Shown: in pieces, positions 1 through 64,000 of the stretch
Numbering within the stretch: the stretch's first letter is position 1
Layout of the letters: the number at the start of each line of letters is the position of its first letter
Source of the DNA: Rubrobacter calidifluminis
GTDB taxonomy: Bacteria; Actinomycetota; Rubrobacteria; Rubrobacterales; Rubrobacteraceae
Length of the DNA stretch: 64,000 nucleotides
Direction: 5' to 3'
Assembly (NCBI RefSeq): GCF_028617075.1
Contig: NZ_JAQKGV010000004.1
Span: 124,001 to 188,000 of the forward strand
The notes under the pieces: model-generated
The model's input: the letters and a program-made list of their open reading frames with translations, nothing else
Database searches by the model: none
Told to the model about the DNA's origin: nothing
Made by a program: the position numbers and the translations under genes

Positions 1-399
1 TCCCTGCAGGTTGTGGTTCTCACTCCGGAGGTTCCCGAGCTCCCTCTGCAGGAGCCCGTTCCAGACGAGGAGACCCGCCACCGCGAGCGCCGCCCCTGCC
101 GCGGCCAGGGTGCGCGGACGAAGGATCCAACCCAACCTGTCTTTCAGGGCGTCACGCGTTTCGCTGCCGGAGGTTGTCTCGGAGCGCACCCTGGCCAGCA
201 CCCTGCGGCGCAACTCGGGGGAGGGCTCCTGCTCAGGAGGCGAGAGGGCGAGCAGACCCGCTATCGCGCCGAGCTCCTCTATCTCGGCCTGTTTATTCGG
301 GTGGCGGGAGAGGTAGTCCTCGAATTCACGCCGTTCCTTCTCGTCGAGCGCGTTGAGGACGTAAGCCTCCTTCAGATCCTCGAACTTCTCGTGTTCCAT
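1..399 (-). CDS. Anti-sigma factor (RskA-like), C-terminus cut by window edge
   Basis: Open reading frame of 133 visible residues with no stop before the window edge, so it is partial. The ATG lies 5 bases after the sigma factor stop, with a weak GAGCGGG ribosome site, so the two are one operon. The N-terminus (EHEKFEDLKEAYVLNALDE) is the helical ASD-type sigma-binding domain; no HxxxCxxC zinc motif is seen, so it is the zinc-free kind. A hydrophobic segment near residues 104-118 (AAAGAALAVAGLLVWNG) is a single membrane span, followed by the start of an extracytoplasmic part. Likely role: membrane sequestration of the upstream-encoded ECF sigma factor until a surface or oxidative signal releases it. 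Family call is firm; the signal is unknown. Confidence 0.8.
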   Translation of the reverse strand, partial: MEHEKFEDLKEAYVLNALDEKERREFEDYLSRHPNKQAEIEELGAIAGLLALSPPEQEPSPELRRRVLARVRSETTSGSETRDALKDRLGWILRPRTLAAAGAALAVAGLLVWNGLLQRELGNLRSENHNLQG

Positions 400-404
400 C
401 CCGC

Positions 405-992
405 TCACTGTGGAATGCTCAGATCCCTCGCGTCGAAGTAGTCTTTTATCTTCTTGAGGCCCAGCCTCATCCTGCCTTTGACCGTTCCGAGCGGCAGCCC
501 GAGCAGCTCGGCGATCTCCGTGTGGGTATAACCCGAGAAGTACGCGAGCTCCAGTATCTTCAGCTGCTCCGGCGGCAGCGCCTTGAGCGCCTCGCGTACC
601 TGCTCCCGCTGGGTGTTCTGCCACGTCTCGGCGAAGGCTTCACTCTGCTGTGCGCCGGAGATGGCGGCCTGTGCCCGGTCCTCCGTCCGGCGGCGGCTGG
701 CCGCGGACCGCAGCTGGTCTATGCCGCCGTGGTGGACGATCGTAAGCAGCCAGTTCCTCACGCTGCCGCGCTCTGCACGGTAGCTCCCCGCTGAGCGCCA
801 CGCCTTGAAGAAGGACTCCTGCACGAGGTCTTCTGCTGCCTGTCGCTCCCCCATCATCCGGTAGGCAAGGGAGTAAGCCGCCCGGCTGTGCCGGTCGTAC
901 AGGCAGGCGAAAGCATCGGTGTCGCCCGCCGCGGCGAGCGAGACGAGATCCTCGTCTGCAAGCAACAGATACCTTCTCGGGACGTCGCCCAT
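405..992 (-). CDS. ECF RNA polymerase sigma factor (RpoE/SigK class)
   Basis: 195 residues, usual length for an ECF sigma factor. Region 2 spans about residues 25-95 (LYDRHSRAAYSLAYRMMG, DLVQESFFKAWR, RNWLLTIVHH); region 4 spans about 135-190 with the helix-turn-helix SGYTHTEIAELLGLPLGTVK. It directs polymerase to a stress regulon and is controlled by the anti-sigma factor that follows it. A TATACT box ends 5 bases before the ATG, so its transcript is probably leaderless. It is divergent from two exported ferritin-like proteins, which are plausible targets, although no typical GGAAC/GTT-type ECF promoter was recognised in the 200-base space between them. Confidence 0.93.
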   Translation of the reverse strand: MGDVPRRYLLLADEDLVSLAAAGDTDAFACLYDRHSRAAYSLAYRMMGERQAAEDLVQESFFKAWRSAGSYRAERGSVRNWLLTIVHHGGIDQLRSAASRRRTEDRAQAAISGAQQSEAFAETWQNTQREQVREALKALPPEQLKILELAYFSGYTHTEIAELLGLPLGTVKGRMRLGLKKIKDYFDARDLSIPQ

Positions 993-997
993 ACCAC

Positions 998-1003
998 AGT
1001 ATA
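998..1003 (-). promoter_or_regulatory. -10 box of sigma factor gene, leaderless start
   Basis: TATACT on the minus strand, followed by only five bases before the ATG at 992. Transcription would begin at or next to the start codon. No convincing -35 was found. The rest of 1004-1196 holds the opposing leader of the ferritin-like gene and nothing else recognised. Confidence 0.5.
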
Positions 1004-1196
1004 CGCAGGTCTGTGCAGCCCGGATCAGAGACGGAACCGGGATTTTGCCGGTGTTTGGAGTGATCCGGGCGGTACCGGTTCTCGTAAGGGTTTGTGAAGA
1101 ACAATAAAGATCGATTGAGGGGGTGTGAGACTCAGAGAAAGACGCAGGCTGGCTTGATGGAAGTTCTACTGGTGGCGAGTAAAGGAGTGTGCACGG

Positions 1197-1862
1197 ATGA
1201 GTGGTGTTGAGGACCGGGGGAGTCCGGCGGTGCTTGATAGAGAGGTTTCACGCCGCGGCTTCCTGAAGACCGCCGCGGCAGTGGGGGCGGCGCTGTCCGC
1301 GGCTGGCATTGGGGGTTTCGGCGTCGCGGTGCGGCAGGCGCAGGCCCAGAGCAAGGAGTACACGACGTACCAGGGGCTTGGTGACGTAAAGATCCTCTCT
1401 TTCGCCTACCTGCTCGAGGAGCTGGAGGGGACCTTCTACGACCAGGGCGTCAAGTCGGGTATCTTCAGCGGCGAGGCTCTCACGTTCATAACCGACATCC
1501 GCGACAACGAGATGGCGCACGCCCAGGCCCTGGCCTCGACGTTGCAGAAAGCGGGCGCGCCGGTGCCCCAGACGCCGAACTTCACCTTCCCGAACGGGAC
1601 CTTCAGCAGCCAGAGCGCTTTCCTGAAGCTGGCGGCGACCTTCGAGCCGACTGGCATCGGGGCTTACCAGGGGGCTGCCCCCGCGCTCAAAAACAAGGAC
1701 TACCTGGCGGCGGCCATCTCGATCCACAACGCCGAGTGCCGCCACTGGGACGCGATCAAGATCCTGCAGGGCGTCGTGCCGCCGAACAACGTGCCCTTCG
1801 AGAAGGCGCTGACGCTGCAGACGGTCCAGTCGCGGGTCAAGCCGTTCGGGATCACGGGCTGA
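1197..1862 (+). CDS. Tat-exported ferritin-like domain protein
   Basis: 221 residues. Residues 18-51 form a twin-arginine signal (SRRGFLK followed by an Ala/Gly-rich hydrophobic core and an AQAQS cleavage region). The rest is a four-helix ferritin_2-type domain (FAYLLEELEGTFYDQG, RDNEMAHAQAL, LKLAATFEPTGIGAYQG, HNAECRHWDAIK) with Glu and His residues where the di-iron ligands of this family lie. A strong AAAGGAG site precedes the ATG. It belongs to the desiccation/Rds1-related group of unknown chemistry; an iron- or peroxide-handling role outside the membrane is inferred. The next gene is a paralogue 14 bases downstream. Confidence 0.88.
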   Translation: MSGVEDRGSPAVLDREVSRRGFLKTAAAVGAALSAAGIGGFGVAVRQAQAQSKEYTTYQGLGDVKILSFAYLLEELEGTFYDQGVKSGIFSGEALTFITDIRDNEMAHAQALASTLQKAGAPVPQTPNFTFPNGTFSSQSAFLKLAATFEPTGIGAYQGAAPALKNKDYLAAAISIHNAECRHWDAIKILQGVVPPNNVPFEKALTLQTVQSRVKPFGITG

Positions 1863-1876
1863 AGGGGAGGTAGAGG

Positions 1877-2557
1877 ATGAGAGAGCAGACAGGCACCGAA
1901 GCTGCGGTGCTCGAGGGCACCCGCAGCCGCGGGGAGTTCTTCAAGATGGCCGGTCTCGCCGGGGCGGGCGCCGTGCTGGGTTCGGTCGCCCTCGCCCCGA
2001 AGGCCTTCGCCCAGAGCGGTGATCTGGGTATAGCCAACTTCGCGCTGACGCTGGAGTACCTGGAGGCGACGTTCTACGAGAACGCCGTGAACTCTGGGGT
2101 GCTCTCGGGTGATGCGCTCAAGGTGGTGACGGCGCTGCGCGACCACGAGCAGGCCCACGTGGATGCACTGATCTCGCTGATCAAGAGCGCCGGTGGGACC
2201 CCGGTCTCCAAGCCGCAGTTCACCTTCCCTTCGGGCGCGACATCTAGTGAGAGCTCTATCCTGAACCTCGCCGCCACCTTTGAACCGGTCGGCGTGGGGG
2301 CCTACCTTGGTGCCGCACCGCTCATACAGAGCCCCGACGTGCTGGCCGCCGCCGGGAGCATCGCCGGGGTGGAGGGCGAGCACGTCGTCGCTGTGAACAA
2401 CCTGCTGGGTAATGCCGCGGCCACGCTCGAGGCTTTCCCGGCAGCGTTGACCAAGGACGAGGTGCTGGCCAAGATAGCCCCGTTCCTCGGGATGGGCTCG
2501 ATGATGGAGACGGGTGGCGGCTCGCGCAGAGACTGGTACCGCAACGCCCACGTCTAG
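1877..2557 (+). CDS. Second exported ferritin-like domain protein (paralogue)
   Basis: 226 residues. It is a paralogue of the preceding gene and co-transcribed with it. The signal region (TRSRGEFFKMAGLAGAGAVL ending AFAQS) resembles a Tat signal but has RSRGEF in place of a true twin arginine, so its export route is less certain. The ferritin_2 helices are clear: NFALTLEYLEATFYENA, RDHEQAHVDAL, LNLAATFEPVGVGAYLG and a later GVEGEHVVAVNN. Carboxylate and His positions match the first copy. The C-terminal tail after residue 205 is Met/Gly/Arg-rich and looks disordered. Likely stress protection at the cell surface. Confidence 0.86.
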   Translation: MREQTGTEAAVLEGTRSRGEFFKMAGLAGAGAVLGSVALAPKAFAQSGDLGIANFALTLEYLEATFYENAVNSGVLSGDALKVVTALRDHEQAHVDALISLIKSAGGTPVSKPQFTFPSGATSSESSILNLAATFEPVGVGAYLGAAPLIQSPDVLAAAGSIAGVEGEHVVAVNNLLGNAAATLEAFPAALTKDEVLAKIAPFLGMGSMMETGGGSRRDWYRNAHV

Positions 2558-2570
2558 CAGGGAGAGAGGC

Positions 2571-3425
2571 TTGAGCTTTGTCTCCCGTTCGCTGAGGAGC
2601 AGGGCGGCGTTCTTGGCCGTCCTGCTCCTCTTCATGATCTTCGCTCTCGCTTCATGCGATAGCACACCCGTTGCCACGAAGGCTCCCGGTGCGGGCGGGG
2701 ATGCCTCGCACCACGCGGCGGGAGGGGGCCGGGGAGACTCGGGTAGCGTTCGGGGGGGCGACAAAGAGGCGCGGACGGGGGACGCCTTGAAGGCCTCCCC
2801 CGGGAGCGTGACCGTGAAGGCAGCCGATCCCAGCAGGGTGCTCTCCAGGAAGAAGCTTCCGGATGGCTTGCCCTCCTACAGGGGCTGGAATGAGAAGGGC
2901 TCTGGAGGCTCTTCGCGTAAGATGATCTCGGTCGGGACATCCGCGGGTGCCATACCGGCGGTCAGGCCTTTCAATTTCGGCCGTGATCCCGGCGGCCCCA
3001 AGGACAAGAAGCTCTACCTCTCCATCCCCAAGATAGGGCTGCAGGACGTGCCGGTCTACAACTCGGTCGACTCGGCGAAGCTCGACGAGGGGGCGGTGCA
3101 TGTGCCGGCGACGGGTTTTCCCTGGCAGAAGGGTGCAAACGTCTACATAGCAGGTCACCGCCTCGGCTACCCTAACACGGGTTCGCTCTACCTCTTCTAC
3201 CACCTTCCCGAGCTTACGGAGGGTGACGAGGTCATCCTGAAGGACTCCGCCGGCCAGGAATATACCTACCGGGTGATAAATAAAGAGACCGTAGGCCCGG
3301 AAAACGTGCAGGTGATGAACCCGGTACCCGGGAAATCACTCGTGACCCTGCAGACCTGCACCCTCCCACACTATACAAAGCGGATCATTGTGCAGGCCGA
3401 ACTGGTCGGCCGGTCCCGGGAGTAG
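2571..3425 (+). CDS. Class E-like sortase with a lipobox
   Basis: About 284 residues from a TTG at 2571, chosen because GGAGAGAGG lies just before it and the in-frame ATG at 2514 lies inside the previous gene. Near the N-terminus a hydrophobic stretch ends LASC, a good lipobox. A 100-residue Gly/Lys/Ser-rich linker follows, then the sortase barrel from about residue 145 (LYLSIPKIGLQDVPVY). Catalytic His (YIAGHRLG), Cys (TLQTCTL) and Arg (YTKRIIVQ) are all present. Sortases cut an LPxTG-like signal and attach proteins to peptidoglycan or to each other. No substrate gene is seen beside it. Class E is inferred from the actinobacterial setting and motif spacing. Confidence 0.85.
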   Translation: MSFVSRSLRSRAAFLAVLLLFMIFALASCDSTPVATKAPGAGGDASHHAAGGGRGDSGSVRGGDKEARTGDALKASPGSVTVKAADPSRVLSRKKLPDGLPSYRGWNEKGSGGSSRKMISVGTSAGAIPAVRPFNFGRDPGGPKDKKLYLSIPKIGLQDVPVYNSVDSAKLDEGAVHVPATGFPWQKGANVYIAGHRLGYPNTGSLYLFYHLPELTEGDEVILKDSAGQEYTYRVINKETVGPENVQVMNPVPGKSLVTLQTCTLPHYTKRIIVQAELVGRSRE

Positions 3426-3440
3426 GGCTGCCTACCGAAA

Positions 3441-3449
3441 TGGTATATT
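3441..3449 (+). promoter_or_regulatory. Extended -10 promoter of tatA-like gene
   Basis: TGGTATATT is an extended -10 element. The ATG at 3456 begins six bases after the hexamer, so the message is probably leaderless; there is no ribosome site in front of the ATG. Confidence 0.6.
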
Positions 3450-3455
3450 GACTCC

Positions 3456-3659
3456 ATGGTAACCGACCTCTTACAACCACTGCATCTTCTGATCCTCTTC
3501 GCCATCATCCTCACCGCCGTGGGACCCCGGCGCTCGATGCGTCTGGCCCGGGAGGTGGGGGATGGTCTCGGGAGGTTGAACGGCTACCGCCGGGAGCTCA
3601 GGGAGGGCTTTGCCTCCGCGCTCGCCGACAGGGGGGAGACCCGAAAGAAGGAGCGTTGA
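3456..3659 (+). CDS. tatA: TatA/E-like twin-arginine translocase subunit
   Basis: 67 residues. One N-terminal membrane helix (LLQPLHLLILFAIILTAVGP) runs into an amphipathic helix (MRLAREVGDGLGRL) and a charged tail, the layout of TatA. The xxPxHLLILxxIxLxxxGPxxxxxL pattern matches the TatA/E group, although the usual Phe-Gly before the Pro reads Val-Gly. TatA oligomerises to form the passage for folded proteins that carry twin-arginine signals. At least one Tat substrate is encoded 2 kb upstream. No tatC lies in this window. The stop overlaps the next TTG start by four bases. Confidence 0.75.
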   Translation: MVTDLLQPLHLLILFAIILTAVGPRRSMRLAREVGDGLGRLNGYRRELREGFASALADRGETRKKER

Positions 3660-4525
3660 GGCGGGAACCGGTCTTCCACGGTGTGTGTGCTCCGAGTCTG
3701 CGCCTGAGCGTCCTCTCGAGCGGGAGCTCTGGGAACGCCACCTACGTCGAGGCCGGAGGACGCGGATTTCTGGTCGATGCCGGGCTATCTGCTCGCGGCC
3801 TGCGGCGTCTGCTCGCCCGCGTCGGGCGTGACCTGGAGAGCGTCGAAGCGGTCCTCGTCACTCACGGGCACTCGGACCACACCTCCGGCATCCGCTCGCT
3901 GGTGCGTGAGCGCGGGGTGGAGGTCTACGCCGCGCGGGGGGTGTGGGACGCGCCGGGGACCGTTGCCGTGGAGGTCGCGGAGTCCTTCGAGGTGTGCGGG
4001 GTACGGGCCGCCTTCTTCGAGGTACCTCACGACGCCCCGACCTGTGGTCTCAGGATCTCCGGTGGAGACGGGGTCACAGCCGCTTTCGCCACCGACCTCG
4101 GGGAGGTGACGCCGCAGGTCCTCGGCTGGATGCGTGGTGCGCGGGCTCTCGTCCTGGAGGCCAACCACGATCCCGAATGGTTGCGCAGGGGGCCGTACCC
4201 CATGGATCTCAAGCGCAGGATTCTCTCCAGCCGGGGGCACCTCTCCAACCTGCAGAGCGCCGAAGCCGCGCTCGCCCTGGCTCCGTACGGGCTCTCGGAG
4301 ATAGTCCTTGCGCACCTCTCCGAGACCAACAATACGCCGGTGAGGGCCTGCGGAACCGTCGCGCTCGCGCTGCGTAGAGCAGGTTACGGCGGAGTACGGG
4401 TCCGGGCCGCGATGCGTCGCCATCCTACACCCTGGATCTCGGTGGGGGCACTGGCGGATGACGACGGGGAGTGTGTCTACCGCCGCGCGGAAGAGTCGGG
4501 GCGTCTGTTCGATCTGGGGAGGTGA
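3656..4525 (+). CDS. WalJ/YycJ-type MBL-fold metallo-hydrolase
   Basis: 289 residues from a TTG that overlaps the tatA-like stop. The core begins LSVLSSGSSGNATYVE, typical of the WalJ (YycJ) family, and has the metal motif THGHSDH at about residues 70-76, a later His (VPHDAPTCG) and Asp (FATDLGEV). These bind two metal ions for hydrolysis, probably of nucleic acid or a phosphodiester. In Firmicutes the gene sits with walRK and links cell division to DNA repair. Here it is coupled to rlmH downstream, as also seen next to yycJ in other Gram-positives. Exact substrate is unknown. Confidence 0.85.
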   Translation: MRREPVFHGVCAPSLRLSVLSSGSSGNATYVEAGGRGFLVDAGLSARGLRRLLARVGRDLESVEAVLVTHGHSDHTSGIRSLVRERGVEVYAARGVWDAPGTVAVEVAESFEVCGVRAAFFEVPHDAPTCGLRISGGDGVTAAFATDLGEVTPQVLGWMRGARALVLEANHDPEWLRRGPYPMDLKRRILSSRGHLSNLQSAEAALALAPYGLSEIVLAHLSETNNTPVRACGTVALALRRAGYGGVRVRAAMRRHPTPWISVGALADDDGECVYRRAEESGRLFDLGR

Positions 4526-4995
4526 TCCGGCGCGCAACCATCGTCGCCGTCGGGAAGGTCCGGGGATGGGCCGCCGGAGGGTGTGAGAACTACCTGAGCA
4601 GGCTCGGCCGGTATTTCCGGGTCGAGGTCATCGAGGTGCGTGAGGAGGATATCAACCGCAGGAAGCCTGATGAAGTGCTCGCCTTGGAAGCGGAGCGGCT
4701 TCTGCGGAGGCTGCCGCGGGGCTCTTATACCATCGTCCTGGACCGCGAACGGGGTAGAGAGCTCTCCTCGGAGGAGTTGGCCGGCAGGCTCTCTTCGCTC
4801 GGGGCGCTGGGAAGGAGCCACGTGGCCTTCGTCGTTGGGGGACCGCTCGGTCTCGATGAGAGGGTGCTCGAGCGTGCTGATTTCGTCCTCTCGCTCGGCC
4901 GCCTGACGCTCCCGCACGCGCTCGCCCGTGTCGTGCTCCTCGAGCAGCTCTACCGGGCGGTGAAGATCGAACGCGGGGAGCTCTATCACTGGTAG
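4522..4995 (+). CDS. rlmH: 23S rRNA pseudouridine-1915 N3-methyltransferase
   Basis: 157 residues from GTG 4522, which overlaps the previous stop (GTGA) and follows GGGGAGG. Length and start (IRRATIVAVGKVRGW) match RlmH. The SAM-binding knot is at the C-terminus: FVVGGPLGLDERVLERADF and LSLGRLTLPHALARVVLLEQ, ending in the conserved RGELYHW. The enzyme methylates pseudouridine 1915 in helix 69 of assembled ribosomes. It is the last gene of the tatA-walJ-rlmH run, and a new promoter begins at its stop codon. Confidence 0.95.
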   Translation: MIRRATIVAVGKVRGWAAGGCENYLSRLGRYFRVEVIEVREEDINRRKPDEVLALEAERLLRRLPRGSYTIVLDRERGRELSSEELAGRLSSLGALGRSHVAFVVGGPLGLDERVLERADFVLSLGRLTLPHALARVVLLEQLYRAVKIERGELYHW

Positions 4996-5024
4996 TTGAC
5001 CGATCTTTTAGCGATCTCTAAGAT
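4996..5024 (+). promoter_or_regulatory. Promoter of kinase-like gene
   Basis: TTGACC at 4996-5001 and TAAGAT at 5019-5024 with a 17-base spacer. Predicted transcript start is near 5031, leaving a leader of about 55 bases with a GGGGGAGG ribosome site before ATG 5086. Confidence 0.65.
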
Positions 5025-5085
5025 AAGATCCGGGTTCACATTTACGAAGATTCAGGCTGTCCGCAGGGGGAGGTGAAGCGGGGCC

Positions 5086-6726
5086 ATGAAGGGTCAGGGG
5101 GCCCGGAGGGGGGCTCCGACCGCCATCACGGGTGACGTGCGCCGGATGCCTCTCCCTGCTCCGGTTCTGTTCCTGTGGGGATTCGCGGCTGCCCTGCCGG
5201 AGATCTTCAGGATGGAAGAGACCTTAAAGGTCGCGCTTCTCTCAGCGCTTTATGGGTGCTCCGCGATCTTCGCACTCGGCGCTTGCGGGTGGGCTGCCGT
5301 GAGAGGTTCGTCACGTCAGGCGAGGTGGTTCTGGGGTCTCTGCTTCTCCGGCGTCGCCCTGGTGCTCGCCGGATATCTCATCTGGCTGGTCCTTGGTACC
5401 AGCGGGTTCGACTCTCTCGGGTTTATGCCCCGGGATCCGATGTACGCTCTGGCGTATCTCTTACTCTTTCTTGCCTTCACATACCTGGTTGCGGTGACCA
5501 CAAGGGGTGTCTTCCCGCTAATCCCGCTGGATACGCTGGCGGTCATGGTCTCGACGGGGCTTCTCGGATGGTACTTCGTGCTCGGGCGCGCGATGGACGG
5601 CGTCCTGCAGGATCTCAGGAGGGAGGCCGTGCTCAACTTCGCGGGCGGGGTGGCGGATGCCGGGCTGCTCTTTCTCGCCCTGGTGGTCCTCTCCGGCGAC
5701 GAGCGGCCCGCTTTCGCCGGGTGGCTGGTGGCCGGGCTCTCCGTGTTCGTGTCCGCAGACCTCGCCTACTTCGTCGGCGAACCGCTTGGCGGGGAGAAAC
5801 CCGGCGGGTTTCCCGTGGTGATGTGGAGCCTGGGGATGGTGTTATTGGGCCTTGCGGCGCTCCGCGGGGACGAGAGGGTGGATGAGATGCCGGGGTGGGC
5901 GCGGACCGCCGGGATAGGCTCCCTGCGGACGTTCTTATTCTGGTTCGGCCCACTCTCGCCGTCGGTGCAGTACGCCTTCCTGGCTGGCTGGGTGTCCCTC
6001 CATCCACCGGTACCCCCCTATGTCTTATGGGCTGGGGCCTTCTTCGTCGTCTACTTCGGTCTGAGGACCTCCGCCCTCACCCTCGTCAGTCACGGCATAC
6101 GTAGGGAGACGGCGGGCCTGGCCAGGAGGGAGGAGCAGGCCAGGATCTCCGAAGAGCTCAGGAGGTCGCTGGAGCGGGGTGTGGGGGAGATGAGGGCCAG
6201 TCTCAGAAAGGCCCGCGCTGCGCTCGACCGCGGCGACGGGAGCCTGGCGGGCGAGGAGCTCGGACGGGCCGAGTTCGAAGCTCGCCAGGTCGGCTATCAG
6301 GTGTCTCTGCCTGTAGAGGAGATGCTTGGCAGGTGCGGGAAGGTGCTAGATCCAGAGGGCGCGCTGCTGCGCTTCGTGGAGGATCTACGGGGGTGTTTCG
6401 GGCTTGAGGTGTGCGTCGATCTCCGGGCTCCGTTCGATGGTTTGGATCCCTCCGAGACGGCAGCCGTCTGCAGGGTGGTGTGCGAGGCACTGTGGAACGC
6501 CGCGAGGCACTCCAGAGCGAGTGATATACGGCTTGAGAGCCGGAGTGTGGGGTCGGTGTTCGTCATCCGGGTACGCGATGACGGGTGTGGTTTCTCGCCG
6601 GATGATTCCCGTGAGGGGTTTGGAATACGGGTGATGCACCGCCGGGCCGCCGAGATCGGCGCGGGACTCGACATCGTCTCTTCGCCCCACCTCGGGACCA
6701 CCGTGCAGCTGCGCCTGCAGCGTTAG
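5086..6726 (+). CDS. Membrane histidine-kinase-like protein without phospho-acceptor His
   Basis: 546 residues. Roughly residues 20-340 are hydrophobic, with about eight to ten membrane segments (MASE-like sensor). A coiled-coil follows (LARREEQARISEELRRSLERG) and then a C-terminal GHKL ATPase domain with N box (CEALWNAARHSRAS), G1 (DDGCGFSPDD) and G2 (GFGIRVMHRRAAEIG). This is the LiaS/NarX-type layout, but where HisKA_3 proteins read ELHD the sequence reads ELRR, so the phospho-acceptor His is missing. No response regulator lies nearby. It may be an ATP-binding signalling protein, a pseudokinase partner, or use another acceptor. The ATPase domain call is firm; function is open. Confidence 0.8.
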   Translation: MKGQGARRGAPTAITGDVRRMPLPAPVLFLWGFAAALPEIFRMEETLKVALLSALYGCSAIFALGACGWAAVRGSSRQARWFWGLCFSGVALVLAGYLIWLVLGTSGFDSLGFMPRDPMYALAYLLLFLAFTYLVAVTTRGVFPLIPLDTLAVMVSTGLLGWYFVLGRAMDGVLQDLRREAVLNFAGGVADAGLLFLALVVLSGDERPAFAGWLVAGLSVFVSADLAYFVGEPLGGEKPGGFPVVMWSLGMVLLGLAALRGDERVDEMPGWARTAGIGSLRTFLFWFGPLSPSVQYAFLAGWVSLHPPVPPYVLWAGAFFVVYFGLRTSALTLVSHGIRRETAGLARREEQARISEELRRSLERGVGEMRASLRKARAALDRGDGSLAGEELGRAEFEARQVGYQVSLPVEEMLGRCGKVLDPEGALLRFVEDLRGCFGLEVCVDLRAPFDGLDPSETAAVCRVVCEALWNAARHSRASDIRLESRSVGSVFVIRVRDDGCGFSPDDSREGFGIRVMHRRAAEIGAGLDIVSSPHLGTTVQLRLQR

Positions 6727-6744
6727 GGAGAGGTGGCCGCAGGA

Positions 6745-6753
6745 TGTTACCAT
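6745..6753 (+). promoter_or_regulatory. Extended -10 box, leaderless DUF3006 gene
   Basis: TGTTACCAT resembles an extended -10. The ATG at 6760 follows after six bases, and no ribosome site fits that ATG. Confidence 0.4.
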
Positions 6754-6759
6754 AAGCGT

Positions 6760-6993
6760 ATGCGGGTACAGATCGACAGGTTCGAAGACGGTGGATGGGC
6801 CGTCCTTGTGCCATATCCGCGGAGTGGCGTCACCTTCGACGTGCCAAGGGAGATGATTCCGCCAGGGTGCTCCGCGGGGGACGTACTTGTGGCCAGGTTC
6901 ATACCGGACGAGGCGGAGAGCCGGCGTGCTGAGGAAGAAGGCCGCGCCCTCATGAACAGGCTTCTCGGGAGAGGGGAGCTGGATGAGGCTTGA
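6760..6993 (+). CDS. DUF3006 family small protein
   Basis: 77 residues. The start VQIDRFEDGGWAVLVPY is the conserved opening of DUF3006 proteins, short beta-rich proteins of unknown function common in Firmicutes and actinobacteria. ATG 6760 was preferred to GTG 6733 because family members start just before the IDRFE motif and an extended -10 box lies at the right distance. The tail is acidic and helical. The last 11 bases overlap argS, so the two are translated together. No catalytic motif is visible. Confidence 0.75.
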   Translation: MRVQIDRFEDGGWAVLVPYPRSGVTFDVPREMIPPGCSAGDVLVARFIPDEAESRRAEEEGRALMNRLLGRGELDEA

Positions 6994-8620
6994 GCAGAGG
7001 CTCGCCGCAGCCATAAGGGATGCCGCTCGCCGGGTGTACGACGTGGAGCTCGACGGCGTACACGTCGAGAGGCCCGGCGATCCCGGCCACGGGGATTACG
7101 CCAGCAACGTGGCGCTGGCTGGCGCCAGGATCTTCCGGCGCAATCCCAGAGAGGTGGCGGCGGAACTGTGCAGCGCACTCCGGAGCGAGCTCGTGGAGCG
7201 TGCCGAGGCTGCCGGCCCCGGGTTCATAAATCTCCGGTTGTCTGCAAGAGCGCTGTGGGCCGAAATAGAAGAGCTGCTGCGGCAGGGGCGATCCTACGGG
7301 AGGAGGGAACCGTATGGCGAGCCCGTGATACTCGAGTACGTCAGCGCGAACCCCACCGGCCCGCTGACCGTAGCCCACGGCCGGCACGCCGCCTACGGGG
7401 ACTCTCTGGCCAGGATACTCTCCGCCTCGGGGAGACGGGTGTTCCGAGAGTACTACGTGAACGACGGGGGGAACCAGATACGCCTGCTGGGCGAGTCGGT
7501 CGCCGCCCGCTACGCCGCCCTCTACGGCAGGGAGTGGGAAGTTTCCGACCCGGGTTCTCTTTACCAGGGCGATTACATCACCGACATAGCTCGGGACCTC
7601 GCCGCCGAGCGGGCCGACGATCTGTTCGAGGCTCCCACGGAGGAGGCGATCAAGGAGATCAGCGCCTTCGCCGTTCGGTGGTGTATGCGGGAGATAGAGA
7701 GGAGCCTCGCCCGCGCCCGGGTCGGATTCGACGGGTATTTCAGCGAGAGGTCTCTCTACGAGTCGGGTAAGATCGAGGAAGTTCTGCAGCGGCTCAGGCT
7801 GAGCAGACACACCTACGAGAAGGAGGGGGCGCTGTGGCTCTCCTCGAGCGACTTCGGGGACGACCGCGACCGGGTACTCGTGAAGAGCGACGGCTCCTAC
7901 ACCTACATGGCCCCGGATCTCGCCTACCACCTGGACAAGTTCGAGCGTGGTTACCGGCGGGCGGTGGACGTCCTGGGAGCAGACCACGCGGGCTACCCGC
8001 CACGCATACGGGCTGGGCTCGTGGCGCTCGGGGTGCCGGAGGACTTCCTCGATGTCGAGTTCGTACGGCTGGTCAAGCTCGTTCGGGAGGGTGAGCAGGT
8101 GAAGGTGAGCAAGCGAGCGGGCAATTTCGTCACCCTGGACGAACTCCTCGACGAGGTCGGCGTGGACGCCGCGCGCTACTTCTACGTCCGCTCCTCTCAC
8201 CGTACGGAGATGAACTTCGACCTCGATCTCGCTGTTCGGCAGTCGGACGAGAACCCGGTCTACTACGTGCAGTACGCGCACGCGCGGATCTCCTCCATAT
8301 TTCGGAGGGCCGGTGTCGAGGCGGGGTCGCTCGACTCCGTCGAGCCTGCTGAGCCTGCCCCAGAGGAGCGCCTCCTTGCCCTGGAGCTGCTCGACTTCCC
8401 GCGGGTGCTGGAGAACGCCGCGCAGAGGCGGGAGGTGCACCCGATACCGAAATACCTCGAAGGGCTCGCCACGCTCTTCCACCGCTTTTACACGGTGCAC
8501 CGGGTGCTCGTGGACGACGAAGCCGAGCGTGCGAGGCGGCTCGCCCTCTGCGCCGCCACCAAGAACGTGCTGAGCTCTGGCCTCGAGCTGCTCGGGGTCG
8601 AGGCTCCGGAGAGGATGTAG
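6983..8620 (+). CDS. argS: Arginyl-tRNA synthetase
   Basis: 545 residues. The N-terminal tRNA-binding domain (Arg_tRNA_synt_N) carries GHGDYASNVAL; the class I catalytic core has the HIGH equivalent NPTGPLTVAHGRHA near residue 125 and the KMSKR-like loop VKVSKRAGN near residue 375. The DALR anticodon-binding domain ends the protein (YVQYAHARISSIF onward). It charges tRNA-Arg; a tRNA-Arg gene is encoded at 58193. It overlaps the DUF3006 gene by 11 bases and is followed by an opposite-strand small gene. Confidence 0.97.
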   Translation: MRLEQRLAAAIRDAARRVYDVELDGVHVERPGDPGHGDYASNVALAGARIFRRNPREVAAELCSALRSELVERAEAAGPGFINLRLSARALWAEIEELLRQGRSYGRREPYGEPVILEYVSANPTGPLTVAHGRHAAYGDSLARILSASGRRVFREYYVNDGGNQIRLLGESVAARYAALYGREWEVSDPGSLYQGDYITDIARDLAAERADDLFEAPTEEAIKEISAFAVRWCMREIERSLARARVGFDGYFSERSLYESGKIEEVLQRLRLSRHTYEKEGALWLSSSDFGDDRDRVLVKSDGSYTYMAPDLAYHLDKFERGYRRAVDVLGADHAGYPPRIRAGLVALGVPEDFLDVEFVRLVKLVREGEQVKVSKRAGNFVTLDELLDEVGVDAARYFYVRSSHRTEMNFDLDLAVRQSDENPVYYVQYAHARISSIFRRAGVEAGSLDSVEPAEPAPEERLLALELLDFPRVLENAAQRREVHPIPKYLEGLATLFHRFYTVHRVLVDDEAERARRLALCAATKNVLSSGLELLGVEAPERM

Positions 8621-8623
8621 CCT

Positions 8624-8722
8624 CTAACCCTGCTTCCCGGGGCGGGCGCGTCTGCTCTGGCGCTCCTTCTGCGCCCGGGTCATCTTCCTGAGCCTCTTTA
8701 TCGCCTGCAGCGTGACGGACAT
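8624..8722 (-). CDS. Unknown 32-residue, strongly basic protein
   Basis: Short frame reading MSVTLQAIKRLRKMTRAQ and ending RARPGKQG: 11 Arg or Lys of 32. An excellent GAGGAGG ribosome site lies seven bases before the ATG on the minus strand, which is the main reason to call it. It stands alone between argS and the sugar transporter, opposite to both. Its size and charge recall tiny ribosomal or RNA-binding proteins, but no family was recognised. It could be a chance frame with a good ribosome site. Confidence 0.5.
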   Translation of the reverse strand: MSVTLQAIKRLRKMTRAQKERQSRRARPGKQG

Positions 8723-8853
8723 GTCTATACCTCCTCGCTGTCGCTGGCATGGCCCCGTGAGCTCGTCGCTCTGCGGGGTTTCGAAACGTCTTCTGTGCAG
8801 ACCGGGCCATAGGCTACATCGGCGGCCGGAACGGTCAAGGTGACTCGACGGTG

Positions 8854-8879
8854 GCCGGGGTTAAACGTTTCACCCCGGC
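8854..8879. promoter_or_regulatory. 26-bp palindrome, LacI-family operator
   Basis: Two 13-base arms (GCCGGGGTTAAAC and GTTTCACCCCGGC) are inverted repeats with one mismatched pair. The centre TTAAACGTTTCA with a middle CG is the classic LacI/GalR-family operator core. It lies 102 bases before the sugar transporter ATG. A looser relative (GGGGTAAAACTCTTTTGGGG) occurs at 8913-8932. The rest of 8723-8980 holds no recognised gene. A hairpin role in RNA is an alternative. Confidence 0.65.
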
Positions 8880-8980
8880 TGTAGGGTGATGGCGGTTCGA
8901 GAACGCCCCGGCGGGGTAAAACTCTTTTGGGGATCAAACCCTCTGAGAGGCATTGGGCAAACTCCAACGGGGGTCGAAAG

Positions 8981-10366
8981 ATGTCGGAAGGTTCTTCGAT
9001 CGGGCGGGGTGGGCGGCGTTTCGTCTATACCGCATCCGGTATCTGTGCGCTGGGCGGGCTTCTCTTCGGTTACGACACCGGGGTCATCTCCGGTGCGCTA
9101 CTTTTCCTGAAGCGCGATCTCGGCATACAGCACGATGCGTTCATGCAGGGGTTGGTGACCAGTGCGATTCTGATCGGGGCCATGATCGGAGCGCTGGTGT
9201 GCGGGTCTCTCGCCGACCGGCTCGGGCGCAGGAGGCTCACGCTCCTGGCTGGGGTCGTCTTCGGTGTCGGGGCCATAGGGGCTGCGCTATCACCCGACGT
9301 GGCGGTGCTGGTCTTCTTCAGGATAGTTCTCGGCCTCGGAGTTGGGCTCGCCTCGGTGATAGTGCCGATGTACATAGCGGAGATCTCTCCGGCCGAGGTG
9401 CGTGGCAGGCTCACCTCGCTCAACCAGCTCATGATCACGGTCGGTATCCTGGTCGCCTACATAATCGACTATGTGCTCGCCCCCTACGCGGCCTGGCGCT
9501 GGATGTTCGGGCTCGCCGTGATACCGGCGGCCGTGCTCTTCATAGGGATGTACTTCATGCCCGAGACCCCGCGCTGGCTCGTCAGCCACGGCCAGCTCGA
9601 CGTCGCGCGGCAGGTTCTGGGACGTACCCGCGGGGAGGAGAGGATCGAGGAGGAGATAGAAGGGATCCAGGAGGCCGAGCGGCGCGCCAGGGAGCAGGCC
9701 GGTTGGGGGGAGCTGGTCAAGGCCTGGATCCGTCCGGCTCTCATCGTCGGGCTCGGGCTCGCCATCCTGCAGCAGTTCGTGGGTATCAACACGATCATCT
9801 ACTACGCCCCGACCACGCTCACCAAGCTCGGCTTCGGAGACTCCGCTTCCATCCTGGCGCAGGTAGGAATAGGCGTGGTCAACGTGCTCTTCACCTTCGT
9901 CGCGATAAGGACGCTCGACACCATAGGTCGCAAGAAGCTGCTTCTGGCCGGGAGCATCGGAATGACCGTGAGCCTGGCGGTGCTCGGTTTCCTCACGCTC
10001 GCGGTGGGGATAAAGGGTGGGGCCATCGGCATCATCACGATAATCTGTCTCGCCGTCTACATAGCCTCCTTCGCGGCCACCTGGGGCCCGACGGTCTGGG
10101 TGATGCTCCCGGAGATCTATCCTCTGCGGGTGCGCGGGCCTGCGGAGGGGCTCGCGACCTGGGGGAACTGGGCCTCCAACTTCCTCGTCTCCCTCACCTT
10201 CCCGAGCATGCTCGCCGGGCTCGGTCAAGGACCGTCGATGTTGATGTTCGCCGGGATGGGGGTGATATCGTTCCTCTTCGTGCTCGCGCTCGTTCCCGAG
10301 ACCAAGGGGAAGACGCTCGAGGAGATAGAGGAGGAGCTGAACGTCGAGGTCGAAAAGGCGGGCTGA
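8981..10366 (+). CDS. Sugar porter family MFS transporter
   Basis: 461 residues from ATG 8981, chosen over an upstream in-frame ATG at 8927 because GGGGGT precedes it and it starts just before the first helix. Twelve membrane segments. Sugar-porter signatures are present: GGLLFGYDTGVISGAL in helix 1, DRLGRRR in loop 2-3, PETPRWLVS before the central loop, QQFVGINTIIYYAP in helix 7, and PETKGKTLEEIEE at the end. Most likely proton-coupled uptake of a hexose or pentose (XylE/AraE/GalP relatives). The upstream LacI-type operator suggests sugar-dependent control by a regulator encoded elsewhere. Confidence 0.92.
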   Translation: MSEGSSIGRGGRRFVYTASGICALGGLLFGYDTGVISGALLFLKRDLGIQHDAFMQGLVTSAILIGAMIGALVCGSLADRLGRRRLTLLAGVVFGVGAIGAALSPDVAVLVFFRIVLGLGVGLASVIVPMYIAEISPAEVRGRLTSLNQLMITVGILVAYIIDYVLAPYAAWRWMFGLAVIPAAVLFIGMYFMPETPRWLVSHGQLDVARQVLGRTRGEERIEEEIEGIQEAERRAREQAGWGELVKAWIRPALIVGLGLAILQQFVGINTIIYYAPTTLTKLGFGDSASILAQVGIGVVNVLFTFVAIRTLDTIGRKKLLLAGSIGMTVSLAVLGFLTLAVGIKGGAIGIITIICLAVYIASFAATWGPTVWVMLPEIYPLRVRGPAEGLATWGNWASNFLVSLTFPSMLAGLGQGPSMLMFAGMGVISFLFVLALVPETKGKTLEEIEEELNVEVEKAG

Positions 10367-10373
10367 GCCGCTC

Positions 10374-10382
10374 TGGTATACT
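10374..10382 (+). promoter_or_regulatory. Extended -10 promoter of phosphoesterase gene
   Basis: TGGTATACT lies just after the transporter stop, with a leader of about 40 bases and a GGGGAGGAG ribosome site before ATG 10429. Confidence 0.55.
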
Positions 10383-10428
10383 GCTGGATACACCCGCGTG
10401 ATCCCGAGAGAAGAGACCTGGGGAGGAG

Positions 10429-11238
10429 ATGAGCGCGAGCAAGCGGCTGGTCATCTGTCAGGTGAGCGACATTCACTGCGGTAGCCCGCATTTTATTCCC
10501 GATCTTCTGGAGCGCACGATCCTGGAGGTCAACGAGATGGACCCTACGGCGGTGGTGGTCTCCGGAGACCTCACCGACGCCGGCTACCGGCAGGAGTTCG
10601 AGACTGCCGCCGACTACGTGCGCCGCTTCCGCTGCGAGCGGGTGATGGTCATCCCGGGCAACCACGACTCACGCAACGTGGGATATATACACTTCGAGCG
10701 TCTCTTCGGGGAGCGGTATTCGGTCCTGGATTTCGACGAGGCGGTGATGGTCGGGGTGGACTCCTCGGAGCCGGACCTGAACGACGGCCGGGTGGGGCGC
10801 GAGCACTACGAGTTCATCCGCGAATCCTTCGCCGGGGCTGGCGACAGGTTGAAGATCTTCGTGATCCACCACCATCTCGTGCCCATCCCCGGCACCGGAC
10901 GGGAACGCAACATCATCTTCGACGCGGGTGACATCCTGGAGCTCCTGGTGGAGGTGGGCGTGGACCTCGTGCTCTCCGGACACAAGCACGTGCCCTATTC
11001 CTGGAAGCTCGAGGACATGTTCATCGTCAACGCTGGGACCGCGTCGACCACCCGGCTGCGGGGGAACACCCGTCCCTGCTACAACGTGGTCGAGATAGAG
11101 GACCGCCGGGTGCGGGTCTTCCGGAAGTATCCGTTCAAGGAACGCGAACTCGCGGTGGACTTCAACCCCAGGACGCACGCCTACTATCGCCGGGAGGAGA
11201 AGATAGATTCGGAGGTTGTGCTGCCGGGCGAGCGGTAG
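10429..11238 (+). CDS. Calcineurin-type metallophosphoesterase (CpdA/Icc-like)
   Basis: 269 residues. All five phosphoesterase motifs are seen in order: QVSDIHCG (DxH), VVSGDLTD (GD), IPGNHDS (GNHD), VIHHHLVP (H) and LSGHKHVP (GHxH). These bind a two-metal centre that hydrolyses phosphodiesters. The family includes cyclic-nucleotide phosphodiesterases, but the substrate cannot be told from sequence. Its stop lies 13 bases before the cDPG synthetase homologue, so they form one operon. Confidence 0.9.
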   Translation: MSASKRLVICQVSDIHCGSPHFIPDLLERTILEVNEMDPTAVVVSGDLTDAGYRQEFETAADYVRRFRCERVMVIPGNHDSRNVGYIHFERLFGERYSVLDFDEAVMVGVDSSEPDLNDGRVGREHYEFIRESFAGAGDRLKIFVIHHHLVPIPGTGRERNIIFDAGDILELLVEVGVDLVLSGHKHVPYSWKLEDMFIVNAGTASTTRLRGNTRPCYNVVEIEDRRVRVFRKYPFKERELAVDFNPRTHAYYRREEKIDSEVVLPGER

Positions 11239-11251
11239 GGGCCTGGAAAAG

Positions 11252-12580
11252 ATGCGCGCACTTTTCCTGATAGACGGAGAGCACTATCCTCCGGTCGTGA
11301 TCGAGGCGATAGAGGAGTTGCGCGCTTCCCTCGGCGTGGAACCGGTCGCGGCGGCTTTGCTCGGGGGGACGGAGAAGATCGGGGAGGGAGCCGACTACGG
11401 GCTGCCGCTCGTCTTCGGGGAGGACCCGGAAGACGCCGTCAGGGAGGCGATCGTACGTTACGAAGTGGACGTCGTCGTCGATCTCTCCGATGAGCCGGTG
11501 GTCGGTTACAGGGAGCGGATGAGGATAGCCTCGAGGGTACTCGCCGCGGGCGCGCGCTACGTGGGCAGCGACTTCGAGCTTCGTCCGCCGGAGTTTCATC
11601 CCGTCTTTGGGAAGCCTTCGCTGGCGGTCATCGGCACCGGGAAAAGGATCGGGAAGACCGCGGTGACTGGGTATCTCGCCCGGCTTCTGGCCCGGGAGGG
11701 GTTCGATCCGATCGTCGTCTCCATGGGGCGCGGGGGTCCCCCGCGCCCGGAGGTGATAGATGGGAAGAGGATGGAGATCGGCAGCGACTATCTTCTCGAG
11801 GCGCTGCGGCGCGGGGCGCATGCGGCGAGCGATTGCTACGAGACCGCCGCGCTCAGCCGGGTGACGACTGTGGGGTGCCGGCGCTGCGGCGGCGGGCTCG
11901 CCGGGGCACCTTTCGTCTCCAACGTGATCGAGGGGGCGAGGGTAGCCGCCGGGCTCGAGGGGGGCCTCATCCTCTTCGATGGCTCGGGGGCCGCTTTGCC
12001 GCCCGTGGAGGCGGGGGCGCGGGTGCTCGTCGCCGGAGCGAACCAGGACCCCGAATACGTGACCGGGTTCCTCGGCGCCTACCGGCTGCTCGTCTCCGAC
12101 GTGCTGCTGATCACGATGGCCGAGGAGCCGCTGGCCTCACCCGAGAGGGTGCAGCGGCTCAGGCAGGAGGTTCGGAGGGTGAAGCCGGAGATCGAGGTCG
12201 TCCCCGTGGTCTTCCGCCCGCGGCCCGTCGATGACGTGCGCGGGGTACGGCTGGTGTACGTCTCCACCGCGCCACGGCAGATGCTCGGCAGGTTGAGCGG
12301 GTATCTCGAGGAGGAATACGGCTGCAGGGTGGTGGCGGCCTCGGGGAACCTCTCGGACCGGCGGGCCCTCGAATATGACCTCGAAGCGGCGGGGGACGCG
12401 GAGGCCTATCTCACCGAGATCAAGGCTGCCGCGGTCGACGTGGTGGCACGGCGGGGGCGGGAGGAGGGGATACCTGTCTTCTACTGTGACAACGAACCCG
12501 TGGCGGAGGGGCTCGAGTCTCTGCTGATCGATCTGGCCCGGCGTGCGGCGGAGGGGTTTGCGGGAATGGACTGTGGTTGA
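11252..12580 (+). CDS. cpgS: Cyclic 2,3-diphosphoglycerate synthetase homologue
   Basis: 442 residues from ATG 11252; an earlier in-frame GTG at 11216 overlaps the previous gene. The opening MRALFLIDGEHYPPVVIEAI and LLGGTEKIG match archaeal cDPG synthetase as I recall it. A nucleotide-binding loop (VIGTGKRIGKTAVTG) lies near residue 130, and a CRRC pair near residue 210 (VGCRRCGGG) may bind metal. The archaeal enzyme closes 2,3-diphosphoglycerate into its cyclic anhydride, a thermoprotectant and phosphate store in methanogens. The substrate here is inferred. A GlpX-like gene follows. Confidence 0.75.
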   Translation: MRALFLIDGEHYPPVVIEAIEELRASLGVEPVAAALLGGTEKIGEGADYGLPLVFGEDPEDAVREAIVRYEVDVVVDLSDEPVVGYRERMRIASRVLAAGARYVGSDFELRPPEFHPVFGKPSLAVIGTGKRIGKTAVTGYLARLLAREGFDPIVVSMGRGGPPRPEVIDGKRMEIGSDYLLEALRRGAHAASDCYETAALSRVTTVGCRRCGGGLAGAPFVSNVIEGARVAAGLEGGLILFDGSGAALPPVEAGARVLVAGANQDPEYVTGFLGAYRLLVSDVLLITMAEEPLASPERVQRLRQEVRRVKPEIEVVPVVFRPRPVDDVRGVRLVYVSTAPRQMLGRLSGYLEEEYGCRVVAASGNLSDRRALEYDLEAAGDAEAYLTEIKAAAVDVVARRGREEGIPVFYCDNEPVAEGLESLLIDLARRAAEGFAGMDCG

Positions 12581-12595
12581 AGGCATGCTCTGGTG

Positions 12596-12601
12596 TATAA
12601 T
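12596..12601 (+). promoter_or_regulatory. -10 box before glpX-like gene
   Basis: A perfect TATAAT. The nearest -35-like TTGAAG is only 13 bases away, so the -35 is weak or an activator is used. The predicted start near 12608 places the hairpin at 12613 at the very 5' end of the RNA. Confidence 0.55.
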
Positions 12602-12612
12602 TTCGATGCTGA

Positions 12613-12648
12613 AGTATCCCGCTACGGTTCCACGATCGTAGGGATACT
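12613..12648 (+). ncRNA. 5' leader hairpin of glpX-like mRNA, unknown class
   Basis: AGTATCCC-GC-TACG, a 10-base loop, then CGTA-GGGATACT: a 12-bp stem with a two-base bulge right after the predicted transcript start. About 120 bases of GC-rich leader follow before ATG 12767, including a CCCGCC/GGCGGG pair. No known riboswitch consensus was recognised. It may stabilise the RNA or sense a metabolite. Confidence 0.45.
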
Positions 12649-12766
12649 CCGTATCAAATTCCGCAAGACCCCGCCCTCACTGAGAGAAGGGTTCCGGGAG
12701 GGGCCCGCGGCGGGTACGGGAGGTGGGTGATCCTCTATTAGCACGGTCGAGCCCCATTCCGGGGGG

Positions 12767-13747
12767 ATGATGAGGGCTATTGAGCTTGCAACCGTGACCG
12801 AGCAGGTCGCGTTGCGGGTGGCCCGTCTGGAAGGTTCAGGTTCTCCGGAGGAGGCCTATACCCTGGCCAGCAAGACTTTCCGGGAAGAGATGGACAAGGT
12901 CCACGTCTCAGCGGAGGTGGTCGTCTTCCGGGAGGAGAGACCGGGGAGGGGGAGGCTGGTGCATTCCGAGGTGCTCTCGGTGGGTGACGTGCTCGGGTCC
13001 GGTGGGGTCGAGGTGGACATCGCTGTCGAGCCCGTCGAGGGGCTCTCGCTCCTGACCAAGGGGCTGGCGGGTTCGGTGACCGCGGTGGCCGCCTCGCCGA
13101 GGGGCACGATGCTGCGGACGCCGGACATGTACATGAGCAAGCTCATCGTCGGTCCCCAGGCCAGGGGGAAGATAGACATAGACGCCCCCGTGGCTCAAAA
13201 CATTCGAGCCATCGCGGAGGCGATGGGGCGTGAGACTTCTGAGATAACGGTCGCCGTACTGGACCGGGAGAGGCACGAGGGACTCATCGAGGAGATCAGA
13301 CGCAGCGGGGCCAGGATACAGATCCGTCCCGAGGGGGATCTCGCCCCGGCCATCGCCGTCGGGTTGCGGGGGGCCGATCTCGACGCGGTCATCGGGATCG
13401 GGGGAGCGCTGGAGGGTATCCTCGCCGCTGCGGCCATAAAGTGCCTCGGTGGTGAGATGCAGGCGCGGATGTGGCCGACGCAGCGATCTCAGGTCGAGAA
13501 GCTCAGGGAGTGTGGGCTCGACGACCCCGAGCAAAAGCTTACGTTGGGAGATCTCATTCGGGGTGATGAGGTGGTGTTCGCTGCCACCGGCATCACGCCC
13601 GGGGAGACCCTCGAAGGCGTGAAGTACTTTAGAGGAGGAGCGAGAACGCAGACGGTTGTGATGTCCACCAACCCGCGTATGGTAAGATTTATCGACACCA
13701 TCCATGTTCTGGGACCAGATGTCCGGCTGCAGGGCTTTCGACGTTGA
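12767..13747 (+). CDS. GlpX-family (class II FBPase) paralogue lacking key metal ligands
   Basis: 326 residues, aligning over its full length with class II fructose-1,6-bisphosphatase (MRAIELATVTEQVAL, TPDMYMSKLIVGP, VLDRERHEGLIEEIR, IGGALEGILAAAAIKCLGG, ATGITPGETLEGV). Measured against E. coli GlpX, Asp33 is Tyr, the EGEIDEAP motif reads REERPGRG (Glu57 to Arg, Asp61 to Pro) and Asp85 is Glu; Glu88 and Glu213 remain. A normal two-metal FBPase site cannot form, so it is probably inactive or has new chemistry. The fold call is firm. It sits between cpgS and rho behind a structured leader. Confidence 0.85.
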   Translation: MMRAIELATVTEQVALRVARLEGSGSPEEAYTLASKTFREEMDKVHVSAEVVVFREERPGRGRLVHSEVLSVGDVLGSGGVEVDIAVEPVEGLSLLTKGLAGSVTAVAASPRGTMLRTPDMYMSKLIVGPQARGKIDIDAPVAQNIRAIAEAMGRETSEITVAVLDRERHEGLIEEIRRSGARIQIRPEGDLAPAIAVGLRGADLDAVIGIGGALEGILAAAAIKCLGGEMQARMWPTQRSQVEKLRECGLDDPEQKLTLGDLIRGDEVVFAATGITPGETLEGVKYFRGGARTQTVVMSTNPRMVRFIDTIHVLGPDVRLQGFRR

Positions 13748-13799
13748 AGCCACACCACCGGATTGTCCTGGAAGTATCTTAGCAAACGAGAGGTAAGAG

Positions 13800-15275
13800 A
13801 TGGCCGACATATCCACCCTTGAACGCAAGAAGCTGAGCGATCTGCACCAGATAGCATCCCAGCTTGGCATCGAGAAGTACCGCAAGTACCGCAAATCCGA
13901 GCTCGCCGCCCTGATTTACAAGGTGGCTACAGAGCAGGCCGGCAACGGCGGCGGGCAGGCCCAGGCGAAACCGCCCGAGGAGGCTCAGGTCGCGGTGCGT
14001 CCCGAGGCGAACGGCTCCGCCGTGAAAGAGGCGGCTCCGGAAGCCGCCGCTGGGTCTGCCGGTGGGACGGAGACCGCGGTCGTGGAGAGGCCTAGAGAAG
14101 AGAGGCCGAAGAAGGAGGCCGAGCAACGGCAGCCGCGGTCGGAACAGCGTCCTCCCGAGGATGAGAAACTCAGGCAGAGCGGTGTCCTTGACATCCTGCC
14201 CGACGGATTCGGGTTCCTGCGCACCAGGGGCTACATCCAGAGCAAGGGGGACATCTACGTCTCCACCTCGCAGATAAAGCGCTTCAATCTCAGGCGCGGG
14301 GATTACATAGTCGGGCAGATCCGGCCCGCCCGCGAGGGCGAGAAGTACCCGGCGCTGGTGCGCATCGAGAAGATAAACGACCGCGAACCGCAGAAGGGGC
14401 GTCAGCGGCCGAACTTCGACGACCTGACGCCGCTCTACCCCATGGAACGGCTGCGCCTGGAGTGGAAGCCCAACGACATCGCCCCGCGGGTGATAGACCT
14501 GGTTGCCCCGATCGGCAAGGGGCAGCGCGGGCTCATCGTCTCCCCTCCGAAGGCGGGCAAGACCACGATTCTGAAGCAGATCGCGCAGTCCATAATCGCC
14601 AACTACCCGGACGTGAAGGTGCTGGTTCTTCTCGCCGACGAGCGCCCGGAGGAGGCGACGGACTGGCGGCGCAGCGTGCCCGAGGCGGAGGTCGTGGCCT
14701 CGACCTTCGACCAGCCGCCGGAGAACCATATCGCCGTGGCAGAGCTCGTCCTCGAGCGCGTCAAGCGGCTCGTGGAGGAAGGCGACGACGTGGTGGTGCT
14801 GCTCGACTCGCTCACCCGCCTCGCGCGCGCCTACAACCTGGCCGCCCCCGCGAGTGGGCGTATCCTTTCCGGGGGTGTGGATTCGGCCGCGCTCTACCCG
14901 CCGAAGAAGTTCTTCGGCGCGGCGCGCAACATCGAGAACGGCGGCTCGCTCACGATCCTGGCCAGTGCCCTCGTGGAGACCGGCAGCCGCATGGAGGAAG
15001 TTATCTACGAGGAGTTCAAGGGCACCGGCAACATGGAGCTCCACCTGGAGCGCAAGCTGGCGAACAAGAGGATCTACCCGGCCATCAACATCGAGGATTC
15101 CGGAACCCGCAAGGAGGAGCTCCTGATGGAGCCCGCCGAGGCGCAGAGGGTCTGGCAGGTCAGGAACATCCTCAACGCGCTGGACACCAGCCAGAAGATA
15201 GAGCTCCTCATCCAGAAGCTCAAGGAGACCCGTACCAACGCCGAGTTCCTGCGCGAGCTGCAGCGGGTGCGGTAG
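13800..15275 (+). CDS. rho: Transcription termination factor Rho
   Basis: 491 residues. An N-terminal Rho_N helix bundle ([22 protein letters not shown]) is followed by an Ala/Glu/Arg-rich, probably disordered insert (about residues 45-120), as in other high-GC actinobacteria. The RNA-binding cold-shock domain comes next ([14 protein letters not shown]), then the hexameric ATPase with Walker A ([15 protein letters not shown]), Walker B ([16 protein letters not shown]) and the Q/R-loop region ([20 protein letters not shown]). Rho unwinds RNA from polymerase at rut sites. GAGAGGTAAGAG precedes the ATG, and a hairpin follows the stop. Confidence 0.97.
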
Positions 15276-15291
15276 CGAGGCGTTTAGAGGT

Positions 15292-15340
15292 CGGGAAGGC
15301 GCCGCTCTCGTCCGCGGGGGCCCGCCTTCCCGGGCTTTCT
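15292..15340 (+). terminator. Rho-gene terminator hairpin
   Basis: CGGGAAGGCG (15292-15301) pairs with CGCCTTCCCG (15323-15332) over a 21-base loop, followed by GGCTTTCT. The tail is short, so termination may be partial. Confidence 0.6.
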
Positions 15341-15400
15341 GGACGGGAAGTATTAAACTAGTTGTCGTTCGACGAGATCCTGCAGATCGGAGGAAAAAAG

Positions 15401-15616
15401 ATGAAGAGTGGTATCCATCCGGCCTACACGAAGACGATCGTGAGGTGTAGCTGCGGCAACGAGTTCGAGACCCGTTCGACCGCCGAGCAGGAGGTGCTGC
15501 ACGTGGACGTGTGCTCCGCCTGCCACCCCTTCTTCACCGGCAAGCAGCGCATAGTCGATTCCGGCGGGAGGGTCCAGCGCTTCCAGGACCGTCTGGCCCG
15601 GCGGAGCAAGAAGTAG
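15401..15616 (+). CDS. rpmE: 50S ribosomal protein L31, zinc form
   Basis: 71 residues from ATG 15401, with a clear GGAGGAAAAAAG ribosome site; a longer frame from 15362 lacks support. [21 protein letters not shown] is the usual opening. Four cysteines are kept (CSCG and CSACHPF, with Val-Asp-Val-Cys), so it is the zinc-binding C+ type; in many bacteria the C- paralogue replaces it in zinc shortage. L31 bridges the ribosomal subunits. It stands between rho and yqhQ, a common Gram-positive order. Confidence 0.97.
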
Positions 15617-15626
15617 CGGGGCCACC

Positions 15627-16544
15627 ATGCGGGTCGGCGGGCAGGCGGTGATGGAGGGCGTCCTGATGCGCTCCCCCAACTTCTGGGGGGTGGCGGTCAG
15701 GACGCCCGACGGGGAGGTAGACATCAAGGCCGAGCGGTTTCGTTCGGTCACCGGAAAGAGCCGCCTGCTGCGCCTCCCGGTGATAAGGGGTTTCGTCTCT
15801 CTGGCCGAGACCCTGTGGCTGGGCATGCGGGCCCTCACGCTCTCCACCAACATCGCGCTCGGTGAGGAGCAGGAGCTCTCCAGGAAGGAGATAGCGGGTA
15901 CGATGCTCTTCGGGCTCGTGCTCGCGGTGGTGCTCTTCCTGGCGGTTCCGGTGCTCGGCACCAAGGGGATAGGCTGGCTCCTCGGAGGTAGGATCGAGAA
16001 CCCCCTGGTCTTCAACCTGGTAGAGGGGGTTTTGCGCATCGCCATCTTCCTGGCCTACCTGGTGGGGATCACGGCGGTGAGCCGCGACATCAAACGTTTC
16101 TTCGCCTACCACGGAGCCGAACACAAGGCGATAAAGGTCTACGAGCGTGGGGACGAGCTCGTCCCCGAGAACGCGAGGGACCTCGACACGAGCCACGTCC
16201 GCTGCGGCACGAGCTTCATCCTCTACGTGCTCGTGCTCTCGATCCTGGTCTTCTCGCTGCTCGGTATACAGGGGTGGGCCGCGATGGTCGCGAGCAGGAT
16301 AGTCGTGATCCCGCTGGTCGCGGGTATAGCTTTCGAGTTCATAATGTGGAGCGCCAGACACCAGGAGAGCCCATTCGTGAGGGCCCTGATCTGGCCCGGG
16401 CTGCAGCTGCAGAAGCTGACGACCCGTGAACCCACGGACGAGATGGTCGAGGTGGCGATGGCCTCGCTCAAGAAGGTGCTCTCCATGGAGCAGGAGGCGC
16501 GAGGCGGCGGTGTGGACGATGGTACGAGCAAGCTGGTGATCTAA
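15627..16544 (+). CDS. yqhQ: YqhQ/DUF1385 membrane protein
   Basis: 305 residues. The opening [19 protein letters not shown] is the DUF1385 signature. A cytoplasmic domain with [14 protein letters not shown] and [13 protein letters not shown] carries likely metal-binding His and Cys residues and is placed between about five membrane helices. The reaction is unknown; the family is annotated as metal-dependent enzymes. It commonly lies next to rpmE and prfA, as here, and is probably co-transcribed with them. Confidence 0.92.
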
Positions 16545-16545
16545 T

Positions 16546-17640
16546 TTGGACGAGCAGGTCGTAAAGCTGGCGGAGGAGACGCTGGGCAGGTTTCGGGCGC
16601 TCACGCAGGAGCTGTCCGACCCCGGGCTGTACTCGGATCAACGCAGGTACGCGGAGGTGGCCAAGGAACACGCGCGTCTGAAGCGCGGCGCCGAGCTCTG
16701 TGAGGCGATGCTCGAGGCCATAAAGGAGGGCCGGGAGGCCAGAGAGCTGGTCGAGTCTTCGGAGAACGCCGAGGAGAGGGAGTTTTTCGCCTCGGAGGCC
16801 GCCGCGGCCGAAGCAAGGGCAGAGGAGCTGGCCGAGGAGATCCGGGCGGAGTTGATAGTGCGTGATCCGAACGACGACAAGGACGTCATCCTCGAGATAC
16901 GGGCCGGGGCCGGGGGAGACGAGGCCGCCCTGTTCGCCGGTGAGCTCTACGAGATGTACGCCCGGTATGCCGACCGGCTCGGTTTCAGCCACCGCATACT
17001 CTCTTCGAGCCCGGCGGAGATCGGTGGCTACAAGGAGGTCGCCATGGAGATCAGCGGCGACCGGGCGTACTCCATCTTCAAGCACGAGGGGGGTACCCAC
17101 CGCGTCCAGCGCGTTCCGAAGACCGAGAGCCAGGGGCGCATCCACACCTCCACGGCGACCGTCGCCGTCCTCCCGGAGGCCGAGGAGGTCGAGGTGGAGA
17201 TAAACCCCAACGACCTCGAGATAGACGTCTACCGCTCCTCCGGACCCGGCGGCCAGAGCGTGAACACCACCGACTCGGCGGTCAGGATCACCCACAAGCC
17301 GACCGGCCTCGTCGTGACCTGCCAGAACGAGAAGAGCCAGCTTCAGAACAAGGAGCAGGCGATGAGGATCCTGCGCTCGCGCCTGCTCGAACGAGAGCTG
17401 CGCGAGCAGCGCGAACGGCAGGGGGCGATGCGGCTCGCTCAGGTCGGGACAGGAGATCGCTCTGCGAAGGTCCGTACCTACAACTTCCCCCAGGGGCGCG
17501 TTACCGACCACCGGGTCAACCTCACCACCCACAACCTCGAGGCCGTGCTCGAAGGGGAGCTCGAGGAGTTCACCCGTGCTCTGGCCGCCAAGGAGAGGGC
17601 CGAGCGACTGGCCGAGGAGGCGGCCGGGGCCAGAAGCTGA
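16546..17640 (+). CDS. prfA: Peptide chain release factor 1
   Basis: 364 residues from TTG 16546, one base after the yqhQ stop. The helical domain 1 is followed by the stop-codon recognition loop [14 protein letters not shown], whose PxT tripeptide reads PKT, and by the GGQ loop [20 protein letters not shown] that triggers peptide release. Recognises UAA and UAG. The PxT motif and the companion SPF-containing prfB at 50951 confirm which factor is which. prmC, whose product methylates the GGQ glutamine, follows at once. Confidence 0.97.
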
Positions 17641-17643
17641 GTT

Positions 17644-18510
17644 TTGCTGCACCAAGCTTTGACCAGCCGACGGTTTGTCAGGTGGGCGGCGGAGGAACTG
17701 CGTGCCGCAGGCGTACCCGAGCCCGAAGTCTCGGCGGAGGTACTCCTCGCCGAGTTGCTGGGCGTGGGCAGGGCCGAGGTGGCGGCCCGCGATATCCCGG
17801 TCTCCGGTGAACTGCTGGATCGCTACCGTTCCATGGTCTCCCGACGCAGGGGACGTGAGCCCGTGCAGCGCATCCTCGGTTATGCGTACTTCCGTAAACT
17901 TAAGCTTGAAGTAGACGGTTCGGTGCTCGTGCCGCGCGCCGACACGGAGAGCGTCGTCGATGTGGCGTTACGCTGGATCGACGGGCGCGGGGGGGAGGCG
18001 AGGGTGCTCGACCTCGGGACCGGTTCGGGGGCGATAGCTCTTTCCGTAGCGTTGGAGAGGCCCCGTTGTGAGGTCTACGCTTCGGACGTCTCTTCTGCGG
18101 CGCTCGAGGTCGCCCGGCGCAACGCCGCTTCTTCCGGGGTGGAGGTGACCTTCCTGCAGGCCGACCTCTCGAGTGGGCTCGAGGAGCTTGCGGGGAGGAT
18201 CGACCTTCTCGTCTCGAACCCGCCCTATGTGAAGAGCGGGGAGATCGGCGCTCTCATGCCCGAAGTACGCCTGTGGGATCCCCCCGGGGCCCTCGACGGC
18301 GGTTCGGACGGCCTCTCCTTCTACAGGAGGATCTTCGCCGAGATCCCGGAGCTGCTCGCGCCCGGGGCCGGGGTGATCCTGGAGATTGGGGACGGACAGG
18401 CACAAGAGGTGTTCGACCTCGGGGAGAAAGCCGGCTTCCGCCCGCTCGGGGTGGAGCGTGATCTCGCCGGCAGCGAACGTGTGGTCGCCTTCGTGTGGGA
18501 GGTGAGATGA
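17644..18510 (+). CDS. prmC: Release factor glutamine N5-methyltransferase
   Basis: 288 residues from TTG 17644. The N-terminal helical domain (AAEELRAAGVPEPEVSAEVL) binds the release factor. The SAM-binding Rossmann core has VLDLGTGSGAIALS and the catalytic SNPPYVKSGE. It methylates the glutamine of the GGQ motif in RF1 and RF2. It sits between prfA and tsaC in the standard bacterial order; its stop overlaps the tsaC start (ATGA). Confidence 0.95.
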   Translation: MLHQALTSRRFVRWAAEELRAAGVPEPEVSAEVLLAELLGVGRAEVAARDIPVSGELLDRYRSMVSRRRGREPVQRILGYAYFRKLKLEVDGSVLVPRADTESVVDVALRWIDGRGGEARVLDLGTGSGAIALSVALERPRCEVYASDVSSAALEVARRNAASSGVEVTFLQADLSSGLEELAGRIDLLVSNPPYVKSGEIGALMPEVRLWDPPGALDGGSDGLSFYRRIFAEIPELLAPGAGVILEIGDGQAQEVFDLGEKAGFRPLGVERDLAGSERVVAFVWEVR

Positions 18511-19085
18511 AAGCTAAAGTAAAGGTGGAGGAGGCGGCAGAGCGTCTGAAGCGGGGCGAGGTCGGGCTCGTTCCGACCGAGACCGTCGTCGGGCTCATGG
18601 CCACGGAGAGAGGCGTGCGCAGGATACAGGAGATAAAGCGGCGGGATCCGAGCAAGCCGCTGCAGCTTCTGTGCCGCTCGGCCCGGGAGGCGTTCGGTCT
18701 TGCGGCCCGGGTTCCCCCGCTCGCCGAGAAGCTCGCCGGGCTCTACTGGCCCGGAGGTCTCACGCTCGTGCTGGACCGTCCAGGGGGTGGGACGGTGGGG
18801 CTGCGTGTCCCGGACCATCCTACCGTGCAGCGAATCCTCGAAGCCCATGGCGGACCCGCTTACGCCACGAGCGCCAACATCTCTGGAGAGCCGGCGCCCT
18901 CCTCGCTCGAGGAGGTTGACCCCCGGGTGCTGGAGGAGGTCGACTTCATCGTGGAAGGAGAACCCGGCGGGGGCACGGCTTCTGCGGTGGTGGATCTGTC
19001 GGGAGAGAACCTGCGGGTGCTGCGTCCTTCGGGGGAGCTGGACCAGGAGAAGCTGGAGCGGCTTCGCCGGGAGGTCGGTGTTTGA
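18507..19085 (+). CDS. tsaC: L-threonylcarbamoyladenylate synthase
   Basis: 192 residues from ATG 18507, overlapping the prmC stop by four bases. YrdC/Sua5 fold: GLVPTETVVGLMA, IKRRDPSKPLQLLC (the KxR and SxN substrate site), YWPGGLTLVLDR and YATSANISGEPAP. It makes threonylcarbamoyl-AMP from threonine, bicarbonate and ATP for the t6A37 base of ANN-decoding tRNAs. The short YrdC form without the Sua5 C-terminal domain. Confidence 0.94.
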   Translation: MKAKVKVEEAAERLKRGEVGLVPTETVVGLMATERGVRRIQEIKRRDPSKPLQLLCRSAREAFGLAARVPPLAEKLAGLYWPGGLTLVLDRPGGGTVGLRVPDHPTVQRILEAHGGPAYATSANISGEPAPSSLEEVDPRVLEEVDFIVEGEPGGGTASAVVDLSGENLRVLRPSGELDQEKLERLRREVGV

Positions 19086-19110
19086 GGACGGAGCGCGGGG
19101 TGTTTATACT
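19082..19110 (+). promoter_or_regulatory. glyA promoter
   Basis: TTGAGG (19082-19087) and TATACT (19105-19110) with a 17-base spacer, overlapping the tsaC stop codon. The leader of about 105 bases contains a GCCAGCC/GGCTGGC stem (19157-19163 with 19190-19196). That stem may be regulatory, but no known riboswitch is recognised. Confidence 0.7.
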
Positions 19111-19222
19111 CCTCTCCCGGGCTGGCTGCAAACGCCGGTTTCAGGAGCCGGCACACGCCAGCCTGCAACCCTGGCTTCGGGCAGCCTGGGGCTGGCGACG
19201 GTAGAGATTCGGAGGTGAACCT

Positions 19223-20443
19223 TTGATCGGGCCTTACGTCGAGGTGGACGCGGAAGTTCAGGAAGCTCTGGACGCGGAGCTCGAACGCCAGCGGAACACG
19301 ATAGAGCTCATAGCGAGCGAGAACTTCGCGTCGCCGGCGGTGCTGGCTGCCCAGGGTTCCGTACTGACCAACAAGTACGCCGAGGGGTATCCCGGGAAGC
19401 GGTATTACGGTGGTTGCGAGCACGTCGACAGGGTGGAGAGCCTGGCCATAGAGCGGGCGAAGAGGCTCTTCGGTGCCGAGCACGTCAACGTCCAGCCGCA
19501 CTCCGGCAGCCAGGCCAACGAGGCCGCCTACGCCGTGTTGCTCGAGCCCGGGGAGAAGGTTCTCTCGATGGACCTCGCCCACGGCGGGCATCTGACCCAC
19601 GGGATGAAGATCAACTTCAGCGGCAGAACCTACGACTTCGTCCACTACGGTGTGGGTGAGGACGGCTACATAGACCACGACGAGGTGCGTGAGATAGCCC
19701 GGCGCGAGCGGCCCCGGCTCATAGTCGCCGGGGCGAGCGCCTACCCTCGCACGCTGCACTTCGACGCCTTCCGTGAGATCGCCGACGAGGTCGGGGCCTA
19801 TCTGATGGTGGACATGGCGCACATCGCCGGGCTGGTCGCAGGAGGGGTGCACCCATCCCCGATCCCCTACTGCGAGGTGGTCACGACGACGACCCACAAG
19901 ACGCTGCGCGGCGGGCGGGGCGGGATGGTCTTCTGCCGCGAAGAGTTCGCGAAGAAACTGGACAGCCGGGTCTTCCCTGGTTTGCAGGGCGGGCCGCTGA
20001 TGCACGCCATAGCCGGCAAAGCCGTTGCGCTCGGCGAGGCGTTGAGGCCCGAGTTCGCGGACTACGCCCGGCGGGTGGTGGCAAACGCCCGGGTGATGGC
20101 CGAGAGGCTCATGGAGGGTGGGATGAAGCTCGTCTCCGGCGGGACGGACAACCATCTGATGCTCGTCGATCTGCGCGGCAGCGGGGTTACCGGCAAGGAG
20201 CTCGAGACGAGGCTCGAAAGTGTCGGGATCACCTGCAACAAGAACATGGTCCCCGGAGATCCCGAGCCACCGACGGTGACCAGCGGCATCAGGCTCGGCA
20301 CCGCCGCCGTAACCACGCGCGGCATGGGGGAAGAGGAGATGCGCGAGATCGCGGACATCATAGCGGCCGCGGCCCGGGGTGAGACCGATGGGCTGCGCGG
20401 GAGGGTCAGGGAGATCGTGGAAGCCCACCCGCTCTATGCGTGA
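19223..20443 (+). CDS. glyA: Serine hydroxymethyltransferase
   Basis: 406 residues from TTG 19223 behind GGAGGTG. Fold-type I PLP enzyme: [56 protein letters not shown] and the PLP lysine in [14 protein letters not shown]. It interconverts serine and glycine while loading tetrahydrofolate with a one-carbon unit. It has its own promoter. upp starts inside its last codons, so the message continues into nucleotide salvage genes. Confidence 0.97.
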
Positions 20444-21071
20444 CTACCCCAACCTTCACGTCGTAGACCTCCCGCTGAGCCGGCACAAGCTCTCGGTTCT
20501 CAGGGACGAGCGCACCAGGCACCGGGAGTTCCGGCAGGCCATGCACGAGCTCGCCCTCATCCTGGTCGCCGAGGCGACGCGTAGGATGCCGACGAGCACG
20601 GTGAAGGTGCACACCCCGCTCGCTGAGACGGAGGTCGAGGAGATCTCGGGACCCATCTGCTTGGTGCCCGTGCTGAGGGCCGGTCTGGGGATGCTCGAAG
20701 GGGCGCTGGCGCTGCTGCCGGAGGCCACGGTCGGTTTCATGGGTCTCTTCCGGGACGAGCGGACCACCGAACCGGTCGAGTACTACGTGAACCTTCCACG
20801 CAACCTGAAAGACTACTTCGTCGTCGTGCTCGACCCCATGCTCGCCACCGGCGGCAGCCTCTCCGCCACGCTCGCCAAGCTCAAGGAGGAAGGGGCCGTC
20901 TGGATCTCGTGCGTGCACGCCGTGGCCGCCGTACCCGGGATAGAGCGGGTCACGCGCGAACACCCGGACGTCTCCTTCTACACGGCGGCGGTGGATCCGG
21001 GGCTGGACGAGAGAGCGTTCATAGTGCCGGGGCTGGGCGATGCGGGGGACAGGCTGTATGGCACGCTCTGA
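20436..21071 (+). CDS. upp: Uracil phosphoribosyltransferase
   Basis: 211 residues from ATG 20436, which lies eight bases inside glyA; family members begin at this point ([19 protein letters not shown]). Key motifs are [25 protein letters not shown] and the PRPP loop [10 protein letters not shown]. It converts uracil and PRPP to UMP. Between glyA and dCMP deaminase it forms a pyrimidine and one-carbon cluster that could feed thymidylate synthesis. Confidence 0.96.
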
Positions 21072-21531
21072 AATCTCGAACCGGAACAGGCCCTCCTGGG
21101 ACCAGTACTTCATGCGCATAGCGCATGAGGTGGCAACCCGTTCTACCTGCCCGCGCCTTGCGGTCGGGGCGGTGATCGTCCGCGACCGCAGGATCCTCAC
21201 CACCGGTTACAATGGCAGTCCTTCCGGGATGCCGCATTGCGATGAGGTCGGCTGCCTCATACGGATAGTCGACGGGCGGGAGAGCTGTCAGCGGACCCTC
21301 CACGCCGAGCAGAACGCCATCATCCAGGCCGCATATCACGGGGTCAGCGTGCGCGGTGCCTCGATCTACTGCACCCACCAACCCTGTCTTCTCTGCGTGA
21401 AGATGATCATCAACTCCGGCATAGAAGACGTCTACTACGCTGGGGGATACCCAGATCCCCTCGCCCTTGAGATGGCGGCTGAGGGTGGGCTCAAGATGGT
21501 CAGGCTCGGGCCCGATGAGGCTCGAGGATAG
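21058..21531 (+). CDS. Deoxycytidylate (dCMP) deaminase
   Basis: 157 residues from ATG 21058, overlapping upp by 14 bases. Zinc deaminase motifs TLHAEQNAI (HAE) and [11 protein letters not shown] (PCxxC) are intact, with the extra [12 protein letters not shown] segment typical of dCMP deaminases (ComEB type). It makes dUMP for thymidylate synthase. It is the last gene before the atp operon promoter. Confidence 0.93.
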
Positions 21532-21561
21532 ACGTTTCGCAGGTGGTGCGAATCCGTTTCT

Positions 21562-21590
21562 TTGCAGCAATATAACCAGTAAGGTATAGT
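21562..21590 (+). promoter_or_regulatory. atp operon promoter, leaderless
   Basis: TTGCAG (21562-21567), a 17-base spacer and TATAGT (21585-21590). The ATG of the first gene begins seven bases later at 21598, so the ten-gene atp message seems to start at its own initiation codon. Confidence 0.7.
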
Positions 21591-21597
21591 TTGCTCA

Positions 21598-21825
21598 ATG
21601 GTGGAGAACAATTCTCTCAAGGCGGATATGGGCGGTAATTATGCCCGATACATAGGGATTGGGTTCGCTTTCGTGGCCGTGATCGCGGCGCTCGCTGCCG
21701 GCGGTTTTTTCGTCGATGGACTTGTTGGCACCCTCCCCCTCTTCACGATCCTGGGGCTCGTCGCGGGCTTCGCCGGGGCTCTCTACTATGTGTACCTCGC
21801 GGTGAAGGGACTGGGGGGGAGATGA
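21598..21825 (+). CDS. AtpZ/AtpI-type small membrane protein
   Basis: 75 residues with two membrane helices (YIGIGFAFVAVIAALAAGGFF and FTILGLVAGFAGALYYVYLA), the layout of AtpZ (F0F1_ATPase_gene 1 family). Such proteins open many atp operons, help assemble the c-ring and have been linked to magnesium or calcium transport. First gene of the operon; its stop overlaps the next ATG. Confidence 0.8.
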   Translation: MVENNSLKADMGGNYARYIGIGFAFVAVIAALAAGGFFVDGLVGTLPLFTILGLVAGFAGALYYVYLAVKGLGGR

Positions 21826-22253
21826 CCGACCAGTGGCGTCTGGCCCTCGGGTACGCGCTCCGGGTGTCCGTCGTCGCTGTCGTTGTGGGGGCCGGGCTGG
21901 TGTACGTCTACGGAGTCGTAGTGGCCGGTGCCTTCGAGTACGGGGTTGGCGTCGGCCTGGTGAGCCTGATCTCCACGGCCCTGACCGTCACGCTGCTGAC
22001 CACGAGCTCGTGGCTTGGCAGAGGGTGCGGTGTCGGGTCTTTTTTCCTGCGTTACGGATTCGACGCGCTCGCTCTGGGGATTCCGGCCTTCTTGGGGCTC
22101 TGGCCCGTTGTGGCCATGCTCTCGGGCTTCACGATGGTGTATCTGGCGGAGATCGTCTTGCTGGTTCCCAGGGCGGTGGCTGGGGGCGCGGTGCGCCGCG
22201 CTCCCGGCTCTGAGGCGGTAGGTGAACTAGTAGAGCGGAGGGCTAAGATTTGA
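21822..22253 (+). CDS. atpI: AtpI-like ATP synthase accessory protein
   Basis: 143 residues with four membrane helices. Position between atpZ and atpB and the four-helix layout fit AtpI, which assists c-ring assembly; the sequence itself is divergent and gives no strong motif. Starts are overlapped on both sides (ATGA and TTGA). A generic membrane protein cannot be excluded. Confidence 0.65.
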   Translation: MTDQWRLALGYALRVSVVAVVVGAGLVYVYGVVVAGAFEYGVGVGLVSLISTALTVTLLTTSSWLGRGCGVGSFFLRYGFDALALGIPAFLGLWPVVAMLSGFTMVYLAEIVLLVPRAVAGGAVRRAPGSEAVGELVERRAKI

Positions 22254-23035
22254 CGGTTACGCTGGCGCTCTTGAAGCTCAGCCAGGAACAGGTCAGGGAG
22301 AAGATCCTTCACACTTGGGCTAGCGGGGAGAAGTCGTGGGTCATCCCGATCCACCTCGGCCCCCTCAACCTCTCGATAACGAAGATCGAGTGGTTTCTCT
22401 TCATCGGGGTTGCAGTGACGTTCCTGTTCCTTTTCTTTGGAAGCCGGGCGCTCAAAAACCGGCCCGGGGCATACCAGGTTCTCGTCGAAGAGACTTACGG
22501 CTTCGGCCGACGGATGCTGGGAGGTCAGATAGGCCCCGAAGGGATGAAATGGTTCCCATACACCCTCTCGATCTTCGTTTTGCTCCTTGTTCTGAACCTC
22601 ATAGCCCTCATCCCCAACACCTACCCGGTCACCAGCAATCTCTCCTTCACCGGTGCGCTGGCGATACTTACCTTCATACTCACCCAGTACGAGGGTGTGA
22701 GGCGGCACGGGCTCGGGGAATACCTCAAGAGCTGGGTGCCCGAAGGCTCCGGCCGGTTGATGGCCCCGGCCCTGTGGTTCCTGCACCTCATACAGGAGTT
22801 CACCAAACCGCTCACCCTCGCCATGCGACTTTACGCGAACATCATTGCTGGGCACCTGATCATATTCGTTTTCCTCAGCTTCATCCTCTACTACGGGATC
22901 TACTTCGCCGTAGTCTCCGTTCCGCTCGCGGTGGTGTTCTATGCATTTGAGATATTCGTGGCTGTGATCCAGGCATATATATTCGCTATACTTACGCAGG
23001 TCTATATAGAGTTGGCCATCTATGGAGAGGGATAG
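22250..23035 (+). CDS. atpB: ATP synthase F0 subunit a
   Basis: 261 residues, five to six membrane helices. The essential proton-path arginine is in LAMRLYANIIAGHLI, with NLIALIPNTYPVT and QAYIFAILTQVYIE also conserved. Subunit a holds the two half-channels that load and unload protons on the c-ring. TTG start overlaps the previous stop. Confidence 0.95.
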   Translation: MTVTLALLKLSQEQVREKILHTWASGEKSWVIPIHLGPLNLSITKIEWFLFIGVAVTFLFLFFGSRALKNRPGAYQVLVEETYGFGRRMLGGQIGPEGMKWFPYTLSIFVLLLVLNLIALIPNTYPVTSNLSFTGALAILTFILTQYEGVRRHGLGEYLKSWVPEGSGRLMAPALWFLHLIQEFTKPLTLAMRLYANIIAGHLIIFVFLSFILYYGIYFAVVSVPLAVVFYAFEIFVAVIQAYIFAILTQVYIELAIYGEG

Positions 23036-23110
23036 GATATCCCGGCTTTCTTCGAGCAAACTTTGCGGGTAAAGTCAGGTCCCTGAGAGGGGCGAGAGAA
23101 AGGAGATAGA

Positions 23111-23422
23111 ATGTTGGAGACGGCCACCAGCGTCCTCGAGCTAGCCCAGACGGGGGGCTTTGATGGCACCCTGGCGCTCCTGCAGTCGAACATAACCGAC
23201 CAGGGTCTCAAGTATCTGGGTACGGGCATCGCGGCCGGTACGGCGGTCATTGGCTCGGGGGCCGGGATGGGGTATCTGATTGGCCAGACGATAGCGAGCA
23301 TCCACCGGCAGCCGGAGGCGTTCGAGCAGACGCGGGGTCTGATGTTCCTCGGCATCGGTCTGGTGGAGGCGTTTGCGCTCTACGGTCTGGTCTTCGCCAT
23401 ACTCCTCGCCTTCGTCCTCTAG
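23111..23422 (+). CDS. atpE: ATP synthase F0 subunit c
   Basis: 103 residues. Two membrane helices with the loop HRQPEAFEQTR (RQP loop that contacts gamma and epsilon) and the ion-binding glutamate in GIGLVEAFALYGLV. Ala after the Glu, rather than Ser or Thr, fits a proton-driven rather than sodium-driven ring. The N-terminal region of about 30 residues before the first helix (GLKYLGTGIAAGTAVIG) is longer than the usual c subunit. AAAGGAG precedes the ATG. Confidence 0.95.
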   Translation: MLETATSVLELAQTGGFDGTLALLQSNITDQGLKYLGTGIAAGTAVIGSGAGMGYLIGQTIASIHRQPEAFEQTRGLMFLGIGLVEAFALYGLVFAILLAFVL

Positions 23423-23446
23423 CTTCTGGCAGGAGGGTAAAGGAGC

Positions 23447-23971
23447 ATGGGCGGCGGAATATTCGACGTAACCAACACGAGCCTGGTTTTCTGGGAGCTC
23501 GTCAGCTTCGCCATCCTGCTTATCCTGCTCTACCGGTTCGTCTACCCGGTGCTCCGGGAGCAGATACAGCGCCGGCAGGCCGCCATCGAGCAGGCCATCG
23601 AGGAGGCCGAGCGGACCCGAGAAGAGGCGCGGGAGCTCCTGGAGGAGTACCGCAGGCAGATGGAGGAGGCCCGGCAGGAGGCGCGCCGCATCCTGGACGA
23701 GGCGAGGAGGCAGGGTGAGGCTCAGCGTGAGCGGACGAAGGCCGAGGCCCGGCAGGAGGCCGAGCGGATAATCCGGCAGGCCCGGGAGGAGATCGGGCGC
23801 GAGCGCGACGCCGCGCTGCGCGAGGTGCGCCAGGAGGTCGCCGAGATGGTCGTACAGGCGGCGGAGCAGGTGCTGCGGCGCGAGATAGACCGGGAGGAGC
23901 ACGAGAGGCTCATCCAGGCCGCGCTGGACGATCTCGAGGCCGAGGTTGCCGGCTCCGTGAGCGGAGGTTAG
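23447..23971 (+). CDS. atpF: ATP synthase F0 subunit b
   Basis: 174 residues. One N-terminal membrane helix (FWELVSFAILLILLYRFVYP) followed by a long, highly charged coiled-coil rich in Glu, Arg and Ala (residues 38-160). It is the peripheral stalk that holds F1 against F0. The helix ends in a short region that meets the delta subunit, encoded one base downstream. Confidence 0.95.
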   Translation: MGGGIFDVTNTSLVFWELVSFAILLILLYRFVYPVLREQIQRRQAAIEQAIEEAERTREEARELLEEYRRQMEEARQEARRILDEARRQGEAQRERTKAEARQEAERIIRQAREEIGRERDAALREVRQEVAEMVVQAAEQVLRREIDREEHERLIQAALDDLEAEVAGSVSGG

Positions 23972-23972
23972 T

Positions 23973-24512
23973 TTGAGCGCCGTCTCAACCTATGCCGAGG
24001 CGCTCTTCGCGGCGGCGCGGGAGCGCGACGAGCTCGAAGGGGTCCTTGGGGATCTGAAGGAGTTCGTCGAGGCGCTCGAGGGTAATGAAGAGCTAAGGCT
24101 CTTCTTCTACGGGGGGCAGCTCGAGAAACGCGAGAAGCGGCGGGTCATAGACGCCCTGACCGAGCGGATGAGCCGGTCCACCCGCAATTTCCTCAAGGTG
24201 CTCGTGGACAACGATCGGGAGGAACTTCTCCCTGAGATACTGCTTCGCTACGAGGAACTCGTCGAGGAGCACCTCCGGCGCGTCGAGGTCGAGGTCGTCA
24301 CCGCCATCGAGCTTTCCGAGGGGGCGGTCAGGCGTCTCAAGGAGAGGCTGGAGGGTATACTCGCAGGCAGGGAGGTGATCCTGAGGACGAGCGTGGACCC
24401 GGAGATAATCGGTGGAGCGGTCTTCAGGTTCGGTGACAGGATGATGGACGGCAGCCTCCGGGGGCAGCTGGAGAGCCTGCGGGAGGCGATGGTCGAGAGG
24501 AGTGTTGTATAG
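23973..24512 (+). CDS. atpH: ATP synthase F1 subunit delta
   Basis: 179 residues from TTG. N-terminal six-helix domain ([35 protein letters not shown]) and the C-terminal strand region ending [20 protein letters not shown], conserved in delta/OSCP. It caps F1 and ties it to the b stalk. Confidence 0.94.
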
Positions 24513-24514
24513 CG

Positions 24515-26083
24515 ATGGGTAGGCTGAGGCCGGAGGAGATCTCCTCGATACTCAAGGGAGCCATAACCGATTACGAGAACAGGGTACGCACCGAGGAGGT
24601 GGGCCAGGTTCTGGAGGTCGGCGACGGCATCGCCCGGGTGCACGGCCTCACCAACGCGATGTACCAGGAGATGCTCGAGTTCGAGGACGTCCGAGGCGAA
24701 AAGGTGCTCGGGCTCGCGCTCAACCTGGAGGAGGACAACGTCGGCGCGATCATCGCCGGGGACGACCGGTACATCCAGGAAGGATCCGTCGTACGACGGA
24801 CCGGACGGCTGGTGAGCATACCCGTGGGGAGTGGGATGCTCGGCCGGGTCATAAACGCGCTCGGACAGCCGCTCGACGACAGGGGGGAGATCCAGGCCGA
24901 AGAGAACCGGCCCGTGGAGATAATCGCCCCCGGGGTCATAGAACGCCAGCCGGTCAACGAGCCGCTTCAGACCGGGATCAAGGCGATAGACTCCATGATT
25001 CCGATAGGACGGGGGCAGCGGGAGCTGATCATCGGCGACCGCAAGACGGGGAAGACCTCGATCGCGATCGACACGATCATCAACCAGCGCGATCAGGACG
25101 TCAAGTGCATCTACGTGGCCATCGGGCAGAAGGACTCCTCGGTTGCGGGGGTGGTGAGCGTGCTCGAGGACGCCGGGGCCATGGAGTACACCACGGTCAT
25201 AAACGCCTCGGCCTCGCAGGCCGCCACGCTGCAGTACCTGGCGCCCTACGCCGGATGCGCCATCGGCGAGTACTTCATGCACCAGGGGCAGGACGCGCTC
25301 GTCATCTACGACGACCTCTCCAAGCACGCCGTGGCCTACCGGCAGATGATGCTCCTCCTGAGGCGGCCACCGGGCCGCGAGGCGTACCCCGGGGACATCT
25401 TCTATCTGCACTCGCGGCTCCTGGAGCGGGCGGCACGACTCTCCGACGAGCACGGGGGCGGGTCGCTCACGGCGCTGCCGATCATCGAGACCAAAGCCGG
25501 GGACATCTCGGCGTACATCCCGACGAACGTCATCTCGATAACCGACGGGCAGATCTTCCTCGAGACCGACCTGTTCAACGCGAACCAGCGCCCGGCGATA
25601 GACGTCGGGAACTCGGTGAGCCGGGTCGGAGGGTCGGCGCAGATAAAGGCGATGAAGAAGGTCGCCGGCACCCTGAGGCTCGACCTCTCCCAGTACCGCG
25701 AGCTCGAGAGCTTCGCGCAGTTCGGCAGCGATCTGGACAAGGCCACCCAGGACACCCTGGCCCGCGGACAGCGTACGCTCGGAATCCTCAAGCAGGGGGA
25801 GCGTCAGCCGCTGCCGGTCGAGGAGCAGGTCGCGGTCATCTTCGCGGTGACCAACGGTTTCCTCGACGAGGTGGAGGTCGAGCACGTCCCGGACTGGGAG
25901 GAGAACTTCAGGAGCTACCTCCGGGACAGCAAGGCGGACCTCCTCAGGACCATCCGCGAGGAGAAGGACCTCTCCGACGAGAGCATCGCGGCCCTCAAGG
26001 AGGCCATCGCCCAGTTCAACGACACCTACGAGCCTCCCGAGAGCGGGATAGCGGGCGTCTCGGCCGGCTCCAGGGAGGGATAG
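24515..26083 (+). CDS. atpA: ATP synthase F1 subunit alpha
   Basis: 522 residues. Walker [16 protein letters not shown] near residue 170, the alpha signature [20 protein letters not shown] and the catalytic arginine region ISVTDG-equivalent [26 protein letters not shown]. Forms the non-catalytic sites of the F1 hexamer. Starts two bases after atpH. Confidence 0.97.
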
Positions 26084-26087
26084 GGCT

Positions 26088-26954
26088 TTGGCCTCCGTCA
26101 GGGACATCCGGAGGCAGATCGCCTCCATAAAGAACATCTCCAAGATGACCGACGCCCTGCAGACGGTCTCCGGGGTGAAGTTCCGCAAGGCGGAGGCCGC
26201 GGTGAAGAGGTCACGCCCCTACGCCGAGAACTTCGAGGAGATGATGCGGGCCGTCGCGGCGAGCTCGGGGAGCAAGAACCCGCTGCTCGTCGGGCGGGAG
26301 GAGGTGAGGGCGGTCGCGATCGCGACGCTCACCTCCGACCGCGGGCTGTGCGGGGCCTTCAACGCGCAGGTGATCCGGCGCACGATGGACTTCCGGCGCA
26401 GGCAGGACGTGCCGGTCCGGCAGGTGGTGAGCGGGCGCAAGGGCATCGCCTTCTTCCGCTTCCGCAGGATAGAACTGGCGGAAACTTTCAGCGGCTTCAC
26501 CGACTCACCGGCCTTCGAGAACGCGCAGGAGATCGGCCAGAGCCTCACTCGCCTGTTCGAGGGCGAGGAGGCCGATGAGGTGTATCTCGTCTACAATCGC
26601 TTCCAGAGCGCGCTCGTGCAGCGGCCGGTGCTCATACGGCTTTTGCCCGCCGCTCCCGAGCAGGAAGAAGGGGACGAACGGGGTGTGTCCAGTCCCTTCG
26701 AGTTCGTCCCGGATGCGGACGTGATACTTGGCAAGCTCATCCCGCGCTACGTGGAGACGCAGGTCTTCCAGGCGCTCCTAGAGAGTGCGGCCGGAGAACA
26801 CGGGGCGCGGATGACCGCGATGAAGAACGCCACGGACAACGCCAACGAGCTGGTGGATACCCTGACGCTGCAGATGAACAAGGCGCGTCAGGCGCAGATC
26901 ACGCGCGAGATAAGCGAAATCGCCGCCGGTGCGGAGGCGCTGACGTCCGGATGA
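26088..26954 (+). CDS. atpG: ATP synthase F1 subunit gamma
   Basis: 288 residues from TTG. Conserved N-terminal helix RDIRRQIASIKNISKMTDAL and C-terminal helix RMTAMKNATDNANELVDTL form the rotating coiled shaft; LTSDRGLCGAFNAQVIR is the middle signature. It transmits rotation from the c-ring to the alpha/beta hexamer. Confidence 0.96.
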   Translation: MASVRDIRRQIASIKNISKMTDALQTVSGVKFRKAEAAVKRSRPYAENFEEMMRAVAASSGSKNPLLVGREEVRAVAIATLTSDRGLCGAFNAQVIRRTMDFRRRQDVPVRQVVSGRKGIAFFRFRRIELAETFSGFTDSPAFENAQEIGQSLTRLFEGEEADEVYLVYNRFQSALVQRPVLIRLLPAAPEQEEGDERGVSSPFEFVPDADVILGKLIPRYVETQVFQALLESAAGEHGARMTAMKNATDNANELVDTLTLQMNKARQAQITREISEIAAGAEALTSG

Positions 26955-28493
<1,539 letters not shown>

Positions 28494-28949
28494 GTGACGC
28501 AGGAGCAGCGCAGCGAGGAGAGCCGGCAGCTCTACTGCCGGGTCATAACCCCCGAGAGGATCGTCTTCGACGAGTCGGCCGACCTCGTCATAACCCGCAT
28601 CGCCGACGGCGACATCGGTGTCATGGCCAACCATGCCCCGACGATCTCGACGGTCGAGATCGGGGAGGTGCGCATAAGGCAGGGAGAGGAGGTCAAGGTC
28701 TTCGCCGTCTCCGACGGGTTCTTCAAGATGTCTGAGAACCTGGTGCAGATACTGGTCGAGGAGGCGGTGCGGCCCGAGGACATAGACGTAGAGGCCGCGG
28801 AGCACAGGATCGAGGAGGCCAGCAGATCTCTGGAGAGCCTGGACCGCGAACGGCCGGGCTGGGAGAGGATCGAGCGGGAGATGGAGCGCCGCCGGAAGGT
28901 GGGGGAGAACCTGGTGCTGGTGGCGCGCCGACACGGACAGCAACAGTAG
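28494..28949 (+). CDS. atpC: ATP synthase F1 subunit epsilon
   Basis: 151 residues from GTG directly after the atpD stop. N-terminal beta sandwich (CRVITPERIVFDESADLVI, GDIGVMANHAPTIS, VFAVSDGFFKMSENLVQIL) and the C-terminal helical hairpin that can brake ATP hydrolysis. The final 30 residues (PGWERIEREMERRRKVGE) are longer and more charged than usual. Last gene of the operon, followed by murA 46 bases on. Confidence 0.94.
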   Translation: MTQEQRSEESRQLYCRVITPERIVFDESADLVITRIADGDIGVMANHAPTISTVEIGEVRIRQGEEVKVFAVSDGFFKMSENLVQILVEEAVRPEDIDVEAAEHRIEEASRSLESLDRERPGWERIEREMERRRKVGENLVLVARRHGQQQ

Positions 28950-28995
28950 CCGCAGGGTACCGGCTACCGCGCTTCTAGGAAGGGGAGGATCGATC

Positions 28996-30285
28996 TTGGA
29001 GAGGTTCGTGGTCGAGGGTGGTGGCGGGCTTTACGGTGAGGTCGAGGTCTCCGGTGCCAAGAACCTGGCGCTGAAGCTGATGGCGGCCTCGCTGCTCGCC
29101 GCCGGTCGAACGGTACTGCACAACGTTCCGCACATAAGGGACGTGGAGACGATGCGCGCCGTGCTCGACGAGCTCGGCGCACCTTCCGAGTTCTACGGTA
29201 GCACGCTGGAGATATACGGGGGGAGCATAACCTCCTACACCGCCCCGTACGAACTGGTACGCCAGATGAGGGCGAGCCTGGTCGTGCTGGGGCCGCTGGT
29301 GAGCCGCTTCGGGCAGGCTGAGGTCTCCGCCCCGGGCGGGTGCAACCTGGGGCTGAGGAAGTTCAACTTCCACCTCGACGGGCTCAAGACGCTCGGTGCT
29401 GAGGTTGAGCTGGATCACGGCTTCATCAAGGCCTCGGCTCCCCACGGGCTGCGGGGGGCGGAGGTCTTCTTCGACTACCCGAGCGTCACGGCGACCGAGA
29501 ACATCATGATGGCGGCGGTTCTGGCCTCCGGGACGACGATAGTGGAGAACGGGGCGCGCGAGCCGGAGGTCGTGGAGCTGGCACGCTTCCTGAACGCGAT
29601 GGGGGCGCGTATCAGGGGGGCCGGAACCGGCCGTATAGTCATAGAGGGCGTTGAGGAGCTCCATCCGGTCGAGTTCACCGTGATGCCCGACAGGATAGAG
29701 TCGGGGACCTTCATCATGGCCGCGGCCGCCGCCGGCGGCGACGTGAACGTGAAAAACGCCGTTCCGGAACACCTCAAGATGGAGCTCGAGAAGCTGCGCG
29801 AGATGGGTGCGGAGCTCGATTTCGAGCCGGGGAAGCCCGGCGTGCGGGTGCGGGTCGGGGACCCGGCCGAACTCTCGAGCGTGGACATCTCGACGCTGCC
29901 CTTCCCCGGGTTCGCGACCGATCATCAGGCGCAGATGATGGTGCTCCTCACCCAGGTGAGCGGGGTCGGCATCATAACGGAGAATATCTTCGAGAACCGC
30001 TTCCAGGTGGCGGAGGAGCTCAACCGCATGGGGGCAGCGATAGACCTCTTCGGGGGGCACCGGGCCCTGGTGCGGGGTCCCAGGCAACTTTCGGGGACGG
30101 TGGTGCAGGCTCCGGAGCTGCGCGGCGGGGCCGCGCTGGTGATGGCGGGGCTCGTGGCGAGCGGGACGACCGTGGTCGAGGGGGCGCACCACATCCTCCG
30201 CGGCTACGAGAGGTTCGAGGAGAAACTCTCCTGTTTGGGAGCCAGCGTTTCGTTCGAGACCGTCGATACGCCGGCGATACGCTAG
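28996..30285 (+). CDS. murA: UDP-GlcNAc 1-carboxyvinyltransferase
   Basis: 429 residues from TTG 28996 with GGAAGGGGAGG before it. EPSP-synthase fold with VSGAKNLALKLMAA (catalytic Lys), the catalytic Cys in APGGCNLGLRKF, and ITENIFENRF. The Cys means normal fosfomycin sensitivity would be expected. It transfers enolpyruvate from PEP to UDP-GlcNAc, the first step of peptidoglycan synthesis. Often found right after the atp operon in actinobacteria. Confidence 0.95.
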   Translation: MERFVVEGGGGLYGEVEVSGAKNLALKLMAASLLAAGRTVLHNVPHIRDVETMRAVLDELGAPSEFYGSTLEIYGGSITSYTAPYELVRQMRASLVVLGPLVSRFGQAEVSAPGGCNLGLRKFNFHLDGLKTLGAEVELDHGFIKASAPHGLRGAEVFFDYPSVTATENIMMAAVLASGTTIVENGAREPEVVELARFLNAMGARIRGAGTGRIVIEGVEELHPVEFTVMPDRIESGTFIMAAAAAGGDVNVKNAVPEHLKMELEKLREMGAELDFEPGKPGVRVRVGDPAELSSVDISTLPFPGFATDHQAQMMVLLTQVSGVGIITENIFENRFQVAEELNRMGAAIDLFGGHRALVRGPRQLSGTVVQAPELRGGAALVMAGLVASGTTVVEGAHHILRGYERFEEKLSCLGASVSFETVDTPAIR

Positions 30286-30362
30286 GATGCGGGCGACACC
30301 CGGGACACGGACAACATAGGACAATATAGAATACAGTCTGGTTCCTGTCGGTTTATGGCCGG

Positions 30363-31520
30363 ATGATCCCGGCCCTGTACCGGAGAGGTGCGCTCCTGAC
30401 GGTTGAGCTGAGAAGTACCGAGGTCTTCGCGCTGACGAAGACGCTCGTGCGGTACCGCTCCTACTCACCCGCGGGAGCCCAGTCGGTCATGGAGTTCATC
30501 GGGGGCTGGTTCGAGGCGCGGGGGTTCGAACCGATGCGGTACCCGGGGGCCGGGCCGGACGGCGGGTTGACTTCTCTGGCCGTGCGGATAGGCTCTGGGA
30601 GCCCCCACATCCTGCTGCACGGGCATGCGGACGTGGTCCCGGCCGAGGAGAGGCAGTTCGAGCCCTACGAGAAGGGTGGCGAGCTGCACGGACGGGGCAC
30701 CTACGACATGAAGGGTGCTCTGGCCGCGATGATGTACGCCCTCGAGGACCTGAACGATCTGGGGTGCCCCGCGACTGTCGACCTCCTGGTGGTGCCCGAC
30801 GAAGAAAAGGACTACGGCGGACCGAGCGGGGCGGAGATCCTGATCGAGAACGGACACGTAGGGGACTTCATCATCACCGGAGAGCCGACGGACTTCCGGA
30901 TCGGGACGCAGGCCAAAGGGGTTCTGGACCTCAGGATAACTCTCTTCGGCAAGAGCGCGCACGGCTCCAGGCCCTGGCTCGGCAAGAACGCGGTGCTGCT
31001 CGCCGCCGAACACTACCGCAGGGTGACCGGGCTGCCTTTCACCAGAGAGCGCAGCGAGCTCTTCCCCTACCCGAGTATAAATCTCGCCAGGATCATAGGC
31101 GGAGACGTGATAAACCGCGTCCCCGACCGATGCACCTACGACCTCGATATCCGCTACCTCCCCGAGCAGGACACGCAGGAGATCGTACGCCAGATCCGCT
31201 CGATAGATCTCCCCGCCCGGGTCGAGGTACTCTTCTCGCGCGAGCCCACCTACGTGTCTCGCCGCAACCCCTTCGTGCGCGCCCTGCGCGAGGTCGTCAC
31301 CCGCCACTACCGGGCCAACCCGGTCAGCGTCGGACGACACGGCGCTTCGGATATCGTGTACTTCCAGCGCGCCGGTGTCCCCGGCGTCGAGTTCGGCCCG
31401 ATTGGAGGCGGTCACCACGGTCCAAACGAGTACGTCGTCTCCAGCTCTCTGGAGACCTACCGCCAGATGCTCGTCCAGTTCGTTCAGATCGTCGGCAAGA
31501 ACGGGCACGCAGTCCGCTAG
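30363..31520 (+). CDS. M20 family metallopeptidase, 3' end rewritten by island
   Basis: 385 residues. M20/ArgE-DapE motifs: LLHGHADVVPAEE (metal His and catalytic Asp), GRGTYDMKGALAAM, PDEEKDYGGPSG (catalytic Glu-Glu), ITGEPTDFRIG and the late metal His in GGHHGPNEYV. A peptide or acyl-amino-acid deacylase; substrate unknown. The last part, from 31456, is repeated at 35515, where the frame reads AYRQMLVQFVQILGKQPKYP then stop, while the intact gene now ends VGKNGHAVR. The original tail therefore seems to lie 4 kb downstream, beyond the bacteriocin island. Confidence 0.88.
   Translation: MIPALYRRGALLTVELRSTEVFALTKTLVRYRSYSPAGAQSVMEFIGGWFEARGFEPMRYPGAGPDGGLTSLAVRIGSGSPHILLHGHADVVPAEERQFEPYEKGGELHGRGTYDMKGALAAMMYALEDLNDLGCPATVDLLVVPDEEKDYGGPSGAEILIENGHVGDFIITGEPTDFRIGTQAKGVLDLRITLFGKSAHGSRPWLGKNAVLLAAEHYRRVTGLPFTRERSELFPYPSINLARIIGGDVINRVPDRCTYDLDIRYLPEQDTQEIVRQIRSIDLPARVEVLFSREPTYVSRRNPFVRALREVVTRHYRANPVSVGRHGASDIVYFQRAGVPGVEFGPIGGGHHGPNEYVVSSSLETYRQMLVQFVQIVGKNGHAVR
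31456..31499. repeat. Direct repeat, left copy (candidate attL)
   Basis: 44 bases matching 35515-35558 with three mismatches; 31458-31490 is a perfect 33-base match that starts TACCGCCAGATG. It lies inside the 3' end of the M20 peptidase gene. Confidence 0.9.
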
Positions 31521-31526
31521 GAGTCG

Positions 31527-32156
31527 TTATTTCCCGACCTGAAGGACGGAATCGCACTCTTCGCGGACGCTCCGGCGATGGGTGGTGACGACGACGCATG
31601 CTCCCTCATCGGCCAGGTCCTTCAGGATCTGCATGACCATCCGCTCGTTCTTCTCATCCAGGGCCCCCGTCGGCTCGTCGGCGAGTATGAGCGTAGCCCG
31701 CTTTACGATCAGGCGAGCGAGAGCGACGCGTTGCTGTTCTCCTCCGCTGAGCTGGTAGATAGGTTCTTCCTCCCTCCCCGAGAGCCCGACTCTCTCCAGG
31801 GCCTCGGCGTACTGGCGGCGTTTTCTCCGCGCAGAGCCGGAGGCTATGGCGGCGTCGAGGTTCTCCTTTACCGTCGCGTTTTCGATAAGGGCGTAGTTCT
31901 GGAAGAGATACCCGAGCGTGTCGCGCCGGAAGAGCCTCTGCGCCCTTCTGCCGAAGCGGGTGATGTCCGTGCCTTCGACGAGGATCTCACCTCCGTCGGC
32001 CTTCTCCAGAAGCCCGATGCAGTTGAGCAGTGTGCTCTTGCCGGCCCCGCTCGGCCCGGTGAGGGCGAGCATCTGGCCCCTTGCGACCTCGAAGCTCACG
32101 CCCGACCAGAGCTCTCTGCTCCCAAAAGACTTCGAGAGGTTCCTTACAGTAAGCAT
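31527..32156 (-). CDS. ABC transporter ATPase, lactococcin-972-type bacteriocin cluster
   Basis: 209 residues from ATG 32156, with AAGGAGCG before it; an upstream in-frame start lies inside the previous gene and is unlikely. Walker A GPSGAGKSTLLN, Q-loop LFQNYALIENATV, signature LSGGEQQRVALARL, Walker B LILADEPTGALD and switch His TTHRR. It is MacB/LolD-like and matches the putative lactococcin-972-group export ATPases. With the neighbouring membrane protein it should pump the bacteriocin out or confer immunity. Last gene of the island. Confidence 0.88.
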   Translation of the reverse strand: MLTVRNLSKSFGSRELWSGVSFEVARGQMLALTGPSGAGKSTLLNCIGLLEKADGGEILVEGTDITRFGRRAQRLFRRDTLGYLFQNYALIENATVKENLDAAIASGSARRKRRQYAEALERVGLSGREEEPIYQLSGGEQQRVALARLIVKRATLILADEPTGALDEKNERMVMQILKDLADEGACVVVTTHRRSVREECDSVLQVGK

Positions 32157-32164
32157 CACGCTCC

Positions 32165-34276
32165 TTACTCTTCGATGGCCTGCCTGCGGCTCATCACACC
32201 CTGCGAGAGAGCGAGCACCAGGAGGGTCGTCAAGAAGCCCGCCACGACCACGGCGAGCATCACCGCAGGCTGCCATTGTGCGAGTGGGACGGCCTCAGTC
32301 GGAGGAGGGGGGATGCCCTCGGCTCTGTATTGGGCTGCGAGCTCCCGCTCGGTCAGCAGGCGGCTTACGGTCGTCTTGAGGACCCAGCCTATGAGGGCCA
32401 GTGCGAGGGTGGCTTCGAGGATCAGCAGCGAGAGGTGGGCTTTTGCGAAGGGCCAGCCGTTGATGTACTTCACGAAGAGGGACTGGGTGTTTTTGCGGCG
32501 GTAGATCAGCGCCGCGCTCGCCGCGCTGATCAGCAGGACGGCGAGGGCCGCGGTGGTGTTAAAGAGGGCGAGGCGGAACTCGCGCAGGGTGGTCCAGTAC
32601 TCGGTGGCGGCCCGCCGGGCTACGGGCTCAGCCTCGATCAGAAACTCGCCTACGCCGGTGGACATAGCACGCTTTATGTACTGCGGGTCTTTGAAGATCA
32701 CGCCGCCCTGCGTCGCGTAACCGGGATACCCGCCGTCCAGGATGTCTGAGTCTTTCGGGATAATCACTATCACCGGGTCCGAGAGCATAGCATCGGCGAG
32801 CTCGTCGTTGGCACCGAAAGGCAGACGCGAGCCGTAGGTAAAAACACGCTGGCCGGGCTTCGTCGAGAGCGTTTCGATCTCCCGGTCGTTCAGCTCCGCG
32901 CCGTAGAGATCGGCCTCGGACTTCAGCCAGCTGGCGACAGAAGATGCGAGGCGGTCTTTCTCGGCTCTGGGGAGCGATCCCGGCACGAGGATCTGAGCCT
33001 TCGTCCCGGCCTCCCGCGGGCCAGCCAGCCGCCTTCCCGAGGCGTCCAGCACGGTCTGCCCGGCGAGGTACTCGTCGTTGACGATAAGGATGTCTCGCTC
33101 CAGGGTGGGTTCACCGGGAGGTGTCATGGATTCCACGTCGGGGCGGATGGCGATTATCACCTCGCCCCGGCTCTCTGCGCCGTGAATCCACGCGCCGATC
33201 TTCCGGTCGTACCTCTTCTCAGCCTCGCGGTCGGCCGGATCACCGGTCAGGACTGGAACGGAGGCGTCGCCGATCCTCGCGAAGGCCTCTCTGCTGGCCT
33301 GCTGCACTACGACCTCCCTCGCTGAGGTGAGCGCTGAGATCGCGACGGCGAGGGTCAGCAGGGCGGCGACGATACGGACGCTGTAGGTCGCGAGCATGGC
33401 CAGCGTCCCGGAGGTTTCGCCTTTGATCGTGTCGGTGATCCTCGTTCTGTAGGTGATGGCGAGCGCGAGGGCATGCGCGACGAGCGTCGGGAGTGCAAGC
33501 GCGGCGAGGAACACCGCGAAGAACAGCCCGAAGTATGCCGGCCTACTCAGACCGTTGTAGACGAAGAGGGCCGCCGCTGCGAGCGCGGCTGCTCGAACCC
33601 AGAACGCCGCTATCAGTGCCATGTCCCGCCCCAGGATCTGAGCGAAGGATCTCCCCTGCAACCGCAGCACCCCGTAGGTCTTGGCGTTCAAGACGACGCT
33701 GGCCCCGACCGTCATCACCACCGCGACGATCATGATGAGGAGTGACTCCAGCTCGCCCTTTTGCCCGAAATATGCGTTGGGGTCGAGGAGCGAGGGCTGG
33801 GAGAAGAGCGTAACCCTGTAGCCGAGCCGTTCGAAAGTTGCAAGCAGCTCTCGCGCGGAATCTTGAGGACCGAACACCAGGTAGGTGCCGCGCGGATCCA
33901 ACCCCCGCAACTCACGCATCGGGTGCACCTCTGTGGTGAGACTTCGGCTGAACTCAGGATAGCCTCTCTTCAGCCACGAGCCGGAAGGATCATCGGGGTC
34001 TCCGATCGCCAGATAGAGCCGCCGGCGACTTCCGGGACCCTGTAGAAGATCTCGGTCCTCGTATGCCACGTTGACGTCGAGCTCGTCGGCGAGGGACTCG
34101 ACCTCTTCTATTGCGCGGGTGCTGCTCGCCGCGCCGCCACCGAAGTCCTCGACCAGGATACCGTAGGAGGCACCGATGGTGACTCCCTCGTCCAGCGCCC
34201 GCAGGCTCAGAAAGGCCAGCAAAGCGGCGAAGAGAAGCACCGCGGCGTGGGCGAACTTTACACCGCGCGGCAGCAT
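32165..34276 (-). CDS. Bacteriocin-associated integral membrane protein
   Basis: 703 residues. One N-terminal helix, a 170-residue outside domain, a four-helix block (about residues 180-335 including IMIVAVVMTVGASVVLNAK), a second outside domain of about 220 residues, and three C-terminal helices (about 575-695). This FtsX/MacB-like permease layout and its place between bacteriocin and ABC ATPase match the bact_immun_7tm family that accompanies lactococcin 972. Likely self-immunity and export partner of the ATPase. ATPase start is nine bases beyond its stop. Confidence 0.82.
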   Translation of the reverse strand: MLPRGVKFAHAAVLLFAALLAFLSLRALDEGVTIGASYGILVEDFGGGAASSTRAIEEVESLADELDVNVAYEDRDLLQGPGSRRRLYLAIGDPDDPSGSWLKRGYPEFSRSLTTEVHPMRELRGLDPRGTYLVFGPQDSARELLATFERLGYRVTLFSQPSLLDPNAYFGQKGELESLLIMIVAVVMTVGASVVLNAKTYGVLRLQGRSFAQILGRDMALIAAFWVRAAALAAAALFVYNGLSRPAYFGLFFAVFLAALALPTLVAHALALAITYRTRITDTIKGETSGTLAMLATYSVRIVAALLTLAVAISALTSAREVVVQQASREAFARIGDASVPVLTGDPADREAEKRYDRKIGAWIHGAESRGEVIIAIRPDVESMTPPGEPTLERDILIVNDEYLAGQTVLDASGRRLAGPREAGTKAQILVPGSLPRAEKDRLASSVASWLKSEADLYGAELNDREIETLSTKPGQRVFTYGSRLPFGANDELADAMLSDPVIVIIPKDSDILDGGYPGYATQGGVIFKDPQYIKRAMSTGVGEFLIEAEPVARRAATEYWTTLREFRLALFNTTAALAVLLISAASAALIYRRKNTQSLFVKYINGWPFAKAHLSLLILEATLALALIGWVLKTTVSRLLTERELAAQYRAEGIPPPPTEAVPLAQWQPAVMLAVVVAGFLTTLLVLALSQGVMSRRQAIEE

Positions 34277-34289
34277 GCATCACCTGCGT

Positions 34290-34335
34290 CGCTGAGAAAA
34301 GAAAGGGCGCGGGGGTCTTCGCACCGTCCCCGCGC
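34290..34335 (-). terminator. Terminator between bacteriocin and membrane protein genes
   Basis: On the minus strand GCGCGGGG (34335-34328) pairs with CCCCGCGC (34314-34307), followed by CCTTTCTTTTCTC. It would end most bacteriocin transcripts and let a fraction continue into the immunity and export genes. Confidence 0.7.
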
Positions 34336-34346
34336 GGGAAGATTGT

Positions 34347-34676
34347 CTAACACCTGTTGTTCCAGTAGGCGCTCTCCACTCTCCAGGTGTTCTCCCATGA
34401 GGCCCTCGCCCAGTATCCTGCGGGCCTCTTTGAGCGCGAGACCAGCACATTACCGCTCTTGATCGAGGCCGTGTGGCATCTGGATCCATGATAGTAGTAC
34501 GACCATACGCTGCTGTCGTTATAGCCGTGGTTCCAGGTGCCGCCTCCGACATAGTCTATGCGGGCGAAGGCTATCCCGGCCACGATGACCGTCAGGATCG
34601 TCGTGGCAGCCACCGTAAGCAACGTACGCTTCAACCCCGCTCGGCCGCCGAGTCTGGCGGTGAGAATCCGTTGCAT
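34347..34676 (-). CDS. Lactococcin-972-like secreted bacteriocin
   Basis: 109 residues from ATG 34676 (AAAGGAGGG nine bases before it); a longer frame from 34739 has no such site. A Sec signal (RTLLTVAATTILTVIVAG) ends near AFA, leaving about 70 mature residues that start YVGGGTWNHGYNDSSVW, continue YYYHGSRCHTAS and have the lactococcin 972 pattern GTWxHGY...SxYxHxSxxHxAxx. Lactococcin 972 blocks septum formation by binding lipid II. Two cysteines (SRCH and final NNRC), absent from lactococcin 972 as I recall it, may form a disulfide. Confidence 0.85.
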   Translation of the reverse strand: MQRILTARLGGRAGLKRTLLTVAATTILTVIVAGIAFARIDYVGGGTWNHGYNDSSVWSYYYHGSRCHTASIKSGNVLVSRSKRPAGYWARASWENTWRVESAYWNNRC

Positions 34677-34740
34677 CTGCCTGTCCCTCCTTTCTCGCCT
34701 GACAGAGATAAGCATGCTGCCACGGAGCCGGGGGCGCATC

Positions 34741-34779
34741 GTAGAGAAGCTACTGTTTTTTCGAGTAGGTTCTCTACTC
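34741..34779. promoter_or_regulatory. Tandem GTAG-N5-CTAC palindromes before bacteriocin gene
   Basis: GTAG-AGAAG-CTAC at 34741-34753 and GTAG-GTTCT-CTAC at 34765-34777 are 24 bases apart; the second extends to GAGTAG/CTACTC. They lie in the space between the LuxR regulator gene and the bacteriocin gene, 65-100 bases before the bacteriocin ATG. Likely binding sites of the LuxR-type regulator next door. Confidence 0.55.
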
Positions 34780-34796
34780 TACAAGATGTTGCAAGC

Positions 34797-35435
34797 TCAC
34801 GTGCGCCACGCCCTGTAGAGGTCGCTGCGGCTGGAGTAGCCGAGCTTGCGCAGGATGTTTGAGATGTGGTTCTGCGCGGATTGCGGCCGTATGTGCAGTT
34901 GCTCGGCGATCTCCCTGCATGTGAGGCGGCGGAGGATGAGGGGGAGCACCTCCTGCTCCCGTCTGGAGAGGCCGAGGACCTTTATCGACTCCCTCAGTAG
35001 CTTTGTCTCTTCGTCGGGGGGCAGTCCGAGCCGCCAGGCACTCTCTCCAGAGAGTATCTGCTCGATAGACTCCTCAAGCTCCTCTTCGCCAAGGCTCTTG
35101 TGCAGATACCCATCTGCGCCGGCCAGAAGCGCAGCCGCGACATCAAGAGCTCCATTGCGCGCGGTGTAGACGATGACGCACGGAGCGTGGTGTAAGCTCT
35201 TTAAAGCCGTACACGCGCCCCATGTCCAGACCTCTCCTTCCAAGTGTGGGAAGATCGGATCTATGAAGACAACATCCGGCCTGAGCCTAGAGGTCGCCTC
35301 CATGGCCTTATCCGGCAGTACGACCTCACCGGTGATCTCGACGAAGCCTCTCCTCTTTAGAAACTCCGCCATTCCCCGGCGCACCATCGGACATCCGTCT
35401 GCAACGATGAAGGTGTTGGACGCCCCCTCTGTCAT
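34797..35435 (-). CDS. LuxR/NarL-family response regulator
   Basis: 212 residues. Receiver domain at 8-125 with the phosphorylation Asp in PDVVFIDP, Thr in VIVYTARNG and Lys in GYLHKSL; the usual acidic pair is VADGCP, so one of the two acidic residues is Ala. C-terminal LuxR helix-turn-helix from about 150: LSRREQEVLPLILRRLTCRE, IRPQSAQNHISNILRKL. First gene of the bacteriocin island and its likely regulator. No partner kinase is adjacent; activation by another cue is possible. Confidence 0.9.
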   Translation of the reverse strand: MTEGASNTFIVADGCPMVRRGMAEFLKRRGFVEITGEVVLPDKAMEATSRLRPDVVFIDPIFPHLEGEVWTWGACTALKSLHHAPCVIVYTARNGALDVAAALLAGADGYLHKSLGEEELEESIEQILSGESAWRLGLPPDEETKLLRESIKVLGLSRREQEVLPLILRRLTCREIAEQLHIRPQSAQNHISNILRKLGYSSRSDLYRAWRT

Positions 35436-35514
35436 CTCCCCCGCTGCGACGCATCACAGAAAAAAGAACCCTATCAAGAATTGTGAGGCAACTCAAACAG
35501 GAAAGAAGCCGGGG

Positions 35515-35558
35515 CTTACCGCCAGATGCTCGTCCAGTTCGTTCAGATCCTCGGAAAG
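35515..35558. repeat. Direct repeat, right copy (candidate attR) with old peptidase tail
   Basis: Right partner of 31456-31499 (33-base perfect core 35517-35549). Read on the plus strand it continues in frame as the end of an M20 peptidase to a TAA at 35574-35576, i.e. the displaced ancestral 3' end. The space 35436-35665 holds otherwise only AT-rich DNA and the nuo promoter. Confidence 0.9.
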
Positions 35559-35605
35559 CAACCAAAGTATCCATAAACTAAGCTTTTGCTACGATTAGTA
35601 TCCAC

Positions 35606-35634
35606 TTGAAAGTTGATTGTTTCACAGGTATATT
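35606..35634 (+). promoter_or_regulatory. nuo operon promoter
   Basis: TTGAAA (35606-35611), a 17-base spacer and TATATT (35629-35634). Transcript start near 35641, with AGAAAGGGG before the GTG at 35666. It begins 30 bases after the displaced peptidase stop codon. Confidence 0.78.
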
Positions 35635-35665
35635 CAGGACAGTTCTGAGGGCAGAAAGGGGTTGT

Positions 35666-36055
35666 GTGGCGTTAGCGCTGGTACAGCAGCAGATGTCCTA
35701 CGGGGCGCTGTATCTGTACGTGGGGCTGTTCATGCTGCTGGTGGCGGGTTTCGTGGCGGTGGTTCTGATGGCGGCGCGGCTCATCTCGCCCAGCCGACGC
35801 TCGAAGGCGAAGAGCAACGTCTACGAGACGGGTGAGTTGAGCGTGACGGACCCGTGGAGGCCGTTTCCGGTGCGCTACTACGTCTTCGCGCTGCTCTTTC
35901 TGATCTTCGACGTCGAGACGGCGTTTCTGTATCCGTGGGCGGTGATCTACCGGACGCTGGGCCTCTACGGGTTCGTGGAGATGGTCGTGTTCGTGGTTAT
36001 CCTTGCCGCCGGGCTGGTGTACGCCTGGAAGAAGGGGGCCCTCAAGTGGGTGTGA
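35666..36055 (+). CDS. nuoA: NADH-quinone oxidoreductase subunit A
   Basis: 129 residues from GTG 35666; an ATG at 35693 is the alternative, and anything earlier falls within the promoter. Three membrane helices with the conserved [11 protein letters not shown] and the acidic [21 protein letters not shown] loop and helix that line the quinone cavity. First gene of a nuoA-B-C-D-H-I-J-K-L-M-N operon. Confidence 0.94.
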
Positions 36056-36813
36056 TGCAGCAGTTCGAGGAACCCAACATCCTGACTACTACGACCGACA
36101 GGCTCTTCAACTGGGCGCGCAAGAACTCGCTGTGGCCGCTCCAGTTCGGGCTCGCCTGTTGTGCGATAGAGATGATGTCCACGGGGATGGCGCACAACGA
36201 CCTCGACCGCTTCGGGGCCGGGTTCTTCGTGGCGTCTCCGCGGCAGGCTGACGTGATGATCGTCTCGGGCACCGTCTCGACCAAGATGGCCGAGCGGATG
36301 ACGAGGCTCTACGAGCAGATGGCCGAGCCCAAGTGGGTGATAGCGATGGGTGCCTGCGCGATAAGCGGCGGGCCTTTTCTGGAGGGCTATTCGGTCCTGA
36401 TGGGGGCGGACCGGGTGATCCCGGTGGACGTGTACGTTCCGGGGTGCCCGCCGCGGCCCGAGGCGCTCATCTTCGGGATCATGACGCTGCAGAAGAAGAT
36501 AGAGCGCGAGCGTCAGGTGGGCTACGAGAGGAAACCGCGTCCGGCGCTGGTGGACGAAGAGGGCAACGTCATGGAGTACCTCCCCGAGCGCGAGTACAGG
36601 AACATCAGCGAAGGCAAGGCGGCGCGGCTTCCCGGGATAAGGCCGCTCAAGCGCACCTACGTCTTCGAGCGCAAGGGGATGCCGCCGAAGAGCATGACGG
36701 ACGTCGGCTGGATCCCTCCTGAGGTGAAGAAGAAGCTCCGGGCGCAGGAGAAGGCGCGCAAAGCGGCGGAACAGCAGAAGGATGCGCCGGCTGGTGACGG
36801 GGAGGAGTCCTGA
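36055..36813 (+). CDS. nuoB: NADH-quinone oxidoreductase subunit B, C-terminally extended
   Basis: 252 residues from ATG 36055, overlapping the nuoA stop. The N2 iron-sulfur ligands are present: [19 protein letters not shown] and [12 protein letters not shown]2 hands electrons to quinone. The core ends near residue 155. About 95 further residues, with [20 protein letters not shown] and a Lys/Ala/Glu tail, go beyond the usual 160-180-residue subunit. Confidence 0.95.
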
Positions 36814-36815
36814 AG

Positions 36816-37307
36816 ATGACCGTACGTCTGCCGGAGGGCGATCTGCGGGAGAGGCTCGAGCGCTATCTGGAAGGTTTTCGGGAGCACGTAGAGCTCGATG
36901 AGGCTGGACTCGAGGGGAACCTGGTCAGGGTCGTGGTCGAGCCCGGCGCGGTTCCGCGGGTGCTCACGGTGGCGCGGGAGGCATTGGGGATAATGCACCT
37001 GTCGTTCATCACGGTCGTGGACCGTCGGGGGCACTTCGATCTCACCTACGAGCTCCTCGATTTGCGCGGAGGACGCGTTCAGGTCAGGACCACGCTCGAA
37101 GACGAAGAGCCGGTCATGGAGAGCGTCACCGGCATCTATCCCACCGCCAACTGGCACGAGCGGGAGGCCTACGACATGTTCGGGATAGCCTTCAGAGGGC
37201 ACCCGGACCTGAGGAGGGTCTACACCTGGCAGGATCATTTCGATCACCACCCGCTGCTGAAGAGCTTCGAGATAAGCACCAAGCGCACGTTCGAAGGGTT
37301 GAGATGA
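36816..37307 (+). CDS. nuoC: NADH-quinone oxidoreductase subunit C
   Basis: 163 residues. Peripheral 30-kDa subunit with [19 protein letters not shown] and the signature [19 protein letters not shown]. It helps hold subunits B and D on the membrane arm. Its stop overlaps the nuoD start. Confidence 0.94.
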
Positions 37308-38497
37308 TGCTTAGGGAAGAGGAGAGACGCCACACCGAGACCGTAACCCTGAGCGGGAGGATGAGCGACAGGCTCGTCCGGCCGGACATCAGGGACGAGT
37401 TCGGGCTCGAGACGATGGACATGAACATGGGGCCTCAGCATCCCTCGATGCACGGGCTCTTGCGGCTCATACTCGAGCTCGACGGGGAGACCATAGTGCG
37501 GTGTGACCCGGTGATGGGCTATCTGCACCGCTGCCAGGAGAAGATAGCCGAGAACAGGCTCTACCCGGCGGTCATCCCGCTCACCGACCGGCTGGATTAT
37601 CTGGCCAACATCCACAACGAGCACGGTTACTGCATGGCGGTGGAGGATCTCATGGACGTCGAGGTCCCCCCGCGGGCCGAGGCGATAAGGGTCCTCATGA
37701 GCGAGCTGATGCGGCTCGCGAGCCACATCCCTTCGATAGGCTTTTTGCTTCTGGAGCTCGGGGCATTCACCCCGATCCTCTACGGCTTCCGCGAGCGGGA
37801 GCGCATACAGGATATCTTCGAGGCGATAACCGGGGCCCGGATGATGTTCCACTACATCCGCATCGGGGGTGTGAAGGCAGATCTCCCCGAGGGGATGGAA
37901 GAGAGGATCTGGAACTACATCGAGAGCCTCGAGGCGAGCTTCAAGCGCGACTTCATAGACCTGATAGAGGGGAACGAGATCTTCGTCGCCCGCACGAGGG
38001 GGGTGGGCAAGATCACGCCGCAGAAGGCGCTCGAGATCGGGCTCACCGGTCCGCCCCTGCGGTGCACCGGAGTCGATTTCGACGTACGGCGCGACTATCC
38101 CTACAGCTGGTATCCGAACGTCGAGTTCGACGTCGTGACGGACGAGGCCGGGGACGTCGAGGCCTCATACCGGGTGCGGGTCAGGGAGTGCTACCAGAGC
38201 ATGAGGATCATCAAGCAGGTTCTCGAGAAGATGCCCGAGGGGGAGGTCATGGCCGACCTCGGGCGGAGGCTCAGGCCGCCGGAGGGCGAGGGCTTCGGGC
38301 GGGTGGAAAGTCCGCGTGGGGAGTTCGCCGTGCACGTCGTCTCCGACGGCACCGACGTGCCCTACCGGGTGCACTACCGCGACCCGAGCTTCGTCAACAT
38401 GCAGATGCTGCAGGAGATCGTGCCGGGTCACTATCTGCCGGACATCATGCCGATAATGGGGCTCATCGACCCGGTCTCCGGGGGATGGGACAAGTAG
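37304..38497 (+). CDS. nuoD: NADH-quinone oxidoreductase subunit D
   Basis: 397 residues. The 49-kDa quinone-site subunit: [17 protein letters not shown] with the quinone-head His, [18 protein letters not shown], and the C-terminal [18 protein letters not shown]. Unusual only for a charged 35-residue start before the core. Confidence 0.96.
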
Positions 38498-38498
38498 G

Positions 38499-39503
38499 AT
38501 GGGCGCCTTCGTGAACGCGCTCGATCAGGAGCCCTGGCGGTTCATCATCTCGTTCCTCGTGATCATCGTGCTCACGCTCAACACCGCCGCGATCCTCACG
38601 CTCGCCGAGCGCAAGGTGGCGGGTTACATACAGCTCCGCTACGGGCCCAACCGCACGGGGTTCCGGGGAATCCTGCAGCCGGCGGCGGACGTCATAAAGC
38701 TGTTCGTCAAGGAGAACGTCGCGCCCGGGAGGGCGGATCGCTGGGTGTTCCTCGCCGCACCGATAGCCATGTTCATCCCGGCCGCGGTGATCTGGATGGT
38801 GGTCCCCTTCGCGCCGAAGGCGGTGGTCACGAACCTGAACATAGGGCTTCTGTTCGTGGTCTCGACCACCTCCATCGGGGCCCTCGGGGTCATAATGGCC
38901 GGTTACGGGAGCCACTCCAACTTCTCGCTGCTCGGAGCCCTGCGGGGCGCGGCGCAGATGATCTCCTACGAGGTGCCGCTCATCCTCAGCCTGCTCGGGA
39001 CGATAATCCTCACCGGCAGCCTCTCGCTCTCCGACGTGGTAGACAAACAGGCCGGAGGATTCTGGCACTGGTACATCTGGTCGCAGCTGCCGATGTTCGC
39101 GGTCTTCTACATCGCTTCGATCGCGGAGGTCAAGCGGGTACCCTTCGACCTGCCGGAAGGGGAGAGCGAGATCGTGGGCGGCTACCAGATAGAGTACTCT
39201 GGGATGACGTGGGCCATGATCCAGGCCTCCGAGTTCGCCTCGATGGGGCTGATGTCCGCGATCACGGTGACGCTCTTCCTCGGTGGGTGGCAGCCGCCGT
39301 TCGAGTTCCTGGACTTGGGGAACTTCGACTGGATCTGGTTCAGTCTCAAGGCGGCGCTGGTCATGTTCACGCTGCAGTGGGTCCGCTGGAGCGTGCCCCG
39401 CTTCCGGATGGACCAGCTGATGGATCTCGGCTGGAAGGTTCTGGTACCGCTCTCGCTGGTGTGGCTTCTGGTCACCGCCGCGGGGACGCTGATAGTCGGT
39501 TAG
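38499..39503 (+). CDS. nuoH: NADH-quinone oxidoreductase subunit H
   Basis: 334 residues, eight membrane helices. Conserved LTLAERKVAGYIQLRYGPNR, ADVIKLFVKENV and PFDLPEGESEIVGGYQIEYS with the acidic E-channel residues. It couples the quinone site to the proton path. Confidence 0.96.
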   Translation: MGAFVNALDQEPWRFIISFLVIIVLTLNTAAILTLAERKVAGYIQLRYGPNRTGFRGILQPAADVIKLFVKENVAPGRADRWVFLAAPIAMFIPAAVIWMVVPFAPKAVVTNLNIGLLFVVSTTSIGALGVIMAGYGSHSNFSLLGALRGAAQMISYEVPLILSLLGTIILTGSLSLSDVVDKQAGGFWHWYIWSQLPMFAVFYIASIAEVKRVPFDLPEGESEIVGGYQIEYSGMTWAMIQASEFASMGLMSAITVTLFLGGWQPPFEFLDLGNFDWIWFSLKAALVMFTLQWVRWSVPRFRMDQLMDLGWKVLVPLSLVWLLVTAAGTLIVG

Positions 39504-39518
39504 AGGAGGTCGTTGGCG

Positions 39519-40037
39519 ATGCCACAGATCGGACAGGGAACACTGAAGGGGATGGGGATAACCCTCAAGCACCTCCTCTCGAAGAAGATCACCCGTCAGT
39601 ATCCCGAGTACAAGCGCCAGATGCCCGAGCGCTCGCGCGGGATGCTCACGGTGGACATGGACCGGTGCATCGCCTGCCTGCAGTGCATGAGGATCTGCCC
39701 GGACCACTGCATCTCGATCGACCAGACCAAGCGTGACTTCGACGGTTCGGGTAAACCCAAGCCGTTCGCCGTGGGGTTCATGATCGACGACTCGCGGTGC
39801 ATGTACTGCTCGCTGTGCGTCGAGGTGTGTCCGGTCAACTGCATCTACCACACCGAGGAGTTCGAGGTGCAGGCCTACAGCCGGCTCGAGCTCGCCCGGC
39901 AGTTCGGAGAGCGGCCGGTCGACCCGACGGTGGATCCCAAGCCGCAGGTTAAGAAGAAGCGGCCGGTTCGGGGAGGATCTAAGGGGAAGGCCGCGGCGAA
40001 GAAGAAGGCCGCCGGCAAGGAGGAAGAGGCGGCTTGA
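39519..40037 (+). CDS. nuoI: NADH-quinone oxidoreductase subunit I
   Basis: 172 residues from ATG 39519 (GAGGAGG nine bases earlier; TTG 39513 is the alternative). Two 4Fe-4S ferredoxin motifs: CIACLQCMRICP and CMYCSLCVEVCP, each completed by a fourth Cys. They carry electrons to N2. The last 30 residues are Lys/Ala-rich (KGKAAAKKKAAGKEEEAA) and look disordered. Confidence 0.95.
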   Translation: MPQIGQGTLKGMGITLKHLLSKKITRQYPEYKRQMPERSRGMLTVDMDRCIACLQCMRICPDHCISIDQTKRDFDGSGKPKPFAVGFMIDDSRCMYCSLCVEVCPVNCIYHTEEFEVQAYSRLELARQFGERPVDPTVDPKPQVKKKRPVRGGSKGKAAAKKKAAGKEEEAA

Positions 40038-40567
40038 TAGCGGTATTCGTGGTTCTGGCCTGCATGACGCTGCTCTCGGCTTTCGGGGTCGTCATCAGCC
40101 GCAGCGTCGTCCACTCGGCGCTGTTCATGGCCGGGGCCTTTCTGGGCGTGGCCGGGTTCTACGTGATGCTTCACTCGCCGGCGCTCGCCGCGTTGCAGGT
40201 GCTCATCTACGTCGGGGCGGTCACGGTGGTCATCCTCTTCGGGATCATGTTCACCCAGAAGCCGCAGGCCAGGCGCTTCCGGGTGATCCTCAACCGGCAG
40301 GTGTGGGGAGGTTTCGTGGTGGCGGCTGGGATCGCGGCCATCCTCATCTACGTCTTCCTGGAGCAGGACTGGGGTGGGACCTCGCCGGGCCACGGGCCCC
40401 GGCTGGTCGCCCAGCTCGGCAGGATACTGGTCGGCACCGGCGGGGCGCCGCAGATCTTCGGGCTTCTGTTCGAGGGGTCTTCGGTGCTGCTCCTCGTGGC
40501 CACCGTCGCCGCGATAGTGATAAGCCGCCGCAGGCCCGAGCAGCCGACGGAGAGAGGGGGTGAGTGA
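40034..40567 (+). CDS. nuoJ: NADH-quinone oxidoreductase subunit J
   Basis: 177 residues from TTG 40034 overlapping nuoI. Five membrane helices, with SVVHSALFMAGAFLGVAGFY and the conserved LQVLIYVGAVTVVILFGIMF that contains the hinge helix. Confidence 0.93.
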   Translation: MIAVFVVLACMTLLSAFGVVISRSVVHSALFMAGAFLGVAGFYVMLHSPALAALQVLIYVGAVTVVILFGIMFTQKPQARRFRVILNRQVWGGFVVAAGIAAILIYVFLEQDWGGTSPGHGPRLVAQLGRILVGTGGAPQIFGLLFEGSSVLLLVATVAAIVISRRRPEQPTERGGE

Positions 40568-40880
40568 GGGCGTGATACCGCTTCAGGCCTACCTGATAGT
40601 CGCTGCGCTCATGTTCGCCCTCGGGGCGTGGGGGGTGACCATCCGGCGCAACGCGGTCGTCGTGTTCATGTGCGTCGAGCTGATGATAAACGCGGTCAAC
40701 CTCACGCTGGTGGCCTTCTCTGACTACCTGCCGAAGGCGCACGGTGCCGGCAGCGGCTATGCTGTCGTCGTGATCGCCATAGCCGCCGCCGAGGTTGCCG
40801 TCGGGCTCGCCATAGTGATCGCGGTCTTCAGGACGCGCAGGACGGTCAACATAGACGAGATCGACTCGATGAAGGGCTAG
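40560..40880 (+). CDS. nuoK: NADH-quinone oxidoreductase subunit K
   Basis: 106 residues from GTG, overlapping nuoJ. Three membrane helices with the two conserved Glu residues (FMCVELMINAVNL and IAAAEVAVGLAIV) of the proton path. Confidence 0.94.
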   Translation: MSEGVIPLQAYLIVAALMFALGAWGVTIRRNAVVVFMCVELMINAVNLTLVAFSDYLPKAHGAGSGYAVVVIAIAAAEVAVGLAIVIAVFRTRRTVNIDEIDSMKG

Positions 40881-40896
40881 GGAGGAAGCGGAAGAG

Positions 40897-42882
40897 TTGA
40901 ACACGGCGGGATCGCAGCTCATCATCGCGGCCATAGTCGGGCTGCCTTTCATGTCCTTTCTCGCGTGCGTCTTCCTCGGGCGGCGCCTGAAGGAGAACGC
41001 CCAGTACGTCTCGATACTTGCCGTCACGATCTCGCTCGTGTTCTCCATCTTCGCGCTTCTGTGGGTCGCCGGGGTGCTGCCCGCGAGCGGGGGTCAGATC
41101 TCTTTCTCTGTGCCCTGGATAGGGCTCGGGGAGGATGCGACGTTCCCGATGGGCGTGCAGATCGGGCACTGGACGGCGGTCATGCTCGTGATCGTGTGCT
41201 TCGTGAGCCTGATGGTGCAGCTCTTCTCCGGCGGGTATATGGCGGGGCATCCCCGGTTCGCCTGGTACTACGCGGTGGTGAGCATCTTCACCGGCTCGAT
41301 GCTCGGGCTCGTCGTCTCCCCGAACTTCATCCAGGCGTACTTCTTCTGGGAGCTCGTCGGCGGGACCTCTTATCTGATCCACGGCTTCTACTTCGAGCGT
41401 CCGGCGGCTACCTACGCGGCGCAGAAGGCTTTCATCGTCAACCGGGTGGCCGACGCGGCGCTCTTTATCGGGATCATGGTCTTCTGGCGCGAGACGGGGA
41501 CGACCTCCTTCTCCGGGATAGCCGAGGCGGCGAAGGCCGGGATCATCGGGCAGACGGCGCTCACCATCGGTCTTCTCCTGGTTCTGCTCGGGGCGACGGG
41601 CAAGAGTGCGCAGTTCCCGCTGCACGTGTGGCTCTCGAACGCCATGCAGGGCCCGACCCCGCTCTCGGCCCTGATCCACGCGGCGGCGATGATAGTCACC
41701 GGCGTCTACGTGATCTCGCGCACCTACGACATCTTCGTCCAGAGCCCGACGGCGATGGAGGTCGTCGCGATAGTCGGGGCGTTCACCGCGTTCATGGCAG
41801 CGACGATGGCGCTGGTGCAGAAGGATATAAAGCAGATAATCGCTTACTCGACGATCTCGCAGTTCGGGTACGTGATGCTCGGGCTCGGCGTCGGGGCCTT
41901 CACGGCCGGGGTCTTCCACATCTACACCCACGCGCTCTTCAAGTCGCTCCTGTTCCTGCTCGCGGCGAACCTGGGGTACGCCGTGGCTGGCAGCTCGGAC
42001 ATGCGGGTGATGGGCGGGCTGAAGAGCAGGATGCCGGTCACCTACTGGGCTTTCGTCGTAGCCGGGCTCGCGCTCGCCGGGGTCTTCCCGTTCAGCGGTT
42101 TCTGGAGCAAGGACGCGGTGATCGCCTCGGCCTACGAGGAAGGTCACTACGTGCTCTTCGCCCTTGCCCTCCTGACCGTGGGGCTGACCGCGTTCTACAT
42201 CTTCCGGGGGATCTTCATCTGCTTCCACGGTGAGCCGCGCAGCGAGGATGCGCGCAAGGCGAGCGAGGTCCCCGTGATAATGCGCGTGCCGGTCGTGATA
42301 CTGGCTTTTCTGTCGGTCGTCGCCGGCTGGGTCGGCATCCCCAGGGGGTTCGGGCTGCCCGTGAAGGACGTCTTCGGGGACTTCGTGCGTCCCGACAGGT
42401 TCGTGCAGAGCGTGACGCACGCGACCCCGGGGCTGTTCAGCTTCGTGCTGGCGGGCATCTCGGTTCTCTTCGCGCTCATCGGGCTGTTCCTCGCGTACGT
42501 GTTCGTGCTGGCGCGGCCTCAGTGGGCCGAGGCGCTCGGGAGGAGGTTGCCGGTGGTGCACGACTTCCTCCTCAACGGTTGGTACTTCGACCTCTGTTAC
42601 GACAGGCTCTTCGTCCGTCCGGCCAAGGCGCTCGGGCGGGCGGTGCGTGACTTCGATCTGCGGGAGGTTGGTGGCTTGGTGGGCGGCTTTGGCAGGGGCG
42701 CGGGATGGGCTGGCGAGAAGCTACGCTCGCTTCAGACCGGCGGGGCCCAGAACTACGCGCTCTTCATACTCTTCGGTGCTTTCGTGGTGGCGGTGGTCGC
42801 GAGCGCGCAGTACTCTTTTATCGCCGTCATCGTGCTCGTGGCGTTCGGGCTGGCGGCTGCTGCGGTGGGGTCCAGGCTGTGA
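40897..42882 (+). CDS. nuoL: NADH-quinone oxidoreductase subunit L
   Basis: 661 residues from TTG 40897. Antiporter-like subunit with about 15 helices: FFWELVGGTSYLIHGFYFER, GKSAQFPLHVWLSNAMQGPT and FSGFWSKDAVI. The C-terminal part holds the long lateral helix and last membrane span. Pumps protons in the membrane arm. Confidence 0.95.
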   Translation: MNTAGSQLIIAAIVGLPFMSFLACVFLGRRLKENAQYVSILAVTISLVFSIFALLWVAGVLPASGGQISFSVPWIGLGEDATFPMGVQIGHWTAVMLVIVCFVSLMVQLFSGGYMAGHPRFAWYYAVVSIFTGSMLGLVVSPNFIQAYFFWELVGGTSYLIHGFYFERPAATYAAQKAFIVNRVADAALFIGIMVFWRETGTTSFSGIAEAAKAGIIGQTALTIGLLLVLLGATGKSAQFPLHVWLSNAMQGPTPLSALIHAAAMIVTGVYVISRTYDIFVQSPTAMEVVAIVGAFTAFMAATMALVQKDIKQIIAYSTISQFGYVMLGLGVGAFTAGVFHIYTHALFKSLLFLLAANLGYAVAGSSDMRVMGGLKSRMPVTYWAFVVAGLALAGVFPFSGFWSKDAVIASAYEEGHYVLFALALLTVGLTAFYIFRGIFICFHGEPRSEDARKASEVPVIMRVPVVILAFLSVVAGWVGIPRGFGLPVKDVFGDFVRPDRFVQSVTHATPGLFSFVLAGISVLFALIGLFLAYVFVLARPQWAEALGRRLPVVHDFLLNGWYFDLCYDRLFVRPAKALGRAVRDFDLREVGGLVGGFGRGAGWAGEKLRSLQTGGAQNYALFILFGAFVVAVVASAQYSFIAVIVLVAFGLAAAAVGSRL

Positions 42883-44339
42883 TCACGACGGTAACGATAT
42901 TCATCCCGCTGCTCGGCGCCCTGTTGATGCTGCTTTTGCCGGAGGAGTTCGAGGAGAGGAGGGTGCGCGCCATCGCGGCCGCGGTCGCGGCCGTCCCGCT
43001 CGCGCTCACGCTCTACATCTACTTCGTCTACCGGCAAGATCTGGGGGCGCCGGCTCTCACCCAGGACACCACCTGGGTCTCCGCTTTGAACATCGGCTAC
43101 CGGGTCGGGCTCGACGGCATAGGGTTCGGGATGTTCCTGCTGACGGCGCTGCTCACGCTCATCGCGGTGGTGGCGGCGTGGGACGTGCGCCGCAACCTGA
43201 GGCAGTACTTCGCGCTGCTGTTCGTCGCCGAGGTGGGGATGCTCGGGGTCTTCGCCGCGCAGGATCTCGTTCTCTTCTACGTGTTCTTCGAGCTGACGCT
43301 GCTCCCGATGTACCTGCTGGTGGGAGCGTGGGGGGACGAAAACCGGAGGGCAGCGGCGATAAAGTTCTTCCTCTACACGTTCCTCGGGAGCACGATAATG
43401 CTCGCCGGTTTCCTGGCGTTCGGCATCCTGGCCGGGAGCTTCTCGTTCTCGGCCCTCGAAGGTGGAGGGGGACTCTCGCGCGTGGCCCAGGTGGCGGTCG
43501 CCGCCCCGATAGTGCTCGGGCTCCTGATCAAGGTGCCGGCCGTGCCGCTGCACGGGTGGCTCCTCGACGTCTACCTCTCCAGCCCGACCTCGACCAACGT
43601 GCTGCTCTCGGGGGTGCTGCCGAAGCTCGGGACCTACGGGCTTTTGCGGGTCGCGATCCCGCTCCTGCCGCAGGGGGTGCATCCGTTTTTGCCGTACATC
43701 GCGATCCTGGCGGTGATAAACATCCTCTACGGGGCGTTCGTGGGGTTCATGCAGCAGGATCTGAAGGCGCTGGTGTCCTACTCTTCGCTGGCGACGCTCG
43801 GGTTCATCCTGCTCGGGGCCTCCGCGGTGAACGCCGTGGGATACAACGGGGCGGTGCTGCAGCAGTTCACCCACGGGCTTTACTCGGCGCTTCTGTTCTT
43901 GGTGGTGGGGATCTTCCAGGCGCGCACCGGCACCCGCAAGATCCCCGAGCTCGGCGGGCTGGTCGGGAGGATGCCGTGGGCTGCCTCGCTCTTCGCCGTG
44001 GGTTCCCTGGCGGCGATGGGGCTGCCGGGGCTCGCGGTTTTCTCCTCGGAGTTCATGACGCTGCTCGGTGGCTACGATGCTCATCCCGTGCAGGGGATAC
44101 TGGCCGCGCTGGGGATCATTACGGGCGCCTTCTACTTCCTGTACATGCTCGCGCGGGTGATCTTCGGCCCCATAAAGAACCCGGCGTACGAGGCGATACA
44201 GGACGCCACGCCGCTCGAGATGACGGCGATATTCCCGCTGGTCGCGTTGCTGGTGCTGCTCGGGTTCTTCCCAGGACTTCTGGTCGTGGTTCAGCACCAT
44301 GCGGTCCAGAGCGTGCTGACTGTCATAGGAGGTGGCTAG
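42879..44339 (+). CDS. nuoM: NADH-quinone oxidoreductase subunit M
   Basis: 486 residues from GTG 42879, which overlaps the nuoL stop (GTGA). Antiporter-like subunit: VFFELTLLPMYLLVGAWG, LIKVPAVPLHGWLLDVYLSS and the FMQQDLKALVSYSSLATLG broken-helix region. Confidence 0.95.
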   Translation: MITTVTIFIPLLGALLMLLLPEEFEERRVRAIAAAVAAVPLALTLYIYFVYRQDLGAPALTQDTTWVSALNIGYRVGLDGIGFGMFLLTALLTLIAVVAAWDVRRNLRQYFALLFVAEVGMLGVFAAQDLVLFYVFFELTLLPMYLLVGAWGDENRRAAAIKFFLYTFLGSTIMLAGFLAFGILAGSFSFSALEGGGGLSRVAQVAVAAPIVLGLLIKVPAVPLHGWLLDVYLSSPTSTNVLLSGVLPKLGTYGLLRVAIPLLPQGVHPFLPYIAILAVINILYGAFVGFMQQDLKALVSYSSLATLGFILLGASAVNAVGYNGAVLQQFTHGLYSALLFLVVGIFQARTGTRKIPELGGLVGRMPWAASLFAVGSLAAMGLPGLAVFSSEFMTLLGGYDAHPVQGILAALGIITGAFYFLYMLARVIFGPIKNPAYEAIQDATPLEMTAIFPLVALLVLLGFFPGLLVVVQHHAVQSVLTVIGGG

Positions 44340-44340
44340 C

Positions 44341-45780
44341 GTGCCCTACTCTGCAGAGGCCCTCTTTGCGCTCCTGCCCGAGCTCATCGGGGCCGTTTTC
44401 CTGCTGGTGGTCCTGATGGTGGGCGTTTTCCTGCCGGGCTCGGTGCGCGTGGTCGGAGGGCTCGCGGCCGCCGGCGCCGCGGCGGTCTTCGCGGTGGCCA
44501 TGTGGATGTTCGCGAGCGGGTTCCACGGGACATTCTTCGGCGGTGGGTACGTGGTCGACGGGTTCGCACTCTACTTCAAGCTGCTCGTCGCCGGGTGCGC
44601 GTTTTTCGTGGTCGTGGCCTGTTTGGGCTGGGCCTGGAGTGCAGGGGATGCGACGGAGTATCTGGTGCTCATCCTCTCGGTGATGTTCGGGGCGACGCTC
44701 CTGGTCTCGATGCGGGATCTCTTCGGCGTCTTCCTTGCGCTCGAGCTCTCCACGATCCCCTCCTACGCCCTCGTGGCGTTCGATCGCCGCAGGAGGGAGA
44801 GTTCCGAGGGGGCTATGAAGTACATCATAACCGGGGCGGTGGCCTCCTCGGTGCTGCTCTACGGGATCGTCCTGATCTACGGCACGACCGGCTCCGCCTC
44901 GCTGCCCGACGTCGCGAAGACCTTTTCCGGACCACAGCAGCCGGCGGCGTTGCTCGGGCTTCTGCTGCTCATCAGCGGATTCGCCTTCAAGGTCTCCGCC
45001 GCGCCGTTCCATTTCTGGACCCCGGACGCCTACCAGGGGGCTCCGGCGACGACGGCGGCCTTCATCTCGGTGGCCCCGAAGATGGCCACCTTCGCCGTCT
45101 TACTCCGGGTGCTGACCGAGGGGGCTCCCGGGGAGGCTCCCGTCTGGACGGCGGTGCTGGCGGTGATCGCGATCGTGACGATGTTCGCGGGGAACCTGCC
45201 GGCGTTGCGCCAGACGAACGTTCGCAGGATGCTCGCCTACAGCTCGGTCGCGCATTCGGGATACGTCCTCACGGCGTTCGCGGCCTGGCAGGGGGGTGCC
45301 AGGGCGGAGGCCGTGCAGGCGGTGATGATCTACGCGGTCGCCTACGCGGTGATGAACCTCGGGGCTTTTCTCGTGGTGGATATCGTCGGGGAGGAAGCGA
45401 AGAGCTTCAACGGTCTCGTGAGAACCCGTCCGGGGCTGGCGGCGAGCATGTTCGTGTTCATGGCCGCTCTGGTCGGGATACCGCCGCTCTCGGGGTTCTG
45501 GGGCAAGCTCTGGGTGATCCTTTCCGGTGCAGGATCAGGCTCGGTCCTGACCTACGTGACGGTTGGGGCCCTGGTGGTGAGCACGGTGATCTCCGTTCCG
45601 TACTACTTCGGGATAGTCAGGGGGATGTTGTTCGAGGAGCCGGTCTCCTCCGAGGTGGTGAAGAAAGGTGAGCCGGCGGGCCTGCGCCTCGCCGTACATG
45701 CGCTTGCCTTCCTCACGCTCATCTTCTTCGTGGGCATAGCACCCCTCTCCGCGGTGGCCAGGGCCGCCGGTATGTTGTAA
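44341..45780 (+). CDS. nuoN: NADH-quinone oxidoreductase subunit N
   Basis: 479 residues from GTG 44341, chosen because AGGAGG lies eight bases earlier; GTG 44332 is the alternative. Antiporter-like: ALELSTIPSYALVAFDRR, GFAFKVSAAPFHFWTPDAYQ and RRMLAYSSVAHSGYVL. Last gene of the operon. nuoE, nuoF and nuoG, which make the NADH-oxidising module, are absent from it. Confidence 0.95.
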   Translation: MPYSAEALFALLPELIGAVFLLVVLMVGVFLPGSVRVVGGLAAAGAAAVFAVAMWMFASGFHGTFFGGGYVVDGFALYFKLLVAGCAFFVVVACLGWAWSAGDATEYLVLILSVMFGATLLVSMRDLFGVFLALELSTIPSYALVAFDRRRRESSEGAMKYIITGAVASSVLLYGIVLIYGTTGSASLPDVAKTFSGPQQPAALLGLLLLISGFAFKVSAAPFHFWTPDAYQGAPATTAAFISVAPKMATFAVLLRVLTEGAPGEAPVWTAVLAVIAIVTMFAGNLPALRQTNVRRMLAYSSVAHSGYVLTAFAAWQGGARAEAVQAVMIYAVAYAVMNLGAFLVVDIVGEEAKSFNGLVRTRPGLAASMFVFMAALVGIPPLSGFWGKLWVILSGAGSGSVLTYVTVGALVVSTVISVPYYFGIVRGMLFEEPVSSEVVKKGEPAGLRLAVHALAFLTLIFFVGIAPLSAVARAAGML

Positions 45781-45791
45781 GCTGCATCATC

Positions 45792-46895
45792 ATGCAGGCA
45801 GTAGTACTGGTTGGAGGGCTGGGGACGCGTCTGCGTCCCATCACATATGACATCCCCAAGGCTCTCGTGCCGCTGCGCAACGAGCCCTTCATGGGGTACA
45901 TGGTCGACTTCCTGCGTTCCGGCGGGATAGATGGAGCGGTGCTCTCGCTCGGGTATCTGCCGGACCCTATCCAGGAGTACTTCGCCGGACGGGAGGATCT
46001 GAAGGACTTCCGTGTGAACTACGCGGTGGAGAAGCGGCCGCTCGGGACGGCGGGGGGACTCAAGAACGCCGAGCAGTACCTCGATGGGGGTACCATCGTG
46101 GCGGTCAACGGGGACGTTCTCTCCGGGCTGAACCTCAGGGAGGCCATAGAGGCTCACAGGAGCACGGATGCTCTCGCCACGATCACGCTCACGACCGTCG
46201 AGGATCCTTCGGCCTACGGGCTCGTCGAGGTGGACCACGAGATGCTCGTCCGGCGCTTCATCGAGAAGCCGGCCTACGACGAGATCACGACCAACCTGGT
46301 GAACGCCGGAATCTACGTGCTCGAGCCGGAGGTCTTCGGCATGATCCCCAGGGGCAGGGAGGTTTCAATAGAGCGTGAGATCTTCCCCCGGCTGCAGGAG
46401 CAGGGGAAGCTGCGTGCGTACGTCTCGAGCGCTTACTGGAAGGACATCGGGACGCCGAGGAGTTATCTGGCGGCGTCTTACGACGTCCTTTCCGGGGCGG
46501 TTGGGGCTGCCGACGGCTTCGCCTACCTGGATGTGGACGAGTCGGTGCAGTTGGCGAGGAACGTGAAGCTCCTGCCTCCGGTCTCTATCGCGTCCGGCTG
46601 TAAGGTCGGACGGGGGGCCACCATTGGTGGAAGGACCGCTATCGGGGAGGGATGCAGGATCGGGAGCGGTGCAGTGGTCGAGGGTAGCATCCTCCTCTCC
46701 GGGGCCGAGGTGGAGCCCGGCGCTGTGGTGCGTGGTTCGATCATCGGGCCTGGGGCGCGGGTCGGCAGGCAGGCGATAGTGCGCGGCCTCTCGGTCCTCG
46801 GGGCGAACTCGGTGGTCGGGGAGGGAAACGTCCTGGATCAGGGGATAAGGGTGAATCCCGGTGTCTCGCTCTCTCCGAAGAGCATAAGCTTCTGA
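45792..46895 (+). CDS. Nucleotide-sugar pyrophosphorylase with left-handed beta-helix
   Basis: 367 residues. N-terminal nucleotidyltransferase: VVLVGGLGTRLRPITYDIPK, EKRPLGTAGGLKNA, VNGDVLSGLN and RFIEKPAYDEI. After residue 245 come hexapeptide repeats of a left-handed helix (GCKVGRGATIGGRTAIGEGC). Closest to mannose-1-phosphate guanylyltransferase/glucose-1-phosphate transferases of the GMP-pyrophosphorylase group. It activates a sugar for glycan or compatible-solute synthesis; which sugar is not clear. Confidence 0.88.
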   Translation: MQAVVLVGGLGTRLRPITYDIPKALVPLRNEPFMGYMVDFLRSGGIDGAVLSLGYLPDPIQEYFAGREDLKDFRVNYAVEKRPLGTAGGLKNAEQYLDGGTIVAVNGDVLSGLNLREAIEAHRSTDALATITLTTVEDPSAYGLVEVDHEMLVRRFIEKPAYDEITTNLVNAGIYVLEPEVFGMIPRGREVSIEREIFPRLQEQGKLRAYVSSAYWKDIGTPRSYLAASYDVLSGAVGAADGFAYLDVDESVQLARNVKLLPPVSIASGCKVGRGATIGGRTAIGEGCRIGSGAVVEGSILLSGAEVEPGAVVRGSIIGPGARVGRQAIVRGLSVLGANSVVGEGNVLDQGIRVNPGVSLSPKSISF

Positions 46896-46913
46896 GATCC
46901 GGTCCTAGCTGGC

Positions 46914-47603
46914 ATGGGAGAGTTTGAGCCTTACCTGCTGGCACTGGCGGATCTCTTCTACCCTCAGCGCTGCGTCGGGTGCGGCGGGAGATCGCGGGAC
47001 GTACTCTGCCGCGGGTGCTTCGAGAGGCTGCCCAGGATCTCCGGGCCGGTCTGCGATCGCTGCGGGGCACCTTCCGCCCACGAGACCCCGGTCTGCGAGC
47101 GCTGCAGGGGCGTGGATTATGCCTTCGAGAGAGCGCGCTCTGCCCTGGTCTACGAGGGGGTGGGGAGGGAGGTAGTGCGGGCGCTCAAATACCAGGCTTG
47201 CCTAGAAGTCGCCGAACGTCTCGCTGCGCCTCTCCTGGAGGAGCTGGCCGAGGGGAGATTCGACATGGTCGTCCCCGTGCCCCTGCACCGCTCGCGGCTG
47301 AGGAGAAGGGGTTTCAACCAGTCGTGGGTGATCGCCCGCGCGCTTGGGCGGAGGATAAACACACCCGCATCGGATAAACTTGTGGTCGTGAGGAGGACCA
47401 GGGATCAGGTCGATCTCTCGGGGCGTGCGCGTTGGGCGAACGTGAGGGGTGCGTTCGGGGTCAGGGGTTCTGTGAGGGGGAAGGTTCTGCTGGTCGACGA
47501 CGTGTTCACCACCGGTGCCACCCTGAGCGCATGCTCCAGCGCCTTGCTCGAGGCCGGGGCGGAGCGTGTCTGTGCCCTGAGCCTCTGCAGGGCCCTTCAT
47601 TAG
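46914..47603 (+). CDS. ComF family phosphoribosyltransferase-like protein
   Basis: 229 residues. Two N-terminal zinc-ribbon Cys pairs (CVGCGG/CRGC and CDRCG/CERC), then VVPVPLHRSRLRRRGFNQSW and the PRPP loop VLLVDDVFTTGATLSAC. ComF proteins take part in DNA uptake and processing of single-stranded DNA in competent bacteria. It lies just before hpf, a frequent pairing. Confidence 0.92.
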   Translation: MGEFEPYLLALADLFYPQRCVGCGGRSRDVLCRGCFERLPRISGPVCDRCGAPSAHETPVCERCRGVDYAFERARSALVYEGVGREVVRALKYQACLEVAERLAAPLLEELAEGRFDMVVPVPLHRSRLRRRGFNQSWVIARALGRRINTPASDKLVVVRRTRDQVDLSGRARWANVRGAFGVRGSVRGKVLLVDDVFTTGATLSACSSALLEAGAERVCALSLCRALH

Positions 47604-47635
47604 GCAGCCCTTCGCCAAGGGAAAGGAGGGAGCAG

Positions 47636-48205
47636 GTGGAGATAACGATCAAGGGGCGAAACATCTCCGTTACGGAGGCTCTCGAGGACTACGCCCGGGA
47701 GAAGGTCTCCCGCCTGAGCAGGTTCTTCGACGACGAGCGCAGCGCGGCGCGGGCCGAGGTCGAGCTCATCCACGAGCGCAACCCGTCTATACCCGAGCCG
47801 GAGGTCGCGGAGACGACGCTCTTCATAAACGGTGCCGTGCTCAGGGCCCGGGGCTCCTCCCCGGACATGTACGCCTCGATAGATTTGATGAGCGACAAGC
47901 TCGAGCGGCAGGTCAGGCGCTACAGGGGCAGGCAGATCGACCGCTGGCACGGTCAGATCAAGAAGGGGGGATCCCAGAAGCCTCAGGAAGAGTCGAAGAT
48001 CCTGCAGGACGAGGACGAGATAGAGGCTAAAATAGTCAGGACCAAGCAGTTTCAGATGAAGCCGATGAGTCCCGAGGAGGCGGCGCTGCAGATGGAGCTG
48101 CTGGACCACGACTTCTACGTGTTCACCAGCGCTGAGACCGGGGAGATAAACGTGGTCTACCGGCGCCGCGACGGGAACTACGGCCTCATTGAGCCCGCGC
48201 GATAA
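47636..48205 (+). CDS. hpf: Long-form ribosome hibernation promoting factor
   Basis: 189 residues from GTG 47636 behind AAAGGAGGG; the longer frame upstream is a shadow of comF. N-terminal HPF/RaiA domain (VEITIKGRNISVTEALEDYA, LFINGAVLRARGSS) and, after a linker, the dimerisation domain (VRTKQFQMKPMSPEEAALQM, VVYRRRDGNYGLIEP). It pairs 70S ribosomes into idle 100S particles in stress or stationary phase. Confidence 0.95.
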   Translation: MEITIKGRNISVTEALEDYAREKVSRLSRFFDDERSAARAEVELIHERNPSIPEPEVAETTLFINGAVLRARGSSPDMYASIDLMSDKLERQVRRYRGRQIDRWHGQIKKGGSQKPQEESKILQDEDEIEAKIVRTKQFQMKPMSPEEAALQMELLDHDFYVFTSAETGEINVVYRRRDGNYGLIEPAR

Positions 48206-48248
48206 AATAAGTTCTGGCCCGAAAGCTTCCGGCGAGGTGTAAGGCGAC

Positions 48249-50950
<2,702 letters not shown>

Positions 50951-50951
<1 letters not shown>

Positions 50952-52048
50952 TGCCTGAGACCGAAGAAAAGCTGGCGGAGCTCGAAGCGCGGCTCTCCGA
51001 CCTCGAAGATTACTTCGATGTCGGAGAGATGCGCGAGGAGGCCGGGAGGCTCGCCCGGGAGATGAACCGACCAGATTTCTGGGACGATCCCGGGCGGGCG
51101 CGGGAGGTTTCGGCGCGTTTCTCCAGGATCCAGGACCGGCTCGAGCTGCTCGAAGATCTGCGCAGAAGGCTCTCGGATGCCGGGGAGCTGCTGGAGCTCG
51201 CTGGCGATGAGGATGGAGAGTTTCTGGCTGAGGTCTCCGGGGAGCTCAGACGGGTTGAGAGGACGCTCGAGGAGCAGGAGATCGCGCGGCTTTTCTCCGG
51301 AGAGTACGACGAGGGTGACGCCATCCTCACGATAAACTCCGGCGCTGGCGGGGTCGACTCGCAGGACTGGGCCGAGATGCTCGCCCGGATGTACCGCCGG
51401 TGGGCCGAGCGGCGCGGCTTCGATCTGGAGGTCATAGAGTACACCGAAGGGGAAGAGGCCGGGATAAAGAGCGCGACCTTCACGGTCAGGGGGGAGTTCG
51501 TCTTCGGGCTGCTCTCGGCCGAGAGGGGGGTGCACCGGCTGGTGCGCATAAGCCCCTTCGACGCGAGCCGCAGGCGGCACACGAGCTTCGCCTCGGTGGC
51601 GGTCGCGCCGGCGGTGGACGGCGAGATAGAGCTGGACATCGACGAGAAGGATCTCAAGGTAGACACCTACCGGTCCTCCGGGGCGGGCGGGCAGCACGTG
51701 AACAAGACGGACTCTGCTGTGCGCATCACGCATCTTCCGACCGGGATCGTCGTCCAGTGCCAGAACGAGCGCAGCCAGCACCAGAACCGGGAGACGGCGA
51801 TGCGGGTGCTAAAGGCGAGGCTGCTCGAGCTGGAGAGGGAGAAGAGGGAGCGTGAGTTGGCCGCCCAGAGCGGGGAGAAGGCGGATATCGAGTGGGGCTC
51901 GCAGATACGCTCGTACGTCCTGCACCCCTACAAGATGGTCAAGGACCATCGCACCGGGGTCGAGACTGGGGATGTGGAGCGGGTGCTGGATGGGGAGATA
52001 GACGACTTCATCTACGCCTACCTGAAGAGCCGTACGGCCGCTGTTTGA
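50951..52048 (+). CDS. prfB: Peptide chain release factor 2, no frameshift
   Basis: 365 residues, ATG overlapping the secA stop (TGATG). The recognition tripeptide SPF (RISPFDASRRRH) marks RF2, for UGA and UAA; GGQ loop [20 protein letters not shown]. The frame is open from the first codon, so the programmed frameshift used in many other bacteria is absent. GGQ glutamine should be methylated by PrmC (17644). Confidence 0.96.
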
Positions 52049-52103
52049 TACGGGCGTAAGGAAAGTACGCAGGGTCTGCCGCGCGGTCATCCTGGTCCTG
52101 CTG

Positions 52104-52781
52104 GTGTTCGCCGGGGTGATTGCTGCGGGGCCCTACACGTATCTTCCAGGGCTGGTCGATGGGGTGGTGAGCCGGGATTTGCAGGCCAGGATGGGCCTGA
52201 GCGAGCCTCCCAGGGTGGATCTGCGCAGCGATCCCCCGTACGCCATGCTCGGCGGGAGATTCTCCTCCGGCACGATAGAGATGGAGGGGGCCGCTTTCGG
52301 CAACATCCACACCCGTCGGATCAGGGTGCGGCTGGGGTCGTTCGAGCTGGCTCTGATCAGGAGCCTGGTCTCCGGTCGCCTCGTGAGTAGGGAACCCATG
52401 AAGGGTAACGTTAGGATCACGCTCTCCGAGGATGAGGTGAAGCGGATGGCCGTCTCCGAGGTGAGGGCCGTCTCGATCAGGAACCTCACCCTCAGGCCGG
52501 GGAGGGTCGAGATCGGGAGCGAAGCCGTGCTGGCCGGGGTTTCGGTCCCCGTGTCGGTCGTAGGCTCGGTCGCGGTGCGCGATGGCGGGATGGTCTTCTC
52601 CCCGACGCGGGTCTCTGCGTTCGGGATCTCGTTGCCGCGGGCGGTGAACGACGCCATCCTCTCCGGTATCTCTTTCTTCTACCCGATCCGGGACCTCCCA
52701 TTCCCCATCCGGTTCGAAGGGGTCGAAGTGATGACGGGACGCGCCGTTTTGCGGGGGACCATCACCATCCTCTCCGGTTGA
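52104..52781 (+). CDS. DUF2993 (LmeA-like) exported lipid-binding protein, start uncertain
   Basis: 225 residues from GTG 52104. LmeA-like: VVSRDLQARMGLSEPPRVDL, GGRFSSGTIEMEGAAFG, then beta-strands to LRGTITILSG. The family binds lipids in the actinobacterial envelope and, in mycobacteria, supports mannan maturation. GTG 52104 lacks a ribosome site and cuts the hydrophobic anchor. The same frame is open upstream to 52026 and reads VRKVRRVCRAVILVLLV, a good signal anchor, but has no ATG, GTG or TTG. CTG at 52041, overlapping the prfB stop, is a possible unusual start. Confidence 0.75.
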   Translation: MFAGVIAAGPYTYLPGLVDGVVSRDLQARMGLSEPPRVDLRSDPPYAMLGGRFSSGTIEMEGAAFGNIHTRRIRVRLGSFELALIRSLVSGRLVSREPMKGNVRITLSEDEVKRMAVSEVRAVSIRNLTLRPGRVEIGSEAVLAGVSVPVSVVGSVAVRDGGMVFSPTRVSAFGISLPRAVNDAILSGISFFYPIRDLPFPIRFEGVEVMTGRAVLRGTITILSG

Positions 52782-52817
52782 TAGCGGCGGGCTTTGCTGC
52801 TATCTTTCGCCCTTGTC

Positions 52818-52848
52818 CGGCGGAGTTTTCGGAGGGGGGACTCCGCCG
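52818..52848 (+). other. Hairpin upstream of ftsE
   Basis: CGGCGGAGT and ACTCCGCCG form a nine-base stem with a 13-base G-rich loop, 40 bases before ftsE. No T-run follows. It may be a weak terminator for the DUF2993 gene or an RNA element of the ftsE leader. Confidence 0.4.
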
Positions 52849-52887
52849 CCAGGACGAGACCTCGCCGGAGCTCGCGTTGGGAGGATG

Positions 52888-53571
52888 ATGATCCGGTTCG
52901 ACAGCGTCACCAAGTTCTACGGCAGGGACACCCTCGCGCTGGACGACGTGAGCTTCGAGATAGGCGAAGGCGAGTTCGTCTTCCTGGTGGGGGCGAGCGG
53001 TTCCGGGAAGTCCACGGTCGTGCGCCTGCTCCTCAAGGAGGTGGAACCCACGCGGGGGGAGATATACGTGCGGGGGGTGAAGCTCTCCGGGATCCCGCGG
53101 AGGAGTATCCCGCGCCATCGCAGGAGCATCGGGTGCGTCTTCCAGGACTTCAAGCTGCTCCCCAACAAGACGGCGGCGGAGAACGTGGCCTACGCGATGG
53201 AGGTCACCGGACACCGCAGGCGTGCCATACGCACCAAGGTCCCCCAGATGCTCGACCTGGTGGGTCTCACCACCAAGAAGGACAGGTATCCGGCGGAGCT
53301 CTCCGGTGGAGAGCAGCAGCGCGTCTCGATAGCCCGGGCGCTGGTCTCCTCCCCACCGGTGCTGGTCGCCGACGAGCCCACCGGGAACCTGGACCCCGAG
53401 ACGAGTCGGGGGCTGATGCGGCTTCTGGAGCGGATAAACCGCATCGGCACCACGGTCCTGGTGGCGACCCACGACAGGGAGATGGTCGATGCGATGCGCC
53501 GGCGGGTGATAGCGCTGGAGGACGGGCGGGTCGTGCGAGATCAGCTGAAGGGTGCGTACGCCGGTGAGTAG
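52888..53571 (+). CDS. ftsE: Cell division ATP-binding protein FtsE
   Basis: 227 residues from ATG 52888 (an ATG three bases earlier touches the GGGAGG site). Walker A GASGSGKSTVVRLLL, Q-loop CVFQDFKLLPNKTAAENV (the FtsE-type FQDFKLL), signature LSGGEQQRVSIARAL, Walker B VLVADEPTGNLDP. With FtsX it activates cell-wall hydrolases at the septum. Confidence 0.95.
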   Translation: MIRFDSVTKFYGRDTLALDDVSFEIGEGEFVFLVGASGSGKSTVVRLLLKEVEPTRGEIYVRGVKLSGIPRRSIPRHRRSIGCVFQDFKLLPNKTAAENVAYAMEVTGHRRRAIRTKVPQMLDLVGLTTKKDRYPAELSGGEQQRVSIARALVSSPPVLVADEPTGNLDPETSRGLMRLLERINRIGTTVLVATHDREMVDAMRRRVIALEDGRVVRDQLKGAYAGE

Positions 53572-54448
53572 CAACCTGGGTTTCTTCCTGCGTGAGGCCC
53601 TCGGTGGCATCCGGGCCAACCTGCTCATGAGCCTGACCGCGACGGTGACGACTTTCATCTGCGCCGTGGCGCTCGGGGGTGCGTTGCTCTTCGGGGCGCA
53701 CGTCAGGGGGCTCGTGGAGTCCCTGCAGCGTGGGGTGACGATTGACGCCTTCTTCCCCCAGGGTGTCTCGAAGCAGAAGATGGAGGATGTGCGCCGGACC
53801 GTGGCGGGCTACCCGGAGGTCAGGAAGGTCCGGCTGGTGACGAAGAAGGAGGCCTACGAACGGTTCAAGAAGAGGTTCTCGGACAACCCCAGGGTCTACA
53901 GGGGCCTCGGTAGCGACTTCCTGCCGGCCTCACTGGAGATCACGCTGAAGAAATCTTCCGACGCTTCCGGGGTCGCCGCGCGACTCGAGAACGATGGCTT
54001 CTCGCCTTCGAACCTCAGCTACCCGCAGCAGACGGTTCGCCGGCTCGACCGGGTCGCGGGGTACGCGATCTGGGCTCTCCGGCTGACCACCGGGCTCTTC
54101 CTTCTGGCGAGCGTCCTTCTGGTCTCGAACGCCATAAGGCTTTCGATCTTCGCCCGGCGCAGGGAGATAGAGGTGATGAAGCTGGTTGGGGCCTCGGACG
54201 GGTTCGTGAGGACGCCTTTCGTCATAGAAGGGTTTCTGCAGTCCCTGACCGGTGCCGTGGCAGGGGCCGTCATCGTGCTGCTGGCCAACAGAGCCTTCGT
54301 CGGGTGGTCGCATCAGACGCTTCCTTTCTTCCCGATCTCCGCAGGTTACGTGGACCCGCTCCAGGTGTTTGCCATCGTGGTGGGTTTCGGGTGCATCATA
54401 GGTGCTGTCGGGAGTTACCTCTCCGTGCGGCGTTTCCTCAAGGTCTGA
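53564..54448 (+). CDS. ftsX: Cell division protein FtsX
   Basis: 294 residues from GTG 53564 (GTG 53552 is the alternative), overlapping ftsE. One N-terminal helix, an outside domain of about 110 residues (PQGVSKQKMEDVRRTVAGYP, KKEAYERFKKRFSDNP), then three helices. The FtsX motifs FARRREIEVMKLVGASDGFV and VIEGFLQSLTGAVAG are clear. It passes ATP-driven movement by FtsE to extracellular NlpC/P60 hydrolases. Confidence 0.94.
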   Translation: MSSNLGFFLREALGGIRANLLMSLTATVTTFICAVALGGALLFGAHVRGLVESLQRGVTIDAFFPQGVSKQKMEDVRRTVAGYPEVRKVRLVTKKEAYERFKKRFSDNPRVYRGLGSDFLPASLEITLKKSSDASGVAARLENDGFSPSNLSYPQQTVRRLDRVAGYAIWALRLTTGLFLLASVLLVSNAIRLSIFARRREIEVMKLVGASDGFVRTPFVIEGFLQSLTGAVAGAVIVLLANRAFVGWSHQTLPFFPISAGYVDPLQVFAIVVGFGCIIGAVGSYLSVRRFLKV

Positions 54449-54502
54449 AAGATCACCTCTTGGGCCGGTGGGCCAACGGTGCTCTGCATGCTTAGGGTTA
54501 CG

Positions 54503-54527
54503 GGCCCGCCGTTTTTGGCTGCGGGCC
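54503..54527 (+). terminator. Possible terminator after ftsX
   Basis: GGCCCGC and GCGGGCC pair over an 11-base loop that contains a T-run; no T-tail follows. The 151-base space before rnr holds nothing else recognised apart from a GGAGGG ribosome site. Confidence 0.35.
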
Positions 54528-54599
54528 GGAGCCCCGGTGTGGTTCGTCATGTTAGACTCAGCCCGTGAGGTACGCTGGATTGGTCTCTGAGGAGGGCCT

Positions 54600-56219
54600 G
54601 TGATACTGCCTGCGGTCCTCGTCAGAAGGGGGAAGTATTCTATCGCCGACCCGCTCTTCGTCGAGGAGCGGCGGCCGGTCCTGGTTGCGCGCAGGGCCCG
54701 GCGCGGGGCGGAGGCCGGAGACCTCGTGCTCGTCGACGTCCACGAGACCAGGCGTTCGCTGCGGGGTGAGGTCGTGCGGGTCATCGGGACCTCGGAGGAT
54801 CCGCGCAACGTCTACGAGGCTCTGTTCGCCTCCATCGAGACCTCGCCCCGCTTCCCGCGCCGGGTCGAGGAGGAGGCCGAGAAGGTGGCCGGACGCGGTT
54901 TCTCGGAACGCAGGAAGGACCTCCGAGCCCTGCCGACCGTCACCATAGACGGTGAAGACGCGATGGACTTCGACGATGCCATCTCGGTGGAGCGCACCTC
55001 CGACGGCTACAGGGTGTGGGTACACATCGCCGACGTGACGCACTACGTCGACCCGGAGGGGGCGCTCGACCGGGAGGCCGCGCGGCGGGGCAATTCCGTC
55101 TATCTTCCGGGGCGCGTGGCGCCGATGCTCCCGGCGCGGCTCTCTGCGGACGTATGCTCGCTCGTTCCCGGGGCCGAGCGGGCCGCCGTGAGCGTCGAGA
55201 TGGACGTGGACCACTCCGGGGCGGTGCGCGAGAGTCGCATCTACCGCAGCAGGATAGCGAGCGACGCCCGTCTCACGTATGAGGGAGTGGATGCCTTCCT
55301 GCGGGGGGAGGGCCGGATCGAGCAGCCGCGGCTCGTCACCGAGGCGTACGAGCTCTCGCGCAGGCTCAAGACCCGGGCCGCCGTTCGGGGCAAACTCGAG
55401 CTCGAGAGCAGAGAGCCGGAATACGAGCTCGACGATGATGGGGTGCCGGTCTCCGCGAGGATGAGGGAGTCGAGCCCCGCCCGCGAGCTCATCGAGGAGC
55501 TCATGATCCTCGCCAACGAGCAGGTGGCGGTGGAGATCACGGGCCGTCCCGGGGGCGTCTTCCGGGTTCACGAGCGGCCAGATACGGAGGCGCTGGAGGA
55601 GCTCGGGCGTCGGCTCGAGGCGATAGGGCTGGCCGACGAGCCTTCGCCGGAGAACCTGAGCGTCATCGCCCAGAAGGCCAAGTCCGGTGCCGTGGGGTAT
55701 CTGATCCTGCGCTCGTTGCCCCGGGCGTACTACTCGCCGTCGAACGTCGGGCATTTCGGGCTCGCGCTCGAGAACTACACTCACTTCACCTCCCCGATCC
55801 GGCGCTACGCGGACATCCTGGTCCACCGGGCGCTCTTCGGATGCGGGAGATCGGGAGAGGATTTGTGGGAGATCGCCGAGCACATCTCCGAGAGGGAGTT
55901 CCGCAGCATGATCTGCGAGCGCACCGCGGACGAGTACACCCTGATGTGGCTGATGCGCGACCGTGTGGGAGAAACCTTCGAGGGTGTGGTCGTGAGCACG
56001 ACCTCGTTCGGCCTCTTCGTGGAGCTCGAGAGCGGGGCCACGGGGCTCGTGCACGTGAGCAAGCTCCCCGGATGGTGGGAGCTGGACGAGAGTGGTGTGG
56101 TACTCTCCAACGACGAGATAGGGGCCTCGTACAGGGTGGGAGACCGGGTTCTCGTAGAGCTGCTCGACGTCTTCCCGCTCTACCAGCGGGCCGAGCTGAG
56201 GGTGGTGAAGAGACTGTGA
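54600..56219 (+). CDS. rnr: Ribonuclease R-type exoribonuclease, short form
   Basis: 539 residues from GTG. RNB catalytic domain with VTIDGEDAMDFDDAISVE (three catalytic Asp) and YTHFTSPIRRYADILVHRAL; C-terminal S1 domain FEGVVVSTTSFGLFVELES. The N-terminus has one small cold-shock-like domain and no helix-turn-helix, making it about 250 residues shorter than E. coli RNase R. Degrades structured RNA 3' to 5' and, with SmpB and tmRNA encoded next, removes non-stop messages. Confidence 0.92.
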   Translation: MILPAVLVRRGKYSIADPLFVEERRPVLVARRARRGAEAGDLVLVDVHETRRSLRGEVVRVIGTSEDPRNVYEALFASIETSPRFPRRVEEEAEKVAGRGFSERRKDLRALPTVTIDGEDAMDFDDAISVERTSDGYRVWVHIADVTHYVDPEGALDREAARRGNSVYLPGRVAPMLPARLSADVCSLVPGAERAAVSVEMDVDHSGAVRESRIYRSRIASDARLTYEGVDAFLRGEGRIEQPRLVTEAYELSRRLKTRAAVRGKLELESREPEYELDDDGVPVSARMRESSPARELIEELMILANEQVAVEITGRPGGVFRVHERPDTEALEELGRRLEAIGLADEPSPENLSVIAQKAKSGAVGYLILRSLPRAYYSPSNVGHFGLALENYTHFTSPIRRYADILVHRALFGCGRSGEDLWEIAEHISEREFRSMICERTADEYTLMWLMRDRVGETFEGVVVSTTSFGLFVELESGATGLVHVSKLPGWWELDESGVVLSNDEIGASYRVGDRVLVELLDVFPLYQRAELRVVKRL

Positions 56220-56668
56220 CCGACCTTGCACGCAACAAAAAAGCCACGCACGACTTCGACATAGAGGAGACCTACGAGGCCGGAATCCAGCTGACCGGTC
56301 CGGAGGTCAAATCCGTTCGCGCCGGGCGGGCCAACCTGCGCGAGAGCTACGCCCGGGTCAGGGACGGTGAGGTGTTTTTGCTCGGGGCGCACATCTCGCC
56401 GTACCAGAACGCCACCCACGTCCATCAGAACCCGACCCGAGAGCGCAAGCTGCTGCTGCACAGGAAGGAGATAGACCGCCTCGCCGGTAAGCTCAACGAA
56501 CAGGGCAAGACGCTCATCCCGCTGAGGCTCTACACGAAGAACGGGAGGATAAAGCTGGAGCTCGCCGTCGCCAGCCGCAAGAAGCTCTACGACAAACGGC
56601 GTGAGATCGCGCGCAGGAGCGCCCAGAGGGAGATCGAACGGGCGATGAAGGAGCGCCTGAGGCGTTGA
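56216..56668 (+). CDS. smpB: tmRNA-binding protein SmpB
   Basis: 150 residues from GTG 56216, overlapping the rnr stop. OB-fold protein: RNKKATHDFDIEETYEAGIQ, LTGPEVKSVRAGRANLRESY and the basic C-terminal tail (KKLYDKRREIARRSAQREIE) that enters the empty decoding site. It delivers tmRNA to stalled ribosomes. The ssrA gene follows 38 bases later. Confidence 0.97.
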   Translation: MTDLARNKKATHDFDIEETYEAGIQLTGPEVKSVRAGRANLRESYARVRDGEVFLLGAHISPYQNATHVHQNPTRERKLLLHRKEIDRLAGKLNEQGKTLIPLRLYTKNGRIKLELAVASRKKLYDKRREIARRSAQREIERAMKERLRR

Positions 56669-56692
56669 TAGAGGTCTCATCGGTGGTAAAAT
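56665..56692 (+). promoter_or_regulatory. ssrA promoter
   Basis: TTGATA (56665-56670), a 16-base spacer and TAAAAT (56687-56692) preceded by TGG (extended -10). It overlaps the smpB stop codon; transcript start is near 56700. Confidence 0.75.
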
Positions 56693-56705
56693 AAGCATCG
56701 TCGAT

Positions 56706-57072
56706 GGGGGCGAGTCTGGCTTCGACGGGAGCGGACAGCGTCCTGTGAGACGAGCCGAGTTCGCCGGAGACTCGTTAAACGCCGGCACCTAAAAATACAC
56801 GCCAACGACGCAGAGCCGGAGATGGCGCTGGCTGCGTAAAGACAAAATCGCAGCCCATCGGACTGGGTGGCCCGTGACTCGGTATCCGGTGTCAGCTTAG
56901 CGGGCTCACCTCATCGGTCCTGGCCCGGGGCTGGTGAGGGAAACTCAGGTAGGGCTGGCCCCTCCGCGGCGCCCCGGTCCGCGGAGGTCGGTGAGAATAA
57001 ACCGGGTGCGACGCTCGTACAATCTCACGGATGGCGCGCTTCCGGACGCGGGTTCGACTCCCGCCGCCTCCA
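56706..57072 (+). ncRNA. ssrA: Transfer-messenger RNA
   Basis: Acceptor GGGGGCG pairs with CGCCTCC at the 3' end (one G-U), the D-like start GAGTCTGGCTTCGACGGG and the T-arm GGGTTCGACTCCC are typical. CCA is not encoded. The tag frame at 56801-56839 reads ANDAEPEMALAA then TAA. It frees stalled ribosomes and tags their products for proteolysis. A one-piece tmRNA, following smpB. Confidence 0.96.
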
Positions 57073-57078
57073 CTATCT

Positions 57079-57110
57079 GGTCCGCCGAGAGGCGGGCCTT
57101 TCTTTTTCTC
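57079..57110 (+). terminator. ssrA terminator
   Basis: GGTCCGCC-GAGA-GGCGGGCC, an eight-base stem closed by a GNRA loop, followed by TTTCTTTTTCTC. Confidence 0.85.
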
Positions 57111-57141
57111 CCCGGGACGGAAAAAGCGATATCCGAGCGGC

Positions 57142-57147
57142 TATAAT
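57142..57147 (+). promoter_or_regulatory. murI -10 box, leaderless
   Basis: Perfect TATAAT, eight bases before the GTG start at 57156. No ribosome site is present and no clear -35 is seen. Confidence 0.6.
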
Positions 57148-57155
57148 CCAGCCTC

Positions 57156-57977
57156 GTGAGCGATCCGAGACCCATAGGCGTTTTCGACTCAGGGGTTGGA
57201 GGGCTGACCGTTCTCTCTGACATCAGGGACCGTTTGCCTTATGAACACACGATCTACTTCGGGGATACGGCCAGGGTCCCATACGGGCCGCGCGATCCCG
57301 CGGAAGTCAGGGAATTCGCGTTTGAGATCGTGGAGTATCTGGTCGGGTTGAACGTCAAGCTGGTTGTCATAGCCTGCAACACGGCCGCTGCGGCGGCCCT
57401 GAAGGATCTGCAGTCCGGATTCGAGGTCCCGATAGTCGGTGTCATAGAGCCCGGGGCCAGGGCTGCGGTACTCGACACACGCAACCGGAAGGTGGGTGTG
57501 CTCGCCACCAAGCTCACGGCGGAGAGCGGAGCTTACCGGAGGGCGATCCACGCGCTGGACGCAGGGATAGAGGTGTACGAGCAGGCCGCCCCCGAGTTCG
57601 TCCCCATGATCGAACGCGGCATCGTGGACGGACCAGAGCTGGAGGAGGTTGCCAGAGGGTATCTGGAGCCCATGATCCACCGTCACGTCGACGCGGTCAT
57701 CCTGGGGTGTACCCACTACCCGCTCATCTCCGCGACCATAAACCGGATCCTGGGACCGGAGGTCCGTCTCATCTCCTCCGCAGGTCAGACGGCGCTGGAG
57801 GTGAGGAACATCCTCTCTCGCAGAGGTTATCTGCGCCGGCCGCGCAATCCGGAGGACTTCGGCAAGTCCGTCTACGTCTGCAGCGCCGACCCGGAGGAGT
57901 TCGCCAGACTGGGCAGTCGCTTCCTCGAGGAGAATATAGAAGTAGTCACACCGGCTTCGGCCCTGCAGCGTACCTAG
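57156..57977 (+). CDS. murI: Glutamate racemase
   Basis: 273 residues from GTG. IGVFDSGVGGLTVLSDI, YFGDTARVPYG, the first catalytic Cys in IACNTAAAAAL and the second in LGCTHYPLIS. Makes D-glutamate for peptidoglycan. Second wall-precursor gene in the window with murA. Confidence 0.96.
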   Translation: MSDPRPIGVFDSGVGGLTVLSDIRDRLPYEHTIYFGDTARVPYGPRDPAEVREFAFEIVEYLVGLNVKLVVIACNTAAAAALKDLQSGFEVPIVGVIEPGARAAVLDTRNRKVGVLATKLTAESGAYRRAIHALDAGIEVYEQAAPEFVPMIERGIVDGPELEEVARGYLEPMIHRHVDAVILGCTHYPLISATINRILGPEVRLISSAGQTALEVRNILSRRGYLRRPRNPEDFGKSVYVCSADPEEFARLGSRFLEENIEVVTPASALQRT

Positions 57978-58001
57978 AACTGTCTGGGCTCCTGATCCGT
58001 T

Positions 58002-58010
58002 TGTTATACT
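58002..58010 (+). promoter_or_regulatory. tRNA cluster promoter (extended -10)
   Basis: TGTTATACT, 15 bases before tRNA-Pro. The three tRNA genes are 4-19 bases apart and should be one transcript. Confidence 0.6.
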
Positions 58011-58024
58011 AGACGACGGTTTGG

Positions 58025-58098
58025 CGGGGCGTGGCGCAGCCTGGTAGCGCACCTGCTTTGGGAGCAGGGGGTCGGAGGTTCAAATCCTCTCGCCCCGA
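58025..58098 (+). tRNA. tRNA-Pro (anticodon TGG)
   Basis: Acceptor CGGGGCG/CGCCCCG, anticodon loop TTTGGGA with TGG, T-arm GGAGGTTCAAATCCTC. CCA not encoded. 74 bases. Confidence 0.96.
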
Positions 58099-58117
58099 CA
58101 CAGGGGGCGCCACCCGT

Positions 58118-58188
58118 GCGGGTGTAGCTCAATGGCAGAGCTCCAGCCTTCCAAGCTGGCGATGGGGGTTCGATTCCCCTCACCCGCT
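58118..58188 (+). tRNA. tRNA-Gly (anticodon TCC)
   Basis: Acceptor GCGGGTG/CACCCGC, anticodon loop CTTCCAA, T-arm GGGGGTTCGATTCCCC. CCA not encoded. 71 bases. Confidence 0.96.
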
Positions 58189-58192
58189 CTTT

Positions 58193-58265
58193 GCGCCCGT
58201 AGCTCAGGGGACAGAGCAGCGGACTTCTAATCCGCCGGTCGCAGGTTCGAATCCTGCCGGGCGCG
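58193..58265 (+). tRNA. tRNA-Arg (anticodon TCT), probable integration site
   Basis: Acceptor GCGCCCG/CGGGCGC, anticodon loop CTTCTAA, T-arm GCAGGTTCGAATCCTGC. CCA not encoded. A tyrosine integrase lies 95 bases downstream pointing at it, so its 3' half is the likely attachment site. Confidence 0.96.
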
Positions 58266-58309
58266 CTTCGAGAAGCCTTGATTTGCAGGTGAAACGCAAA
58301 CAACAGAGA

Positions 58310-58334
58310 AGCCCCCGGTTCGACGTCGGGGGCT
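58310..58334 (-). terminator. Hairpin after integrase gene
   Basis: AGCCCCCG and CGGGGGCT pair over nine bases between the tRNA cluster and the end of int. It would separate the two converging transcription units; short T-rich tracts occur on each side. Confidence 0.6.
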
Positions 58335-58360
58335 ATTTACCGCAACCGTACCGCAACCCG

Positions 58361-59488
58361 TTATCCCAAAGCGTCGTCCATCGCGTCCGCCAGACCGTCG
58401 CCCATGCCGGGGAGCACGTGGGAGTAGGTGTCGAGCGTGATGCCGATGTTGGCATGCCCGAGGAGTTCCTGGACGTACTTGGGGTGCTGGCCCACCTTAA
58501 GAAGTATGGTGGCGCAGGTGTGCCGGAGGTCGTGCACGCGCACGGTGCGGGGAAGTCCGGCGCGCTCCAGGATCTGCTTGAAGGAGCGGGCAGTGAGGTT
58601 CTTGGCGTTCATGGTCTTGCCGACCTGGTTGGGGAAGACGAGCCCGTGATCCTCCCACAGCCCCGCCGCCCGCAGACGCTCCTCCAGCTGCGCTTTGCGA
58701 TGGCGCCTGAGCGCCTTCATAGCCCCGGTGGTGAGCTTGATGCGGCGCCCCTTGCCGTTCTTGGGGGCTTCGAAACGGTGCCCCGTTCGCGTCTCCGAGA
58801 GCGTGCGGCGCACGGCGAGCGTGCCGGCGTCGAGGTCCACGTCCTCCCACTTGAGCCCCAGCAACTCGCCCTCCCGCAAACCACAGTGCACGGCGAGCAC
58901 GTACAGGGTCTCGAAGCGGTCGCCGCGCGCGGCGTCGAGGAAGGCGCGGGCCTGGTCGGGAGACAGGGGCCGTATCTCTTTCTTGGTGGGCCTCGGCGCC
59001 TTTATGGCCTCGGACGCGTTGCGGGGTATCAGCTCGTCCCTCACGGCCTGCTTGAGCGCCTTGTGGAGCGTGACGTGGATGTACTGGACGGTGCGGGGCG
59101 AGAGTCCGGCGCCCAGCTTCTCCCGGTAGAGGCCCCGGACATGCGCCGGAGCGAGGGTCTTCAGTTTGATCCGCCCCAGCGTGGGCTTGATGTGCACCCG
59201 GACTATGGACTCGTACCGCTCGTAGGTGCGCTGCCTCACCGTGTCCCGCACGGAGTCCGAAAGCCAGCGATCCAGGTACTCGCCGACGGTCAGCTTCCCG
59301 GCGTCGTACACGATGCCGCCATTGCGGTCCGCTATCGCCTTCGCCAGCTTCTCCGCCACCTCCCTGCGCGTCTTGCCGTACAGCGTCTTCCGCTTGCGCC
59401 CCTCGGCCGTGTACACGGTGTACTCGGCGCGCCAGGTGCCGTTCTTGCGACGGCTGATGCTGCCCTCGCCGTTGCCGCGTTTACCCAT
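58361..59488 (-). CDS. int: Tyrosine-type site-specific integrase
   Basis: 375 residues. N-terminal AP2-like arm-binding part (GSISRRKNGTWRAEYTVYT), SAM-like core-binding domain (TVGEYLDRWL onward) and catalytic domain from about 175: Arg in HCGLREGELLGLKWED, HDLRHTCATILL (HxxR), LGHANIGITLDTYSH with the His and the nucleophile Tyr. It recombines the element with tRNA-Arg. GGAAGGGAAGGAGAAG precedes the ATG. Adjacent xis suggests controlled excision. Confidence 0.95.
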   Translation of the reverse strand: MGKRGNGEGSISRRKNGTWRAEYTVYTAEGRKRKTLYGKTRREVAEKLAKAIADRNGGIVYDAGKLTVGEYLDRWLSDSVRDTVRQRTYERYESIVRVHIKPTLGRIKLKTLAPAHVRGLYREKLGAGLSPRTVQYIHVTLHKALKQAVRDELIPRNASEAIKAPRPTKKEIRPLSPDQARAFLDAARGDRFETLYVLAVHCGLREGELLGLKWEDVDLDAGTLAVRRTLSETRTGHRFEAPKNGKGRRIKLTTGAMKALRRHRKAQLEERLRAAGLWEDHGLVFPNQVGKTMNAKNLTARSFKQILERAGLPRTVRVHDLRHTCATILLKVGQHPKYVQELLGHANIGITLDTYSHVLPGMGDGLADAMDDALG

Positions 59489-59603
59489 CTTCTCCTTCCC
59501 TTCCGGTCCCGGCGACGAGCGTCGCCACTTACAACACCTCTCAACATCCGGGTGCCTTTATCCTGCTTGGATCCACCTCCCCAACCATGAGCCTGCCGTC
59601 CGA

Positions 59604-59634
59604 CGATCTTTGATCGCTGCGTAGACAATGTCAA
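59604..59634 (-). promoter_or_regulatory. int promoter with palindrome
   Basis: On the minus strand TTGACA (59634-59629), 17 bases, AAAGAT (59611-59606). The perfect palindrome CGATC-AAA-GATCG (59604-59616) covers the -10. The remaining space 59489-59674 holds only this promoter and the int leader. Confidence 0.45.
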
Positions 59635-59674
59635 TGATCCACCTGTTACGAGGTAGGGATCCTCCCCGACGGGT

Positions 59675-59869
59675 CTACTTCCGCCTGGCTTCCGGATAGC
59701 GTTGCTCTTCGAGCCAGCGATCGAGCTCCCTGCGGCTCACCCGGACGCTGCGCCCGATCCTCACCGATGGGATCTGCCCCGAGCCGACCAGCTCGTACGC
59801 CCGGCTGCGCGCGATCTGCAGGACCTCCGCCACCTCCGGTACCTTCAGCCACTCTCGCTCCCTGTTCAC
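59675..59869 (-). CDS. xis: Excisionase-like helix-turn-helix protein
   Basis: 64 residues from GTG 59869 (GAGGGG six bases before; GTG 59875 is possible). MerR/Xis-type fold: WLKVPEVAEVLQIARSRAYE, GQIPSVRIGRSVRVSRRELD. Such proteins bend attachment-site DNA for excision and sometimes control int. Transcribed from the divergent control region at 59897. Confidence 0.85.
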   Translation of the reverse strand: MNREREWLKVPEVAEVLQIARSRAYELVGSGQIPSVRIGRSVRVSRRELDRWLEEQRYPEARRK

Positions 59870-59896
59870 CCACACTCCCCTCTTCTGTCCTGTTCC

Positions 59897-59949
59897 CTAC
59901 TGTAGTACAAATACACATTTGCGGTCAAGGCCAGGATCGTCTACAGTAC
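59897..59949. promoter_or_regulatory. Divergent promoters with twin CTAC-N-GTA operators
   Basis: Rightward: TTGCGG (59919-59924), 17 bases, TACAGT (59942-59947). Leftward: TTGACC (59928-59923), 18 bases, TACAGT (59904-59899). Each -10 is part of a CTAC-N-GTA[G/C] near-palindrome (59897-59905 and 59941-59949). The -35 boxes overlap. The LexA/CI-type repressor probably binds both and shuts off xis-int and itself. Confidence 0.6.
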
Positions 59950-59982
59950 CCTCGAATACGCCTTCGGGGAGGGACATAAGCG

Positions 59983-60612
59983 ATGCGAGAGAACCTGGAG
60001 AAGAGGTTGGAGATCCTGGGCTACCTGGCCCGCAGGGCCGCCAGGGGCGAGGGGGCGCCGAGCGTGAAGGAGGTGGGGGAGGCCGTGGGCTTGAGGAGCA
60101 CACAGACCGCCCACAAGCATCTCAAGAAGCTCGAAGAGGCCGGTTACGTCGAGCGGGAGGTCGGGAAGGCCCGGGGCCTGAGGCTCACCCCTACAGGCTG
60201 GGAGGTGGCGGGGAGGACGCCTCTATTGGGCCGGATCGCCGCCGGGCGCGGGTTCGAGGCCATCGTGGACGAGAGCACAACCTTCTCTCTGCCCGCGGAA
60301 CTCCTCTACTCCCCCTCAGGCAGGGAACGCTACTCGCTGCGGGTGGTCGGGCAGAGCATGACCGGAGCCGGCATCGAGGACGGAGACCTTCTGGTCGTCG
60401 AGGAGGACGAGGACCCGCCCGACGGGGCGGTAGTGGTGGCGCTGCTTCGGGGAGGCGAGGAGGTCACCGTCAAGAGGCTCTACCGGGAGGGTGAGTACCT
60501 GCGGCTAAAGCCCGAGAACGGCGAGCACGAGGACATCGTCGTGCCCGATGAGGAGACGATCATCCAGGGACGGGTCGTCTACGTGATACACCCGCCCAGG
60601 AGACGCCATTAG
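59983..60612 (+). CDS. LexA/CI-type self-cleaving repressor
   Basis: 209 residues. N-terminal LexA winged helix (GAPSVKEVGEAVGLRSTQTA), linker with the Ala-Gly cleavage site in LLGRIAAGRGFEA, and an S24 peptidase domain with Ser (VGQSMTGAGIEDGDLLVVEE) and Lys (VTVKRLYREGEYL). RecA-promoted self-cleavage would lift repression after DNA damage and induce the element. GGGGAGGG lies before the ATG. The host LexA is a less likely identity given the position. Confidence 0.88.
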   Translation: MRENLEKRLEILGYLARRAARGEGAPSVKEVGEAVGLRSTQTAHKHLKKLEEAGYVEREVGKARGLRLTPTGWEVAGRTPLLGRIAAGRGFEAIVDESTTFSLPAELLYSPSGRERYSLRVVGQSMTGAGIEDGDLLVVEEDEDPPDGAVVVALLRGGEEVTVKRLYREGEYLRLKPENGEHEDIVVPDEETIIQGRVVYVIHPPRRRH

Positions 60613-60621
60613 GAGGGCGTC

Positions 60622-62892
60622 GTGAGGCCGCTGGAGCGCGTGCTGGAGGTCCTGGAGGTAGACAGGGGTCCCGACCATCGAGGCGAGTACCTGGCCTTCT
60701 GCCCGGCCCACGACGACAGGAACACCCCCAACCTGCGCGTCGAGGAGGCAGAGGACGGCCGCGTCCTGCTCCACTGCTTTGCCGGCTGCTCGCAGGACGA
60801 AGTGCTGTCGGCCCTGGAAGAGCGGGGAATTCGCAGGCGCGACCTGTTCTCCCGGAACGGCCGCGGAGTGGAGGAGGGGAGTAACCTCCCCCCGTATAGG
60901 ACTGCAACGCTGCAACCCCGCTCTGTAAAGGGCGAAGATAAGCGGGAAAAGGGATTGCGCGACCCCGCGCAACCGGGTGCAATGGCGCAACCTCCCTGCA
61001 CCCTCGAAGCCTATGCCGGGGCCAAGGAACTGCCCGTGGAGTTTCTCCGGGAGCTCGGCCTCTCGACCGTCAGCTACATGGGCACGAAGGCTGTGCGGAT
61101 GCCGTACCTCACGGAGGACGGCCGGGAGGGAGCCGTGCGCCTGCGGCTGGCCCTGGAGAAGTCTCCGCAGGGCGACAACCGCTTCCGGTGGCGCAAGGGC
61201 TCGAAGCCGACCCTCTACGGCCTGTGGCGCATGGAGCGCGTCCGGGAGGCCGGCTACGTCGTGCTGGTCGAGGGCGAGAGCGACTGCCACACCCTCTGGC
61301 ACCATGGCATCGAGGCGCTGGGCGTCCCCGGCGCTTCCAACTGGAAGGAGGAGTGGGCGGCGCACCTCGAAGGGATCGGGAAGGTCTACGCCGTGATCGA
61401 GCCGGACGAGGGAGGCGAGATGTTGAAGGAGAGGCTCGCCGCCTCGGGCATCCGGGACCTGCTACGCTTCGTGGAGCTCGACGGAGCGAAGGACGTCAGC
61501 GAGCTTCACCTGTCCGATCCTACCCGCTTCCTGGAGAACTTGCGGGCCGCCTTCGGGCGCGCGGCGACTCTGATCGACCAGGAGAAGGAGCGGGCCGAGG
61601 CCCGTGCCCGTGAAGTCCGGGAAGCCTGCGAGGGTCTGGCCCGCGAGGGACGCATACTCGACCGCTTCGCCGCCGAGCTTGGGCGCTCCGGCGTCGCCGG
61701 CGAGAGCCGGGCCGCGAAGCTCCTCTACCTGGCCCTCACGAGCCGTCTCCTGGAGAGAATCGTGAGTATCGCGGTCAAGGGGCCGTCCTCCGGCGGCAAG
61801 ACCTACCTTGTGGAGCGTGTCCTCTCCTTCTTCCCGGAGGACGCCTACTACGCTTTAACCGCGATGAGCGAGCGGACGCTCGCCTACTCCGAAGAGCCCA
61901 TAAAGCACCGCTTCCTGGTGATCTACGAGGCCGAGGGCATGAGCGGCGACTTCGCCACCTACCTGATGCGCTCTCTGCTCTCTGAGGGGCGCGTCCGCTA
62001 CGAGACGGTCGAGAGCACCAAAGACGGCATAAGGCCCCGCCTCATAGAGCGGGAAGGCCCCACGGGCCTGATCGTCACCACCACCGCCGTCAAGCTCCAC
62101 CCCGAGAACGAGACCCGCCTGCTCTCTTTGACCGTCGCCGACACCCAGGAGCAGACCAGGAACGTGCTGCGGGCTTTGGCCAGGGGTAGGATCGGCGAGC
62201 CAGACCTCAAACCCTGGCTCGCCCTCCAGGAGTGGCTGGTGACGGCCGAACGCCAGGTCGTCATCCCCTACGCCGGGGATCTCGCCGAGCTGGTCCCGCC
62301 CGTGGCCGTCAGGCTGCGCCGGGACTTCGGTGCGGTCCTGAATCTGATCCGTGCCCATGCCGTCCTGCACCAGGCCACTCGCGAGAAGGATGCCGACGGC
62401 CGCATCGTCGCCACCCTCGACGACTACGTCGCCGTCAGGGAACTGGTGGCCGACCTGGTGAGCGAAGGCATCGAAGCAACCGTGCCCAAAGGCGTGCGCG
62501 AGGCCGTGCACGCCGTTGCACGCCTGCACGCCGGGAACTCCGAGCCGGTGACCGTGGCAGAGGTCGCCCGGGAGCTGGAGCTCGACCGCTCCGCCGCCTC
62601 CCGCAGGATCAAGACAGCCAGAGAACAGGGCTATCTCAGAGATCTCGAAGATAACCCCCGCAAGCCTTCCCGCTTGGTGCCCGGAGATCCCTTGCCCGAG
62701 GACCTGGAGATACTGCCGCCTCCGGATGCATTGAAAGCGTGCAAGCGTGCAGGCGAAAACGGGGGGATAGACACCCCCCTCCCCCCGTCGAACGGCGATG
62801 AGGAAGGCGGGGGAGGGGGTGCATACCCCTCCGAAAACGGTGCACGCCTGCACGCCCCGGACGAAGACGGGCGCGTGAGGTTCACATTATGA
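60622..62892 (+). CDS. Primase-like zinc finger/TOPRIM/P-loop ATPase fusion
   Basis: 756 residues from GTG. N-terminal CHC2-type zinc finger (CPAHDDRNTPNLRV...LLHCFAGCSQ), a TOPRIM-like domain near 200-290 (YVVLVEGESDCHTLW), then an ATPase with Walker A KGPSSGGKTYLVERVL near 390 and Walker B LVIYEAEGMSG near 433, and a C-terminal winged helix (VTVAEVARELELDRSAASRR). Probably the element's replication initiator, joining primase-type and helicase-type parts. The catalytic primase core is not recognised between the domains. Its end overlaps the next gene. Confidence 0.82.
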   Translation: MRPLERVLEVLEVDRGPDHRGEYLAFCPAHDDRNTPNLRVEEAEDGRVLLHCFAGCSQDEVLSALEERGIRRRDLFSRNGRGVEEGSNLPPYRTATLQPRSVKGEDKREKGLRDPAQPGAMAQPPCTLEAYAGAKELPVEFLRELGLSTVSYMGTKAVRMPYLTEDGREGAVRLRLALEKSPQGDNRFRWRKGSKPTLYGLWRMERVREAGYVVLVEGESDCHTLWHHGIEALGVPGASNWKEEWAAHLEGIGKVYAVIEPDEGGEMLKERLAASGIRDLLRFVELDGAKDVSELHLSDPTRFLENLRAAFGRAATLIDQEKERAEARAREVREACEGLAREGRILDRFAAELGRSGVAGESRAAKLLYLALTSRLLERIVSIAVKGPSSGGKTYLVERVLSFFPEDAYYALTAMSERTLAYSEEPIKHRFLVIYEAEGMSGDFATYLMRSLLSEGRVRYETVESTKDGIRPRLIEREGPTGLIVTTTAVKLHPENETRLLSLTVADTQEQTRNVLRALARGRIGEPDLKPWLALQEWLVTAERQVVIPYAGDLAELVPPVAVRLRRDFGAVLNLIRAHAVLHQATREKDADGRIVATLDDYVAVRELVADLVSEGIEATVPKGVREAVHAVARLHAGNSEPVTVAEVARELELDRSAASRRIKTAREQGYLRDLEDNPRKPSRLVPGDPLPEDLEILPPPDALKACKRAGENGGIDTPLPPSNGDEEGGGGGAYPSENGARLHAPDEDGRVRFTL

Positions 62893-63236
62893 GTGCTCGC
62901 GCACTGCTTGAGGAGCTGCGTACGCGCGACGTGCGTCTGGAAGCCAGCGGCCTCACGCTGCGCGTAGACGCTCCCGCCGGCGCCGCAACCGACGAGCTGC
63001 GCGCCGTCCTCCGCGAGCACAAGCGAGCCCTGATCCGGCACCTCGAACGCGAGCGCCGCAGGCTGGAGGAGGCGGACCGCCGGGGGCTCGTGATCCGGTG
63101 GGCCAGAGAGCCCGGCTACGTCGCCCTGCACGACCCTACCACCGGCGAGTGGCACGAGGTCGCGGTGTCCGGGTGCCCGCCCTGGGTGCTGGAGGATGCG
63201 AAGGCGTACCGCCGCCGGGAAAGGAGCGAAGCATGA
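62889..63236 (+). CDS. TubC-like docking-domain small protein
   Basis: 115 residues, ATG overlapping the previous stop. The first 55 residues (ALLEELRTRDVRLEASGLTL, LRAVLREHKRALIRHLE) match the TubC N-terminal docking domain, known from hybrid NRPS-PKS but also seen as free small proteins in mobile elements next to replication genes. The remainder has VALHDPTTGEWHEV and GCPPWVLEDAKAY. Likely a protein-binding accessory of the primase-like product. Confidence 0.7.
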   Translation: MSARALLEELRTRDVRLEASGLTLRVDAPAGAATDELRAVLREHKRALIRHLERERRRLEEADRRGLVIRWAREPGYVALHDPTTGEWHEVAVSGCPPWVLEDAKAYRRRERSEA

Positions 63237-63502
63237 GCAGCTACGACGAGGTGGTCCGCCGCAGGGAGGTCAATACCCTCTACCGCAAGCTCTGCTTCCT
63301 GGGCCTCGAAGCCTATGCCGAACCTGACGCGGAGCGGCCGGCAGGCTACAGGGTAGTGGTCGAGGGCCTGAAGTCCTTGAACCCCGACCACGCCGACCGC
63401 CTGATGCGGCTGGTGCGGGACAACGAGGCCGCGCTGGCAGAGGTACTGCCGAAGAGATGTCCCCGTCTTCGGCTCGTCCGCGGCAACGGACCGGTCCCTT
63501 GA
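63233..63502 (+). CDS. Unknown 89-residue protein
   Basis: ATG overlaps the previous stop (ATGA), with AAAGGAG upstream. Helical and charged (YDEVVRRREVNTLYRKLCFL, LNPDHADRLMRLVRDNEAAL). No family recognised. Translational coupling supports that it is real and part of the replication operon. Confidence 0.65.
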   Translation: MSSYDEVVRRREVNTLYRKLCFLGLEAYAEPDAERPAGYRVVVEGLKSLNPDHADRLMRLVRDNEAALAEVLPKRCPRLRLVRGNGPVP

Positions 63503-63729
63503 GAGCACGTCTCCTATCCGTCTGCGTGTCCCGCGCCCGGGAGGGCGGTCTGAAGATAACCCTGCGGTACGCTTACGAGGGCAGACCTCCGTCCTTGAGG
63601 CAGCGCGCCGGGATGGTGAAGGCCCTGCTGGCCGAGGCCCTCGGCCGCCTGGAAAAAGGTAAGCCCATGGACGCGGGCTTCAGCGAGGACGCCGTAAGGC
63701 GCGTCCGCACCGACACGATGGAGACGTAG
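63499..63729 (+). CDS. Unknown 76-residue protein
   Basis: Read from TTG 63499, which overlaps the previous stop (TTGA); ATG 63457 would give 90 residues but overlaps more. ITLRYAYEGRPPSLRQRAGM and a helical end. Not recognised. Last gene of the tightly packed run that starts at the repressor. Confidence 0.55.
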   Translation: MRARLLSVCVSRAREGGLKITLRYAYEGRPPSLRQRAGMVKALLAEALGRLEKGKPMDAGFSEDAVRRVRTDTMET

Positions 63730-63818
63730 CCGTCCGTGCCGGAAGAGGGCGTATCCGTGTGTGAGAAACCCTATATAAGAGAGAAGATCACACGCACGGG
63801 CGGGAGAAGGCGAGGCGC

Positions 63819-64000
63819 TTGGACTTCGACACCTCAAAGAGCAACGGCAGGGACCGCCGACGGCCGTCCGGCGGTAACAGCTTCCCTGACTTCTCGACGG
63901 GTAGAGCCGGCCGCCCGGGTCGAGGTTTCGACACCTCCCGCCGTTACCGTCACCAGAGCGGGATCGACGGGGGTGTCGGCGAGGACTTCCGTATACCGGC
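63819..64000 (+). CDS. Unknown protein, cut by window edge
   Basis: Frame open from 63765 to the window end without stop. TTG 63819 follows GGGAGAAGGCGAGG. Low-complexity Arg/Gly/Asp-rich text with DFDTSKSNGRDRRRP and a second FDTSRRYR. A TATATA box at 63772-63777 could be its promoter. May be a non-coding stretch; 63730-63818 holds nothing else seen. Confidence 0.35.
   Translation, partial: MDFDTSKSNGRDRRRPSGGNSFPDFSTGRAGRPGRGFDTSRRYRHQSGIDGGVGEDFRIP

Follow-up and report, generated by a model that had tools for sequence, protein, structure and literature searches.

The gene at 12767-13747 (+ strand) of the window (the whole 64,000-nucleotide stretch of DNA that was analyzed, from a Rubrobacteraceae genome) encodes a full-length homolog of class II FBPase (GlpX) whose residues strongly support a loss of the canonical FBPase mechanism. 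The protein very probably has no canonical FBPase activity and is probably a noncatalytic protein that binds a ligand. On balance, we favor the interpretation that it is a pseudoenzyme with the GlpX fold that binds a sugar phosphate and has a regulatory role, probably coupled to the synthesis of 2,3-DPG and cyclic-DPG (cDPG); the coupling to cDPG metabolism, judged by itself, is plausible at somewhat less than an even chance. The fold itself is known and is seen here in a new form; neither gene decay nor an alignment artifact accounts for the observation.

Sequence family and predicted fold

The open reading frame is intact, starts with ATG, and specifies 326 residues, in agreement with an earlier sequence-only reading of this DNA that had described the product as a GlpX homolog. 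The Pfam model FBPase_glpX (PF03320) matched the whole length with 351.8 bits (E = 3.3e-105; cut-off of 27), and the NCBIfam glpX equivalog TIGR00330 matched with 269 bits, barely over its cut-off of 259.3. Because this equivalog scores the protein as an FBPase, the gene is likely misannotated. An AlphaFold2 model of the protein, for which the input was an alignment with 23 relatives, had a pLDDT of 90 and a pTM of 0.90. When this model was compared to the PDB by using Foldseek, the best 24 matches were all class II FBPases/GlpX (E down to 1.4e-38), with query-length normalized TM-scores of 0.80-0.90 over these 24; the values were 0.86-0.90 for FBPase II from E. coli (3d1r/3big), M. tuberculosis (6ayy), and F. 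tularensis (7js3/7txg) and 0.80 for the older structure 1ni9. The best PDB match by both sequence and fold was the cyanobacterial dual FBPase/SBPase (3roj, 5a5l), which belongs to the same family and from which the window protein differs by the same catalytic losses that distinguish it from other class II enzymes. The product thus has the GlpX fold as modeled, and the earlier proposal that the fold is retained was borne out.

Active-site residues

Residues were mapped in a MAFFT alignment of more than 100 homologs and are numbered here according to E. coli GlpX, which corresponds to PDB 1ni9 end to end with no mismatch in the printed alignment. In F. tularensis FBPase II, the M1 metal site is formed by E57 and the DP(I/L)(D/E)GT motif, the Thr of this motif is the proposed nucleophile, phosphate-6 is held by R-x-R, and the furanose hydroxyls are held by DGD (PMC10289334). 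In the window protein, the metal ligand D33 is replaced by Y31 (codon at 12857..12859), and E57 (the M1 apical ligand; PMC10289334) and G58 are replaced by R55 and E56 (12929..12934). The sequence EPVEGL (13028..13045) occupies the place of the catalytic DP(I/L)(D/E)GT; D85 has become E88, the nucleophile T90 has become L93, and E88 is retained as E91. The Thr nucleophile of the characterized enzymes (T90 in E. coli, T84 in M. tuberculosis, and T89 in F. tularensis; PMC10289334, PMC5892879) is accordingly Leu in this protein. The catalytic Asp61 loop, GEGExDEAP, is absent; the window protein has REER followed by an insertion, and an enlarged loop (58-70) encoded at 12938..12970 and with about 10-14 additional residues stands in place of the E. 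coli IDEAP segment. This rebuilt loop has no Asp counterpart of D61 (the position is V65 or a gap) and is of low confidence in the model (residues 58-67, pLDDT <50). Finally, D186 has become E189, so that the furanose motif IxDGD (E. coli DGD 186-188) reads EGD (13331..13339), a change that may alter the ligand.

Other residues of the site are shared with class II GlpX proteins. The retained features are E88 (E91); D117, Y119, and K122 within DMYMSK (13124..13141), corresponding to the YM..K motif; R164, R166, and H167 within R-E-R-H (13265..13276; E. coli 164-167), which provides the (R/K)-x-R of the 6-phosphate pocket (PMC10289334) and the R-x-R-H of the class; G187-D188; and the glycine loop with G209-G210 and E213 (E216) within GGALE (13400..13414), corresponding to GGAxE. 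The M2 ligands D117 and E213 are therefore both present. Evaluated solely as class II metal ligands, positions 33, 57, and 85 are Tyr, Arg, and Glu, and E88 and E213 are in place.

The sequence-only reading had listed four substitutions, at Asp33, Glu57, Asp61, and Asp85, and the alignment did not restore any of these ligands. The changes to Tyr, Arg, and Glu at 33, 57, and 85 were recovered as described; the loss of Asp61 was also recovered, and its assignment as Pro was not, with Pro lying within the alignment uncertainty. The retention of Glu88, Glu213, DMYM, and GGALEG was likewise found. That reading underestimated the extent of the damage since it missed T90L, which is the strongest loss, along with D186E and the loop insertion. 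An alignment artifact was ruled out by the agreement of three alignments and of the family-wide columns.

Single substitutions at these positions are sufficient to abolish catalysis in characterized enzymes: the M. tuberculosis T84A and F. tularensis T89A variants have no activity and the E. coli D61A variant has essentially none (PMC10289334, PMC5892879). The T84A protein was crystallized with F6P (PMC5892879), and the E. coli D61A protein crystallized with FBP is structure 3d1r, in whose chain we confirmed Ala at position 61; binding thus survives such losses. With the metal-holding residues and Thr nucleophile replaced, the metal-closing loop rebuilt, and the 6-phosphate/sugar pocket kept, hydrolysis of FBP by the class II mechanism would no longer be possible, and F6P, FBP, or a similar sugar phosphate would presumably still be bound.

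Conservation and selection in the Rubrobacteraceae

We compared 32 distinct Rubrobacteraceae sequences with 98 intact GlpX sequences. Position 33 is Tyr in 30 and Phe in 2 of the Rubrobacteraceae proteins and Asp in 98 of 98 intact GlpX; position 57 is Arg (31/32) or Lys (1/32), position 85 is Glu (31/32), and position 90 is Leu (31/32) or Met (1/32). R164, R166, H167, D117, and E213 are each found in 32 of 32, and position 186 is Glu in 32 of 32. The altered residues are therefore near-fixed in relatives. Among 39 positions that are near-invariant in the intact proteins, 12 are altered in the Rubrobacteraceae, all at E. coli residues 33-100, and none of the 13 positions beyond residue 100 is altered (Fisher p = 0.003). 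A loss pattern confined in this way is not chance, and it upholds the earlier claim of selective loss with full-length conservation.

Near-fixed substitutions, the invariant M2 ligands, the uniform replacement of DGD by EGD, and the adjoining cDPG genes are all features that would fit an enzyme with a new reaction, such as the hydrolysis of 2,3-DPG, cDPG, or another phosphorylated solute by a phosphatase or phosphodiesterase with a rebuilt metal site (E85, E88, E213, and D117) and a different nucleophile. Because these four residues could still hold metal in the Rubrobacteraceae, a changed activity is possible. We consider such an enzyme unlikely, however, as no acid/base or nucleophile is conspicuous at the 1-phosphate end, where T90 is replaced by Leu, Arg, Ala, or Pro across the wider clade, and the sister families described below, with freely variable catalytic positions and E213 often replaced by Gln, do not suggest a single shared new site.

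The ratio dN/dS was 0.05-0.13 between close Rubrobacteraceae pairs, which is indicative of strong purifying selection on the gene. A pseudogene was ruled out by these values together with the intact reading frames. A related possibility is that the gene is vestigial, the last glpX copy, useless and slowly decaying, whose persistence in the region of the rho operon is accidental. Clean losses of the gene in four genomes (G010, G036, G030, and G005) and the variability of catalytic residues across the clade would fit this explanation. It is nevertheless improbable given the low dN/dS, the invariance of the pocket while catalytic sites change, the conserved new Cys motif gained by the sister families, and the state of the gene in 33 of 39 Rubrobacteraceae genomes, where it is full length with no stops (in one, G007, it is split across contig ends). 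As judged from these comparisons, the catalytic half of the site is shown to have been lost selectively and lineage-wide and the ligand half to have been retained under apparent selection.

Related proteins in two other families

Two further Actinomycetota families, f27 and f43, encode a GlpX-like protein after cpgS (the cDPG synthetase homolog) and 2-phosphoglycerate kinase (2PGK), and the cpgS-2PGK-glpX linkage is found in nearly all of their loci (e.g., L175, L181, L228). The gene is followed by rho in the f27 loci; in the f43 loci, for which the flanks were short, no rho was seen. These proteins are also broken, by different residues than those of the Rubrobacteraceae. In the 32 sequences compared, D33 survives in 7, E57 in 5, T90 in 4, and D61 in none, whereas D85 survives in 28 and E213 is Gln in 17. 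Y119, R164, R166, H167, D186, G187, G209, and G210 are invariant, so the loss of D61 and the preservation of the pocket are shared with the window protein, and the families differ from it in their other catalytic substitutions, in mostly keeping DGD (D186 in 32/32), in their Cys motifs, and in the adjacent 2PGK. As far as the literature was searched, these GlpX-like proteins of cDPG clusters are undescribed.

A tree of 70 rows groups the Rubrobacteraceae proteins with those of f27 and f43 in a single clade (support of 98/95, recovered in 99% of bootstrap trees), the sister of which is an intact GlpX from family f14. Confounding of the tree by the trait itself was rejected, since the clade persists (SH-aLRT of 94) when E. 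coli columns 29-95 are omitted. The minimum numbers of changes on the tree were 6 for D33, 4 each for E57 and D85, 3 for T90, and 2 for D61, compared with 0 for Y119, R166, and G187. Catalytic residues have thus been lost repeatedly and independently within the clade. Two members (L228 and L229) lack only D61 among the key residues, suggesting that D61 was lost first. A clade of pseudoenzymes with repeated, differently resolved catalytic losses around an unchanged pocket would constitute a clean natural experiment in the conversion of an enzyme to a sensor.

The f27 and f43 proteins have acquired two Cys motifs, C-x-C near the N terminus and C-x-x-C near the C terminus (with His in place of the latter's second Cys in two proteins), that are absent from the Rubrobacteraceae and from the intact GlpX compared. 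In L175 (4709-5737), L181 (about 3220-4185), and L228-L257 these Cys residues may form a four-cysteine metal or redox site. Separately, an Acidobacteriota GlpX located outside any cDPG cluster (L057, 5974-6957) has Gln for D61 and Ile for D85, keeps D33, E57, and T90, and still scores above the FBPase equivalog cut-off.

FBPases in Rubrobacteraceae genomes

The product of 12767-13747 is the sole PF03320 protein in its genome, which is 96% complete; a second, intact glpX was sought there with the PF03320 profile and was not found. The single-contig relatives G014 and G015 likewise carry only the broken copy. Across the family, 34 of 39 genomes have a PF03320 match, and the one intact GlpX among the 39 genomes (L002 in G005) is of a different branch. 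In that genome the broken gene is gone from the locus and the intact one lies elsewhere, possibly by horizontal transfer. The term paralog, used in the sequence-only reading, consequently applies only in a deep sense, as in f43, where intact and broken forms occur together; within the window genome there is no second GlpX, and the gene lies in the same glpX-rho-prfA-prmC position as in Bacillaceae.

These genomes also yielded no class I FBPase (19 Rubrobacteraceae sampled), no class V FBPase (all 39), and no class III FBPase above the cut-off (all 39). Such an absence, the single PF03320 copy, and the listing of FBPase and gluconeogenesis as present in the R. radiotolerans genome paper (PMC6741124) would be explained if the window protein were the working FBPase of the organism, using an unusual mechanism. 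We regard this as very unlikely. The protein retains none of D33, E57, D61, and the Thr nucleophile, when any one of the single mutations noted above already abolishes activity, and three genomes (G010, G036, and G030) lack the gene. Substitutes are available in principle: the window genome has two PF00459 (IMPase) proteins, one with an intact DPLDGT motif, and this family could be an alternative FBPase source; an unrelated phosphatase, M. tuberculosis GPM2, is also able to act as an FBPase (PMC4535450). The need for gluconeogenesis is itself uncertain; a search for PEPCK of the GTP type found none, and PEPCK was set aside as evidence for the pathway. If the window protein is indeed dead, the Rubrobacteraceae would have either an FBPase yet to be recognized or none, and their metabolic models would have to be revised.

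GlpX assembles as a homotetramer (PMC5892879), which allows an inactive subunit to take on a regulatory function, and most f43 genomes sampled also hold an intact GlpX. The protein might then be a structural or interaction partner with no need of a ligand, either as a scaffold or within a hetero-oligomer formed with another enzyme, for example an IMPase-like one. A pure scaffold does not need unchanged R164, R166, H167, Y119, and G187, however, and f27 and the Rubrobacteraceae (except G005) have no intact GlpX with which to partner; we thus give this explanation a low probability, about that of a vestigial gene.

Gene neighborhood and proposed role

The gene lies between cpgS (11216..12580, + strand) and rho (13800..15275, + strand), as the sequence-only reading had placed it. 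No Pfam or NCBIfam model matched the cpgS product, which is a clear homolog of the cDPG synthetase of M. fervidus (PDB 8ork/8oru, E = 1e-123). The order phosphoesterase-cpgS-glpX-rho-DUF1385-prfA-prmC-sua5 holds in every locus whose contig extends far enough, and cpgS adjoins the glpX-like gene in all informative loci; with f27 and f43 included, the broken gene is physically linked to cDPG genes across three families. In four Rubrobacteraceae (G010, G036, G030, and G005) the gene is missing from this place and rho comes directly after cpgS.

cDPG has been described from methanogens only (PMC10690619). cpgS was found in 37 of 39 Rubrobacteraceae (the other two genomes are incomplete) and in 198 of 396 Actinomycetota genomes sampled, often beside 2PGK, and a bacterial cDPG pathway is predicted on this basis. 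The conserved linkage to the cDPG synthetase and 2PGK also points to such a pathway for this unusual stress metabolite. The counterpart of the methanogen 2PGK is not adjacent in the Rubrobacteraceae, but 36 of 39 genomes encode it at another location, which makes the pathway complete on paper, with cDPG itself a predicted product in these bacteria. Co-occurrence with cpgS by itself was rejected as functional evidence, being weak when cpgS is present in half of the phylum sample.

We propose that binding of a sugar phosphate by the GlpX-like pseudoenzyme is used as an allosteric signal, probably by a GlpX-like tetramer, and that the most likely target would be the neighboring cDPG/2,3-DPG enzymes, such that cDPG synthesis would track glycolytic/gluconeogenic flux. 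A keyword search of two cDPG synthetase papers showed no GlpX-like role, and no GlpX pseudoenzyme was found in a literature search that covered few subscription journals. Two observations weaken the proposal. The Bacillaceae loci have an intact glpX-rho-prfA-prmC, so the window locus looks like the ancestral glpX-rho position, and with cpgS common in the phylum the closeness to cDPG genes may reflect shared ancestry and not function. In addition, G010, G036, and G030 keep cpgS and 2PGK with no glpX-like gene, indicating that cDPG synthesis does not need it. A broader version, in which the whole dead clade consists of sugar-phosphate sensors regulating a so far unrecognized Actinomycetota cDPG pathway, with catalysis lost lineage by lineage around the same pocket and one branch having gained a site of four cysteines that may serve metal binding or redox chemistry, is conceivable and rather doubtful.

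Two other features of these loci were observed. A calcineurin-like phosphoesterase gene (10429..11238, + strand; PF00149, 67.6 bits) is conserved directly upstream of cpgS across families and is a candidate cDPG or 2,3-DPG hydrolase. In other Actinomycetota, a 2PGK homolog and transaldolase occupy the slot between cpgS and rho (L135, L137-L142); a transaldolase gene is also upstream of glpX-rho in the Bacillaceae loci, suggesting an ancient tal-glpX-rho neighborhood.
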